From assembly GCA_028868545.1 (NCBI GenBank), contig JAGWUF010000002.1, positions 62,001 through 126,000 on the forward strand: a stretch of DNA of 64,000 nucleotides. Reading direction: 5' to 3'. This stretch comes from Lysobacteraceae bacterium (GTDB lineage Bacteria > Pseudomonadota > Gammaproteobacteria > Xanthomonadales > Xanthomonadaceae). A program made the position numbers and the translations under genes. Under the pieces are notes generated by a model. It made no database searches. It was not told where the DNA came from and saw only the letters and a program-made list of their open reading frames with translations. Shown piece by piece: positions 1 through 64,000 of the stretch (its first letter is position 1; every line of letters begins with the position of its first letter).

Positions 1-492
1 CTTGTCCGGGTGCAGCGCGGCGTAGCACAGCGAGAATGCCCCGCCCTGGCAGATGCCCAGCAGGTTGACCGCCGGCAGGCCATGCGCATTGCACAGATAC
101 TCCATCGCGCCACCGATGAAGCGTTCGATGTAGTCCTCCAGGGTGAGGTAGCGGTCGGAGCGGTCGGGGTAGCCCCAATCGATGATGTAGATGTCCTCGC
201 CGCGCTCCAGCAGGCCCTTGACCAGCGAACGGTTCTCCTGCAGATCGACCATGTAGGGGCGATTGACCAGCGCGTAGGCGATCAGGGTCGGCACCCGCGC
301 CGTGGGCGCATGCGCACCCTTGAAGCGGTACAGCACCACCTTGCCGTCGCGCCAGACTTCCTCGCGCGGGGTGACGCCGAAGTGCACGTCGTCGATGACC
401 TGCAAGGTCTGCATGCCGGCGCTGAGCTTGCGTTGCAACTTGCTGATTTCTTCCGCCAGCGATTCGGGCGTGATGTTCAATGGGCCGTTCAT
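1..492 (-). CDS. phaC: Class III poly(3-hydroxyalkanoate) synthase subunit PhaC (partial, C-terminal part lies outside the window)
   Basis: Minus-strand reading starts MNGPLNITPESLAEEISKLQRKL... and continues open to the window edge with the lipase-box-like GICQGGAF typical of PhaC. It lies 1 nt after phaE. Confidence 0.9.
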   Translation of the reverse strand, partial: MNGPLNITPESLAEEISKLQRKLSAGMQTLQVIDDVHFGVTPREEVWRDGKVVLYRFKGAHAPTARVPTLIAYALVNRPYMVDLQENRSLVKGLLERGEDIYIIDWGYPDRSDRYLTLEDYIERFIGGAMEYLCNAHGLPAVNLLGICQGGAFSLCYAALHPDK

Positions 493-493
493 T

Positions 494-1594
494 TCAACGC
501 TTCCTTGCCGCAGGCTTGGCGGTCTTCACGGCTGTGCGGGGGACGGCTTTGCCGGCGGTTTTCCTGGCCGCGGGCTTGGCCACTTTCGCGGGTTTTGCGC
601 GCTTGGCTGGTGCGCTTTTGACCGATGCGGCCGGTGCAGGCTTGGCCGGCATTGGCCTGACGGCCGACTTTTTCGCAGGTATCGCACTGACGGATGCGGG
701 TGGAGCGGCGGCAGCCGGTGCTTCGGCAGTGCGCTGCAGACGCCGCAACTGCCGCTCCAGTTCGGCGATCTTGCGATGCGCGCTGTCCAGTTCGGTACGA
801 CCGGGCAGCCCCAGCAGGGTGGCGGTCTGTTCGCCGATGGCCTGCGCCGCGCCACGCAATTGCATTTGTGCGTTGGCCAGTTCGCCGAATGCACGCCGAT
901 ACTCGGTGGTCAGTGCAGCCTGTGCCCAGGCGTCCTCGGCCGCATCCACCCACAGGTCGAACAGGGCGCGCACGCTGCCCAGCTGGCGGCCGGGTTCTTC
1001 GCGCTCGGCCAGTTTCGATTCAAAGATCGCGAACGCCTGTTTCGAAATCTTGGCCAGCAACTGGCCGTAAGCATCCTGTGCGGCCTGCTGGCGCAGCTGT
1101 GCCTTGCCCAGTGCCTGCAGGCGCTCCTGATGTTCGCGAGTGAAGCCGAACGCCGGCACGCTGAGCGATTTCATTGCCTCGTTGCGCATGCCGGCCAGCC
1201 ACGGCGCGGTGGTTTCGCTCCACTGCATGAAATTTTCCAGCCCGGGCCCGCGCATGCCTTCCAGCAGGCCGGCAAACGGATGGCTGTCGCCGAAGGCATC
1301 GCGCCAGGCCGTGGCCACGTCGCTGGCGTTGTGGTCGCGACCTGCAAACTGCGTGGCCACCTGCTGCATCTGCGCCAGCCAATCGCGGCTTTGCCGTTTG
1401 AAGTGCTCCAGCACATGGCCCATGCCGTTCTGCCCGCCGACTTGCGGATTTGCCTGCGGCAGCCAGCCATCCAGCATCCCGCGCAGGCCGTGCATGGCAT
1501 CGCCACCTGCCGCCGGCGCTGCACCCCGCAGTGCGTCTTCCCACACGCCCCAATACTGACGCGCCAGTGCCGTGAAATCGTCGGTTGTCGCCAT
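494..1594 (-). CDS. phaE: Class III poly(R)-hydroxyalkanoic acid synthase subunit PhaE with a long Ala/Lys/Pro-rich C-terminal tail
   Basis: 366 aa ORF, PhaE-like body (MATTDDFTALARQYWGVWEDALR...), immediately upstream of phaC on the same strand. Confidence 0.88.
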   Translation of the reverse strand: MATTDDFTALARQYWGVWEDALRGAAPAAGGDAMHGLRGMLDGWLPQANPQVGGQNGMGHVLEHFKRQSRDWLAQMQQVATQFAGRDHNASDVATAWRDAFGDSHPFAGLLEGMRGPGLENFMQWSETTAPWLAGMRNEAMKSLSVPAFGFTREHQERLQALGKAQLRQQAAQDAYGQLLAKISKQAFAIFESKLAEREEPGRQLGSVRALFDLWVDAAEDAWAQAALTTEYRRAFGELANAQMQLRGAAQAIGEQTATLLGLPGRTELDSAHRKIAELERQLRRLQRTAEAPAAAAPPASVSAIPAKKSAVRPMPAKPAPAASVKSAPAKRAKPAKVAKPAARKTAGKAVPRTAVKTAKPAARKR

Positions 1595-1691
1595 AAATCC
1601 TCCGCAATTGCTCGAATGCTAGCAATGCCGATGTTGCACCGCCATCACGATGGCGTGTCAAAGGGAGCTTGCTCCACTGCGGGGATTCGCA

Positions 1692-1707
1692 GCCGAGCGA
1701 GCTCGGC
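1692..1707. repeat. Small hairpin, third of three closely spaced palindromes (1641-1654, 1664-1675, 1692-1707)
   Basis: gccatCACGatggc, ggagcTTgctcc and gccgagcGAgctcggc in the 152 nt between phaE and the oligomer hydrolase. Confidence 0.55.
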
Positions 1708-1746
1708 GCTGCAGGAGCGCATCGATCCGGGGCGTTGCCGTTTTTT

Positions 1747-3534
1747 TCAGCGCGGCATCGCCAGATTTTCCGCGGCCAACGGCTTGCCCATCCGCGGCAC
1801 CGTGGCCACCACCGCGTCGGCGGGCAACGCAGACTTGCCGTCGAGAACGGCATCGACCCGATCCAGCGCCGCGTACACATACGGCAGCAGCGGCAGATAA
1901 GCGGCGGCCATGTGCGGCAAGGCCAGGAAAGCATCGAAATGCTGGGCATTGCGCACCTGCCAGTAGCGCACGTCGCGGCCAGCCGCCTTGGCCATCGCCA
2001 CGTAGGGCGCGCTGGAGAAGGCCTGCGGTACCAGTCCGTCGTCGGTACCGTGGATCACCACCACCGGCAGGCCCTTGCGCGGCAGTGCGGCGCGTGTTTC
2101 AGCAATCCCATTGCGTACCCGCTGCGCATCCGCGCCGGCGCCTGTCCAGAGATTGCGCAGGCATTGCAGGCCGGCAATGCCCAGGTCGGCAAGCGGCTGC
2201 GGGTCGACGATGCCCACGCCCGCGCCGGGCGGAATGCCACTGCCATCGGCGACCCACGCGGCACGCTCCGCATCGGTCGCCGCGCGCGGCTGCAGATCCG
2301 CGCCCAGCGTCGCATAGCGATAGCCGCAGGGATGCGCGTCGTGCGGGTAGCGGCCGTAGGCGGAGGCATAACCCACCGCCACCGCGCGCCACAGGTCGAA
2401 GCCCACGCTGATCGCGCCGGCGCGCAGTGCGGCATCGGTCCAGCCGGCGGCGCGCAGTTTCGCCAGCGCGTCCTTCTGCAACGCGTCCGCGGTCGTGCCG
2501 GACAGCAGGCCGCGCGCGGACAGCGCCGCGCACTTCGCGTCCAGGCCCGGCATCGCCGGAATGCCCAGCTGCGGCAGCGCGCAGGGCATCAGCAGCGCGG
2601 CCTCGGTGGTGTAGTCGTACAGGCTGCGCGCGCCGTGCCCTTCGGCCAGCACGTTGGGCTCGCCGGCCACCACTGCGTCCAGCCACGGCTCGCCGTCTTC
2701 CGCCGCGCGCAGCACCGCACCGCCACCGTTGGAAATGCCGACCGCAATCACGCGGGTGTTTTCGAAGGTGAACGGCGCCTGCTGCGGCAGCTGCGCATCG
2801 AGTGTGGCCAGCGCGAACTGCGCCGCCTGCTTGACGTGGCGCCCCCAGTCGGCCTCCGGGTTGTCCTGCGAATGCGCGTGCTTGTAGGCGATGCCGGAAC
2901 CCACCGCCGGTGCCGGTTTGAACGCCAGCACGGCATCGGCCGGTGCCACCGTGCCGTCTTCGGCGATGCCCTGCCCCGCATCGAGATCGAAGTAATCGGT
3001 GCCCGCGCCCTTGTCGGTATAGGCCACTGCGCAGCCACGCGGCAGGCCCCACGCGCCGGCAACTGCAATTGCGCCGTAGATGCCGCGCGAGCCCGATGAT
3101 GCGGCCACCACCACGCAGCGCTTGTTCGCATCGAAGGCATCCGGCAGCTGCACCAGCACGCGATGCGGCTGGCTTGCACCCGACACCCGCGCGAACGCAC
3201 TGAATTCACGGCCCGGCACGTTCGCCATGCTGCCGTACAACGTGCCGTAACCGCCACCGGGCGAAAGATCGGCAATGCCGCGCCAGTTGCTCCACAACGC
3301 ACGTTTGCGCAGTTCGGCCGGGCTCGGATGCGCGACGTCGGCGAAACCCGGCGGCAGCATCGACTGCAGGCCGGCAAGGCCCTGCCCGCCGGTGAGCAGG
3401 TCATCCTGCCCGCGATGTTCGGTGACGCGCGGCTGGCTGAACATGGCGGAAGTTCCTTTCGTGGCGGGCGCGGTGGCGCAGGCGGCCAGCAAGGCGGTGG
3501 CGGCCAGCAAGGCGCAATGACGGAGTGTGCTCAT
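1747..3534 (-). CDS. 3-hydroxybutyrate oligomer hydrolase family protein, predicted lipoprotein
   Basis: 595 aa from MSTLRHCALLAATALLAACATAP. It has 3HBOH-family sequence (QDDLLTGGQGLAGLQSMLPPGFADVAHPSPAELRKRALWSNWRGIADLSPGGGYGTLYGS...). The longer ORF call to 4407 runs antisense over the SDR gene and was trimmed. Confidence 0.88.
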   Translation of the reverse strand: MSTLRHCALLAATALLAACATAPATKGTSAMFSQPRVTEHRGQDDLLTGGQGLAGLQSMLPPGFADVAHPSPAELRKRALWSNWRGIADLSPGGGYGTLYGSMANVPGREFSAFARVSGASQPHRVLVQLPDAFDANKRCVVVAASSGSRGIYGAIAVAGAWGLPRGCAVAYTDKGAGTDYFDLDAGQGIAEDGTVAPADAVLAFKPAPAVGSGIAYKHAHSQDNPEADWGRHVKQAAQFALATLDAQLPQQAPFTFENTRVIAVGISNGGGAVLRAAEDGEPWLDAVVAGEPNVLAEGHGARSLYDYTTEAALLMPCALPQLGIPAMPGLDAKCAALSARGLLSGTTADALQKDALAKLRAAGWTDAALRAGAISVGFDLWRAVAVGYASAYGRYPHDAHPCGYRYATLGADLQPRAATDAERAAWVADGSGIPPGAGVGIVDPQPLADLGIAGLQCLRNLWTGAGADAQRVRNGIAETRAALPRKGLPVVVIHGTDDGLVPQAFSSAPYVAMAKAAGRDVRYWQVRNAQHFDAFLALPHMAAAYLPLLPYVYAALDRVDAVLDGKSALPADAVVATVPRMGKPLAAENLAMPR

Positions 3535-3648
3535 GCGCCGACCATAGCGCGCGCACCGGCACGGCGCATCGTACCTTCGTCCCACCCCGCCAGCGCGCGA
3601 TCCTGCTAGCGTATGAAGCCCCCATTGTTCGCAAAGACAGGTTGCACC

Positions 3649-4458
3649 ATGAGCGACATGTTCCTGCAAGGCCGCACCGCGCTGGTGACCGGCAGCACCT
3701 CCGGCATTGGCCTTGCCATCGCCAAGGGCCTTGCCGCCGCCGGCGCGAAGGTGGCGATCAACGGCCTGGGCACGCCCGAGCAGATCGCTTCCGCGATCGC
3801 CGATGTGGATGCCGCGGGCAACGGCGGCACGACGCACTTCGGTGCCGACCTGCGCGACCCCGCCGCCATCGAGGCGATGATGGCCGAGCTTGCCGGCTGG
3901 TCGAACGGCGGCATCGACATCCTGGTCAACAACGCCGGCATCCAGCACGCGGTGCCGCTGCACGAAATGCCGGTGGCGAAGTGGAACGACATCATCGCCA
4001 TCAACCTGTCCTCGGCCTTCCACACCATGCGCACGGCGCTGCCGGCGATGGCGGGTCGTGGCTTCGGGCGCGTGGTCAATATCGCCTCGGTGCACGGTCT
4101 GGTGGCGTCGAAAGACAAGGCGCCCTACGTGGCCAGCAAGCATGGCCTCGTCGGGCTGTCCAAAGTCGCGGCGCTGGAATACGCCGCGCAGGGCAGCCGC
4201 GATTCGGGCGGCGTCACCGTCAACTGCATCTGCCCAGGCTGGGTGGAAACCCCGCTGATCGAGCCGCAGATCGAAGCGCGCATGCACGGCGGCAGCCGCG
4301 ACGACGGCGTGCGTGCACTGCTGGCGGAAAAACAACCCAGCCTGCGCATGACCCTGCCCGCCGAGATTGCCGCGCTGGCGGTGTTCCTGTGCCGGCGCGA
4401 AGCCCACAACATCACCGGTGCCGCGCTGCCGGTGGACGGTGGCTGGTCTACCCAGTAA
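3649..4458 (+). CDS. Short-chain dehydrogenase/reductase, probable D-3-hydroxybutyrate dehydrogenase
   Basis: Rossmann TGSTSGIGLAIAKGLA, NNAG, YVASKHGLVG active site and C-terminal NITGAALPVDGGWSTQ, typical of BdhA-like SDRs. Genomic context is PHB genes. Confidence 0.85.
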   Translation: MSDMFLQGRTALVTGSTSGIGLAIAKGLAAAGAKVAINGLGTPEQIASAIADVDAAGNGGTTHFGADLRDPAAIEAMMAELAGWSNGGIDILVNNAGIQHAVPLHEMPVAKWNDIIAINLSSAFHTMRTALPAMAGRGFGRVVNIASVHGLVASKDKAPYVASKHGLVGLSKVAALEYAAQGSRDSGGVTVNCICPGWVETPLIEPQIEARMHGGSRDDGVRALLAEKQPSLRMTLPAEIAALAVFLCRREAHNITGAALPVDGGWSTQ

Positions 4459-4461
4459 GCC

Positions 4462-5127
4462 ATGTCATCGCTACTCATCGCCGATGATCACCCGCTGTTC
4501 CGCGCCGCCCTACGGCAGGCTGCGCGCGATGCACTGGGCGAGGTGGAATTGTTCGAAGCCGGCACGCTGGATGCCGTGCTGGCCTTACTGGACGCGCAGC
4601 CGCAGGTGGATCTGGTGCTGCTGGATCTGCACATGCCCGGCAACCACGGGTTGGCAGGCCTGGCGGCGATCCGCGCGCAGTTCCCGGGCGTGGCGGTGAT
4701 CGTGGTGTCGGCCAATGACGATCCGCGCGTGGTGCGGCGCGCGCTGGATCACGGTGCCGCCGGCTACCTGCCAAAGAGCGCAGGCCTGGACGATCTGCGC
4801 GATGCCATCCGCCGCGTGCTGGCCTGCGAAACCTGGCTGCCGCCGGCCCTGCGCGCCAGCGTGGCGCGGGCACAGAGCGCGCCGCAGGATGCGGATCTGG
4901 CGGCGCGCCTGGCAAGTCTGTCGCCCCAGCAGTTCCGGGTGTTGGCACTGGTCGCCGAAGGCCTGCTCAACAAGCAGATCGCCGACCGCCTGGACGTGCA
5001 GGAACGCACCGTGAAAGCACATCTGACTGCCATCTTCGAACGTCTTGGCGTGCGCAACCGCACCCAGGCCAGCGTGGTGCTGCGCGAGCTGGAATTGCGC
5101 GACCCGGCGCGCCAGGTCCAGCATTGA
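4462..5127 (+). CDS. NarL/LuxR-family DNA-binding response regulator (CrbR/ErdR-like)
   Basis: Receiver LLIADDHPLFRAALRQ...VLLDLHMPG, and LuxR HTH LSPQQFRVLALVAEGLLNKQIADRLDVQERTVKAHLTAIFERLGVRNRTQ. It starts 3 nt after the SDR stop. Confidence 0.92.
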   Translation: MSSLLIADDHPLFRAALRQAARDALGEVELFEAGTLDAVLALLDAQPQVDLVLLDLHMPGNHGLAGLAAIRAQFPGVAVIVVSANDDPRVVRRALDHGAAGYLPKSAGLDDLRDAIRRVLACETWLPPALRASVARAQSAPQDADLAARLASLSPQQFRVLALVAEGLLNKQIADRLDVQERTVKAHLTAIFERLGVRNRTQASVVLRELELRDPARQVQH

Positions 5128-5249
5128 GTCAATTCCGGATTGGCGAATTTTTCGCCACGATCATCGGCAGCCGCATCGGGAAACGGGCTCGGCACGTTAT
5201 CCACATGCTTGTTCCTGTCTTCATCCACAGGCGTTGTGGACAACCCGCC

Positions 5250-8200
5250 TCAACCGGCGCTGCGTGCCGCCAGCAAGCGATCCATGACCGATTTCAATGC
5301 CAGCGGGCGCAACGGCTTCATCAACAGCGGCAACCCCGCTTCCTGTGCCGCGGCACGCACGACGCCGGTCTGATCCGCGCTGAGAATCAGGCAGGGCGCC
5401 GCCTCGAACTGCGCACCCAAACGGGCATGCAGCGCCACGCCGTCATCGCCATCGTCGAGATGGAAATCGAACACCCACAGATCGAATGACGCCTGCAGCA
5501 GTGCGTGTCGGGCACCATCGGAATCCTGCGCGGTTTCGACGTGGCAACCCCACTCCCGCAGCACTGCCGCCACGGCATCGCGCGCCAATGGCTCGTTGTC
5601 CACCACCAGCACGCGACGACCGGTGATCGCGCGGGGTTCCGGACGGCGCATCTGCGCGGCCTGCGTGTGCGGAACCGCGATCGAGAAACAGCTGCCAAGC
5701 CCGGGCGTGCTGCGCAGCTGCACTTGCGTCCCCAGCAGGTCGGCGATGCGTTTGCTGATCGACAATCCCAGCCCGAGGCCCTGCCCCGGCGCCCCATCAC
5801 CGCGACGGAATTCCTCGAAAATGGCGGCCTGCTGATCCTGTGCGATGCCGCTGCCGGTGTCATGCACTTCGATGTGCAGTTGTCCGGCCCGATGCCGCAC
5901 GCCCAGCAGGACGCTGCCTTTCGCGGTGTAGCGCAAGGCATTGGCAAGGAAGTTCTGCAGCACGCGCCGCAGCAATTGCGGATCAGTGTGCACCCACGCG
6001 CGGGTGGGGACGAACCGCAGCTGCAGGTCGCGTTCGCGGACAAGCACCCGAAACTGATCCACCAGCGGCTCCAGCACGTCCTCCAGCGGGAAAGCCCGGG
6101 TTTCCGGTACCAGACCGCCGGCCTCCAACCGCGACATGTCGAGCAAGGTGCCCAGCAGGTCGGTGGTGGAATCCAGCGCACCGCCCACCTGTCGCGCCAG
6201 TTCGCGCTGTTCGCCGTCCCCGCGCTGCTGCAAGGTGCCCACCAGCAGATGCGCGGCGTGCAGCGGCTGCATCAAGTCATGGCCGATCGCGGCCAGAAAG
6301 CGGCTCTTGGCATCGTTGGCATGTTCGGCCTCGCGTTTTGCCGCCTCCAGCAATGCAGTGCGCTCGACCACGCGTTGTTCCAGCGTTTCGTTGCTGCGCT
6401 TGAGCTGGTTCTCGGCCAGGCGGAAGGCGGTGACGTCGGTGAAGGTGGCCACGAAGCCGCCACCCGGCATCGGGTTGCCTCGAATCTCGATGATGCTGCC
6501 ATCGGGGAAAATGCGTTCCGACAGATGCGATGTGCCGGCCCGCATGTGCTCCAGCCGGCGTTGCAGGGCGTCGTGCTCGCGGGCGATGCCGGCCACCTCG
6601 CGCAGCGCCCACGCCGAGGCATCGGCAATCGGCATGCCCACCCGCAACATGCCCGCGGGGAACCCGAAGATTTCGGCATAGCGCTTGTTCCACGCCACCA
6701 ACTGCAACTGCGCATCCACCACGCTGATGCCCTGGCTCATGTTCTCCAGCGCCGCCTCCAGCACGCGCTGGTTGAAGCGCAGATCCTCGCTGGCTTCCCC
6801 CACGATGTTGGCCACGGTGTCCAGATCGACACCCGAGGCATCCCGGCGTGCCGCATCCAGCAACAAGCGCGCCGACGCGCTGCCCAGCACGGCCGCCAGC
6901 TCGTGCTCCAGCCGTGCTTCCAGTTGCGCAGGCACCGGCCCCGCAAGCGGCGCGCCCTGCAACAGCTCATCCACGCGGACAGCGGGCAGGAAGCGACGCC
7001 CGGCCATCCGCAAGGTATGGGTATCGCATGTGCGCGCCTGCGCATGCGCAGGCGAGCCGCGCAGGCTGGCGGCAATCAGGGTGGCCGCAGTGCCCACGAA
7101 CAGGCTGACGCCCACCGCACGGCCCAGCCGGCTCCACCCGGTCAGGCCGAACATGCCTTCGGGGGCCAGCCAACTCTGCCCGAACGGCCCTGCATGCAGC
7201 CAATCCGGCTGCAAACCCAGCGCCGACGCCAGCAAGGGCACCAGCATCACCCAGCACCAGGCGGCAAACCCGGCCAGCACGCCCGCCGTTGCCGCATTGC
7301 CGGGTGTCTGCGGCCGCCAGATGGCAAAGGCCAAGGCCGGCATCAAGGTGGCCAGTGCGGAAAACGACACCGCACCGACATCCGCCAGCACCGCACTGCC
7401 GCTGACCAACCGGCCATAAGCCCAGCCCAGCAGCATGAGCGCGATGATGCCCACGCGCCGGAGCAGCAGCAATTCGCCACTGTGATCGCCGGCCTGGCTG
7501 CGTGCCCAGGCCCCGCGCAACAAGCCGGGGGCAAACCAGTGGTTGCCGATCATCAGGCTCAGGGTGAGGGTGCTGACGATCACCATGCCGGTGGCCGCGC
7601 TCAATCCCCCCAGGAACACCAGCAGGGCCATGCCGGCATTGTTCTGCGACAACGGCAATGCCAGCGCGTACATGTCGGTGGGCACCTTGTCTGCCAGCAA
7701 CACGGCACCGGCACGGGCCAGGGGCAAGGTGGGCAGCGCGATCAGCAACAGATACAGCGGGAATTGCCAACGCGCCGTGCGCAAATCGCGCTCGTCCCGG
7801 CACTCCACCACGCCGACGTGGAACTGGTGCGGCATCAAGAACATCGCCAATGCACCCAGCAGCACCAGCGGCATGAAGCCGCCCGCGGACGAGGCCGGCG
7901 GCGGTGCCGGCAGGTGCGGCAAATCCCCCATCACTCGCCACACGAACATGCCCAGCACCAGCATCGCACCGAGCTTGAACAGGGATTCGAACGCCAGCGC
8001 CAGCACCAGCCCGCGGTTGTGTTCGGCGGCACTGACCCGCCGCGTGCCGAACAACATCGCGAACAACGCCATCGCCAGCGCCACGTACAAGGCCCCGTCG
8101 CGCCAGACCGGCGGCGGACCATCACTGGCGGCACGTATGCCGGTGGTGAGGGTGGCAAAACTCATGGTGATCGCCTGCAATTGCAGCGCGATGTAGGGAA

Positions 8201-8597
8201 TCAGGCCCAGTACCAGCACCAGCGTCACCGTGGCGGCAAGCCAGGCATCCTTGCCCAGGCGGGTGGCGATGAAGTCGGCCAGCGATGTGGCATTGGTCTG
8301 GTGTGCCAGCCGCACCAGGCGCAGCAGGAACCAGATCGCCAGCGCATAACACAGGATTGCGCCGATGAAGGTGGGCGGCAGCGGCCAGCCGTAGCGCGCC
8401 GCCTGGGTGACGGTGCCGTAGAACGTCCACGAGGTGCAGTGCACCGCCAGCGACAGCGCATACACATGCCGCCAGTGTTTCGAAAATGCCGCCGGGTGGC
8501 GCTCGGCATACAAGCCGGTACCGAACAGCAGGCCCAGCCACAGCAGCGCGGCCACGACCACGGCCACCACGCTCAGCATGGGGCCGCCGTCAGGCAT
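5250..8597 (-). CDS. Hybrid sensor histidine kinase with N-terminal sodium:solute symporter-like (SLC5) domain, PAS, HisKA/HATPase and C-terminal receiver (CrbS/NahK-like)
   Basis: 1115 aa: many N-terminal TM segments, H-box SRFLAAIGHDLMQPLHAAHLL, G-box GLGLGLSISKRI, and a terminal receiver RRVLVVDNEPLARDAV...VFDFHLDDGDDG. Confidence 0.92.
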   Translation of the reverse strand: MPDGGPMLSVVAVVVAALLWLGLLFGTGLYAERHPAAFSKHWRHVYALSLAVHCTSWTFYGTVTQAARYGWPLPPTFIGAILCYALAIWFLLRLVRLAHQTNATSLADFIATRLGKDAWLAATVTLVLVLGLIPYIALQLQAITMSFATLTTGIRAASDGPPPVWRDGALYVALAMALFAMLFGTRRVSAAEHNRGLVLALAFESLFKLGAMLVLGMFVWRVMGDLPHLPAPPPASSAGGFMPLVLLGALAMFLMPHQFHVGVVECRDERDLRTARWQFPLYLLLIALPTLPLARAGAVLLADKVPTDMYALALPLSQNNAGMALLVFLGGLSAATGMVIVSTLTLSLMIGNHWFAPGLLRGAWARSQAGDHSGELLLLRRVGIIALMLLGWAYGRLVSGSAVLADVGAVSFSALATLMPALAFAIWRPQTPGNAATAGVLAGFAAWCWVMLVPLLASALGLQPDWLHAGPFGQSWLAPEGMFGLTGWSRLGRAVGVSLFVGTAATLIAASLRGSPAHAQARTCDTHTLRMAGRRFLPAVRVDELLQGAPLAGPVPAQLEARLEHELAAVLGSASARLLLDAARRDASGVDLDTVANIVGEASEDLRFNQRVLEAALENMSQGISVVDAQLQLVAWNKRYAEIFGFPAGMLRVGMPIADASAWALREVAGIAREHDALQRRLEHMRAGTSHLSERIFPDGSIIEIRGNPMPGGGFVATFTDVTAFRLAENQLKRSNETLEQRVVERTALLEAAKREAEHANDAKSRFLAAIGHDLMQPLHAAHLLVGTLQQRGDGEQRELARQVGGALDSTTDLLGTLLDMSRLEAGGLVPETRAFPLEDVLEPLVDQFRVLVRERDLQLRFVPTRAWVHTDPQLLRRVLQNFLANALRYTAKGSVLLGVRHRAGQLHIEVHDTGSGIAQDQQAAIFEEFRRGDGAPGQGLGLGLSISKRIADLLGTQVQLRSTPGLGSCFSIAVPHTQAAQMRRPEPRAITGRRVLVVDNEPLARDAVAAVLREWGCHVETAQDSDGARHALLQASFDLWVFDFHLDDGDDGVALHARLGAQFEAAPCLILSADQTGVVRAAAQEAGLPLLMKPLRPLALKSVMDRLLAARSAG

Positions 8598-8693
8598 GGG
8601 AACGGGTTTGCATCATGTCCGCGCATTCCGGCGAGGATAACGCGACGGCGAGCCGAAGCCCGCCGTCGCGAGGGTGCCGCAGGTTGCCACAGC

Positions 8694-10925
8694 TCAGAAG
8701 TTGTAACGCACGCTCAGGCTGTACTGGCGCGGCGCGCCGTAGAAGCCGGTGTACACGCCCAGTGCGCGGTTGAGGTTGTAGCCGGTGGTCATGTAGTGCT
8801 TGTCGGTCAGGTTGGTGCCTTGCAAGGACACCGTCCAGGCCGGGTTGATGTTCCAGATCACGCCGGCACTGAGCAGGCCATAACCCTCCTGGGTGATCGG
8901 CGGGCGACCATAGGGCGGCACCTCGGCACGAAGGATTTCGGTGGTGGCCACGACCTTCGACTGGTAGTGGTAGCCCACGCGTGCCGACAGATCGCCATGC
9001 CCCACCGGGGTGCGATATTCAAGATTGATGCCGCCGGAGAACTTGGGCGCATTGGTGAACGCCTGCTCGTGCGCGATGTTCACGCCGGCATACTTGAATT
9101 CGTCGTACTTCGGATCCAGCCAGGCCAGGTTGCCGGTGATCGACCAGTGCACGCTCGGCAACCACTGGTATTCCACTTCCAGACCGTTGACCGTGCCCGA
9201 GCCGGCATTGGTGAAATCGCCGAAGAACGCGTCATCGATGCCATCGCCATTGCTGTCGTAGGCCGTGAACACGGACAGCTGGATGTCCTTGTACTTGTTG
9301 TGGAAAGCGGCAAGGTTGAGGAACATCGTCTGGTCCAGCAGGCCCAGCTTGGCGCCCACCTCGTAGCTGTCCACCTGCTCATCCTTGAACGGATCGGCCG
9401 AACGCGGCACGGCGGTGGCCTGGGCGCGGATGTTGTAGCCACCCGACTTGAAACCACGGCTGGCCGAGCCGTACACCATCACGTTGTCATTGACCTGGTA
9501 GTCCAGCGAGATCTTCGGCGACATGTTGCGGAAGCCGATGGTCTTGTCGAAGTTGGCCGACACCACGCCATTGGGGGTCTGGAAGGTGGCGTCCTTGTAG
9601 CCGATGTTGCGCACGATCGCGTGCTTGTCTTCCTTGGTGTAGCGCACGCCCGCATCCAGCTTGAGCCTCTCGCTCAGATCGAAGCTCCAGTCCGCATACA
9701 GCGCGTAGCTCTTGGTATACACCTTGCCCTGGGTATCACCGAACAGCAGGTTGAAGAAATTGTTCAGCACCTGGCCACCGGCGTAGCCGTCGAACACGTA
9801 GAAGCCCATGACCCCGCGCGACTTGCCGCCGCCGTCGTACATCGCCTGGATCTCGTTGGTGATCTGCTGGTCGTTGTAGAACGCCTTGACGTCGGCGATC
9901 TTGGCCTGGGTGACATCGAAATCGATATTGGTTTCGGTATCGGATTCGCGCTTGGCCAGCACGTACTTGAACGTCCAGTCCTCGCTGGCCCGGAAGTTGG
10001 CAGTCATCGACGCGCCGCTCATCGTCGTGTGGTTGACGTTCGGCATGCCATTGCGCACGTCGTAGCGGCTGGCCAGCGGCGGCGTGTTGGGAACGAAGCG
10101 GTTGGACTCCAGCAATTGGGCGCCGCGGACACCGGAGTTGTCCTTCATGTGATCCAGCGCGAACTGCAGATCGAACGCATCGGTGACATAGGCGCCCAGA
10201 TTCATGCGATAGGCCAGGATGTCCTTGTCGCTGACGCGGTCGCCGGTGACGATGTTTTTGCCGAAGCCATCATTGTTGAGGCTGGCGATCGAAATGCGGC
10301 CACGCAGGTATTCGCTGCCGCCAAGCCCACCGCCCACCGCAGCCTTGAAGTCGCGCTGGCCGTAATTGCCCACGGTCACCGAACCAAAGCCGTTGAAATC
10401 GGCACGCAGGCCCTTGGAGATGTACTTGATCGCACCGCCGATGGTGTTCTTGCCGTACAAGGTGCCTTGCGGGCCGCGCAGCACCTCGATGCGATCCACG
10501 TCGAACACGTCCAGCAGCGCACCCTGCGGGCGGGCGATGTAGACGTCATCCATGTACAAGCCCACGCCCGGATCCACGCCCCACAGCGGGTCGGACTGGC
10601 CGACGCCGCGGATGTAGGCGGTCAAGGTGGTGTTGGAGCCGCGCGCGGCGTAAATGGTGAGGTTCGGCACCTGGGTGCCGAGGTCGGAAATGTCGCGGAT
10701 GTTGAGCTTGTCCAGCGCCTCGGAAGTGAATGCAGTGACCGCCACCGGCACTTCCTGCAAGGTTTCCTCGCGTTTGCGCGCCGTCACCTTGACGCTCTCC
10801 AGCGTGGTGGTCTTGCGCGCTTCCGGTTTGGTTGCAGTTGCTTCCTGCGCCATCGCAGGTGCAGCAAACAACATCGAAACCGCCAACGCGCCGTGGATCG
10901 CCAGACTCAACTGCTTGCGTTTCAT
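8694..10925 (-). CDS. TonB-dependent receptor
   Basis: 743 aa from MKRKQLSLAIHGALAVSMLFAAPAMAQ (signal peptide). Plug domain ETLQEVPVAVTAFTSEALDKLNIRDISDLGTQVPNL...VEVLRGPQGTLYGKNTIGGAI-type motif, C-terminal RQYSLSVRYNF. Confidence 0.95.
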   Translation of the reverse strand: MKRKQLSLAIHGALAVSMLFAAPAMAQEATATKPEARKTTTLESVKVTARKREETLQEVPVAVTAFTSEALDKLNIRDISDLGTQVPNLTIYAARGSNTTLTAYIRGVGQSDPLWGVDPGVGLYMDDVYIARPQGALLDVFDVDRIEVLRGPQGTLYGKNTIGGAIKYISKGLRADFNGFGSVTVGNYGQRDFKAAVGGGLGGSEYLRGRISIASLNNDGFGKNIVTGDRVSDKDILAYRMNLGAYVTDAFDLQFALDHMKDNSGVRGAQLLESNRFVPNTPPLASRYDVRNGMPNVNHTTMSGASMTANFRASEDWTFKYVLAKRESDTETNIDFDVTQAKIADVKAFYNDQQITNEIQAMYDGGGKSRGVMGFYVFDGYAGGQVLNNFFNLLFGDTQGKVYTKSYALYADWSFDLSERLKLDAGVRYTKEDKHAIVRNIGYKDATFQTPNGVVSANFDKTIGFRNMSPKISLDYQVNDNVMVYGSASRGFKSGGYNIRAQATAVPRSADPFKDEQVDSYEVGAKLGLLDQTMFLNLAAFHNKYKDIQLSVFTAYDSNGDGIDDAFFGDFTNAGSGTVNGLEVEYQWLPSVHWSITGNLAWLDPKYDEFKYAGVNIAHEQAFTNAPKFSGGINLEYRTPVGHGDLSARVGYHYQSKVVATTEILRAEVPPYGRPPITQEGYGLLSAGVIWNINPAWTVSLQGTNLTDKHYMTTGYNLNRALGVYTGFYGAPRQYSLSVRYNF

Positions 10926-11079
10926 CGCCCCTTCCTCCCGGGATATGCAGAACCAGCGGACGGATGCCGCCATTGCCGTGCACGGTAGGCGTTCGCCGCG
11001 CGCGGCGGCATTGGACGTTCGGACAATGGGCCGGGGCGGCACACGCGCCGACACTCCCTGACGGAATTCCGCCACGGGG

Positions 11080-12489
11080 ATGGCAATGTCGTTTCTGATC
11101 GTGTTGGCCGCACTGTGTTTCCTGATGCTGGTGGCGTACCGCGGCCACAGCGTGATCCTGTTCGCGCCGGTGGCGGCGCTGGGCGCGGTGTTGCTGACCG
11201 ACCCGGTGCTGGTGGCACCGATGTTCACCGGCCTGTTCATGGACAAGATGGTCGGCTTCCTGAAGCTGTACTTCCCGGTGTTCCTGCTGGGCGCGCTGTT
11301 CGGCAAGGTGATCGAGCTGTCCGGGTTTTCCAAATCGATAGTGTCCGCCACCATCCGCGTGGTCGGTGCGCAACGGGCGATGCTGGCCATCGTGCTGGTG
11401 TGCGCGCTGCTGACCTACGGCGGGGTGTCGCTGTTCGTGGTGGTGTTCGCGGTGTATCCGTTCGCCGCAGAGATCTTTCGCCAGAGCAACATCCCCAAGC
11501 GTCTGATCCCCGGCACCATTGCGCTGGGCGCGTTCACCTTCACCATGGACGCCCTGCCCGGCACGCCGCAGATCCAGAACATCATTCCCACCACCTTCTT
11601 CGGCACCAACACCTGGGCGGCGCCGGTGCTGGGCTCGCTGGGCGGGGTGTTCATCCTCATCACCGGCATGCTGTACCTGGACTGGCGCCGCCGCGCGGCG
11701 CTGCGCAAGGGCGAAGGCTATGGCGATGCCGCGACCCTGTCCAACGAACCGGCGGCCTTCACCGGCGGCAAGCTGGCGCACCCGCTGCTGGCGATCCTGC
11801 CCTTGCTGCTGGTGGGGGTGGTCAACAAGCTGCTGACCGGCTGGATTCCCGACCTGTACGGCGAGAGCACCAGCTTCGTGCCGGCGGTGATTGGCAACGC
11901 CAAGCCGGTGGTGCAGGAAGTCGGCAAGCTCACCGCGGTGTGGGCGGTGGAAGGCGCGCTGTTGTGCGGCATCGCCTGCGTGCTGCTGCTGGCGTGGAAG
12001 CCGGTGAAAGCCAGTTTTGCCGAAGGCAGCAAATCGGCCATTGCCGGCGCGCTGCTGGCCGGCATGAACACCGCTTCGGAATATGGTTTCGGTGCGGTGA
12101 TCGCGGCCCTGCCCGGCTTTCTGGTGGTCGCCCACGCGCTGGGTTCGATCCCCAACCCGCTGGTCAACGAAGCGGTGACGGTGACGGCACTGGCCGGCAT
12201 CACCGGCAGTGCCTCGGGCGGGATGAGCATTGCGCTGGCGGCGATGGCCGACAGCTTCATCGCCAATGCCCACGCCGCCGGCATCCCGATGGACGTATTG
12301 CACCGCGTCGCCGCGATGGCCTCCGGCGGCATGGACACCCTGCCCCACAACGGCGCCGTCATCACCCTGTTGGCGGTCACCGGCCTGAGCCATCGGCAAG
12401 CCTACAAGGACATTTTCGCGGTCACCTGCATCAAGACGCTGGCGGTGTTCGTGGTGATCGGCCTGTACTACGGCTTCGGCTGGGTGTGA
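11080..12489 (+). CDS. GntP-family permease
   Basis: 469 aa hydrophobic protein with GntP-family sequence (HSVILFAPVAALGAVLLTDP...GALFGKVIELSGFSKSI...MASGGMDTLPHNGAVITLLAVTGLSHRQAYKDIF). Confidence 0.88.
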   Translation: MAMSFLIVLAALCFLMLVAYRGHSVILFAPVAALGAVLLTDPVLVAPMFTGLFMDKMVGFLKLYFPVFLLGALFGKVIELSGFSKSIVSATIRVVGAQRAMLAIVLVCALLTYGGVSLFVVVFAVYPFAAEIFRQSNIPKRLIPGTIALGAFTFTMDALPGTPQIQNIIPTTFFGTNTWAAPVLGSLGGVFILITGMLYLDWRRRAALRKGEGYGDAATLSNEPAAFTGGKLAHPLLAILPLLLVGVVNKLLTGWIPDLYGESTSFVPAVIGNAKPVVQEVGKLTAVWAVEGALLCGIACVLLLAWKPVKASFAEGSKSAIAGALLAGMNTASEYGFGAVIAALPGFLVVAHALGSIPNPLVNEAVTVTALAGITGSASGGMSIALAAMADSFIANAHAAGIPMDVLHRVAAMASGGMDTLPHNGAVITLLAVTGLSHRQAYKDIFAVTCIKTLAVFVVIGLYYGFGWV

Positions 12490-12512
12490 CGGGCACGGGC
12501 TAAAATCGTGCG

Positions 12513-13610
12513 GTGACTTTCCCGCCGCGCAAGATCATCCACGTCGACATGGACGCGTTCTACGCGTCGGTGGAGCAGCGCGACGATGCTTCGCTGCGCG
12601 GCAAGCCGGTGGTGGTGGCCTGGAAAGGCGCGCGTTCGGTGGTATGCGCCGCCAGCTACGAGGCGCGCACATTCGGCATCCGCTCGGCGATGCCGGCACT
12701 GCGGGCGGAAAAACTGTGCCCGCACGCCATTTTCGTGCCGCCGGATTTTTCCCGTTACAAAGCCGTGTCGAAGCAGGTGCGCGGGATCTTCGAACGCTAT
12801 ACCGACCGCATCGAACCCTTGTCGCTGGACGAAGCCTACCTCGATGTCACCGTACCCAAGCGCGATCTCGGCAGCGCCACCGCGATTGCCAGCGAAATTC
12901 GTGCCGCGATTTTCGCCGAAACCCGGCTCACCGCCTCCGCCGGCATCGCACCCAACAAGTTCCTGGCCAAGATCGCCAGCGACTGGAACAAGCCGAACGG
13001 GCAGTTCGTGGTGAAGCCGGCGATGGTGGATGCTTTTCTTGCGCCGCTGGCGGTGGGCAAATTGCCGGGCGTGGGCAAGGTGATGGAAGCGAAGCTGGCC
13101 GAACTCGGCATCACCACCTGCATGGATCTGCGCCGGTTCGGCGCGGAGCCGCTGGAGGCACGCTTCGGGCGCTGGGGGCGGCGCTTGCACGAGTTGGCGC
13201 ACGGACTGGACGCGCGCGAGGTGCAAACCGAACGCCCCACCGTGCAGATTTCCAGCGAAGACACCTTCCCCACCGACCTGCTGCTGGATGCATTGCCACC
13301 GCATATCCGCCGTCTGGCGGCATCCACCTGGGCCGGCTATGGCAAGGAATGGCAGCGCCACCCCGGCCGCATCGCCCGCACCGTGGTGCTGAAGCTCAAG
13401 ACCGCCGACTTCCGCACCCTTACCCGCAGCCTGACTGCCACTGCGCCACCCACCAGCGAAACCGCACTGGCGCAAACCGCCTGCGACCTGCTTGCGCGCG
13501 TGGGCCTGCCCACGGACACGCGCTACCGGCTGGTGGGCGTGGGGCTGTCGGGCTTTGCCGAGATCGACGGCAGCCTGGCACAGGAGGATTTGTTTGCCTC
13601 TGCCGTTTGA
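12513..13610 (+). CDS. dinB: DNA polymerase IV
   Basis: Y-family polymerase motifs IIHVDMDAFYASVEQRD, PLSLDEAYLDVT and SAGIAPNKFLAKIASDWNKPNG. Confidence 0.95.
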   Translation: MTFPPRKIIHVDMDAFYASVEQRDDASLRGKPVVVAWKGARSVVCAASYEARTFGIRSAMPALRAEKLCPHAIFVPPDFSRYKAVSKQVRGIFERYTDRIEPLSLDEAYLDVTVPKRDLGSATAIASEIRAAIFAETRLTASAGIAPNKFLAKIASDWNKPNGQFVVKPAMVDAFLAPLAVGKLPGVGKVMEAKLAELGITTCMDLRRFGAEPLEARFGRWGRRLHELAHGLDAREVQTERPTVQISSEDTFPTDLLLDALPPHIRRLAASTWAGYGKEWQRHPGRIARTVVLKLKTADFRTLTRSLTATAPPTSETALAQTACDLLARVGLPTDTRYRLVGVGLSGFAEIDGSLAQEDLFASAV

Positions 13611-13716
13611 AGACGTCCCCGTTCAAAGCCGTCCCGGGGAAAAGCCCCTCTGCGGCCGCATGCCCTGACGCCTGGCGTGGAATCTTTGCTCGATTCCGAC
13701 AGGTCAGGATGCGGCC

Positions 13717-14940
13717 ATGACCACTGCGCGCCGTGCGACACCCTCGGTTTCTCCGTTCGCGGAGGACTTGCGCGGCATTTGCCGATTGTTGATGGAGGGG
13801 GTCCGGGCCACCACCGACCTTGCCGAGAACGTGCACGCCAATGTGTTGGGTGTGCCGGCGCGGGTGCTGGTTGGTGCCGGCGGCACGCGCACGCGCGGCA
13901 TTGCACGACTTGCCTATTCGGCCGTTCGTGGCACGTCCGATCTGGTGGGCAGCGGACTGGAGGGTGCATTGACCAAGCTGTCCAGGCACCTGCCTGAAGA
14001 TGCCGCATCGCCGCGCCGTGACGCGATGTTGGCGGTCCTCAACGGCGTATTGGGTGACCATTTGCAGACCAGCGGAAACCCACTGGCGATTCAGGCCACG
14101 TTGCGCAGCCAAGGCCAGCCGCTGCGGCGGGATGGGCAAGGCCGGCTCATCGCGCCGCCTGCGGCCACCGAAAAACTGCTGATTCAAGTGCACGGTCTGT
14201 GCATGAATGCCGCGCAGTGGCGGCATCAGGGCCATGATCACGGCGCACAGCTGGCGGCCGACCACGGGTATACCGCCGTGCATTTCCACTACAACACGGG
14301 CCTGACCATCGCCAGCAATGGGCGCGAGCTGGCGCGATGGCTGCAAGGTTTGTTGGCGGCATGGCCGGTGCCGATCGAACGCTTTGCCATCCTCGCGCAC
14401 AGCATGGGCGGACTGGTGACGCGGGCGGCGTTGCTGGAGGCCGACGCACAGTCGCAAGCCTGGGTGCAGCAGCTGGATCAGGTGGTATTTCTGGGCACGC
14501 CCCACCACGGTGCGCCGCTGGAACGCGCCGGGCACCTGCTGCAAGCCACGCTGGGGTTGACGCCCTGGACGGCGCCGTTCGTGCGTATTGGTGCGTTGCG
14601 CAGTGCCGGCATCCGCGACTTGCGTCACGGCAGCCTCACCGACCCGCTGTCCATCACGCAAGCGGTTACGGCATCCCCCAGGCACTCCGTTTTCCACCCG
14701 TTGCCCAGCGGCATACGCGGGTATGCGGTAGCGGGCTCCACGCAGGCGGCCGCGAGCAACCGGCGCATGCCCCGTGGCGATGGCCTGGTGCCCATCACCA
14801 GTGCCCTGGGCGAACACCGTGACCCCCGCCGCAGCCTGCACCTGCCTCCTGCGCACACGCTGCGGGTGATGGGCACGGGACATCTGGCCCTGCTCAGCAG
14901 CCCCGATGTTTACCGCCAGCTGGAGCATTGGCTGGCCTGA
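13717..14940 (+). CDS. Alpha/beta hydrolase (PGAP1/lipase-like)
   Basis: 407 aa, nucleophile elbow LAHSMGGLVTRAAL, plus a non-catalytic ~130 aa N-terminal region. Confidence 0.8.
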   Translation: MTTARRATPSVSPFAEDLRGICRLLMEGVRATTDLAENVHANVLGVPARVLVGAGGTRTRGIARLAYSAVRGTSDLVGSGLEGALTKLSRHLPEDAASPRRDAMLAVLNGVLGDHLQTSGNPLAIQATLRSQGQPLRRDGQGRLIAPPAATEKLLIQVHGLCMNAAQWRHQGHDHGAQLAADHGYTAVHFHYNTGLTIASNGRELARWLQGLLAAWPVPIERFAILAHSMGGLVTRAALLEADAQSQAWVQQLDQVVFLGTPHHGAPLERAGHLLQATLGLTPWTAPFVRIGALRSAGIRDLRHGSLTDPLSITQAVTASPRHSVFHPLPSGIRGYAVAGSTQAAASNRRMPRGDGLVPITSALGEHRDPRRSLHLPPAHTLRVMGTGHLALLSSPDVYRQLEHWLA

Positions 14941-15005
14941 TGAAGGTGCAAGCCTGTGGCACGGCACTGCTTTCGCCCCTTGTCGCCTTGCCCTACCCTT
15001 GGCGG

Positions 15006-16277
15006 ATGAACGACATCCATGCCACTGCGCGATTGACCGCACAGCAACGCAAGACGCTGTTCCTCGCTGCGTTGGGCGGCGCACTGGAGTTCTATGACTT
15101 CGTGGTGTTCGTGTTCTTCGCCACCACCATGGGCGCGCTGTTTTTCCCGGCCGACATGCCGCCGTGGCTGAAGCTGGTGCAGACCTTCGGCATCTTCGCC
15201 GCCGGCTACCTGGCGCGGCCGCTGGGCGGTGTGGTGATGGCGCATTTCGGCGACATCACCGGACGCAAGCGGATGTTCATGCTCAGCATCCTGCTGATGG
15301 CCATCCCCACCCTGCTGATGGGCCTGCTGCCCACCTTTGCGCAGATCGGCGTGGCCGCACCCATCCTGCTGCTGGTGCTGCGCATCCTGCAGGGGGCGGC
15401 GATCGGTGGCGAGGCGCCGGGGGCATGGGTGTTCGTCAGCGAGCACGTGGCCGCGAACCGCCGCAACTTCGCCTGCGGTGGATTGTCGCTGGGCCTGCTG
15501 GCCGGCATCCTGCTGGGCTCGCTGGTGGCACTGGTCATCAACACGCAACTGGATGACGTCCACCTGCTGGCCTGGGGCTGGCGCATCCCGTTCGTGCTGG
15601 GGGGCGTGTTCGGCCTGCTGGCACTGCATCTGCGCCGGCAATTGCACGAAACCCCGGTGTTTGCGGAACTGCAAGCCCAGCGCCGGCTGGCGCAGGAGTT
15701 GCCGCTCAAGGCCGTGCTGCGCGAACACGCCGGCGCGGTGGCGCTGGGCATGTTGCTGACCTGGCTGCTCACCGCTGCGGTGGTGGTGACCATCCTGATG
15801 ATGCCCACCTTCCTGCAGGGCATGGGCGTGTCACGCAGCGATGCGCTGACCGGCAACGCACTGGCGGTGTTGGCGGCGATGGCGTCGAACCTGATCGCCG
15901 GCGCGCTGGCTGACCGGTTTGGTGCCGGCCGCGTGCTGTCGCTGTGGAGTCTGTTGCTGGGGGCGGCGTTCTGGGGGTTTTTCCACGCCGCCCAGACCGG
16001 CGCGTATTCGCACGCGCTGTATGCGCTGGCCGGCAGTGCGGTGGGGCTGACCGCGATGATCCCCGCCATCGCACTCGCCGGATTCCCCGCGCAGGTGCGC
16101 TTTTCGGGCCTGTCGTTTTCCTACAACGTGGCCTACGCGATCGCCGGCGGCCTGACCCCGGTGTTGCTCAGCCTGGCGCTGAAAACCAACCCCGCCGCGC
16201 CGCTGCACTACATGCTGGCGATGGCGGCGCTGGGGCTGGTGCTGGGTGCGGTGGTGGAAGTCAGGGACGCACGCTAG
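15006..16277 (+). CDS. MFS transporter (metabolite:H+ symporter type)
   Basis: 12-TM-like ORF; LGGALEFYDFVVFVFFATTMGALFFPADMPPWL...GYLARPLGGVVMAHFGDITGRKRMFMLSILLMAIPTLLMG. Start chosen at MNDIHATARL. Confidence 0.9.
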   Translation: MNDIHATARLTAQQRKTLFLAALGGALEFYDFVVFVFFATTMGALFFPADMPPWLKLVQTFGIFAAGYLARPLGGVVMAHFGDITGRKRMFMLSILLMAIPTLLMGLLPTFAQIGVAAPILLLVLRILQGAAIGGEAPGAWVFVSEHVAANRRNFACGGLSLGLLAGILLGSLVALVINTQLDDVHLLAWGWRIPFVLGGVFGLLALHLRRQLHETPVFAELQAQRRLAQELPLKAVLREHAGAVALGMLLTWLLTAAVVVTILMMPTFLQGMGVSRSDALTGNALAVLAAMASNLIAGALADRFGAGRVLSLWSLLLGAAFWGFFHAAQTGAYSHALYALAGSAVGLTAMIPAIALAGFPAQVRFSGLSFSYNVAYAIAGGLTPVLLSLALKTNPAAPLHYMLAMAALGLVLGAVVEVRDAR

Positions 16278-16278
16278 G

Positions 16279-18216
16279 TCAAGGCAATGTGCCCGACGTC
16301 ACCGGCAGTTCGATGAAGCTGGCCTGTTGCGGCGTGGCCCAGATCCGCTGGGTGGCCTTGCGATAGTCGCCGGGTTTGGCGTTGAAGATGTTGCCGACGA
16401 AGGTCTGCGGGTTGCGGTCGTACAGCGGGAACAGGCTGGACTGGATCTGCACCATCAGCCGATGACCGGGCTTGAGCACATGGTTCACGTTGGGCAGGTC
16501 GAAACGGTAGGCCAGTGCCGCATCGGGCTGCAGCGCCCTGGGCTGTTCGAAACCTTCGCGGTAGCGGCCGCGGAAGATGGTGAGCGCAATCGGCAGTTCG
16601 AAGCCGGCCAGCTTCGGGTCATCGGGATATTGGTCGGGATAGACGTCGATCAGCTTCACTACCCAGTCGCTGTCGCTGCCCGAGGTGGATGCGAACAGGT
16701 GCGCCACCGGCACGCCGGCCAGCGACAGCGGCGCGGCGAGCGGTGCGCTGGTGTAGCTGAGCACATCGGTGCGGCCATCGACGAAGCGCTGGTCACGCAC
16801 CAACCAGGTGGTCCACGTCGCGCGGTCGCCCATGTCCACCGGGCGCGGCACGAACGGCACCGGCTTGGCCGGGTCGGACACATATTCGGCATACGCCGCG
16901 CCGGCGGTGGCCAGGCTGCCCCCCAGGCTGCCATCGGCATGCAGGTACAGCGGCACGGAGGTGTGCGGGCAGCCCTGCGTGCAGCTTTGCGGCCACGTCC
17001 GGTAGCTGTCCCAGCGTTTGCTGGCGGCGTCGTAGACCCAGACCGGTGGCGTTCTGGCCACTGGCGCGCCGGGCTTCAGGTATTGGTCGAAGAACGGCTT
17101 GAGCACGTCGCGCCGCCATTGCAGCGCGGTGTCGCCTTCGAACTTCAGATCGCCCAGGGTGCTGCCATCGTAATTGGCCTGGCTGTGCCGCCACGGGCCC
17201 ATCACCAGGAAGTTGCGGGTGTTGTCGCCGTCCTTGCCTTCCCACGCCGCCCAGGCATGGTTGGCACCGTACATGTCTTCCTGATCCCACAACCCCTGCT
17301 CCCACATCGTGGGCACGGTGATCGCAGGCAGCCTGGCCAGCAGTTTGTCCAGGGCTTGTGCCTGCCAGTAGCCGTCATAGGCTGGGTGCTCCAGCAGCTT
17401 GCGCCAGGCCGGCAGCTGCTCCAACCCGGCGGCGCGCGCAAAATCGCCCACCGCACCTGCGCGCAGGAAATTGCTGTAATCGTCATTGCTGGTGCGCGCA
17501 ATGCCCACCCCCTCGCCACGGGCGGTGGTCTGGCCGGTGAGGTAGCCCAGATTGATTTGCCGATAGGCCCCGTTCTGGAACCAGTCATCGCCGATCCAGC
17601 CGTCGATCATCGGGCTTTCCGGTGCCGTCACCTTCAGTGCCGGGTGCGGATCCAGCAGCGCCATCACCACCGTGAAGCCTTCGTAGGACGAGCCCAGCAT
17701 GCCCACCCGACCGTTGCTTTCGGGCAGGTTTTTCACCAGCCAGTCGATGGTGTCCCAGGCGTCGGTGCTGTGGTCGATCCCGGTCTTGTTCAGCGGCCCG
17801 CGCGGCGGCCGGGTCATCACGTACTCGCCTTCCGAACCATACTTGCCGCGCACGTCCTGGAACACGCGGATATAGCCGTCTTCGGCGAACACGCCATCGC
17901 CCTGCGGCAGCGCATCCACATAGGTGGCGGCATTGGGCGTGCGGTCGGCGCGCTTGGCTGCGTTGTAGGGCGTGCGCGTGAGCAGGATCGGCGCCGCGTG
18001 CGCGCCTTTGGGCATCAGGATGACGGTGTAGAGCTTCACCCCGTCGCGCATCGGGATCATCACCACGCGCTTGCTGAAATCACGTTGCGTCTCGGGCGCC
18101 ACGAATTTCCTGCCGGTGATGTCCGGCGCCATCGGCGCAGTTTGCGCCAGCGCGCTGCCAGCCAACAGCAACGCCAGGGCCAATGTCGTCGCCCGCATCA
18201 TGGGTTGCATCCGCAT
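16279..18216 (-). CDS. CocE/NonD family hydrolase (S15-type), exported
   Basis: 645 aa from MRMQPMMRATTLALALLLAGSALAQ. MIPMRDGVKLYTVILMPKG...ILLTRTPYN...FQDVRGKYGSEGEYVM...VGMLGSSYEGFT nucleophile motif. Confidence 0.9.
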   Translation of the reverse strand: MRMQPMMRATTLALALLLAGSALAQTAPMAPDITGRKFVAPETQRDFSKRVVMIPMRDGVKLYTVILMPKGAHAAPILLTRTPYNAAKRADRTPNAATYVDALPQGDGVFAEDGYIRVFQDVRGKYGSEGEYVMTRPPRGPLNKTGIDHSTDAWDTIDWLVKNLPESNGRVGMLGSSYEGFTVVMALLDPHPALKVTAPESPMIDGWIGDDWFQNGAYRQINLGYLTGQTTARGEGVGIARTSNDDYSNFLRAGAVGDFARAAGLEQLPAWRKLLEHPAYDGYWQAQALDKLLARLPAITVPTMWEQGLWDQEDMYGANHAWAAWEGKDGDNTRNFLVMGPWRHSQANYDGSTLGDLKFEGDTALQWRRDVLKPFFDQYLKPGAPVARTPPVWVYDAASKRWDSYRTWPQSCTQGCPHTSVPLYLHADGSLGGSLATAGAAYAEYVSDPAKPVPFVPRPVDMGDRATWTTWLVRDQRFVDGRTDVLSYTSAPLAAPLSLAGVPVAHLFASTSGSDSDWVVKLIDVYPDQYPDDPKLAGFELPIALTIFRGRYREGFEQPRALQPDAALAYRFDLPNVNHVLKPGHRLMVQIQSSLFPLYDRNPQTFVGNIFNAKPGDYRKATQRIWATPQQASFIELPVTSGTLP

Positions 18217-18347
18217 CGCACCGTCCTCCACCAATCCAGTGCCGCAGTGTTGCACGCCTGCAGCACATCGGTCAGCGTGCCTGACCGCACTCCGCATGGG
18301 CCGCAGCGTGGGGGTATGCTGGCGAATGGTGCTGCCGCTGTCGCAGG

Positions 18348-20924
18348 TTATCTGTCGGTTTCGACCCGACGTTGCAGATAGGCCAGCGCCGCTTCCACCT
18401 GGTCGATCAGGATCAGGCAAAGTTCACCCGGCTGCAGTTTCGCCAATGCGCGGTCGATGGCGTTGAATTCGCCATGGACTTCTTCGATCACGGTGGTGCG
18501 CGATGCACCCTGCAAGCCCTCGTGCAGCAGGCGCAGCACCTCGCCATCGCTGCGACCGCGCTGGCAGGCATCCTGGTAGAGGATGACCTCGTCGAACGCC
18601 GCCCCCAGAATGCGGGTCTGCTGGCGGATGTCCTCATCGCGGCGATCGCCGGCACCGCTGATCACCACCGTGCGCCGGCGCGCCGGCATGTTCTCGACGG
18701 CGGCCACCAGCGCCTGCATGGCATCCGGGTTGTGGCCGTAATCGGCGATCAGGGTTGCACCGCGGTAGTCCATGATGTTGAAGCGGCCGGGAGCATTGTC
18801 GGCGTCGGTCTGGAAGCTGGCCAGACCTTGCCGGATCACGCCCCAATCCAGTTGCAGCGCCCAGCCGGCAGCCAGCGCGGCCATCGCGTTCTCCACCTGG
18901 AAGCCGATGCTGCCATTGCGGGTCAAGGGCACGCCGGCCAGCGGCAGCCGGGCTTCGAAACTCCCCTCGCTGGCCACCAGGTCCCCGTTCTGCAACGTGA
19001 CCACGCGACCGCCCTGGGTTCGGTGGGTGGCGATGACCGGGTGGCTGGCATCGGCAGCGAAGAAAATCACCTTGCCCGGGCACTGCGCCGCCATCGCCGC
19101 CACCGCCGGGTCGGCGGCGTTGAGGACGGCATGGCCGGTTCTGGCGACATTGCGCACGATCACGCGCTTGAGCACCATCAAGTCTTCGAGGGTGGTGATG
19201 AAGTTCAAGCCCAGGTGGTCACCGGTACCGATATTGGTGACCACCGCGACGTCGGCATGATCGAACGCCAGCCCTTCGCGCAGCAGCCCGCCGCGGGCGG
19301 TTTCGAACACCGCTGCGTCCACCCGCGGGTTCATCAACACGTTGCGGGCACTGCGCGGGCCGGAACAATCCCCGGAATCCACTTGCTGCGAATTGACATA
19401 CACGCCATCGGTATTGGTCATGCCGACGGTCAGGCCGCGGGTGCGCAACAGATGCGCGATCAGGCGAACCGTGGTGGTCTTGCCATTGGTGCCGGTGACC
19501 GCAACCACCGGAATGCGGCCGTTCTCGCCGGCCGCAAACATGTGGTCGACGACCGCCTTGCCGACATCGCGGCCCCTGCCGAACGACGGTGACAGATGCA
19601 TGCGCAAGCCCGGCGCGGCATTGACCTCGACGATGCCGCCACCCTGCTCTTCCAGCGGTCGCAGCACGCTGTCGCAGACCACATCCACCCCGCAGATATC
19701 CAGCCCGATCATCTGCGAGGCTTCCACCGCGCGGGCCGCCACTTCCGGGTGCACATCGCCGGTGACATCGGTGGCAGTGCCGCCGGTGGACAGGTTGGCA
19801 TTGTTGCGCAACACCACGCGGCGCCCCTTTTCCGGAACGGCGTCGGCATCCAGGCCCTGCTTTTGCAGGGTTTGCAGGGCGATTTCGTCGAAGCGGATCC
19901 GGGTCAGGGACGTGGCGTGGCCCACGCCGCGGCGGGGGTCGGCATTGACCTGCTCCACCAGCTGGCGCACGGTCAGCACGCCATCGCCGATGACGTTGGG
20001 CGGTTCGCGGCGTGCCGCTGCCACCAGTTTGTTGCCCACCACCAGCAATCGGTAATCCCCGCCCGGCAGATAGCGTTCCACCAGGATGTCATCGCGGAAC
20101 CCCTGCGCCACCTCGAAGGCACGCTTGATCTCGGCTTCGCCCTGCAGGTTGACGGTGACCCCCTTGCCCTGATTGCCGTCCAGCGGCTTCACCACCACCG
20201 GCAAGCCGATCTGCTGCGCTGCCACCCAGGCATCGTCGGCATCCTGCACCGGGCGTCCTTCCGGCACCGGCACGCCGGCGGCGCGCAGCAGTTTCTTGGT
20301 CAGCGCCTTGTCCTGCGCAATCGCTTCGGCAATGGCGCTGGTGCGATCCAGTTCCGCGGCCTGGATGCGGCGCTGCTTGCTGCCCCAGCCCAGCTGCACC
20401 AGACTGCCGGAGGTCAAACGGCGGCAGGGAATCCCGCGATTGACCGCCGCCTCCACGATGGCATCGGTACTTGGCCCCAGACGCACTTCTTCGTCCAGAT
20501 CACGCAGACGGGCCAGGGCATCGGGCAGATCGAACGCGGTGTCGGCGCGCGCGGCCTGACAGAGTGTTTCCGCCAGCTGCAACGCCAGCCGACCAACCGG
20601 CTCCTCGCTGTATTCGACGACGATCTGGTAAATGCCGGGCTGCACGGTCTTGGCCGTACGGCTGAAGGTGACCGGGCAACCGGCCTGGGCCTGCAGGCAC
20701 AGCGCCGCCACTTCCAGCGCATGCGCCAGGGTCAGGGTGTCGGACTGGCGGGTGGCACGCAGGAACCCCAATTCGGGAAACCGCTCACGCAGGCGATCTT
20801 CGAAGCCGGGCATGCTGGACAACGGTCGCTCGCCTTCGGACAGGGTCACGATGGCCTCGATCGCGGTGCGGCGCGTCCACAGGTTGGGCCCGCGCAGGGC
20901 TCGGATCCGTGAAATTTCCATCAC
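18348..20924 (-). CDS. cphA: Cyanophycin synthetase
   Basis: 858 aa: CphA N-domain, ATP-grasp (VVVKPLDGNQGKGVTV...GIVEVNAAPG) and intact Mur-ligase P-loop VVAVTGTNGKTTTVRLI with full C-terminal Mur domain. GTG start at 20924, or ATG at 20921. Confidence 0.95.
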   Translation of the reverse strand: MMEISRIRALRGPNLWTRRTAIEAIVTLSEGERPLSSMPGFEDRLRERFPELGFLRATRQSDTLTLAHALEVAALCLQAQAGCPVTFSRTAKTVQPGIYQIVVEYSEEPVGRLALQLAETLCQAARADTAFDLPDALARLRDLDEEVRLGPSTDAIVEAAVNRGIPCRRLTSGSLVQLGWGSKQRRIQAAELDRTSAIAEAIAQDKALTKKLLRAAGVPVPEGRPVQDADDAWVAAQQIGLPVVVKPLDGNQGKGVTVNLQGEAEIKRAFEVAQGFRDDILVERYLPGGDYRLLVVGNKLVAAARREPPNVIGDGVLTVRQLVEQVNADPRRGVGHATSLTRIRFDEIALQTLQKQGLDADAVPEKGRRVVLRNNANLSTGGTATDVTGDVHPEVAARAVEASQMIGLDICGVDVVCDSVLRPLEEQGGGIVEVNAAPGLRMHLSPSFGRGRDVGKAVVDHMFAAGENGRIPVVAVTGTNGKTTTVRLIAHLLRTRGLTVGMTNTDGVYVNSQQVDSGDCSGPRSARNVLMNPRVDAAVFETARGGLLREGLAFDHADVAVVTNIGTGDHLGLNFITTLEDLMVLKRVIVRNVARTGHAVLNAADPAVAAMAAQCPGKVIFFAADASHPVIATHRTQGGRVVTLQNGDLVASEGSFEARLPLAGVPLTRNGSIGFQVENAMAALAAGWALQLDWGVIRQGLASFQTDADNAPGRFNIMDYRGATLIADYGHNPDAMQALVAAVENMPARRRTVVISGAGDRRDEDIRQQTRILGAAFDEVILYQDACQRGRSDGEVLRLLHEGLQGASRTTVIEEVHGEFNAIDRALAKLQPGELCLILIDQVEAALAYLQRRVETDR

Positions 20925-23140
20925 GCACTCTTCTGGTCGAGGGAACGGGCGGCGGCAGCCAGCTCCTGTTCAAATTGTTCGATTCCGGCAGGGATCAGGT
21001 CCACCGGCACATCCATTGCCCAGCAGGCCGCAACCGCCGCGAGCACGGCTTCCCGCTGTTCCGCGGAGGCCGAGGCGCCGGTCAGATCGAACCGGCTCAG
21101 ACGGGCCAGCGGCTCTTCATTGCTGCCGGTGGCAAGGATGATGGCGCCGTTGCGCACGAACACCGCCCGTCCACCCTGTTCCAGATGCGCATCCAGCGGT
21201 GCGGCATCGACATCGGCGGCGTAGAAGATCACTTCGCCATCGCACAGGCCGGCCATGTCCACCAGCGCGGGCTCGGCTGCATTGAGCACGGCCGCCCCGC
21301 CCTGCAGCACCACGTCGACCTGGGTGCGCAGTACCGCATGCAACCGCTCGGGTGTGTCGATGTAGAACCCCTGCAAGCCTGCATCCGCCTGCGCATCGGT
21401 GACCACGGCCACCTGGCAGCGGTCATACGGCAGGCCTTCGGCAAGAATCGAGCGGGCGCTGGTTTCGATCACGGCCGCGTCGATGGCGCGATTGATCAGC
21501 AACCGTTCCCCGCCATCGAAGTGGTTGCTCGGCCGCGTGTCCAGCACCCGCTGATCCAGCTGCAAGCCGGCGCTGCAGGCCAGGCCGACATGGCGGCCCG
21601 ACAGGTGCAGCAGGCGAGCGACGAGGCCCGACAACAGCGCGGTTTCACGCTGCCCCAGCACCCCCACGACCGGGATCCGCCCGCTCTCGCCCGCCGGGAA
21701 CAGATGATCGACGATGGCCTGCCCCGCCGGCCGCGGCTTGCCGATGGCAGGCTTCAGGTGCATCAACAGACTGGGGCCGGCATTGACTTCGACGATGGCA
21801 CCCCGGGTTTCCTGCAGGGGTTTGCCGATGTCTTCGGTCACCAGATCGATCCCGGCGATATCCAGGCCCACCACGCGCGCAGCCAGTACACCTGCCTCCA
21901 CGACCTCCGGATGCACTTCGTCGGTGACATCGAAGGCCATGTTGCCGTGGCGCAGGATCAACACCTTGTGCCCGTCGGCGGGAACCGAATCCGGACCGAA
22001 CCCCTGTCGCTGCAGTTCGTGCAGGGCAATCGGTTCGCGTTCCAGCAACAAGGTTTCCAGCGGGAAGCTTTCTTCCTCGCCACGGCGGGGGTCGGAGTTG
22101 ATCTGCAGGTCGATCAGCTCCCGGATGCTGGAATGGCCGTCGCCGACGACTTCGGCGGTGAAGCCCTTGTTGGCGGCGACCAGTTTTCCGGCCACCACCA
22201 GCAGGCGGTGCTCGACACCCTGGATGAAGCGTTCGACCATCACCTCGCTGCCTTCTTCCAGCGCACCGGCATATGCGGTCTCGACCTGCGCGCGGGTGGT
22301 CAGGTCGGCGAACACGCCACGCCCGTGATTGGCATCGGTGGGTTTCACCACCACCGGCAGACCGATGTCCTCGGCGGCCACCCAGGCATCTTCCGCATTC
22401 TCCACCACGCGCCCTTCCGGCACCGGCACGCCGCAGCTGGCCAGCAGCGATTTGGTCAGATCCTTGTCGCGGGAAATGCTTTCGGCAATCGCGCTGGTGT
22501 GTTCGGTTTCGGCGGTCCAGATCCGGCGTTGCCGGTTGCCGTAGCCCAATTGCACCAGATTGCCGTCGGTCAAGGCCAGATGCGGAATCCCGCGGTCGCT
22601 GGCGGCATCGACAATCGCGGCCGTGCTTGGCCCCAGCAGGCGGCGATCGGCCAGTTCGCGCACCGGCTGCAGGCGTTCGGCCAGCGCGAACGGAAGATCG
22701 TTGATTGCCGCCATCAGCAGGTCGCGCGCCAAGGCCAGACAGGCGCGGCCCACGGTTTCCTCGCGCACCCGGATGGCGACCTTGTAGATGCCGCGCGGCC
22801 CCGCCTCGCGCGCCTTGCCGAAGCCGGTCTGCATTCCCACCTGGTTCTGCAGCTCGATGGTGACATGTTCCAGGATGTGCGCCGGCCAGGTGCCTTCCTG
22901 CAGCCGCTGCACGAAGCCACCTACTGTTCCAGGACTGCAGCGGTGCTCCTGCAGGCCGGGCAACCAGGCCAGCAGACGCTCGGTGAAGCCCGGAATCAGG
23001 TTGGAGGGGTAGTCCTCCAGGCCGCCGATGTCCACCCAGGCTTCCAGTACCGGGCGATAGGTCCACAGATTCGGCCCACGCAGATAGGTGACCCGCAAGA
23101 AAGTGATGTCGTTGTGCGTCATGAGTGGTGTGTCGGGCAA
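20921..23140 (-). CDS. Cyanophycin synthetase paralog (CphA'-like), Mur-ligase P-loop lost and C-terminus truncated
   Basis: 739 aa: conserved N-domain and ATP-grasp (VVVKPTDANHGRGVFADL...AIVEVNAGPS). GTNGKTTT is replaced by GQRETALL and the terminal Mur domain is absent. The stop overlaps the start of cphA. Confidence 0.9.
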   Translation of the reverse strand: MPDTPLMTHNDITFLRVTYLRGPNLWTYRPVLEAWVDIGGLEDYPSNLIPGFTERLLAWLPGLQEHRCSPGTVGGFVQRLQEGTWPAHILEHVTIELQNQVGMQTGFGKAREAGPRGIYKVAIRVREETVGRACLALARDLLMAAINDLPFALAERLQPVRELADRRLLGPSTAAIVDAASDRGIPHLALTDGNLVQLGYGNRQRRIWTAETEHTSAIAESISRDKDLTKSLLASCGVPVPEGRVVENAEDAWVAAEDIGLPVVVKPTDANHGRGVFADLTTRAQVETAYAGALEEGSEVMVERFIQGVEHRLLVVAGKLVAANKGFTAEVVGDGHSSIRELIDLQINSDPRRGEEESFPLETLLLEREPIALHELQRQGFGPDSVPADGHKVLILRHGNMAFDVTDEVHPEVVEAGVLAARVVGLDIAGIDLVTEDIGKPLQETRGAIVEVNAGPSLLMHLKPAIGKPRPAGQAIVDHLFPAGESGRIPVVGVLGQRETALLSGLVARLLHLSGRHVGLACSAGLQLDQRVLDTRPSNHFDGGERLLINRAIDAAVIETSARSILAEGLPYDRCQVAVVTDAQADAGLQGFYIDTPERLHAVLRTQVDVVLQGGAAVLNAAEPALVDMAGLCDGEVIFYAADVDAAPLDAHLEQGGRAVFVRNGAIILATGSNEEPLARLSRFDLTGASASAEQREAVLAAVAACWAMDVPVDLIPAGIEQFEQELAAAARSLDQKSA

Positions 23141-23344
23141 TTCATGCTGTGCGCAGCAGCGGCTGGTTGCGCTTGATCGAACGGTTGCACGGGTTGCCTG
23201 CGCATCCTGTCACACCCGCACCAGCGATTGCAGCAGCGCTGTTGCCCACTCTCCGTCGTTATACTTCCGGGCCTCAAGCCCCGCATTCAGCCTAGCGCAG
23301 GCCGATGGGCGCGTCATGTTACGGAATATTTAAAGTACTCATCC

Positions 23345-25669
23345 ATGCCGCACGCTCCCAGCCCCGACAGCCCGCATCCTCACGCAAGCCTGCCCGAGGC
23401 CTGCCACGGGTTGGCCGAGTCCTGGCGCGCGCCGCTCCAGATGCAATTGCAACCCGGTGAAACCGCGTTGGCTGCGTTTTCGATCGACCTGGATGACGAC
23501 CTGCATTTTGGCAACGGCGTGCTGGTGTTGACGGACCGCCGCCTGCTGGCACAGCCGCCGCAGGCCACGCATTGGCAGAGCTGGCCGTTGTCACCGACAC
23601 TGAGCCTGCGCCATGGCGATCATGCCGGCGTGGGGCTGGTCGAACTGGTGGATGCGCATGCCCGTCTGTTCCGTTGCCGTTTCACCCTGAACCAGAACGT
23701 GGCCGCCCTGCGGCTGGTGAGCCTGTTCGATCGCCAGGTCGCCAGCGGGCAGCCCGGGCAAACGCAACCGGACGACGACGACGGCAGCCTGTGCCCGATC
23801 TGCAAGGCACCGCTGCCGGCCGACGAGGACGAATGCCCCACCTGCGCGCGTGAGCTGCACACGCCGCCCTCCACCTGGACCCTGCTCCGGCTCTGGCGGT
23901 TTGCGCGGCCCTACAAAAGCCAGCTGCTGGCCGGTTTCTTGCTGACCCTGGCATCCACCGGCGCCACCCTGGTGCCGCCGTACCTGACCATGCCCTTGAT
24001 GGACAAGGTACTGATCCCGTTCCAGAACGGTCGCGACATCGACCACCAACTGGTGCTGTTGCTGCTGGCCGGCATTCTCGGATCGGCGCTGGTTGCCTGG
24101 TTCCTGGGCTGGGCCCGCACCTACATCCTGGCACTGGTGTCCGAACGCATCGGCTGCGACCTGCGCACCGTGACTTACGAGCACCTGCTGAAATTGTCGC
24201 TGGAATATTTCGGCGGCAAGCGCACCGGCGATTTGATGGCGCGGATCGGTTCGGAATCCGACCGCATCTGCCTGTACCTGTCCGTGCACCTGCTCGACTT
24301 CGCCACCGACGTGCTGATGCTGGCGATGATTGCGGGCATCCTGTTTTCGATCAACGCCAAACTGGCGCTGGTGACCTTGCTGCCGTTGCCGCTGATCGCG
24401 TGGATGATCCAGCTGGTGCGCGACCGGCTGCGCAACGGATTCGAGAAAATCGACCGGGTCTGGTCGGAATTGAGCAACGTGCTGGCCGACACCATCCCCG
24501 GCATTCGCGTGGTCAAGGCTTTCGCCCAGGAAGGCCGCGAAGCGCATCGTTTCCGCGTGGCCAACCGCCACTATCTGGCGGTCAACGACAAACTCAACAA
24601 GGTCTGGTCGCTGTTCACGCCCACCGTGACCTTGCTGACCGAGCTGGGCCTGATCGTGGTCTGGGCCTACGGCATCTGGCTGGTGTCCCGCCACCAGATC
24701 ACCGTGGGCGTGCTGACCGCCTTCCTTGCCTACATCGGCCGCTTCTACACCCGCCTGGACTCGATGAGCAGGATCGTGTCGGTCACCCAGAAAGCCGCCG
24801 CCGGCGCCAAGCGCATCTTCGATATCCTCGACCACGTCTCCAGCGTGCCAGAACCTGCCAAACCGGTGCATCTGCCCGCCGTGCAAGGCGCGATCAGCCT
24901 GCGCGACGTCGGCTTCCGCTATGGCAACCGCGGAGTGATCCGCGGCCTGAACCTGGAGATCCAGCCGGGGGAAATGATCGGCCTGGTCGGCCACAGCGGT
25001 TCCGGCAAGAGCACCCTGGTCAACCTGATCTGCCGGTTCTACGACGTCACCGAAGGCGCGATCCTGGTGGATGGCGTGGATATCCGCAGCCTCGCCGTTG
25101 CCGATTTCCGGCGCCATATCGGCCTGGTACTGCAGGAGCCCTTCCTGTTCTTCGGCACGATTGCCGAGAACATCGCCTACGGCAAACCCGATGCCAGCCG
25201 CGACGAGATCGTGGCCGCCGCCCGCGCCGCGCATGCGCACGAATTCATCCTGCGCCTGCCGCATGGCTATGACTCGCTGGTGGGCGAACGCGGCCAGGGG
25301 CTGTCGGGCGGCGAGCGGCAACGCATCTCGATTGCGCGTGCCCTGCTGATCGACCCGCGCTTTTTGATCATGGACGAAGCCACCTCGGCGGTGGATACCG
25401 AAACCGAAAAGGAAATCCAGCGCGCACTCGACAATCTGGTCAAGGGACGCACCACGATTGCCATCGCGCATCGCCTGTCCACCCTGCGCAAGGCCGACCG
25501 GCTGGTGGTGATGGAGCGCGGCCGGATCGTCGAAGTGGGCCCGCACGAGGATCTGATGACCAGGCAAGGCGCGTATTGGCGCTTGTATCAGGCGCAACTG
25601 CGCAACGTCGACCAGGAAAGCGAGCTCGGCGAACTGCAGCTGGGGGGCACTGCGAATGAAAAACGATGA
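23345..25669 (+). CDS. ABC transporter, fused permease/ATP-binding protein, with N-terminal PH-like region and zinc ribbon (cyanophycin-locus-associated)
   Basis: Exporter TMD followed by Walker A GHSGSGKST, signature LSGGERQRISIARALLIDPRFLIMDEATSAVD. N-terminal CPIC-x10-CPTC. Divergent from cphA'/cphA. Start at MPHAPSPDSP. Confidence 0.9.
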   Translation: MPHAPSPDSPHPHASLPEACHGLAESWRAPLQMQLQPGETALAAFSIDLDDDLHFGNGVLVLTDRRLLAQPPQATHWQSWPLSPTLSLRHGDHAGVGLVELVDAHARLFRCRFTLNQNVAALRLVSLFDRQVASGQPGQTQPDDDDGSLCPICKAPLPADEDECPTCARELHTPPSTWTLLRLWRFARPYKSQLLAGFLLTLASTGATLVPPYLTMPLMDKVLIPFQNGRDIDHQLVLLLLAGILGSALVAWFLGWARTYILALVSERIGCDLRTVTYEHLLKLSLEYFGGKRTGDLMARIGSESDRICLYLSVHLLDFATDVLMLAMIAGILFSINAKLALVTLLPLPLIAWMIQLVRDRLRNGFEKIDRVWSELSNVLADTIPGIRVVKAFAQEGREAHRFRVANRHYLAVNDKLNKVWSLFTPTVTLLTELGLIVVWAYGIWLVSRHQITVGVLTAFLAYIGRFYTRLDSMSRIVSVTQKAAAGAKRIFDILDHVSSVPEPAKPVHLPAVQGAISLRDVGFRYGNRGVIRGLNLEIQPGEMIGLVGHSGSGKSTLVNLICRFYDVTEGAILVDGVDIRSLAVADFRRHIGLVLQEPFLFFGTIAENIAYGKPDASRDEIVAAARAAHAHEFILRLPHGYDSLVGERGQGLSGGERQRISIARALLIDPRFLIMDEATSAVDTETEKEIQRALDNLVKGRTTIAIAHRLSTLRKADRLVVMERGRIVEVGPHEDLMTRQGAYWRLYQAQLRNVDQESELGELQLGGTANEKR

Positions 25670-26126
25670 GTTCCAGCTGGCCCGCGATGCGTTCGGCCAC
25701 CTGCTGTTGACCCTGCCGGATGGCAGCACCCACGCCGACGTGGTGCCGGTACGCGCCTTTCCGATCGCCGCCCCCGGGGAGGGGGTCTCGCTGCTGGGGC
25801 GCGATGGCCACGAACTGATCTGGATTCCGCATTTTTCCGCACTCGATGCGGCGCGCAAAGCGCTGCTGGAAGCCGAACTCGCCCAACGCGAATTCATGCC
25901 GGTGATCGAGCAACTGCAGGCCGTGTCCACCTTCGCCACCCCCAGTCAATGGACGGTTGCCACCAATCGCGGGCAAACCACGTTCACGCTGAAGGCCGAA
26001 GACGACATCCGTCGGCTGGGAAACTCGCAGCTGCTGATCGCGGACAGCCACGGCGTGCACTATCTTGTGCAGGACATCGCTGCGCTCGACCGCAACAGTA
26101 AGAAACTGCTGGATCGCTTCCTGTAG
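25656..26126 (+). CDS. DUF1854 domain-containing protein (cyanophycin-locus-associated)
   Basis: 156 aa, [59 protein letters not shown]. Overlaps the 3' end of the ABC transporter gene. Confidence 0.85.
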
Positions 26127-26217
26127 GCACTGCGCACAAGCAGCACGCCTGTCAAGCTGTTGCGCTGCGCCGGCGGCGGCGACAATGGGCATCGTCCCGC
26201 TGCCCTGTCCCGTTCGC

Positions 26218-28560
26218 ATGACCCAGCTTTCCCCCGCCCTCGACCGCAAGATCGCTTCCACCATTGCCGAGGAAATCGGCGCGCAAACGCCGCAGGTGCA
26301 GGCGGCGGTGGGGCTGCTGGACGAAGGCGCCACCGTCCCCTTCATCGCCCGCTACCGCAAGGAAGTGACCGGCGGGCTGGACGATACCCAGCTGCGCAAT
26401 CTGGAAACCCGGCTGACCTATCTGCGCGAGATGGAAGACCGCCGCGCGGCGATCCTGTCCAGTATTTCCGAACAGGGCAAGTTGACCGACGCGCTGCGCG
26501 CCGACATCGACGCCGCCGACAGCAAGTCGCGCCTCGAAGACCTGTACCTGCCGTACAAGCAGAAACGCCGCACCCGCGCGCAGATCGCCCGCGAGGCCGG
26601 GCTGGAGCCGCTGGCCGATGGCCTGCTGGCCGACCTGGATCTGGTGCCGGAGGAATTCGCCGCCTGCTTCGTCGATGCCGACAAGGGCGTCGCCGATGCC
26701 AAGGCCGCGCTGGAAGGCGCGCGTGCGATCCTGATCGAACGCTGGGGCGAGGATGCCGCGCTGCTGGGCGAGCTGCGCGGCTGGCTGGAGCGCGAAGGCC
26801 TGATCCGTGCCAAAGTGGTGGAAGGCAAGGAGGCTGCGGGCGAAAAATTCCGCGACTATTTCGACCACGCAGAATCCTTGGCGAAGATCCCCTCGCACCG
26901 AATGCTGGCGCTGCTGCGCGGCCGCCGCGAGGAATTCCTGCAGCTGGATCTCGATCCCGGCAGCGATGCCGAAGCCGGCCACCAGTACTGCGAGGGCCGC
27001 ATCGCCCTGCACGCCGGCATCGACGCGCGCGGCCGCGCGGCGGACGCCTGGCTGCGCAACGCGGTACGGCTGGCGTGGCGCGCCAAGATCCACATGCACC
27101 TGCTGCTGGACCTGTTCAACCAGGCGCGCGAGAAGGCCGAGGGCGAGGCGATTGCAGTCTTCGGCGACAACCTCAAGGATCTGCTGCTGGCCGCGCCCGC
27201 CGGCCCGAAGGCGGTGCTGGGCCTCGACCCCGGCCTGCGCACCGGCGTCAAAGTGGCGGTGGTGGATGCCACCGGCAAGCTGGTCGCCACCGACACCATC
27301 TATCCGCATGAGCCCAAGCGCCAGTGGGATCAGTCGCTGATCGCCCTGCGCAAGCTCTGCCTCGCCCACGGCGTGCAGCTGATCGCGATCGGCAACGGCA
27401 CCGCCAGCCGCGAAACCGACAAGCTGGCCGGCGACCTGCTGAAACTGGTGCCGGAGCTGAAGGCGCAGAAAATCGTGGTGAGCGAAGCCGGCGCATCGGT
27501 GTACTCGGCCTCGGAACTGGCGGCGAAGGAGTTCCCGAACCTCGACGTCTCGCTGCGCGGCGCAGTCTCCATCGCCCGTCGCCTGCAGGACCCGCTGGCC
27601 GAGCTGGTCAAGATCGAGCCGAAAGCCATTGGCGTCGGCCAGTACCAGCACGACGTCGACCAGTACCGCCTCGCGCGCGCACTGGACGCCAAGGTGGAGG
27701 ACTGCGTGAACGCCGTCGGCGTGGACGTGAACACCGCCTCCGGCGCGCTGCTGGCGCGGGTGTCCGGGCTGTCCGCCACGGTGGCCGAAAACATCGTGTC
27801 GCACCGCGATGCCAACGGCGCGTTCAAGTCGCGCAAGGCGCTGCTGAAGGTGGCGCGCCTCGGCGAGAAGACCTTCGAGCAGTGCGCCGGCTTCCTGCGC
27901 ATCATGGACGGCGAACAGCCGCTGGACGCCTCCTCCGTGCACCCGGAAGCCTATCCGGTGGTCGAACGCATCCTTGCCGCCGGCGGCAAGCAGGTGAAGC
28001 AGATCATCGGCGATGCCGCGTTCCTGCGCACGCTCAAGGCCACGCAGTTCACCGACGAACGCTTCGGCGAGCCCACCGTGCGCGACATCCTGAAAGAGCT
28101 GGAAAAGCCCGGTCGTGACCCGCGCCCGGAGTTCAAGGCCGCCACCTTCGCCGATGGCGTGGAAGACATCCGCGACCTCAAGCCCGGCATGGTGCTGGAA
28201 GGCGTGGTCAGCAACGTCGCTGCGTTCGGCGCGTTCGTCGACATCGGCGTGCATCAGGACGGGCTGGTGCACATCTCCGCGCTGTCCGACCGCTACGTGA
28301 AGGACCCGCGCGAAGTGGTGAAGGCCGGCGACATCGTGAAAGTGAAAGTGCTGGAAGTGGACGTGGCGCGCAAGCGCATCGCGCTCACCCGGCGCATGGA
28401 CGATCCCATCGGCGAGACGCGCAGCGACGCACGCGGCAGCGACCGCGGCCCGCGCCGCGATGAACGCGCAGGCCGCCCGGCTGCGCGCCCTGCCGCGCAG
28501 CAGCAGGCGCCGTTCAACAGCGCGATGGCGGATGCGCTGAAAGGACTGCAGCGCGGCTGA
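26218..28560 (+). CDS. tex: Tex family RNA-binding transcription accessory protein
   Basis: Start [23 protein letters not shown]. Tex core [22 protein letters not shown], HhH region and C-terminal S1 domain [30 protein letters not shown]. Confidence 0.95.
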
Positions 28561-28569
28561 GGCCGCAGC

Positions 28570-29868
28570 TCAGCCTTGCGCTGGCTGCAGGTAGTCGAGT
28601 GCTACCTGCAGCAGGGCACGGAAGCCGAGATCCAGTGCCGATTCGTCCAGCAGGAACTCGGGGGAATGGTTGCGTGGCGCGGTGGCCGGGTCAATGCCGG
28701 CGCCGGTGGCCCCCACGAAGAAAAACATCCCCGGGGCTTTCTGTGCGTACAGCGAAAAATCCTCCGCCCCCATTTCCAGCGGCGGTTCGTACACATTGGC
28801 CTTGCCGGCCACCGCCTGCAGGCTGGGCAGCATGCGTGCGGTCAGTGCCGGGTCGTTGACGGTGACCGGATAGCCCGCGTCGGCCGGAACGTCCGCCTGC
28901 ACCCTGGCGCCGTGGGCGGCGGCCACGTGTTCGGACACGTTGCGCAGATCGGCGAAAATCTTTTCGCGCATGGCCGGGTCGAAGGTGCGGATGGTGCCGA
29001 CCAGATCCACCTCGTCCGGAATGATGTTGTAGCGGACGCCGCCCTTGATGGAGCCAAAGGTGACCACCGCCGGTAATTTGGCAATATTGGTACGACGGCT
29101 GACGATCGTTTGTGCGCTGCCGATGAGGTCGGCAGCGGCCACGATCGGGTCGATGCCGCCCCAGGGCGCGGAGCCGTGGGTCTGCCGGCCAAGCACCCGG
29201 ATGCTGAAACGATCCGATGCCGCCATCAGCGGGCCGCCGCGCACGGCGATCTGCCCGGCCGGTACCGTGGCGAAGACGTGCAGGCCGAACACCGCTTCGG
29301 GCTTGAAGTCGCGGAACAAACCGTCCTTCAGCATCGCCTCGGCCCCGCCCTCGCCTTCTTCCGCCGGCTGGAAAATCAACAGCACCCGGCCATGCAAGTT
29401 CTTCTGCATGCCCGCCAGCGCCTCCGCCACGCCCATCAGGATGCCGGTATGCGCATCGTGGCCGCAGGCATGCATGACGCCAACGGTCTGGCCGTTGTAG
29501 TCGGTGGTGACGGTGGATGCATACGGCAGGCCGGTTTTTTCGGTCACCGGCAGCGCGTCCATGTCGGCGCGCAGCGCGATGTCCGGCCCCGGCTTGCCAC
29601 CGGTGATGACGGCGGCCACGCCGTGCCCACCCAGCATGACCGGCTTCAGCCCCAGTCTGCGCAGATGCTCGGCCACCTTCGTGGCGGTGCGCGCCTCGTG
29701 CAGGGACAGTTCCGGGTGCTGGTGGAAGTCGCGACGCCAGGCAATCACCTTCGGCTGCAGCGCCTTGGCGGCGGTGGCCACCTCGGGCCGTTGTGCGGAC
29801 TGTGCGCTGGCGCTGCCCGCCAGCAGCAACGCCATGAGGGACAAGGAAAGCGGGGCAGGCATGCGCAT
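28570..29868 (-). CDS. M20 family amidohydrolase/metallopeptidase, exported
   Basis: From MRMPAPLSLSLMALLLAGSASAQ; DIALRADMDALPVTEKTGLPYAS...VMHACGHDAHTGILMGVAEAL...LIFQPAEEGEGGAEAML. Confidence 0.92.
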   Translation of the reverse strand: MRMPAPLSLSLMALLLAGSASAQSAQRPEVATAAKALQPKVIAWRRDFHQHPELSLHEARTATKVAEHLRRLGLKPVMLGGHGVAAVITGGKPGPDIALRADMDALPVTEKTGLPYASTVTTDYNGQTVGVMHACGHDAHTGILMGVAEALAGMQKNLHGRVLLIFQPAEEGEGGAEAMLKDGLFRDFKPEAVFGLHVFATVPAGQIAVRGGPLMAASDRFSIRVLGRQTHGSAPWGGIDPIVAAADLIGSAQTIVSRRTNIAKLPAVVTFGSIKGGVRYNIIPDEVDLVGTIRTFDPAMREKIFADLRNVSEHVAAAHGARVQADVPADAGYPVTVNDPALTARMLPSLQAVAGKANVYEPPLEMGAEDFSLYAQKAPGMFFFVGATGAGIDPATAPRNHSPEFLLDESALDLGFRALLQVALDYLQPAQG

Positions 29869-29918
29869 GTTCAGGATATCGTCGGGAAGACATTCGCCGG
29901 AACCGGGATAATACGCGG

Positions 29919-30113
29919 ATGCACCTGCCGCAGATCCCCGCCTCGCTCGACCCGCGCCCGCAGCCACCGGAACCGGTGCTGCCATCCGATTGCTGCGACA
30001 GCGGCTGCGACCCTTGCGTGCACGACAGCTACGCCGATGCGCTGGCGCACTACCGCCAGTTGCTTGCCGCGTGGAAGCAGCGTCACCCGGACGCCGACGC
30101 AAGCTCAGCCTGA
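29919..30113 (+). CDS. Oxidoreductase-like domain small protein
   Basis: 64 aa, PPEPVLPSDCCDSGCDPCVHDSYADALAHYRQ Cys-rich motif. Confidence 0.75.
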   Translation: MHLPQIPASLDPRPQPPEPVLPSDCCDSGCDPCVHDSYADALAHYRQLLAAWKQRHPDADASSA

Positions 30114-30797
30114 CGCTGCCTCGGTCACGAATTGCCAGAACCGCGGCGGCTCCGGCAGCTGGGCATCGACGTCGATGCGGGTGCCGGCCGCCACGCACAA
30201 TGCCAGCGCACCCTCGCCCACGCGCCAGCTGCAGCCTTCGGCACTCGCGGCGATCGCCGGCCGGGCGCTGAAGCGGCGCGCCTGTGCCGGCAACAGCCCC
30301 TCGCCACTGCGCTTGCCACGGGCTTCCTTCAAGGCCCAGTAGTGATGGAACAAGGCGCCGCGTGCCTGTGCATCGCACGCGCGCAGCTGCGCAACCTCCT
30401 CGCTGGAGAAGCTGAAACCCGCCAGCGCCAGCAAGTCACGCGGCTTGCGCGGGATCTCGACATCCACCCCCACCGGCAGTTCGGACAGTGCCAGCGCCAG
30501 ATGGCCGCCGCCATGGCTCAGACTGAGGTGCAGGGACGATGGCTGGGCATCCACCAGCAGTCGGGGCCGCCCGTCCGGATGGATATCCAGCCCGATTCGC
30601 GCAGGCGCCAGCTGCAACCACTGCGCGGCCAGCTGGCGGGCCTGCCAATGCCCGGCGATGAAACTCTCGCGCCGGGCCGGCGCCGTCATCGCCTGCAGGC
30701 ATTGCAGCTCGTGCACCGTCATCCACTGCGAAGGCGGCTCGCTGCCGTCCAGCACGGCGGCTGTCTCCAGCAATTGCAGGCGGACACGCGCCGTCAT
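30105..30797 (-). CDS. 4'-phosphopantetheinyl transferase superfamily protein
   Basis: 230 aa; LSLSHGGGHLALALSELPVGVDVEIPRKPRD...FHHYWALKEARGKRSGEGL. Confidence 0.88.
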   Translation of the reverse strand: MTARVRLQLLETAAVLDGSEPPSQWMTVHELQCLQAMTAPARRESFIAGHWQARQLAAQWLQLAPARIGLDIHPDGRPRLLVDAQPSSLHLSLSHGGGHLALALSELPVGVDVEIPRKPRDLLALAGFSFSSEEVAQLRACDAQARGALFHHYWALKEARGKRSGEGLLPAQARRFSARPAIAASAEGCSWRVGEGALALCVAAGTRIDVDAQLPEPPRFWQFVTEAASG

Positions 30798-30833
30798 GTG
30801 CTGGTCTTCATCGGTGCAGACAGGGCATCCCGC

Positions 30834-33113
30834 TCAGTCCACCAGCGCCGGCAGCAGTTTTTCCGGTTCCGCCTGCACGTCCAGGTGCAGCTCGCCATCC
30901 GCTGCATCCAGTGCCACCCGGCCACCCTGCACCAGCTTTCCGAACAACAGCTCGTCGGCCAGCGGGCGCTTGATCCTGTCCTGGATCAGCCGCGCCATCG
31001 GCCGCGCACCCATCAGCGGATCGAAGCCTTGCCGGCCCAGCCATTCGCGTGCGGCCGGCGTGGCCGACAGGGTGACCTGCTTCTCGTGCAGTTGCAGCTC
31101 CAGTTCGATCAGGAACTTGTCCACCACCCGCAGGATGTGATCGAAGCCCAGCGCCTGGAACTGCACCACCGCATCCAGCCGGTTGCGGAACTCGGGGCTG
31201 AAGCCGCGACGGATCGCTTCCATCGCATCCGGGCTGTGATCCTGCTTGGTGAAACCAATACTGCGCCGCGCCGCCTGGCTGGCGCCGATATTGGTAGTCA
31301 TCACCAGCACCACGTTGCGGAAATTGGCTTCGCGGCCGTTGGTGTCGGTGAGCGTGCCGCGATCCATCACCTGCAACAGGATGTTGAAGATGTCGGGGTG
31401 CGCTTTTTCGATTTCATCCAGCAGCAGCACGCAGTGCGGGGTCTTGACGATTTTTTCGGTCAGCAGCCCGCCCTGGTCGAAACCCACATAGCCAGGCGGC
31501 GCACCGATCAGCCGGCTCACCGAATGCGGCTCCATGTATTCGCTCATGTCGAAGCGAATCAGCTCGATGCCCAGCTGCATCGCCAGCTGGCGGGTGACTT
31601 CGGTCTTGCCCACGCCGGTGGGGCCGGCGAACAGGAAGCTGCCGATCGGCTTGTCGGGGTTGCCCAGGCCGCTGCGTGCCAGCTTGATGGCACTGGCCAG
31701 GGTGTCGATGGCCGGATCCTGGCCGAAGATCACCATCTTCAGATTGCGATCCAGATGCTTCAGCACATCCTTGTCGGAGGCACTGACCTGCTTGGCGGGA
31801 ATGCGCGCCATCTTCGCCACGATGGTCTCGATTTCCTCCACGTCGATCAGCTGCTTGCGCGACTCCTGCGGTTGCAGACGCTGGCGTGCGCCGGCCTCGT
31901 CGATCACGTCGATCGCCTTGTCCGGCAGCAGGCGGTCGCCGATGTGCTTGACCGACAGATCCACCGCGGCCTGAATCGCCTCGTCGGCATAGCTCACGCC
32001 GTGGTGCGCTTCGTACTTCGGCCGCAACCCTTTCAGGATTTCCACCGCCTCGCCCACCGTGGGCTCGACAATGTCGATCTTCTGGAAGCGCCGTGCCAGC
32101 GCGCGATCCTTCTCGAACACGCCGCGGTATTCCTGGAAGGTGGTGGAGCCGATGCAGCGCAGCTCGCCGTTGGCCAGCACCGGCTTGATCAGATTGGAGG
32201 CATCCATGGTGCCGCCGCTGGCGGAACCGGCCCCGATGATGGTGTGGATTTCGTCGATGAACAAGATCGCGTGCGGCTGCTTCTTCAGCGCCGCCAGCAC
32301 GCCCTTCAGGCGTTTCTCGAAATCGCCGCGATATTTGGTACCGGCCACCAGTGCGCCCAGATCCAGCGCATAGATCACCGCCCCGGCCAGCACGTCGGGC
32401 ACTTCGCCATCGACGATGCGCTTGGCCAGCCCTTCCGCCAGCGCGGTCTTGCCCACGCCGGATTCGCCCACGTACAGCGGGTTGTTCTTGCGCCGGCGGC
32501 ACAGCACCTGGATGGTGCGCTCGATTTCGTCGGCGCGGCCCACCAGCGGGTCGATCTTGCCGGCCAGCGCCGCCTCGTTGAGGTTGGCCGCGAATTCGGT
32601 CAGCGGGTCGCCCTTGGGCTCGCCTTCGGCGGTGTCGTGCCTGGCCTCGCCCTCGGCGGGTGGCGGCGAACTGTCCTCGTCCTGCCTGGCGATCCCGTGG
32701 CTGATGTAATTGACCACATCCAGCCGATGCACATCCTGCTGGTTCAGGAAATACACCGCGTGCGAATCCTTCTCGCCGAAGATCGCCACCAGCACGTTGG
32801 CACCCGTGACTTCCTTGCGACCGGACGATTGCACGTGGTACACCGCGCGCTGCAGCACACGCTGGAAGCCCAGGGTGGGTTGGGTCTCGCGGCCGTCGTC
32901 CTCGGCCAGGCGATGCACCGACACCTCGATGGCGTTGTCGAGTTCGGCGCGCAGCCTGGCCAGGTCGGCGCCCAGCGCGCGCAGGACGGCTTCGGCGGCC
33001 GGGTTGTCCAGCAGCGCCAGCAGCAGGTGCTCGACCGTCATGAACTCATAGCGGGCTTCACGGGTGCGCTTGTAGCACTGGCCGATGGTTTGCTCGAGAT
33101 CCTTGCTGAACAT
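30834..33113 (-). CDS. clpA: ATP-dependent Clp protease ATP-binding subunit ClpA
   Basis: 759 aa; [35 protein letters not shown], two AAA modules ([30 protein letters not shown]). Confidence 0.97.
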
Positions 33114-33217
33114 GGGGATGACATCCTCCGAAACACTTGCCTCCTATGTAGGGCGCAATTCCCGTCAGGGCAAGCCCCCGAACGCCATAACCCGCCGCAA
33201 GTGGCACTTTTCCCGGT

Positions 33218-33547
33218 TCAGGCCTGCTCCATCGTGCACAACAGCGGGTGCTGGTTCAGCCGTGCGTAATCATTGACCTGGGCCACCTTGGATTCGGCGA
33301 TCTCGCGGGTATAGACACCGCAGACGCCGCGACCGCGGGTGTGGACGTGCAGCATGACCTGGGTGGCCGACTCCAGCGTCTTGCCGAAAAACTGCATCAG
33401 CACATCCACCACGAAGTCCATCGGGGTGTAGTCGTCATTCAGCAGCAGCACGGTGTATTGCGGTGGTTTGGCGACGGCCGGGCGCGCCGGCGCCACCACG
33501 GTGGCGTGGTCGTGGCCGTGCTGCGGTTTCTCGGTTTCATTGGGCAT
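33218..33547 (-). CDS. clpS: ATP-dependent Clp protease adapter ClpS
   Basis: [58 protein letters not shown]. Start MPNETEKPQ. Confidence 0.95.
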
Positions 33548-33609
33548 CGCCTGATTATACGAAGCCCCGGCACATGGACGATATCTCCGGCAACAGGGAC
33601 AATGGGCCG

Positions 33610-34074
33610 ATGCAATCGCAGCAAGCACGCTTCTGGCAACCCGATGTCACCGTGGCCACCCTGGTGGTGCGTGATGGCCGCCTGCTGTGCGTCGAGGAGC
33701 AGGCCAACGGGGCCCTGGTCATCAACCAGCCGGCGGGGCATCTGGAGCCGGACGAAAGCCTGATCGAAGCAGCCGTGCGCGAAACCCGCGAGGAAACCGG
33801 CTGGAACGTGCGCCTCACCCATCTGGTGGGCAGTTACCAATGGAAAGCACCCGAAACGGGAAAGCATTATCTGCGCTTTGCTTTCGCCGCCGAGCCGCTG
33901 GATGAAATTCCCGGAGCGGTGCTGGATGACGGCATCGTGCGCGCCCTGTGGCTGAGCCCGCAGGAATTGCAGGCCGAAATGGCGCGCCATCGCAGCCCGC
34001 TGGTGTGGCAGGTCGTGGCCGACTGGCTGGGCGGCAGCCGGTACCCGTTGACGTTGGTGCAACAACTGGCATGA
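33610..34074 (+). CDS. nudJ: NUDIX hydrolase (NudJ-like)
   Basis: [20 protein letters not shown], Nudix box [23 protein letters not shown]. Directly precedes mnmA. Confidence 0.88.
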
Positions 34075-35177
34075 GCGCGGAACACATCGTGGTGGGCGTC
34101 TCCGGCGGCGTCGATTCCTCGGTGGCGGCCTTGCTGCTGCGCGATGCCGGCTGCACCGTCACCGGGCTGTTCATGCAGAACTGGAACGACGACGGCAGCG
34201 GCGAGTGCCGGGCCGAGGACGACCGCCGCGATGCGGTGGCGGTGTGCGGGACGCTGGGCATCCCGATCCGCTTCCGGGATTTCTCGAAAGAATACTGGGA
34301 CGGCGTATTTCGTCATTTCCTCGACGAGTACGCCGCCGGCCGCACGCCCAATCCGGACGTGCTGTGCAACCGCGAGATCAAGTTCAAGCACTTCCTGGAT
34401 GCCGCCCGCGAACTGGGCGCCGATGCCATCGCCACCGGCCACTACGCGCGGGTGGATCACGACGGCCACGCCTTCCGCCTGCTGCGCGCGATCGACCGCA
34501 GCAAGGACCAGAGCTACTTCCTGCACCAGTTGGGACAGGCACAGCTGGCCTCGACCCGCTTTCCGCTGGGCGCGCTGCACAAGCACGAGATCCGCAGGAT
34601 CGCGGCCGAGCACGGCCTGCGCACCGCGGAAAAGAAGGATTCCACCGGTATCTGCTTCATCGGCGAGCGCGATTTCCGCAGCTTCCTGGCGCACTACCTG
34701 CCGACGCGCGAGGGCGAGATGCGCACACCCGACGGGCAGCGCATCGGTACTCATCCGGGCGTGTTCTATTTCACCCTGGGCCAGCGCGAAGGCCTGCACA
34801 TCGGCGGCGTGCGCGGCCGCCCGCAGGCACCGTGGTTCGTGGTGGCCAAGGACGTGGCACGCAACATCCTGTACGTCGATCAAGGCCATGACAGCCCGTG
34901 GCTGCAATCGACCACCTTGCACAGCGAAACCGCCCACTGGATCGCCGGCAGCCCGCCGGCGGCACGCTTTGCATGCACCGCGCAGACCCGCTACCGCCAG
35001 CCCGACGAGGCCTGCGAAGTCCGCGTACGCGACGACGGCACGCTGGACGTGGTGTTCGTCCGTCCGCAGCGGGCGGTCACTCCCGGTCAATCCCTGGTGC
35101 TTTACGATGGCGACGTCTGTCTTGGCGGCGCCGTCATCGCCAGCACCGACGCCCCCGTTCCCGGAACCCCTGCATGA
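34071..35177 (+). CDS. mnmA: tRNA-specific 2-thiouridylase MnmA
   Basis: [65 protein letters not shown] overlap with nudJ. Confidence 0.97.
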
Positions 35178-35788
35178 GCAACCCCATCGATGACCGCGTG
35201 CTGGCCCTGGCCGGCCTGTTGCAGGCACTGGCGCAGGTGCGCCGGATTGCAGATACCGGCCAATCGGACATGGCACTGGTGCAAGGCGCGCTGGACAGCG
35301 TGTTTCGCATCGATGCGCGCGACACCGAGGCGGTGTTCGGCACGGCCCTGCAATTGCGCGCCGGCCTGCGCCAGCTGCGGGAGTACCTGGCCAATGGCAG
35401 CAAGGACGAGGCGCTGGGGAAACTGGCACTGGCGGTGCTGCAACTCGAGCGCCGTTTCGTGCGCAGCAAGCCGATGCTGGAACAGGTCAATGCGACCTTG
35501 CAGCGGTTGCAACCCGATGCTTCGCGGCTGGGCAGCGCACATGCCGACGTGGTTTCGGCGCTGGCCAGGCTTTATGCCGACAGTCTGAGCACGCTGCGTC
35601 CGCGGGTCATGGTGCAAGGCAACCCGCACTATCTGGGGCAGGCCGGCGTGGTGGCGGAAATCCGTGCCCTGCTGCTGGCGGCCCTGCGCGCCGCCGTGCT
35701 GTGGCGGCAGATGGGTGGCAGCCTGTGGGATTTCGTGTTCGCACGGCGGCAGATGGCCGCCGCCATCGATGCACGGCTGGCAGGCTGA
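35174..35788 (+). CDS. hflD: High frequency lysogenization protein HflD homolog
   Basis: [30 protein letters not shown]...[48 protein letters not shown] overlap with mnmA. Confidence 0.93.
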
Positions 35789-35797
35789 GCTGCCGCC

Positions 35798-36442
35798 TTA
35801 CCAGGTCAGGTCATCAGGCACCTGGTAGTGCGGGTCGGAGTACGGATCGGCTTCGTCCGGCGCGTTCGGATCGACTTTCAGCGCGACGGCCGGGGCGAAG
35901 ATCGCCTCGGCCTCCGCCAGCGTGGCGGCATCCACCAGCAGGTAGCGACCGTTCATCTGCAACACGCCCAGCGCGCCGGCATTGAGCGCTTTCAACTGCT
36001 CGACCGTGACATGGATGCGCTTGATCTTGCCGCCGTACTCGAAATGGCGGACGTGTTCGGCGTCGACGGCGTTCAGCGCCTTGTCCTTGAGGAAGACCTC
36101 CAGCCTGGCCTTGGCTTCGCGACGAACACGCGCCTCTTCCTGCTTCAGGCGTTCGGCCTCGATGCGCTCGTCCTTTTCCTTCTGCGCGCGAATCGCATAG
36201 GCCTTGGCCAGGTCGATGTCTTCGCGCGGCATCCTTTGGGGGTGCGGGGCCTTGTGCGGGCGCTGCGGCGGTTTGCCGGCATGCGCAGGCTTTCCCGTCG
36301 GCGCGGGTTTGCTGCCGGCGTGCGCGGGCTTGCCGCCCTGCCCGGCCTGCGGCCGGCGCGGATCCGGCTTCGGTCGCGGGGCGGGCTTGGGCGCATCCTG
36401 GAAACCCAGGCCCAGCAGCTGGTCGCGGAGGGAATTGCTCAT
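35798..36442 (-). CDS. DUF2058 family protein (YaiL-like) with Pro/Lys/His-rich linker
   Basis: MSNSLRDQLLGLGFQ...EDIDLAKAYAIRAQKEKDERIEAERLKQEEARVRREAKARL. Confidence 0.85.
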   Translation of the reverse strand: MSNSLRDQLLGLGFQDAPKPAPRPKPDPRRPQAGQGGKPAHAGSKPAPTGKPAHAGKPPQRPHKAPHPQRMPREDIDLAKAYAIRAQKEKDERIEAERLKQEEARVRREAKARLEVFLKDKALNAVDAEHVRHFEYGGKIKRIHVTVEQLKALNAGALGVLQMNGRYLLVDAATLAEAEAIFAPAVALKVDPNAPDEADPYSDPHYQVPDDLTW

Positions 36443-36456
36443 GTCGGTGCAGGCAC

Positions 36457-36684
36457 TCAGTAATGCGGTGGAGGGGGTTCGCTGGCGGCATCGCCGGTGA
36501 CCGGGCTGGCCGCCATCGCGCTGCGCAATTGCCGCAACTCTTCCAGCGCGCGATGCAGGCGCAGCGCGTTGCCGGCCTCCTCGCTGCGGGCGGCGGCCAG
36601 CGCGTCGCTGAGTTCCAGCAGCGCCTGCTCCTGGAACGCCAGCCGGGTTTCCAGATCCACCAGCCGTTGTTCGAGCTCGGTCAT
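36457..36684 (-). CDS. slyX: SlyX family protein
   Basis: 75 aa; [29 protein letters not shown]...PPPHY C-terminus typical of SlyX. Confidence 0.85.
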
Positions 36685-38033
36685 GCCTGCTCCTTGCGCA
36701 GCGAGCGGCCGCGGCCGATGCCGTAATAGGCAAGACCTGCCGCTTCCACCTCGGCGGGTTCATAGAGATTGCGGCCATCGAAAATCACGGCGTCGGCCAG
36801 CGTGGCCTGCAATCTGGCGAAGTCGGGGCTGCGAAACTGCTTCCATTCGGTCATCACCAGCAACGCATCGGCCCCTGCCAAAGCCTCGTCGGCGCTGGCG
36901 CACAGTGCAAGATCGACGCGTTCGCCATGAAGGCGCCGGGTTTCGGCCATCGCCTCGGGATCGAAGGCGCGCACCTGCACCCCGGCGTCCCACAGCAATT
37001 GCAGCATCCGGCGGCTGGAGGCTTCGCGCATGTCGTCGGTATTGGGTTTGAACGCCAGCCCCCACAGCGCCACGGTCTTGCCGCGCAGTGTTGCCACATC
37101 GCCGTAATGACGCACTATCAAATCGAACAGATGGCCTTTCTGCGCGGCATTGACGGCTTCCACGGCGTCCAGCAGGCGCGGCATCACCCCGTGCTGCGCA
37201 GCGGTTCGTGCCAATGCCCGCACGTCCTTGGGAAAACAAGAGCCACCATAACCGGCGCCCGGATAGATGAAATGCCAGCCGATGCGCGGATCGGAACCGA
37301 TGCCCCTGCGCACCATTTCGACATCGGCACCCACCTGTTCGGCGATGTTGGCAATCTCGTTCATGAAGCTGATCTTGGTGGCCAGCATCGCGTTCGCCGC
37401 GTACTTGGTCAGCTCGGCAGAGCGCACATCCATGGCCACGATGCGGTCGCGGTTGCGATTGAACGGCGCATACAGGCGCTTCAGTTTCTCGATGGCCGCA
37501 GGACGATCGGCACCGATCACGATGCGGTCCGGCCGCATGCAGTCCTCCACCGCGGCGCCTTCCTTCAGGAATTCGGGGTTGGAGACCACGTCGAAATCGA
37601 CCCGCACGCCGCGCGCCGCCAATTCGGCGTCGATGGCCGCACGCACCTTGTCGGCGGTGCCCACCGGCACGGTGGACTTGTCCACCACCACCACCGGCCG
37701 GACGATGTGCCGGCCGATCGTCCGCGCTACCTCGCGCACGTATTGCAGGTCGGCGCTGCCATCCTCATCGGGCGGCGTACCCACCGCGATGAACACCACT
37801 TCGCCGTGGTCGATGCCGCCGGCAGCGTCGGTGGTGAACCGCAGGCGGCCGGCAGCGTGATTGGCCTGCACCATCGGTGCCAGGCCCGGCTCGAAGATCG
37901 GCACGACGCCCTTGTTCAGACCGTCCACCTTGGCCGCATCGATATCGACGCAGACCACGTCGTGGCCCACTTCAGCCAGGCAGGTGCCTGTCACCAGACC
38001 CACATAACCGGTACCGAAAATGCAAACCCGCAT
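36681..38033 (-). CDS. ugd: UDP-glucose/GDP-mannose 6-dehydrogenase family protein
   Basis: [32 protein letters not shown]...[31 protein letters not shown]...[15 protein letters not shown]. Confidence 0.94.
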
Positions 38034-38043
38034 CGCAACCCTC

Positions 38044-38087
38044 CCAAAAAACAACGCCCGGGCGTACCCGATGGCACGCCACGGGCG
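38044..38087 (-). terminator. Rho-independent terminator downstream of the FKBP gene (minus strand)
   Basis: Minus-strand cgcccg-t-ggcgt ... acgcccgggcg stem followed by ttgtttttt. Confidence 0.75.
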
Positions 38088-38099
38088 CGATGCAAGCGG

Positions 38100-38879
38100 T
38101 TACTTGGCGGCCGCCTGCGGCTTGACGATGTCCAGCAGCTCGACTTCGAATTCCAGCACCTGGTTCGGGCCGATCATCGGCGGGGCCTGTTCGCCGTAGG
38201 CCAGCTTGGCCGGGATCCAGAACTTGTACTTGCTGCCCACCTGCATCAGCTGCAGGCCTTCGGACCAGCCCGGGATCACGCCACCCAGCGGCAACACCGC
38301 CGGCTCGCCACGCTTGTAGGAGCTGTCGAATTCCTTGCCATCCAGCAAGGTGCCCTTGTAATGCACCTTGACGCCATCGGCGGCGGTGGGCTTGGCACCC
38401 TTGCCCGCCGTGATCACCTGGTACTGCAGGCCCGACGCGGTGGTCACCACGCCCGGCTTCTTGCCGTTTTCGGCCAGGAACTTGTCACCCTTCTCCTGGT
38501 TGGTCTTGCCCTCTTCCATCATCTTGGCCATCTGCTTGGCCTGCATCTTCTGGCCGAAGGTCTGCATGATGTGCTGGGCCTGCTCGTCATCGACCAGCAT
38601 TTTCTCGCCGGCCATCTGCGCGCGCAGCGCCTTGACCACGGTATCGACCTTCACTTCGTCCTTGATCTCCGACAGCTGCTTGCCCATGGCCATGCCGATG
38701 GTGTAGCTGACCTGTTCCTTCTCGGTCGGCAGGCCCGGGATGCCGGACTTGTCATTGGCCGCCTTGGCCGCTTCGGTCTTGTCGGCTGACACGTCGACGG
38801 GCTTTTGTTCGGCTTTGCAGGCAGACAATGCCAGCAGCATGGCAATGGCGAGCGCGGAAGTACGGGCAAACGGCTTCAT
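38100..38879 (-). CDS. FKBP-type peptidyl-prolyl cis-trans isomerase (FkpA-like), lipoprotein-like
   Basis: 259 aa; MLLALSACKAEQKP lipobox, FKBP domain VKVHYKGTLLDGKEFDSSYKRGEPAVLPLGGVIPGWSEGLQLMQVGSKYKFWIPAKLAYGE. Confidence 0.93.
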   Translation of the reverse strand: MKPFARTSALAIAMLLALSACKAEQKPVDVSADKTEAAKAANDKSGIPGLPTEKEQVSYTIGMAMGKQLSEIKDEVKVDTVVKALRAQMAGEKMLVDDEQAQHIMQTFGQKMQAKQMAKMMEEGKTNQEKGDKFLAENGKKPGVVTTASGLQYQVITAGKGAKPTAADGVKVHYKGTLLDGKEFDSSYKRGEPAVLPLGGVIPGWSEGLQLMQVGSKYKFWIPAKLAYGEQAPPMIGPNQVLEFEVELLDIVKPQAAAK

Positions 38880-38945
38880 CAGAGGAAAACTCCAGGGTTG
38901 TTGAGTGAGGCGGCTTGCACCGCCGATGAATGCAATGCGTTGGAC

Positions 38946-39863
38946 TTACTGGATGTCCAACAGTTCCACATCGAAGGTCAAGGTGGCATTAGGCGGGATG
39001 TCGGCACCGGCGCCCTTCTCCCCGTATCCGAGACGGGCCGGAATCCAGAACCGGTACTTGGCGCCCACCGGCATCAGGCCGACGCCCTCGGACCAGCCCT
39101 TGATCACCTGATCCAGCCCGAACTCGGCCGGCTCCCCGCGATCATACGAGCTGTCGAACTTCTTGCCGTCCAGCAAGGTGCCCACATAGTTCACCTTGAC
39201 CCGCTGGCCCGGCTTCGGGCGCGGGCCATTGCCCTGCCGCAGCACCATGTACTGCAAGCCGCTGGGCGTGGCGAACACGCCCTTGACCTGCTTGTTGGCG
39301 GTCAGGAAGCTGTCCTCCTGCTTGCTGGCGGCCTGGGCGTCGGCCTCGCGCTTGGCCGCCTTGACGGCGGCCATGCGGTTGGAAAAAGCCACCCGTACCT
39401 GCGCCACTTCGGTGGCATCCAGCGCGGGCCTGGCCTCCGGGTTGGCCCCGTCCTTCACGCCGCGCATGAACATCGGCAGGTCGAATTCGGAATGGATGCT
39501 GGCCAGCGAGTGGCCGATATTGGTGCCCACCAGCAAACCGGCTTTCACATGATCCAGATTGACCGCCGGCTTGCCCGCCTTGCGCGCGGCGATGCTGTCC
39601 ATCAAGGCCTGCCGGGTGGGTTTCACATCTTTGTCGTCCAGCAGCGGCTTGCCATTGGTCATGCCGTTTTCCACGGCGCGTTGCAGTGCGGCCACATCCA
39701 GATCCTGATATCCCGGGCCGATCGACTTGCCCACGTCCAGACCAATCATGTAACCCACCTTGTCGCGATCACTGACTGGTGCCGCGTCTTGCGCAGCCAC
39801 GCTGGCCGAAGCCAGCAACACGGACAGCAATGCGCCCAGGACGCGCGGTGCGGATTTCATCAT
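38946..39863 (-). CDS. FKBP-type peptidyl-prolyl cis-trans isomerase, second paralog
   Basis: From MMKSAPRVLGALLSVLLASASVAAQ; VKVNYVGTLLDGKKFDSSYDRGEPAEFGLDQVIKGWSEGVGLMPVGAKYRFWIPARLGYGE. Confidence 0.93.
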   Translation of the reverse strand: MMKSAPRVLGALLSVLLASASVAAQDAAPVSDRDKVGYMIGLDVGKSIGPGYQDLDVAALQRAVENGMTNGKPLLDDKDVKPTRQALMDSIAARKAGKPAVNLDHVKAGLLVGTNIGHSLASIHSEFDLPMFMRGVKDGANPEARPALDATEVAQVRVAFSNRMAAVKAAKREADAQAASKQEDSFLTANKQVKGVFATPSGLQYMVLRQGNGPRPKPGQRVKVNYVGTLLDGKKFDSSYDRGEPAEFGLDQVIKGWSEGVGLMPVGAKYRFWIPARLGYGEKGAGADIPPNATLTFDVELLDIQ

Positions 39864-40034
39864 GCCTTCTCCAGAGAACTCCCGCCGGCACGATGCCGAC
39901 GCGAGCACAAGCCTCGTATTGTCATGCCCACGTTGGCGCGGGGCAATCCTGTTGCACACATCGGCCCGCCCGCTGCGTTCAGATTCCGGTCGGCGGCGGC
40001 CCTTCCACCATGACTTCAGTTGGGTTGGCGGTTG

Positions 40035-40062
40035 TTGACAAGCAAAAACATAGTGTTATAGT
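40035..40062 (+). promoter_or_regulatory. Sigma70-type promoter of the GntR-ABC operon
   Basis: TTGACA (40035-40040), 16 nt spacer, TATAGT (40057-40062). Confidence 0.75.
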
Positions 40063-40074
40063 TTCCTACAACAC
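40053..40074. promoter_or_regulatory. Candidate GntR (YtrA-type) operator overlapping the -10 element
   Basis: GTGTTATAG-TTTC-CTACAACAC, 8/9 complementary arms. Lies upstream of a GntR-family gene in the same transcription unit. Confidence 0.65.
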
Positions 40075-40100
40075 CGAACACCCAGAGCAGGACGTTCACC

Positions 40101-40328
40101 ATGAACCGCAAGCTCCACAACTCCCTGATGGCCCTGACGACCAGTGGCGTGATGTTGCTCGTTGCCCTGTTTGCCAGCTTGCCGGCAACACCCGCTGCCC
40201 CGGGCGACAGCAGCAGCGTCGCCCAGACGGCAGCGGCGCCCCACAACCAGACGCTCCGCGGCCCCAGCCGCCGGACTCTCCAATCGGTACGGATGCCGTT
40301 TTTTTCCTTCTTCCTCCCGAAGGAGTAA
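40101..40328 (+). CDS. Small hypothetical membrane/secreted protein leading the GntR-ABC operon
   Basis: 75 aa with one hydrophobic segment (MNRKLHNSLMALTTSGVMLLVALFASLPATPAAP). It sits between the promoter and the GntR gene, 3 nt before GntR. Confidence 0.6.
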   Translation: MNRKLHNSLMALTTSGVMLLVALFASLPATPAAPGDSSSVAQTAAAPHNQTLRGPSRRTLQSVRMPFFSFFLPKE

Positions 40329-40331
40329 GTC

Positions 40332-40703
40332 ATGTCAGTCATTGAATGGAGCGACGGCGCTCCAATTTACCGCCAGCTCAAGGAGCGCGTCGTGGCAATG
40401 ATGCTGGACGGCATCCTGAAGCCGGGCGATGCGCTGCCCTCGGTGCGCCAGGTGGCGGCCGAATACCAGCTCAACCCGATCACCGTCTCGCGCGCCTACC
40501 AGGAGCTCGCGGACGACCAACTTGTCGAAAAACGCAGGGGACTTGGCATGTACGTCACCGATGGCGCGAATGCGCGCCTGCTGCAAAGCGAACGCGAGCG
40601 TTTCCTGCGCGAAGAATGGCCGCTGATGCTGGAACGCATCCAGCGGCTGGGCCTGAAGATCGAGGAACTGCTGGATCCCGAGCAGAAATGGGGGCAGAAG
40701 TGA
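40332..40703 (+). CDS. GntR family transcriptional regulator (YtrA subfamily)
   Basis: 123 aa; PIYRQLKERVVAMMLDGILKPGDALPSVRQVAAEYQLNPITVSRAYQELADDQLVEKRRGLGMYV, short C-terminal domain. Confidence 0.93.
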   Translation: MSVIEWSDGAPIYRQLKERVVAMMLDGILKPGDALPSVRQVAAEYQLNPITVSRAYQELADDQLVEKRRGLGMYVTDGANARLLQSERERFLREEWPLMLERIQRLGLKIEELLDPEQKWGQK

Positions 40704-40711
40704 ACACCGCC

Positions 40712-41575
40712 ATGACCAACTCCGTCATCCAGGCCCGCGGCCTGCGCAAGGCCTACAAGAACAAGCTGGCGCTGGACAACACCACGTTCGACATCCCCGC
40801 CGGCCGCATCGTCGGTCTGATCGGCCCGAACGGCGCCGGCAAGACCACTGCGTTGAAAGCCATCCTCGGTCTGATCCCGTTCGAGGGCGACCTGAAAGTA
40901 CTGGGCAAGGATCCGCGCACCGAACGCGATGCCTTGATGAACGACGTCTGCTTCATCGCCGACGTGGCGGTGCTGCCGCGCTGGATCACGGTGGCGCAGG
41001 CGATCGAATTCGTCGCCGGCGTGCACCCGCGCTTCGACGCCGCCAAATGCCGGCGTTTCCTCGAAGGTACCCAGCTCAAGCCGGGCCTGAAGGTGCGCGA
41101 GATGTCCAAGGGCATGATCGTGCAGTTGCACCTGGCGCTGGTGATGGCCATCGACGCCCGCCTGCTGGTGCTGGACGAGCCCACCCTGGGCCTGGACATC
41201 CTCTACCGCAAGCAGTTCTACCAGCGCCTGCTGGAAGATTATTTCGACGAGGAAAAGACCATCATCATCACCACCCACCAGGTGGAAGAGGTGGAGCACA
41301 TCCTCACCGACGTGCTGTTCATCCGAGACGGCAGGATTTCGTTGACCGCCGAAATGGACACCCTTGGCCAGCGTTACGTGGAAGTGCTGGTCGATGCCGG
41401 CCAGCTGGATGCCGCACGCGCCTTGCAACCCATCGATGAGCGCAGCCTGCCGTTCGGCAAGACCGTGATGCTGTTCGACGGCGTGCCGCCAACGCAGTTG
41501 CAGGCGCTGGGGGAAACCCGCACGCCGGGTCTTGCCGATCTGTTCGTCGCCACCATGAAAGGAACCTACGCATGA
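40712..41575 (+). CDS. ABC transporter ATP-binding protein
   Basis: MTNSVIQARGLRKAYKNKLALDNTTFDIPAGRIVGLIGPNGAGKTTALKAILG...VLDEPTLGLDI. Alternative GTG start at 40700. Confidence 0.93.
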   Translation: MTNSVIQARGLRKAYKNKLALDNTTFDIPAGRIVGLIGPNGAGKTTALKAILGLIPFEGDLKVLGKDPRTERDALMNDVCFIADVAVLPRWITVAQAIEFVAGVHPRFDAAKCRRFLEGTQLKPGLKVREMSKGMIVQLHLALVMAIDARLLVLDEPTLGLDILYRKQFYQRLLEDYFDEEKTIIITTHQVEEVEHILTDVLFIRDGRISLTAEMDTLGQRYVEVLVDAGQLDAARALQPIDERSLPFGKTVMLFDGVPPTQLQALGETRTPGLADLFVATMKGTYA

Positions 41576-42624
41576 ACGCCATTTTCGAGACGGCCGAACG
41601 TGCTCCTGTCAAATCGGTCACCCCGCCCCATTCCACCCACAAGCTGAAGTTGCTGCTCAAGCGCGAGTTCTGGGAGCACAAGGGCGGGTTTTTCTGGGCG
41701 CCGATCTGGGCCGGCGCGATTTCGCTGCTGTTGACCCTGATGGGGCTGATCTTCGCCGAAGTGGGCCTGCGCAAGACCGTGTCCGAACGCGGCGGCATCA
41801 AGGTGGATGGCGAGTTCGTCCTCAACGGGCTGGATCTCAATGCCCTGAGCGCCCACATGAGTGCCGGCGACCTGGAAAAAATGGCCAGCGGTGTCACCAC
41901 CGCAACCGCCAGCGCCATGCTTTGGCCCATGCTGGTGCTGGGGTTCGTGGTGTTCTTCTACTGCCTGGGCAGCCTGTTCGACGAGCGCCAGACCCGCAGC
42001 GTGCTGTTCTGGAAGTCGCTGCCGGTCTCCGACCGCGACACGGTGCTGTCGAAAGCCCTGAGCGCACTGGTGGTGGCGCCGCTCATGGCGATGGCGGTAG
42101 GCATCGCCTGCATGATCGGTTTCCTGCTGGTTCTCAGCGTGTTCGTGTTGATCCACCACGGCAATCCGTTCACCCTGCTGTGGAGCCCCGCCAACTTGCT
42201 GGCCAATGCCGGGATGGTGGTTGCGGCCCTGCCCCTGTATGTCTTGTGGGCATTGCCCAGCGTGGGCTGGCTGATGCTGTGCTCGATGTGGGCCAGGAGC
42301 AAGCCCTTCCTGTGGGCGGTCATGATTCCGGTCTTCGCCGGCGTGTTCATCTCCTGGTTCGACCTGCTGGGCGCGTTCAACCTGGAAAGCAGCTGGTTCT
42401 GGAAGAACATCGTGGCGCATCTGCTGGGGGGCGTGTTCCCGGGCACCTGGGTGCAGGTGATGGACACCACCTTGCTCAAGCACACGGATGTCCCCAGCCA
42501 GATGGCCTTGCTGAAGTCGATGTACACGGTCCTGGGCACCCCGCAGCTATGGGTGGGTGCCGTGGCCGGCGTGGCGATGATCGCCGTCGCCATCCGCCTG
42601 CGCCGCTGGCGCGATGACAACTGA
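41572..42624 (+). CDS. ABC transporter permease
   Basis: 350 aa with about 6 hydrophobic segments. Overlaps the end of the ATPase gene. Confidence 0.88.
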   Translation: MNAIFETAERAPVKSVTPPHSTHKLKLLLKREFWEHKGGFFWAPIWAGAISLLLTLMGLIFAEVGLRKTVSERGGIKVDGEFVLNGLDLNALSAHMSAGDLEKMASGVTTATASAMLWPMLVLGFVVFFYCLGSLFDERQTRSVLFWKSLPVSDRDTVLSKALSALVVAPLMAMAVGIACMIGFLLVLSVFVLIHHGNPFTLLWSPANLLANAGMVVAALPLYVLWALPSVGWLMLCSMWARSKPFLWAVMIPVFAGVFISWFDLLGAFNLESSWFWKNIVAHLLGGVFPGTWVQVMDTTLLKHTDVPSQMALLKSMYTVLGTPQLWVGAVAGVAMIAVAIRLRRWRDDN

Positions 42625-42636
42625 AGAGGTGAACCC

Positions 42637-43320
42637 ATGAACATCCGCACCACCACCCTCGGTCTGCTGTGCTGCCTGCCCCTGCTGTCCTGCAGTCAAC
42701 CGGCAAGCCCGCCGCCGGCAACGTCAGCGACACCCGGCCCGGACACCGGCAAGGCCGACAAGGGTTTCATCGGCAAGCAGGTGGACAAGGCCCTGGCCGA
42801 AGCCCGCAAGGAACTGCGCGCCGGCAATCTCAGCCTCAACGGCGACATGCACATCAATGTCAACGGGCATGAAATCTCCAAACACACCGGCAAACTTCCG
42901 AAAGCTGAAATCAGCCCGAACGGCGACCTGCTGATCGAAGGCAAGCCCGTGGCCATCGATGCGGGCCAGCGCCGGCAATTGCTGGCCTACCGCGAGCAGA
43001 TCATCGGCATTGCCGAAGCCGGCATGGACATCGGCTCGCAAGGGGCGGACATCGCCGGCACCGCGCTGCAAGGCGTGGCCGGGGCGATCTTCGGCGGCGA
43101 GAAAGGACAGAAGGATTTTGAAGCCCGCATGGAGGCCGAGGGCAAGAAGGTGGAAGCCGAAGCCATGAAACTGTGCACCCGCCTGCCGGCGATGCTGGCC
43201 AGCCAGCAGGCCCTGGCCACGTCCCTGCCCGCCTTCCAACCCTATGCCACGATGACGCAGACCGAGATCGACAACTGCGGCAAGAAAGACAAGAAAGGCG
43301 TGGCGGTCACCAGCGAATAA
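42637..43320 (+). CDS. DUF2884/YggN-like lipoprotein
   Basis: 227 aa; MNIRTTTLGLLCCLPLLSCSQPASPPP lipobox; GNLSLNGDMHINVNGHEISKHTGKLPKAEISPNGDLLIEGK. Confidence 0.75.
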   Translation: MNIRTTTLGLLCCLPLLSCSQPASPPPATSATPGPDTGKADKGFIGKQVDKALAEARKELRAGNLSLNGDMHINVNGHEISKHTGKLPKAEISPNGDLLIEGKPVAIDAGQRRQLLAYREQIIGIAEAGMDIGSQGADIAGTALQGVAGAIFGGEKGQKDFEARMEAEGKKVEAEAMKLCTRLPAMLASQQALATSLPAFQPYATMTQTEIDNCGKKDKKGVAVTSE

Positions 43321-43342
43321 ACACCGGCCTTCCCCCGCGTCC

Positions 43343-43369
43343 CCGGGCCATGCGGGCATGGCCCGGTTT

Positions 43370-43376
<7 letters not shown>
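43343..43376 (+). terminator. Rho-independent terminator
   Basis: ccgggccatg-cggg-catggcccgg, perfect 10-bp stem followed by ttttcatttt. Confidence 0.85.
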
Positions 43377-46253
<2,877 letters not shown>

Positions 46254-46254
46254 G

Positions 46255-47190
46255 GTGCCGTATGGCCGCCAGGGAGTCCTCGTGGCGGCCATACTGGCGC
46301 TGGCGCTGGCGGCCTGCGCCTCGCGATCCGCACCGGCACTGGAGCGCACGGCCCCCGGCGCAACGAATGACGACGGCGTGCCGGCCTGCCCGGCCGACGC
46401 CAGCCCGATGGACGGCTGGAACGACCGCGCGCCACCGCGCAGGATCTTCGGCAACACCTACTACGTCGGCACCTGCGGCATCGCGGCCATCCTGGTGGTG
46501 GGCGATGCCGGCGCGATCCTGATCGACGGCGCGACCGACCGCGCACCCGCCGCGATCCTCGCCAACATCCGCGCGCTCGGCTTCGCCCCCCGCGACATCA
46601 ACCGGCTGCTCAACACCCACGAGCACATGGACCATGCCGGCGGACTGGCTGGCCTGCAGCGCGCCACCGGCGCCCCCGTGCTGGCCCGTGCCCCCGCGGT
46701 CGCCACCCTGCGCAGCGGCAAGCCAGGCCAAGACGACCCGCAGCTGGGCGATCTGACCGGCTTTCCGGCCGTGGCAGACGTGCGCACATTGATCGACGCC
46801 GAAACCGTCCGACTTGGCGACCTCGTACTGCAATCGCATGCAACCCCCGGCCACGCTCCCGGTGGCACCAGCTGGACCTGGCGGTCCTGCGAGGGCACAC
46901 GCTGCCTCGACATCGCCTACGTCGACAGTCACACCGCGCTGACCGACGGCCACTACCGCTTCGCCGACCACCCCGGCTACGTGGCCGCGTTCGAACGCAG
47001 CCTCGATACCGTCGCTGGCCTGCCCTGCGACCTGCTCCTCACCCCGCACCCTGCCGCCAGCAACCTGCTGGCGCGGCTCCATGGCGAGGCGCCGCTGGTC
47101 GATGCCGGCGCCTGCAAGGCCTTCTCCGCGAATGCGCGCACCAATCTCCGCGTGCGCCTGGCCAACGAACGCAAGGAACCGTCGCGATGA
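46255..47190 (+). CDS. Subclass B3 metallo-beta-lactamase-like protein, predicted lipoprotein
   Basis: Zn ligands NTHEHMDHAGG, HATPGHAPGGTSWTW and LLLTPHPAASN match B3 hallmarks. N-terminal VLVAAILALALAACASR lipobox. GTG start 1 nt after purB. Confidence 0.88.
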   Translation: MPYGRQGVLVAAILALALAACASRSAPALERTAPGATNDDGVPACPADASPMDGWNDRAPPRRIFGNTYYVGTCGIAAILVVGDAGAILIDGATDRAPAAILANIRALGFAPRDINRLLNTHEHMDHAGGLAGLQRATGAPVLARAPAVATLRSGKPGQDDPQLGDLTGFPAVADVRTLIDAETVRLGDLVLQSHATPGHAPGGTSWTWRSCEGTRCLDIAYVDSHTALTDGHYRFADHPGYVAAFERSLDTVAGLPCDLLLTPHPAASNLLARLHGEAPLVDAGACKAFSANARTNLRVRLANERKEPSR

Positions 47191-48398
47191 CCGACGCACG
47201 CCCCACGGCGACAGCCCCCATCGAGATCGACGCCGCCAGCGGCCCGTCTCCGCTGGGCATGCCGCCCGCGGCGTTCCTGCGCGACTACTGGCAGAAGCGC
47301 CCGCTGCTGATCCGCAACGCCTTTCCCGGTTTCGTCTCCCCGATCGAGCCGGAAGACCTTGCCGGCCTTGCCTGCGAGGACGGCGTGCTGGCCCGACTGA
47401 TCGAGCACGACAAGGCCGGCGACGGCTGGAAGCTGCGCCACGGGCCGTTCGCCGAGGACGATTTCCCCGGCCTGCCCGACCATGACTGGACTCTGCTGGT
47501 GCAGGACGTGGACAAGTGGGACGCCGACATCCGCGCCCTGCTGACCCATTTCGGCTTCCTGCCGCGCTGGCGGATCGACGACGTGATGGTCAGCTTCGCC
47601 GCCACCGGCGGCTCGGTGGGCGCGCACGTGGACCAGTACGACGTGTTCCTGCTGCAGGCCCACGGCCAGCGGCGCTGGCAGATCGACGCCTCGCCCAACC
47701 CGCCACTGGGCTTCCGCGACGATGTCGAACTCAAACTGCTGCGCGAATTCCACCCGACCCACGATTGGCTGCTGCAACCCGGCGACATGCTCTACCTGCC
47801 GCCGGGCGTGCCGCACCACGGGGTAGCGGAAAGCCCCTGCCTGACCTTTTCCGTGGGCATGCGCGCGCCGGCGGCGGCGGAGCTGCTGGGCGACTACGCC
47901 GACACCCTGGCCGCCGACGCGCCGGACGAACTGCGCTACGCCGATCCGGATCTGACCCTGCCGGGCGATGCCAGCGAGATCGACGAGGCCGCACTCCAGC
48001 GAGTGCACGCCGCCCTGGATCGGCTGCGGATGGACGATCCCGACCGCTTCGCCGACTGGTTCGGCAGCTTCATCACCACTTACCGCAGTGCCGTGCTGCC
48101 GGTTGCCGACGACAGCCCGCCACCGCGCGATACCGTGGAAGCCGCGCTGCACGCGGGTGCAGCACTGCTGCGCCACCCGTGGTCGCGAATGGCCTGGCGG
48201 CGCGGCAGCAGAGGCGACGCACTGCTGTACGTGGGTGGGCAAGCCCATGCCATGGCGGTGGACGATGCGCGCCGCCTGGCGGCGGCGGACGCCATCAACC
48301 AAACCCTGTACGCTGGGCTGGGCCCGTCCGCGCAGTGCACCGTGCATAGCCTGCTGGCAGCCGGCCACTATCAACTGGCACAGGAGGACGCGGCATGA
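47187..48398 (+). CDS. roxA: Cupin/JmjC-fold ribosomal protein L16 3-hydroxylase (RoxA/YcfD)
   Basis: FLRDYWQKRPLLIRNAFPGF...DDVMVSFAATGGSVGAHVDQYDVFLLQAHGQRRWQID...LYLPPGVPHHGVAE. Confidence 0.92.
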   Translation: MTDARPTATAPIEIDAASGPSPLGMPPAAFLRDYWQKRPLLIRNAFPGFVSPIEPEDLAGLACEDGVLARLIEHDKAGDGWKLRHGPFAEDDFPGLPDHDWTLLVQDVDKWDADIRALLTHFGFLPRWRIDDVMVSFAATGGSVGAHVDQYDVFLLQAHGQRRWQIDASPNPPLGFRDDVELKLLREFHPTHDWLLQPGDMLYLPPGVPHHGVAESPCLTFSVGMRAPAAAELLGDYADTLAADAPDELRYADPDLTLPGDASEIDEAALQRVHAALDRLRMDDPDRFADWFGSFITTYRSAVLPVADDSPPPRDTVEAALHAGAALLRHPWSRMAWRRGSRGDALLYVGGQAHAMAVDDARRLAAADAINQTLYAGLGPSAQCTVHSLLAAGHYQLAQEDAA

Positions 48399-48916
48399 GC
48401 GAGCAGACCGACGAACGGACCAGCCAGAACGCCCCGTCCGACCTCCTCCGCATCACCGACCACCCCGCTGCGGTGGCGGTGGCCAGCCAGATCATCGAAG
48501 CGGCTCGCCGCCGTGTGCTGATCCGCAGCCTGGATCTGGAAGCATGGTTGTATGACGATGCCAACGTGCTGGCCGCCTTGCGCAGCTTCGCCACTGCCGG
48601 CCGCGACGGGCAGGTGCTGGTGCTGCTGCACGACGCCGCCGCCCCGCAGGCTGCCCATGCCAAGTTGCTGGAGTTGGCGCAGCGCCTGCCCAGCGTGTTC
48701 CAGTTCCGCGAGGTCACCGACCCGGTCTATCGCGAAGACCGCAGCGCGCTGATCGCCAGCGACACCGGCGGCTACTACCACCGTACCCTGGGCGAGCGCG
48801 TGGAGGGCACCGCCAGCCTCGATGCCCGCGCCCGCGTGCGGCAGCTGCAACAGCGCTTCGACGAAATCTGGGAACGTTCGCGGGTGGTCAGCGAATACCG
48901 CGCATTGGGGATCTGA
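48395..48916 (+). CDS. Conserved hypothetical protein (PLD-like/DUF7931-like)
   Basis: 173 aa; ITDHPAAVAVASQIIEAARRRVLIRSLDLEAWLYDDANVLAALRSFATAGRDGQVLVLLHD. ATGA overlap with roxA. Confidence 0.7.
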   Translation: MSEQTDERTSQNAPSDLLRITDHPAAVAVASQIIEAARRRVLIRSLDLEAWLYDDANVLAALRSFATAGRDGQVLVLLHDAAAPQAAHAKLLELAQRLPSVFQFREVTDPVYREDRSALIASDTGGYYHRTLGERVEGTASLDARARVRQLQQRFDEIWERSRVVSEYRALGI

Positions 48917-49006
48917 ACCCCGGCTTCTGCCGCACCCGATTCTTGATCTGGGCCAAATCCCGACCGGCGGGCTGGGCTATAATTCGCGTTCGTTGCGGCA
49001 CCCATT

Positions 49007-49042
49007 CAGTTTTCCTGCTTCGCCCAGTTTTCTTGCTTCGCC
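49007..49042 (+). repeat. Two-copy 18-bp tandem repeat in the sucA leader
   Basis: cagttttcctgcttcgcc followed directly by cagttttcttgcttcgcc (17/18 identical). Confidence 0.85.
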
Positions 49043-49093
49043 CTGGCGAGGCAGCCCCCTCCCCTCCCCACCAGACAGGTTGCTAGCCACACC

Positions 49094-51928
<2,835 letters not shown>

Positions 51929-51959
51929 CCCATCCCCGCATATTCGACAGGACGCCCTC

Positions 51960-53150
51960 ATGGCCATTGAAGTCAAAGTCCCGGTTCTCCCCGAATCCGT
52001 CGCCGACGCCGTCATCGCAAGCTGGCACAAGAAGGCCGGCGATGCGGTCAAGCGCGACGAAAACCTGCTCGATCTGGAAACCGACAAGGTAGTGCTGGAA
52101 GTGCCCGCGCCGGTCGATGGCGTGCTGAAGGAAATCAAGTTCGAGTCCGGCGCCACCGTCACCAGCCAGCAGGTGATCGCGCTGATCGAGGAAGGCGCCG
52201 TCGCCGCCGCTGCGCCGGCCGCCCCCGCCGCGGAAGCACCGAAGGCCGCCGCACCCGCCGCTGCCGCCCCGGCCAAGGCCGCGCCCCCCGCTGTCGCTGC
52301 CGCCGACGTACCGCCGGGCGCGCGCTTCGCCGCCGCCACTTCCGGCGTGAACCCGGCCGACGTGGCCGGCACCGGCCGTCGCGGCATGGTCACCAAGGAA
52401 GACATCGTCAACTACGCCAGCGGCAAGACCGCCGGCGTGGGCGGCGGCGCGCGTCCGGAAGAGCGCGTGCCGATGACCCGCATGCGCGCCCGCATCGCCG
52501 AGCGCCTGATGCAGTCGAAGAACTCCATCGCCATGCTGACCTCGTTCAACGAGGTGAACCTGGGCAAAGTCATGGCCATGCGCAAGGAACTTGGCGAGCA
52601 GTTCGAGAAGGCCAACGGCATCAAGCTGGGCTTCATGAGCTTCTTCGCCAAGGCCGCCGCCAACGCGCTGCAGAAGTTCCCGGTCATCAACGCCTCGGTC
52701 GACGGCAACGACGTCATCTACCACGGCTACGCCGACATCAGCATCGCCGTCTCCACCGACAAGGGCCTGGTCACGCCGGTGCTGCGCAACGTCGAGCGGA
52801 TGGGCTTCGCCGAGATCGAGCAGGGCATCGCCGACTACGCCAGGAAGGCGCGTGACGGCAAGCTGGGGCTGGACGACCTGCAGGGCGGCACCTTCACGAT
52901 TACCAACGGCGGCACCTTCGGCTCGCTGATGTCCACCCCGATCGTCAACCCGCCGCAGTCGGCGATCCTCGGCATGCACACCATCAAGGAACGCGCCATC
53001 GTCGAGAACGGCCAGGTGATCGCCGCGCCGATGATGTACATCGCGCTGAGCTACGACCACCGCATCATCGACGGCAAGGACGCGGTGCTGTTCCTGGTCG
53101 ACATCAAGAACCAGCTGGAAAACCCACACCGCATGCTGCTGGGCATGTGA
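51960..53150 (+). CDS. sucB: 2-oxoglutarate dehydrogenase E2 (dihydrolipoyllysine succinyltransferase)
   Basis: [51 protein letters not shown] lipoyl domain; catalytic [18 protein letters not shown]. Confidence 0.96.
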
Positions 53151-53157
53151 CGTTTTT

Positions 53158-53260
53158 CCCCTTCCCCTTGAAGGGGAAGGTCGGGATGGGGATGGGTTCC
53201 CCATCGTCACTGCAAGGAACACCCCATCCCCACCCTAGCCCTCCCCTTGAAGGGGAGGGA
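53158..53260. repeat. REP-like inverted pair (BIME-type element) between sucB and lpdA
   Basis: Palindromes ccttccccttgaaggggaagg (53160-53180) and ccctccccttgaaggggaggg (53239-53259), with flanking gggatggggatggg / accccatccccaccc in inverted orientation. Confidence 0.85.
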
Positions 53261-53281
53261 ACCAGGAACAAGGACTACGCA

Positions 53282-54712
53282 ATGAGCGAAGTACAGAATT
53301 TCGACGTCGTCGTCATCGGTGCCGGCCCCGCCGGCTACCACGCCGCCATCCGCGCCGCGCAGCTGGGCCTGAAGACCGCCTGCATCGATGCGGCGCTGGG
53401 CAAAGACGGCAAGCCTGCCCTCGGCGGCACCTGCCTGCGCGTGGGCTGCATCCCGTCCAAGGCGCTGCTGGATTCCAGCCGCCAGTTCTGGAACATGGGC
53501 CATATCTTCGACCAGCACGGCATCAGCTTCGACAAGCCCGCCATCGACGTGAAGAAGATGGTCGCCCGCAAGGACGGCATCGTGAAGCAGTTCACCGGCG
53601 GCATCGCGGCCCTGTTCAAGGCCAACAAGGTCGCCGCGTTCTACGGCTTCGGCCAGCTGCAGCCGGGCAACGTGGTCAGCGTCAAGCAGCATGACGGCAG
53701 CACCGTCGAGCTGAAGGGCACCAACGTCATCCTCGCCGCCGGTTCCGATTCCATCGAGCTGCCGTTCGCCAGGTTCGGCGAGCACATCATCGACAACGTC
53801 GGTGCGCTGGATCTGGAAGCCGTGCCCAAGCGCCTGGGCGTGATCGGCGCCGGCGTGATCGGCCTGGAGCTGGGCAGCGTGTGGAAGCGCCTCGGCGCCG
53901 AGGTCACCATCCTCGAAGGCCTGCCGGAGTTCCTGCCCGCCGCCGACAAGGAAGTGAGCAAGCTGGCCGCGCGCGAGTTCAAGAAACAGGGCCTGGACAT
54001 CAAGCTGGGCTGCAAGGTCGGCGGCACCGAAGTGAAGAAGGACGGCGTGCACGTCAGCTACAGCGACGACAAGGGCGCCGCGCAGGAACTGGTGGTCGAC
54101 AAGCTGCTGGTCTGCGTGGGCCGCCGCGCCGCCAGCAAGGGCCTGCTGGCCGAGGGCACCGGCGTGCAGCTCAACGAGCGCGGCCAGGTGGTGGTCGACG
54201 AGCACTGCCACACCGGTGTCGACGGCGTGTGGGCCGTGGGTGACTGCGTGCGCGGGCCGATGCTTGCGCACAAGGGCTTCGAGGAAGGCATCGCCGTCGC
54301 CGAGCTGATCGCCGGCCTGCCCGGCCATGTCAACTTCGACACCATTCCCTACGTCATTTACACCGAGCCGGAGCTGGCCTGGGTCGGCAAGACCGAGGAG
54401 CAGCTCAAGGCCGAGGGCATCCCGTACAAGGCCGGCAGCTTCCCGTTTGCGGCGGTCGGCCGCGCGGTGGCAATGGCCGAGCCGGCGGGCTTCGTGAAGG
54501 TGCTGGCGCACGCCGAGACCGACACCATCCTCGGCATGCACCTGATCGGCGCCAACGTCTCCGAACTGGTCCACGAAGGCGTGCTGGCGATGGAGTTCAA
54601 GGGCAGCGCCGACGACCTGGCGCGCATCTGCCACGCCCACCCGTCGCTGTCCGAAGCCGTGCACGACGCCGCGATGGCGGTGCACAAGCGGGCGATCCAC
54701 AAGGCGAACTGA
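53282..54712 (+). CDS. lpdA: Dihydrolipoyl dehydrogenase
   Basis: MSEVQNFDVVVIGAGPAGYHAAIRAAQLGLKTACID...GGTCLRVGCIPSKALL...AHPSLSEAVHDAAMAV. Confidence 0.97.
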   Translation: MSEVQNFDVVVIGAGPAGYHAAIRAAQLGLKTACIDAALGKDGKPALGGTCLRVGCIPSKALLDSSRQFWNMGHIFDQHGISFDKPAIDVKKMVARKDGIVKQFTGGIAALFKANKVAAFYGFGQLQPGNVVSVKQHDGSTVELKGTNVILAAGSDSIELPFARFGEHIIDNVGALDLEAVPKRLGVIGAGVIGLELGSVWKRLGAEVTILEGLPEFLPAADKEVSKLAAREFKKQGLDIKLGCKVGGTEVKKDGVHVSYSDDKGAAQELVVDKLLVCVGRRAASKGLLAEGTGVQLNERGQVVVDEHCHTGVDGVWAVGDCVRGPMLAHKGFEEGIAVAELIAGLPGHVNFDTIPYVIYTEPELAWVGKTEEQLKAEGIPYKAGSFPFAAVGRAVAMAEPAGFVKVLAHAETDTILGMHLIGANVSELVHEGVLAMEFKGSADDLARICHAHPSLSEAVHDAAMAVHKRAIHKAN

Positions 54713-54775
54713 CGTTTTTCACCTCACGCCGCCGGCGTGTCCCGAGGCACAGCGTGGCGCAAGGGTGATTGCGAC

Positions 54776-54801
54776 AATCGGCGGCATGGATGCCGCCGAT
54801 T
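54776..54801. repeat. Perfect 12-bp-arm palindrome downstream of lpdA
   Basis: aatcggcggcat-gg-atgccgccgatt. Confidence 0.85.
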
Positions 54802-54887
54802 AGCCTACATGGACGTACTTGCGGCGTGTCGCAAGCGCACTTGTGCCGCGATGTGCCCTCCAGCTGACGACTCGCAACCCGAACAGC

Positions 54888-54915
54888 ACGGCGCACCCAG
54901 GTGCGCCGTTTTCTT
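54888..54915 (+). terminator. Rho-independent terminator
   Basis: acggcgcac-ccag-gtgcgccgt, 9-bp stem followed by tttctttg. Confidence 0.85.
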
Positions 54916-54938
54916 TGCCGCCGGGCGATAATCGGCGC

Positions 54939-55546
<608 letters not shown>

Positions 55547-55550
<4 letters not shown>

Positions 55551-56566
55551 GCATCCCCGCGCAGTTCCGCGCTTTCCGCATCCACAGCGACGCCGCGCCG
55601 GATAAGGGCAGCGGCTACCGCAGCGGCATCGAAACCCTGTCGCTGGACGACCTCAATCCCGGCGAAGTGGTGGTCAAGACCGCGTACTCCTCGGTCAATT
55701 ACAAGGACGCACTGGCCGGCACCGGCAAGGGCAAGATCCTGCGCAGCTTCCCGCTGGTCGGCGGGATCGACGTGGCCGGCCACGTGGTAGCGTCCACCGA
55801 TTCCGCCTTCCGCGAGGGCGACGCGGTGCTGGTCACCGGCAGCGGGCTGTCGGAAACCCGCGACGGCGGCTATTCGGAATACGCGCGGCTGGACGCGCGC
55901 TGGGTGATCCCGCTGCCTGCCGGGCTGAGCCTGCGCGAAGCGATGATCCTCGGCACCGCCGGCTTCACCGCGGCGCTGGGCCTGCTGCGGATGACCGAAA
56001 ACCGGCAGACGCCCGCGCTCGGCCCGCTGGCCGTGACCGGCGCCACCGGCGGCGTGGGTTCGCTGGCGGTCGCCATCTACCGCAAGGCCGGCTATGAGGT
56101 GCATGCGATCAGTGGCAAGCCCGAACATGCGGACTACCTGAAATCGCTGGGCGCGTCCGAAGTGCTGGGCCGCGACGCGTTGGCCACCACCAAACCGATG
56201 GACAGCGCCCGCTTCGGCGGCGGCCTGGACAATGTCGGCGGGCCGATGCTGGCCGCCCTGCTGGCGCAGACCGCCCCCTACGGCAACGTCGCCAGCTGCG
56301 GGCTGGCCGCCTCGCCCGAACTGCACGCCACGGTGATGCCTTTCATCATCCGCGGCGTCTCGCTGCTGGGCGTGGCCTCGGCCGGCACCGCCCGCGACAT
56401 CCGGGAAGAGGTCTGGCGGCGGCTGGCGGGCGACTGGAAGCCGGACAATCTGGCTGCGATCTGCACCCGTGAAGCCATTCTGGGCGAGCTGCCCGACGTT
56501 TTCGAACGCATGCTGGCCGGCGGCGCGCTGGGACGCACCGTGGTGCGCATCGCAAACACGGCCTGA
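55547..56566 (+). CDS. YhdH/YhfP (AcuI-type) quinone/acryloyl-CoA oxidoreductase
   Basis: MSIPAQFRAFRIHSD...TAYSSVNYKDALAGTGKGKILRSFPLVGGIDVAGHV...VTGATGGVGSLAVAI. ATGA overlap with the LOG gene. Confidence 0.9.
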
Positions 56567-56572
56567 TCGGCC

Positions 56573-56600
56573 TTGCAGGCTGCGCCGCGCCAGCTACAAT
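56573..56600 (+). promoter_or_regulatory. Candidate sigma70 promoter for the PilH-like regulator
   Basis: TTGCAG, 16 nt, TACAAT, about 25 nt upstream of the ATG. Confidence 0.45.
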
Positions 56601-56624
56601 CAAGCCGAACTCCCGGGGATCCCC

Positions 56625-57002
56625 ATGGCACGCATCCTGATCGTTGACGATTCACCCTCCCAACTGATGAGCATCCGCCGCATCGTCGAGAAACTCGGCC
56701 ATGAGGCATTGACCGCCGAAGACGGTGCTGCCGGTGCGGAGGCGGCCAAGCGCGAGATTCCCGACCTGGTGTTGATGGACGTGGTGATGCCGAACCTCAA
56801 CGGCTTTCAGGCCACCCGCGCGATCACCCGCGAGCCCACCACCAAGCACATCCCGGTGATCCTGGTGACCACCAAGGATCAGGACACCGACCGTGTCTGG
56901 GGCATGCGCCAGGGGGCCAAGGCCTACATCACCAAGCCGTTCAACGAGACCGAGCTGGCCAACCTGATCAACCAGTACCTCGGCAGCGCCGGCACCAGGT
57001 AA
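56625..57002 (+). CDS. Single-domain response regulator (PilH-like)
   Basis: 125 aa; MARILIVDDSPSQLMSIRRIVEKLGHEALTAEDGAAGAEAAKREIPDLVLMDVVMPNLNGFQATRAI...LVTTKDQDTDRVWGMRQGAKAYITKPF. Confidence 0.85.
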   Translation: MARILIVDDSPSQLMSIRRIVEKLGHEALTAEDGAAGAEAAKREIPDLVLMDVVMPNLNGFQATRAITREPTTKHIPVILVTTKDQDTDRVWGMRQGAKAYITKPFNETELANLINQYLGSAGTR

Positions 57003-57020
57003 TTCGGCCGATGGCGCGCC

Positions 57021-57938
57021 TCAGGCGCGCCGCCAATCGTTGCCAAACACGTCGCGCATTGCCGCATAGGCATTGCGCTGTGCTTCGGTATGCGCTTTCG
57101 GCGCCAGAATTTCCAATTCGACGATCTGATCCCCGGACGCGGTATCCCCCGCCCCCGGCAGGCCGCGCCCACGCAAGCGCAGCTTGCGCCCGGATTCGGA
57201 ATCCGCCGGGATCTTCAATTCCACCGCGCCGCCCAGCGTCGGCACGCTGAGGGTGGCACCCAGCGCCGCCTCCCACGGCGCCACCGGCAACACGTGGATG
57301 ACGTTGCGGCCATCCACCTCGAACTGCGGGTCGGCGGCGTATTCCACTTCCAGCAGCAGATCACGCCCGCCATTGCCCTGCCTGGCCAGGCGGATCACCT
57401 GCCCGGGTTTGATACCCTTGGGAACCCGCACGTCCAGCGTGCGACCATTCACCGCCACCCGGACACTGCTGCCGGCGTACACGGCCTGCAGGGGCACCGC
57501 GAACTTGGCGCGGGTATCGCCGGCAGGGGCACCCGCATGCGCACCTGGCTGGCCTCGACCGCGTTGCCCACCACCACGCCCGAACAGATTTTCGAAGAAA
57601 TCGGAGAACCCGCCACCGGCACCGCCACCGGCAAAAATCTCGTCGAAATCGAAATCGGCCTGCCCTGCCGGCCCGCGGCCGAAGCCACCCGGTGGCGGTC
57701 GCACTTCATCGCCCGGCCGATAACCACCGGCCCGCAATTGGTCGTATGCCTTGCGCTTGGCCGGATCGCGCAGCGCCTCGTAGGCCTCGTTGACGGCCTT
57801 GAACTTTTCCTCGGCGCTCTTCTCCTTGCTGACATCCGGATGATATTTGCGCGCCAGCCGTCGGTAAGCGGTCTTGATTTCCGCTTCGCCTGCACTGGGT
57901 TCCACCCCCAGCACGCCGTAGTAATCCTTGAATTCCAT
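57021..57938 (-). CDS. cbpA: DnaJ C-terminal domain protein (CbpA-like)
   Basis: MEFKDYYGVLGVEPSAGEAEIKTAYRRLARKYHPDVSKEKSAEEKFKAVNEAYEAL; type-II DnaJ without zinc finger, C-terminal peptide-binding domain. Confidence 0.9.
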   Translation of the reverse strand: MEFKDYYGVLGVEPSAGEAEIKTAYRRLARKYHPDVSKEKSAEEKFKAVNEAYEALRDPAKRKAYDQLRAGGYRPGDEVRPPPGGFGRGPAGQADFDFDEIFAGGGAGGGFSDFFENLFGRGGGQRGRGQPGAHAGAPAGDTRAKFAVPLQAVYAGSSVRVAVNGRTLDVRVPKGIKPGQVIRLARQGNGGRDLLLEVEYAADPQFEVDGRNVIHVLPVAPWEAALGATLSVPTLGGAVELKIPADSESGRKLRLRGRGLPGAGDTASGDQIVELEILAPKAHTEAQRNAYAAMRDVFGNDWRRA

Positions 57939-58027
57939 GGTGGCTCCGTTCGGGACTGCGCGGTGATGGACACCACCCCGTCACGCATCCCGGATAGACT
58001 GTATTTTCATCGAAATGAGGCTCGAAC

Positions 58028-58510
58028 ATGACGATTCAAGTTGGCGACCCCATTCCGGAAGCGGTGCTGTCCTACATCGACAACGGCGTGCACCGGATCG
58101 ACACCCACACCCTGTTCAACGGCCGCAAGCTGGTGCTGTTCGCGGTGCCGGGGGCATTCACCCCCACCTGCTCGGAACGCCACCTGCCCGGCTTCATCGC
58201 CCATTTCGAGGAATTTCACGCACGCGGCATCGTGGTGGCCTGCATGGCGGTCAATGACCCCTTCGTGATGCAGGCTTGGGGCGAACAGCAGCAGGTACCG
58301 AAGAACTTGCGCATGTTGTCGGATGGCAATGCCGATTTCACCCGCGCGCTGGGCCTGGAAATGGATGCCAGCGGTTACGGCATGGGCGTGCGCAGCAAGC
58401 GTTTCGCGCTGTATGCCGAAGCCGGCATCGTGCGTGGGCTGTGGGTGGAAGCGCCCGGCGAGTTCCGGGTGTCGTCGGCGGAGCATGTGCTGGCCAATCT
58501 GCCGGATTGA
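58028..58510 (+). CDS. Peroxiredoxin (Prx5/AhpE-like, redoxin)
   Basis: MTIQVGDPIPEAVLSYIDNGVHRID...LFAVPGAFTPTCSERHLPGFI. Confidence 0.93.
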   Translation: MTIQVGDPIPEAVLSYIDNGVHRIDTHTLFNGRKLVLFAVPGAFTPTCSERHLPGFIAHFEEFHARGIVVACMAVNDPFVMQAWGEQQQVPKNLRMLSDGNADFTRALGLEMDASGYGMGVRSKRFALYAEAGIVRGLWVEAPGEFRVSSAEHVLANLPD

Positions 58511-58525
58511 AGCAGCGGCGGCGCG

Positions 58526-60925
58526 TCATTCAAGGATGCTGAAACGCAGGCTGCCCCAGGCGCCGCTGTCGGCCAGTGCGGTCAGAGTGTGTGCGCCGGG
58601 TTCGGTGAAGGCGTGCTGCAGCGGGCGGCCAGCTTCGCTGGCACCGATCTCGCGCCCGTCCAGCAACCAGTGCACGCGGGTGCTGGCGCCGATCGCACGC
58701 AGGGCCAACTGCACGCCGCCGGCCTGGCCGGGCGCATGTGCCAGGGTGGCGCCATCGGTCACGCCGTCGATGTGCAGGGTATCCAGCGCGCCGCGGCCAT
58801 CGTCGCGGCAATCTTTCGCCAGTGCGGGCAGGCTGGCCTGCTGACGCCATGCCGCCGGCAGCCATGGCATTGCCAGTGCCGGCCAGCGCGCGATTTGCCG
58901 GGGCCGGGCTGCATGCGTGGCACTGCAATCGGCGGACAGACGTTCGCCGGTCACGGCATCGACCTTGAAAGCCTCGATGCCGGCATTCCACAGCCGCGCC
59001 TGACGCTCGGCGAACGTGGGCGGCACCACACCCGCCAGCGTCCACGCCCGCAGCCGTTTCTGGCACAGCGCGGGTGGCTGCGCATCGGCGGCGGTACCCA
59101 GCGGCCAGCAGATGTCGGCTTCGGCCACACTGGCCGGCTGCGGCAGGCGCAGCACCTCCTTGCCGGTGCGCGGCAGGCTGTCGATGACCTCGAACAGCAG
59201 CGGCAAGGCGGTCACCGCGCCGTACTGGCCGGGCAGCGGCGTGCCATCGGGCCGCCCCACCCATACCCCCACGCTGTAGTGCGGGGTTGCACCGATCGCC
59301 CAGGCATCGCGAAAGCCGTAACTGGTGCCGGTCTTCCACGCCAGCTGCGGGCGCCGCCCGGTGTCGAACATGCCATCGCGCTCGCCGGGCCGGGGCCCGG
59401 CCGCCAGCATTTCGCGCACGATCCAGGCCGCGCCGGGAGACAAGAGCCGCCGCTCCACCCGTGGCGCATCCGGCACGTAGCGCACGTGGCCGGCGATGCC
59501 ACCGCGCTGCAAGGCGGCGAAGGCACCCACCAGATCCTCCAGCCGCGCGCCGGTGCCGCCGAGGATCATCGACAGGTTCGGTGCCGCGCCCGGCGGCAGT
59601 TTCAAGGCCAGGCCGGCATGCTGCAGGCGGGCGCTGAAACGCGCCGGTCCGACCCGATCAAGCAACTCCACCGCCGGGATGTTGAGCGACAAGCGCAACG
59701 CTTCGGCGGCGCCGATCGGGCCGTTGTAGGCCCCGTCGAAATTGCCGGGTCGATAACTGCCGAACGACTGCGGCGCATCCACCAGCAGGCTTTCCGAATG
59801 GATCAGGCCATCGTCCAGCGCCATGCCGTACAGGAACGGCTTGAGGGTGGAACCGGGCGAACGCCAGGCCCGCACCATGTCCACGTCGCCCAGCCGCTGC
59901 TTGTCGCCGAACGCCACCGAGCCGACATAGGCGCGGGCTTCCAGGCTGGCGTTGTCCACCACCAGCAACGCCGCCGAGGTGCGCGGTGGCAGGTTGGAAA
60001 AGTAGGCAGTGACGCGTTCCTCCAGCGCCCGTTGCAGGCCGGCATCGAGGCTGGAGACGATCTGCCGCTGGCGCGGCTGGACGGCGTGCAGACGTTGCGC
60101 CAGCAACGCGGCGTCCTGGGGTTGCCGCAGCCGCCGCGCGATCACGTTCTCGATGCGGGCGTCGTCCACCTGCGCCTGCGTCCAGACGCGGCGCGCGGCC
60201 ATGCGTGCCAGCAGCTTGTCGCGGGCGGCCTGCGCCGCCTCCGGGTCACGATCCGGGCGCAGCCGGCCGGGCGCTTGCGGCAGCACCGCCAGCAAGGCCG
60301 CTTCGGCATGCGACAACCGTGCGGCAGGCTTGCCGAGGTAGGCCCAGCTGGCCGCTTCCACGCCTTCGATGGCACCGCCGAACGGCGCGCGCTCCAGATA
60401 CAACGTGAGGATCTCGCGCTTGGACAGGTGCGCCTCCAGTTGCAGGGCGCGCAACACCTGCCGCAGCTTGCCGCCCGCGGTGCGCGTGCGCCCGTCGCGC
60501 AGGGCCGGGTCGATGATGCGCGCCACCTGCATGGTCAAGGTGGAGCCACCGGACACGATCCGCCGGCTGCCCAGCCACTGCCCGCCGGCCCGCAGCATCG
60601 CCAGCGGGTTGATGCCGGGGTGGTGCCAGAACCAGCGGTCTTCGTAGCCCAGCAATGCTTGCAGGTACAGCGGCGACACCTGTTCCGGCGTGGCCGGATA
60701 GCGCCACACGCCATGCGCATCGGCGAATGCGCGCAGCGGGCTGCCATCGCGCGCCACCACCACCGTGGCCAGGTCGCGGCGGGCCGGCAGCGGCAGCGGG
60801 AATGCCAGGTCCAGCACCAGCAGCGCCAACAACAACGCCACCGTGCCCCAGCGCAACCAGGGCCGCAGGCGTCGCCACCACCGCCGCGCCCTTCCCCCTG
60901 CCGCGGGGGAAGGCGGCAGGCTCAC
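58526..60925 (-). CDS. pbpC: Penicillin-binding protein 1C
   Basis: 799 aa; transglycosylase motifs EDRWFWHHPGINPLAMLRA, GGSTLTMQVARI; transpeptidase SPGSTLKPFLYGMAL; C-terminal BiPBP domain. Confidence 0.94.
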   Translation of the reverse strand: MSLPPSPAAGGRARRWWRRLRPWLRWGTVALLLALLVLDLAFPLPLPARRDLATVVVARDGSPLRAFADAHGVWRYPATPEQVSPLYLQALLGYEDRWFWHHPGINPLAMLRAGGQWLGSRRIVSGGSTLTMQVARIIDPALRDGRTRTAGGKLRQVLRALQLEAHLSKREILTLYLERAPFGGAIEGVEAASWAYLGKPAARLSHAEAALLAVLPQAPGRLRPDRDPEAAQAARDKLLARMAARRVWTQAQVDDARIENVIARRLRQPQDAALLAQRLHAVQPRQRQIVSSLDAGLQRALEERVTAYFSNLPPRTSAALLVVDNASLEARAYVGSVAFGDKQRLGDVDMVRAWRSPGSTLKPFLYGMALDDGLIHSESLLVDAPQSFGSYRPGNFDGAYNGPIGAAEALRLSLNIPAVELLDRVGPARFSARLQHAGLALKLPPGAAPNLSMILGGTGARLEDLVGAFAALQRGGIAGHVRYVPDAPRVERRLLSPGAAWIVREMLAAGPRPGERDGMFDTGRRPQLAWKTGTSYGFRDAWAIGATPHYSVGVWVGRPDGTPLPGQYGAVTALPLLFEVIDSLPRTGKEVLRLPQPASVAEADICWPLGTAADAQPPALCQKRLRAWTLAGVVPPTFAERQARLWNAGIEAFKVDAVTGERLSADCSATHAARPRQIARWPALAMPWLPAAWRQQASLPALAKDCRDDGRGALDTLHIDGVTDGATLAHAPGQAGGVQLALRAIGASTRVHWLLDGREIGASEAGRPLQHAFTEPGAHTLTALADSGAWGSLRFSILE

Positions 60926-63900
60926 GGCTGCACCACCGTGATCCGTTCCGGTACCGCCTTGCCGACGCCACGCAGGTCAGGGCGGTACATGTCTTCCACC
61001 AGCGGCGGCGGCACCGTGTAGCTGCCAGGGGTCACCGCACGCACCAGGTAGAACACTTTCGCCTGGCTGCCGGCTTCCAGCTTCAGCGCGGCCACGTAGC
61101 GGTCGTCGCGGAACTCTTCATGCTGGACATTCGCCGCATTCGAACGCGCGGTGATTTCGATCCCATCCACCACCACGTCGGCCCACTGCTTGGCATCGGA
61201 AAGATTGAAATTCTCGATTTCCAACCCCGCCGGCAACAGGTCGGTCAACATCGCGTCCGGCATGTTGCGGTCGGCGCTGATGGATACCCGCACGATCAGC
61301 GCCTCGCCTTCCTTCAGCGGCCTCGGCGTCCACGGCTTGCCATCGGTGGTGAACAGACTGCGTTCGACCTTGATGGTGCTGGCATCCGCCGGCGGCGGCG
61401 TGCGCGGCACGCCGGCCACGTCCAGGCTGGCGTAGTACGGTGGCGTGCCCGAGGGCAGGAAGCGCAGCCCCTTGGCCAGTGCGGCGTAATCCAGTTCGCG
61501 CGCGAAGCTGCGAGCCGCGGGCAGGGTCTGCGCGTCGCCGCCGGCCAGCAGGGTGCCGGTCACCTGTTTGTCCTGGCTCACCAGCAGGGCCTTGCCCAGG
61601 CGGGCTACCGCGATCTGTTCCTGCGTGCTCAGCCACAACCAGGCGGAACGGCGGCGGCTGTCCAGTTCGTACACCACGTCGGACACGTGGGCGTCGTACG
61701 CCGGCTTGGCGAACCCGCGTTCGTGGGTCATCGCGATCATCACCGCCATGTCGCGCAACAGGCTGCCGTAATCGCCCAGCCAGCCCTGGCGGTCGCCCTT
61801 GAAGGCAAAGCCTTCGGCAATCGCCTTCTCGCCGCGCGCGCGGTCGCCCTGCATCGCCAGCGCCAGCCCCAGGTGCACCAGCGGCAGGCCCTTCAAGGCC
61901 TGCTTGCGGTCGTTGTCGTACAGCGCACGCAGGGTGCCCAGCGGCGCGCGGTTGACCCGCGCCAGCACGTAGCCGGCATACGCCTGGTAGGCGAACTTCA
62001 GGTATTGGCGATGGTCGCGCCCGTAGAACTCGTTGCCGCCGGCAAGCAGGTCCTCGCTGAGCCGTTGCAGGGCTTTCTGCAGCACCGGCTCGGGGATGGC
62101 GAAGCCGGCCTGCCGCGCATCCAGCAGGAATTCGACGATGTAAGGCGTGAGCAGCGGATCGACATGGCCATCATCACCCCACATCGAAAAATGGCCATTG
62201 CTGACCTGCATCGACGCCAACCGGCCGAACGCCCCCTCCATGCGCACCCGCCGCTTGCCCGCATCCAGCCCGGCCACCCCGAAGCGCTGGCCGGTGTCGG
62301 CATCCAGCAGCAAGGCCGCAAAGCCCTTGCTGGTGGTCTGCTCGGCACAGCCGTAGGGGTAGTCCAGCGCCCCCTTGAGGGAGGCCCCGTACGGGATCGG
62401 CGGCAGTGCGCTGACCAGCATCCGCGCCCGCACCGAGCCCGGCATCAGGCCTTCGGCAAGGCCCGCGTCCATGCTGGCGGCACTGCCGGCGGCCAGCATC
62501 ATCGAGCGCGAGCGCAACACCGACGGCCACGCCGGCCGCACCGGCAGGTCGTACTGGCGGTCGGACGTGTAGCCATTGCCCGCCACCCGCACCCGCACCT
62601 GCGCCACGCCGTAGTCTTCCAGCGCCGCCAGCGGGAAGCTCAGCGTGGACTTGGCCTCCTTCCCCAACGCCAGGCTGCGGCTGCCGCCGGTCACCGCGGC
62701 CGGGCCGATGCCATTGACCTGCACGCTGAAATTGCCGGGCTTGCCGGTGTAGTTGGAAACATCCAGCGTCACCATGCCGCGGTCGCCCGGCGCCATCACC
62801 CGCGGCATCCCGGCTTCGGCCACGATCGGCGCACGCACCACCACCTCGGCATCGCGGTTGCCGTAACGGGTATCGGAATACACCAGCGCCGACACCCGCA
62901 GCGTGCCGTTGAAGTCCGGCACCGGAAGCGCGATGCGCGCGATGCCCTTGGCATCCAGCTGCACCGGCCCGGAGAACAGATCCACCGTCTGCACCCGCGC
63001 AGTGGGGCGGCGCGCCTGCGGTAGCGCGGCCAGCGCCATGTCACCACCGAAGCGCAGCTTGGCGGTACCGCCGTCGTAGCTTTCGATCACGCGGCCGTAG
63101 ATGTCGTAGGCATCCACCCCCAGCCGGCGCTGGGCAAAGAAGTGCGCCACCGCATCCGGTACCGGGAAGCGGGTGATGTTGAGGATGCCCACGTCCACCG
63201 CCGACACCGTGGCCCACGCCTGCTGGCCGGCCAATTGCGGCGCGCTCAGGGTCACCTGCAAGGGCTGTTGCGGGCGCACCTGCGGCTTCACCGCCAGCCC
63301 CACCGCCACCCGGCGGTCGCGCCGATCCATCGGCACGAAGACCTCGCCCACCGCCCGGGCCGGGGTGATCTTGCTCTTGGCGCTGCCGCCACGGAACACC
63401 AGCGCAGTGACGTAGATGTCATGCCGTTCCCAGTCGGCGGTGACCGGGATCTGCACCACGCTGCCGGCCTTCACGTCGACCGATTGCACGAACAGCAGGT
63501 GGTCGCTTTCCACCATCACCACGCCCTTGCCCGCATGCGGCGGGGTGAGGGTGAGCTTGAGGGTGTCGCCGGCACGGTAGGCGGTCTTGTCCAGCGCCAG
63601 CTTGACCTTGTCCGGGCGCGCATCCAGGCCACGGTTTTCGTCATCCCAGCCCCAGCCGGCATGGAACGGATAGCGCGTAGTCAGCTTGGTGGCGGGGTCG
63701 TACACGTCGAGGCGGTAATCGCCCCACTCCACCGGCACATCCACCCGCGCGGCACCGTTGCCCACGTCCAGATTGCGGGTTTGCACGTTTTCGTAGCGGC
63801 GGGTGAAATCGAAGCTCCAACCGCTGTCGCCGTGCGTCCAGTGGTAGTCGCGGCGCTCGCGTACCAGTGTCACCTTCAGGCCGGCACCGGGATGCGGCCT

Positions 63901-64000
63901 GCCTTCGGCATCGAAACGCTGCACCTCGAACCCGGCCGGGCCGTTGGCATTGGCGCCGTCGCCATCGTCGAACAGCGGACGCACGCCCACCAGCACGTCG
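60922..64000 (-). CDS. Alpha-2-macroglobulin family protein (YfhM-like), partial; N-terminal part beyond the window
   Basis: Thioester motif PYGCAEQTTSKG (CAEQ at 62338-62349), MG and bait-region-like domains. Overlaps pbpC by 4 nt. The reading frame remains open at the right window edge. Confidence 0.93.
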   Translation of the reverse strand, partial: DVLVGVRPLFDDGDGANANGPAGFEVQRFDAEGRPHPGAGLKVTLVRERRDYHWTHGDSGWSFDFTRRYENVQTRNLDVGNGAARVDVPVEWGDYRLDVYDPATKLTTRYPFHAGWGWDDENRGLDARPDKVKLALDKTAYRAGDTLKLTLTPPHAGKGVVMVESDHLLFVQSVDVKAGSVVQIPVTADWERHDIYVTALVFRGGSAKSKITPARAVGEVFVPMDRRDRRVAVGLAVKPQVRPQQPLQVTLSAPQLAGQQAWATVSAVDVGILNITRFPVPDAVAHFFAQRRLGVDAYDIYGRVIESYDGGTAKLRFGGDMALAALPQARRPTARVQTVDLFSGPVQLDAKGIARIALPVPDFNGTLRVSALVYSDTRYGNRDAEVVVRAPIVAEAGMPRVMAPGDRGMVTLDVSNYTGKPGNFSVQVNGIGPAAVTGGSRSLALGKEAKSTLSFPLAALEDYGVAQVRVRVAGNGYTSDRQYDLPVRPAWPSVLRSRSMMLAAGSAASMDAGLAEGLMPGSVRARMLVSALPPIPYGASLKGALDYPYGCAEQTTSKGFAALLLDADTGQRFGVAGLDAGKRRVRMEGAFGRLASMQVSNGHFSMWGDDGHVDPLLTPYIVEFLLDARQAGFAIPEPVLQKALQRLSEDLLAGGNEFYGRDHRQYLKFAYQAYAGYVLARVNRAPLGTLRALYDNDRKQALKGLPLVHLGLALAMQGDRARGEKAIAEGFAFKGDRQGWLGDYGSLLRDMAVMIAMTHERGFAKPAYDAHVSDVVYELDSRRRSAWLWLSTQEQIAVARLGKALLVSQDKQVTGTLLAGGDAQTLPAARSFARELDYAALAKGLRFLPSGTPPYYASLDVAGVPRTPPPADASTIKVERSLFTTDGKPWTPRPLKEGEALIVRVSISADRNMPDAMLTDLLPAGLEIENFNLSDAKQWADVVVDGIEITARSNAANVQHEEFRDDRYVAALKLEAGSQAKVFYLVRAVTPGSYTVPPPLVEDMYRPDLRGVGKAVPERITVVQP

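Follow-up and report, generated by a model that had tools for sequence, protein, structure and literature searches.

The stretch of DNA that we analysed (64,000 nucleotides, hereafter the window) carries the gene for PhaE, a subunit of the class III PHA synthase, and the start of phaC (Table 1). The whole core of PhaE matched both family models in a profile search, over the curated cut-offs of 25.7 bits for PF09712 and 154.95 bits for TIGR01834. The first 164 residues of PhaC have TIGR01836 as their best match, and the whole gene is present in the genome as an intact open reading frame of 356 aa immediately downstream of phaE (L184, 6423-7493, minus strand), within the ∼350 to 360 aa expected of a phaC adjacent to a class III phaE.

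Table 1. Features of the phaE-phaC region, in window coordinates
Feature	Position	Strand	Basis
phaC (class III), N-terminal 164 aa inside the window	1..492	-	TIGR01836 match
phaE, class III PHA synthase subunit, 366 aa	494..1594	-	PF09712 E=3.9e-56 (191 bits); TIGR01834 188.4 bits
Basic Ala/Lys/Pro-rich tail, final 61 residues of PhaE	497..679	-	Translation; predicted disordered
AAGGAAG, Shine-Dalgarno-like sequence of phaC within the final phaE codons, encoding terminal A-R-K	500..506	-	Sequence, genus comparison
Ala/Pro/Ser linker from core to tail, ∼residues 289-305, one E	680..730	-	Translation, AF2 coil
C-terminal helix of the core, residues 266-290, after the LGLPGR motif	725..799	-	AF2 helix; likeness to the PF05597 C-terminal helix

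AGGAAG or a close variant precedes phaC in 22 of 23 members of the genus (orthologs L033 to L055), and the terminal ARKR of PhaE is conserved in the genus because the codons AGG AAG form this Shine-Dalgarno-like sequence. Several other genera have an ATGA overlap between the two genes. The genes adjoining phaE, at window positions 1747 to 4458, are for a hydrolase of 3HB oligomers (PF10605, E 3e-127) and for a short-chain dehydrogenase that may be a 3-hydroxybutyrate dehydrogenase; these neighbors fit a PHB turnover cluster, consistent with PHB metabolism.

The final 61 residues of PhaE comprise 13 K, 6 R, 19 A, and 10 P with no D or E, and their codons together with the TGA stop account for positions 494 to 679. 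The re-count agrees exactly with the preliminary description, which had quoted a tail of 61 residues with 19 K/R and no D/E; the onset of the basic, acid-free stretch lies at about residue 306. Lysine is preferred over arginine in the tail, with a K/(K+R) share of 0.59 versus 0.17 in the core despite DNA of 67% GC, and the GC content of the tail (0.67) equals that of the core (0.66). When the tail's own bases were permuted within codon positions in 20,000 trials, the shuffled tails contained on average 5.9 K/R and 5.3 D/E, and none of the 20,000 reached 19 K/R. Among the 65,648 stretches of 61 aa in the six-frame open reading frames of the window, the PhaE tail was the sole one with at least 19 K/R, no D/E, and at least 10 K. 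The shuffles and the six-frame scan rule out chance or GC bias as the origin of the tail. A frameshift or read-through artefact is also ruled out, with the phaE stop abutting the phaC start throughout the genus. With phaC intact and its ATG 1 nt beyond the phaE stop, the tail must be read in frame rather than arise from a frameshift.

An AlphaFold2 (AF2) model of PhaE, obtained with 37 sequences, shows a helical core with block pLDDT values of 76 to 95 across most of residues 141 to 290, followed by coil from residue 291 to the end, with pLDDT mostly between 53 and 66. The core closes with LGLPGRTELDSAHRKIAELERQL, which is similar to the closing sequence of the PF05597 phasin, LGVPGRDDLNALTQRVERLTAEL; in both proteins the basic tail comes directly after this phasin-like helix. 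Comparison with PF05597 by hhalign covered 38 to 50 columns, with an E value of 4e-4 and a probability of 36% for the family PhaE proteins and an E value of 5e-5 and a probability of 69% for the outgroup PhaE proteins. By itself, the PhaE studied here scored 13.6 bits (E=0.10) against PF05597 versus a gathering score of 28.8 and falls short of the level for a phasin domain; it does share the AKP-rich basic C-terminal tail of PF05597 phasins. In some relatives (G103, G146, G147, and G153) PF05597 was weakly over its cut-off at the PhaE locus, over positions 53 to 125 only and in the C-terminal part of PhaE. This local similarity suggests that PhaE and PhaF-type phasins may share a C-terminal module by common descent, and coiled-coil similarity could contribute to it. 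The resemblance of the tail to those of PhaF and histone H1 (and of AlgP) noted in the preliminary description holds in composition, in predicted disorder, and in position after a phasin-like helix. A structural search of the PDB with the AF2 model returned nothing at an E value of ≤0.001, and no sequence relatives of PhaE were found in the PDB.

PF09712 is present in 268 of 298 Xanthomonadaceae genomes and in 51 of 54 genera according to the profile search. We extracted 94 family PhaE loci, which after removal of one duplicate and two broken or ambiguous sequences left 91 clean ones. Every one of these 91 cleanly delimited proteins, covering all 29 sampled genera, ends in a basic Ala/Lys/Pro-rich tail of 40 to 203 aa with a median net charge of +17 (range, +6 to +43) and ∼3.6% D/E, and net charge follows tail length closely (r=0.92). 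Absence or frameshifting of the tail in close relatives had been named beforehand as evidence against the tethering idea, and instead the tail is found throughout the genus and the family. Tail identity was 0.46 within the source genus (shuffled, 0.38; core, 0.64) and 0.41 between genera (shuffled, 0.37; core, 0.55). Given that tail identity barely exceeds that of shuffled sequences while composition is steady, charge and composition are kept rather than sequence. The long tails of genus g18 (L076, L077, L102, and L106) have a conserved non-basic motif, (M)KDWVARN, near their end, amid low-complexity sequence.

The poor conservation of tail sequence and the variable length (40 to 203 aa) would suit a role without binding, as an entropic bristle or a solubility aid on hydrophobic granules, or as tolerated low-complexity drift. 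The charge is nevertheless one-sided, with D/E depleted and K enriched against the GC bias in all 29 sampled genera, and drift or a neutral bristle is disfavored because neither would fix the sign of the charge. We consider a non-binding role unlikely.

Outside the family, we compared samples from the rest of the class and from other Pseudomonadota classes and scored a tail as basic when the net charge over the last 40 residues of PhaE was at least +6; core ends in the outgroup were placed by profile, so that tail boundaries there are approximate. Basic tails by this measure were found in 88 of the 91 family proteins, in 26 of 37 sampled from the rest of the class, and in 5 of 17 from the phylum's other classes; two more genomes of the same order also have them, with net charges of +10 and +12. 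As class III PhaE proteins in other Pseudomonadota classes are mostly tailless, synthase activity as such can do without the tail. The tail is a lineage-weighted addition and not an enzyme requirement, and the trait fades outward from the family.

Granule number and inheritance depend on PhaM, PhaF, or PhaH linkers. The preliminary description had proposed that the PhaE tail replaces a separate linker of the PhaF or PhaM type. However, a 220-aa phasin of the PF05597/TIGR01837 type (E 2.4e-42; L056, 1303-1965, minus strand) is present in the genome and has an AKP tail of its own, the last 68 residues containing 18 K/R and 2 D/E in KPA-type sequence. A Phasin_2 protein is also encoded (L064). 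The PF05597 phasin is present in all five other searched genomes of the source genus, and K/R-rich tails of the same type as that of PhaE occur in all 29 other cleanly delimited family phasins; outside this count is the L166 phasin, whose boundary was mis-set by the automated delimitation and whose tail is visible by eye. Of 160 family genomes, 120 encode both PhaE and a full phasin, 23 have PhaE without a full phasin, 12 have the phasin without PhaE, and 5 lack both, in a tally that combines two profile-search tables and treats PF05597 matches with E values of ∼1e-3 to 1e-6 as noise or as PhaE itself. A full PF05597 phasin therefore accompanies PhaE in 120 of 143 PhaE-positive genomes. Family genera g10 and g44 have a PF05597 phasin without PhaE, plainly AKP-tailed at the g10 loci read.

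Replacement would agree with the remaining 23 of the 143 PhaE-positive genomes and with the search of the source genome with the PhaM model NF043076, where the best match, located elsewhere in the genome, reached 14.6 bits versus a cut-off of 38. Tail charge is nonetheless alike with or without a phasin, with medians of 16.5 for 8 phasin-minus loci and 17 for all other family loci (p=0.82, uncorrected for phylogeny). Replacement fails for the source genome because a tailed phasin coexists with PhaE and genomes lacking the phasin do not have a more basic PhaE tail, and we regard it as very improbable overall; it may apply in the phasin-minus minority of the family. A genome search with the PhaE tail as the query gave one weak second match only and is too insensitive to count H1-like proteins, since it missed the known phasin tail. 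The best reading is that the tailed PhaE adds to the phasin linker rather than standing in for it, with its role as a tether suggested by analogy.

PhaM, PhaF, and PhaH have one end on the granule and the other on DNA; for PhaM, binding and activation of PhaC have been described as well (PMC13052382). The C-terminal domain of PhaF was measured as disordered and yet binds DNA (PMC3574117), while the KPAA tail of AlgP is required for the spacing of polyphosphate (polyP) granules (PMC9239181). By analogy with these proteins, we give a somewhat better than even chance to a role in which the disordered cationic tail of PhaE tethers the synthase and nascent granules to the nucleoid, beside the tailed phasin. 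In this Thermomonas-group genome, PhaE would then consist of three parts, namely, a helical core as the partner of PhaC, a helix like that at the C-terminal end of PhaF-type phasins, and the disordered Lys/Ala/Pro tail, which would most likely bind polyanions without sequence specificity, foremost DNA. With the PhaE-PhaC complex kept at the nucleoid surface, nascent granules would consequently be kept there too, for spacing and inheritance, in the manner of PhaM in Ralstonia and PhaF in Pseudomonas, and the AKP-tailed PF05597 phasin could share or take over the tethering during granule growth. We count in favor of tethering the non-random tail, its family-wide presence, the kept composition, the lysine preference, the phasin-like helix, the predicted disorder, and the like tails of the phasins in this genome and the family. 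Against it, the composition also suits RNA, polyphosphate, and acidic proteins such as PhaC, the tail is comparatively short, most class III PhaE proteins of other Pseudomonadota classes lack it, and a second tether would be partly redundant beside a tailed phasin.

The strongest rival to tethering assigns the tail another binding partner, polyanionic or acidic. The tail could be an electrostatic arm for acidic PhaC, the granule surface, polyphosphate, or RNA that tunes assembly or co-localizes PHA with polyP, with nucleoid binding incidental. The net charges are suggestive in this respect (PhaC, -14; PhaE core, -3; tail, +18), and the KPAA-tailed AlgP associates with polyP granules. On the other hand, core and tail charge do not covary across genera (r=0.02), the tail is of the type found in proteins with DNA as the documented ligand, and PhaF is abundant in the polyP granule pellet though not enriched there (PMC9239181). 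We consider such an arm rather unlikely, though a serious candidate. The same lack of correlation rules out intramolecular charge balancing between tail and core.

Extending the tethering role beyond this genome, we tentatively propose, as something less than an even prospect, that in Xanthomonadaceae and many other Gammaproteobacteria the class III synthase is nucleoid-bound via PhaE and that granules are born on the chromosome and later passed to the tailed phasin. Such two-stage tethering has not been described before for class III synthases among the open literature found, where we also found no counterpart of the PhaM, PhaF, or PhaH linkers for class III systems.

Like the Pseudomonas phasin PhaF (PF05597/TIGR01837), PhaE has a disordered K/A/P-rich tail after a coiled-coil-type helix, in a granule context, with short local profile similarity, but it lacks the full phasin domain and is an obligate synthase subunit. 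Its tail is also shorter than the repeat region of PhaF or AlgP. PhaM of Ralstonia/Cupriavidus joins the binding and activation of PhaC with DNA binding through a histone-like C terminus (PMC13052382), and PhaE would unite the same two roles; the proposed likeness is one of role, and the source genome has no match to the PhaM model over its cut-off. AlgP of Pseudomonas likewise has an H1-like KPAA tail that organizes storage granules, but it acts on polyP and has far longer, regular repeats; the comparison with PhaE concerns its tail.

The closest precedent in which the PHA synthase polypeptide itself bears such an extension is Cobetia PhaC2, with a basic, AAKP-containing, H1-like C terminus for which a role as nucleoid anchor instead of PhaM was proposed (PMC8686332). 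Unlike PhaE, it is a class I PhaC, its extension is genus-specific, and a PhaM homolog was reported absent (PMC8686332). A synthase-borne H1-like tail had thus already been proposed; what is new is its occurrence on class III PhaE, its near-universality in a family, and its coexistence with a phasin. We found no description of a basic tail on class III PhaE in the open literature, most subscription papers being outside the search. If PhaE is a linker, then a single subunit would couple placement, activation, and partition of the synthase, and the length of its tail would be a handle on granule number and spacing. The tails of 40 to 203 aa, together with the tailless homologs in other classes, form a natural series for the effects of charge and length on granule positioning.
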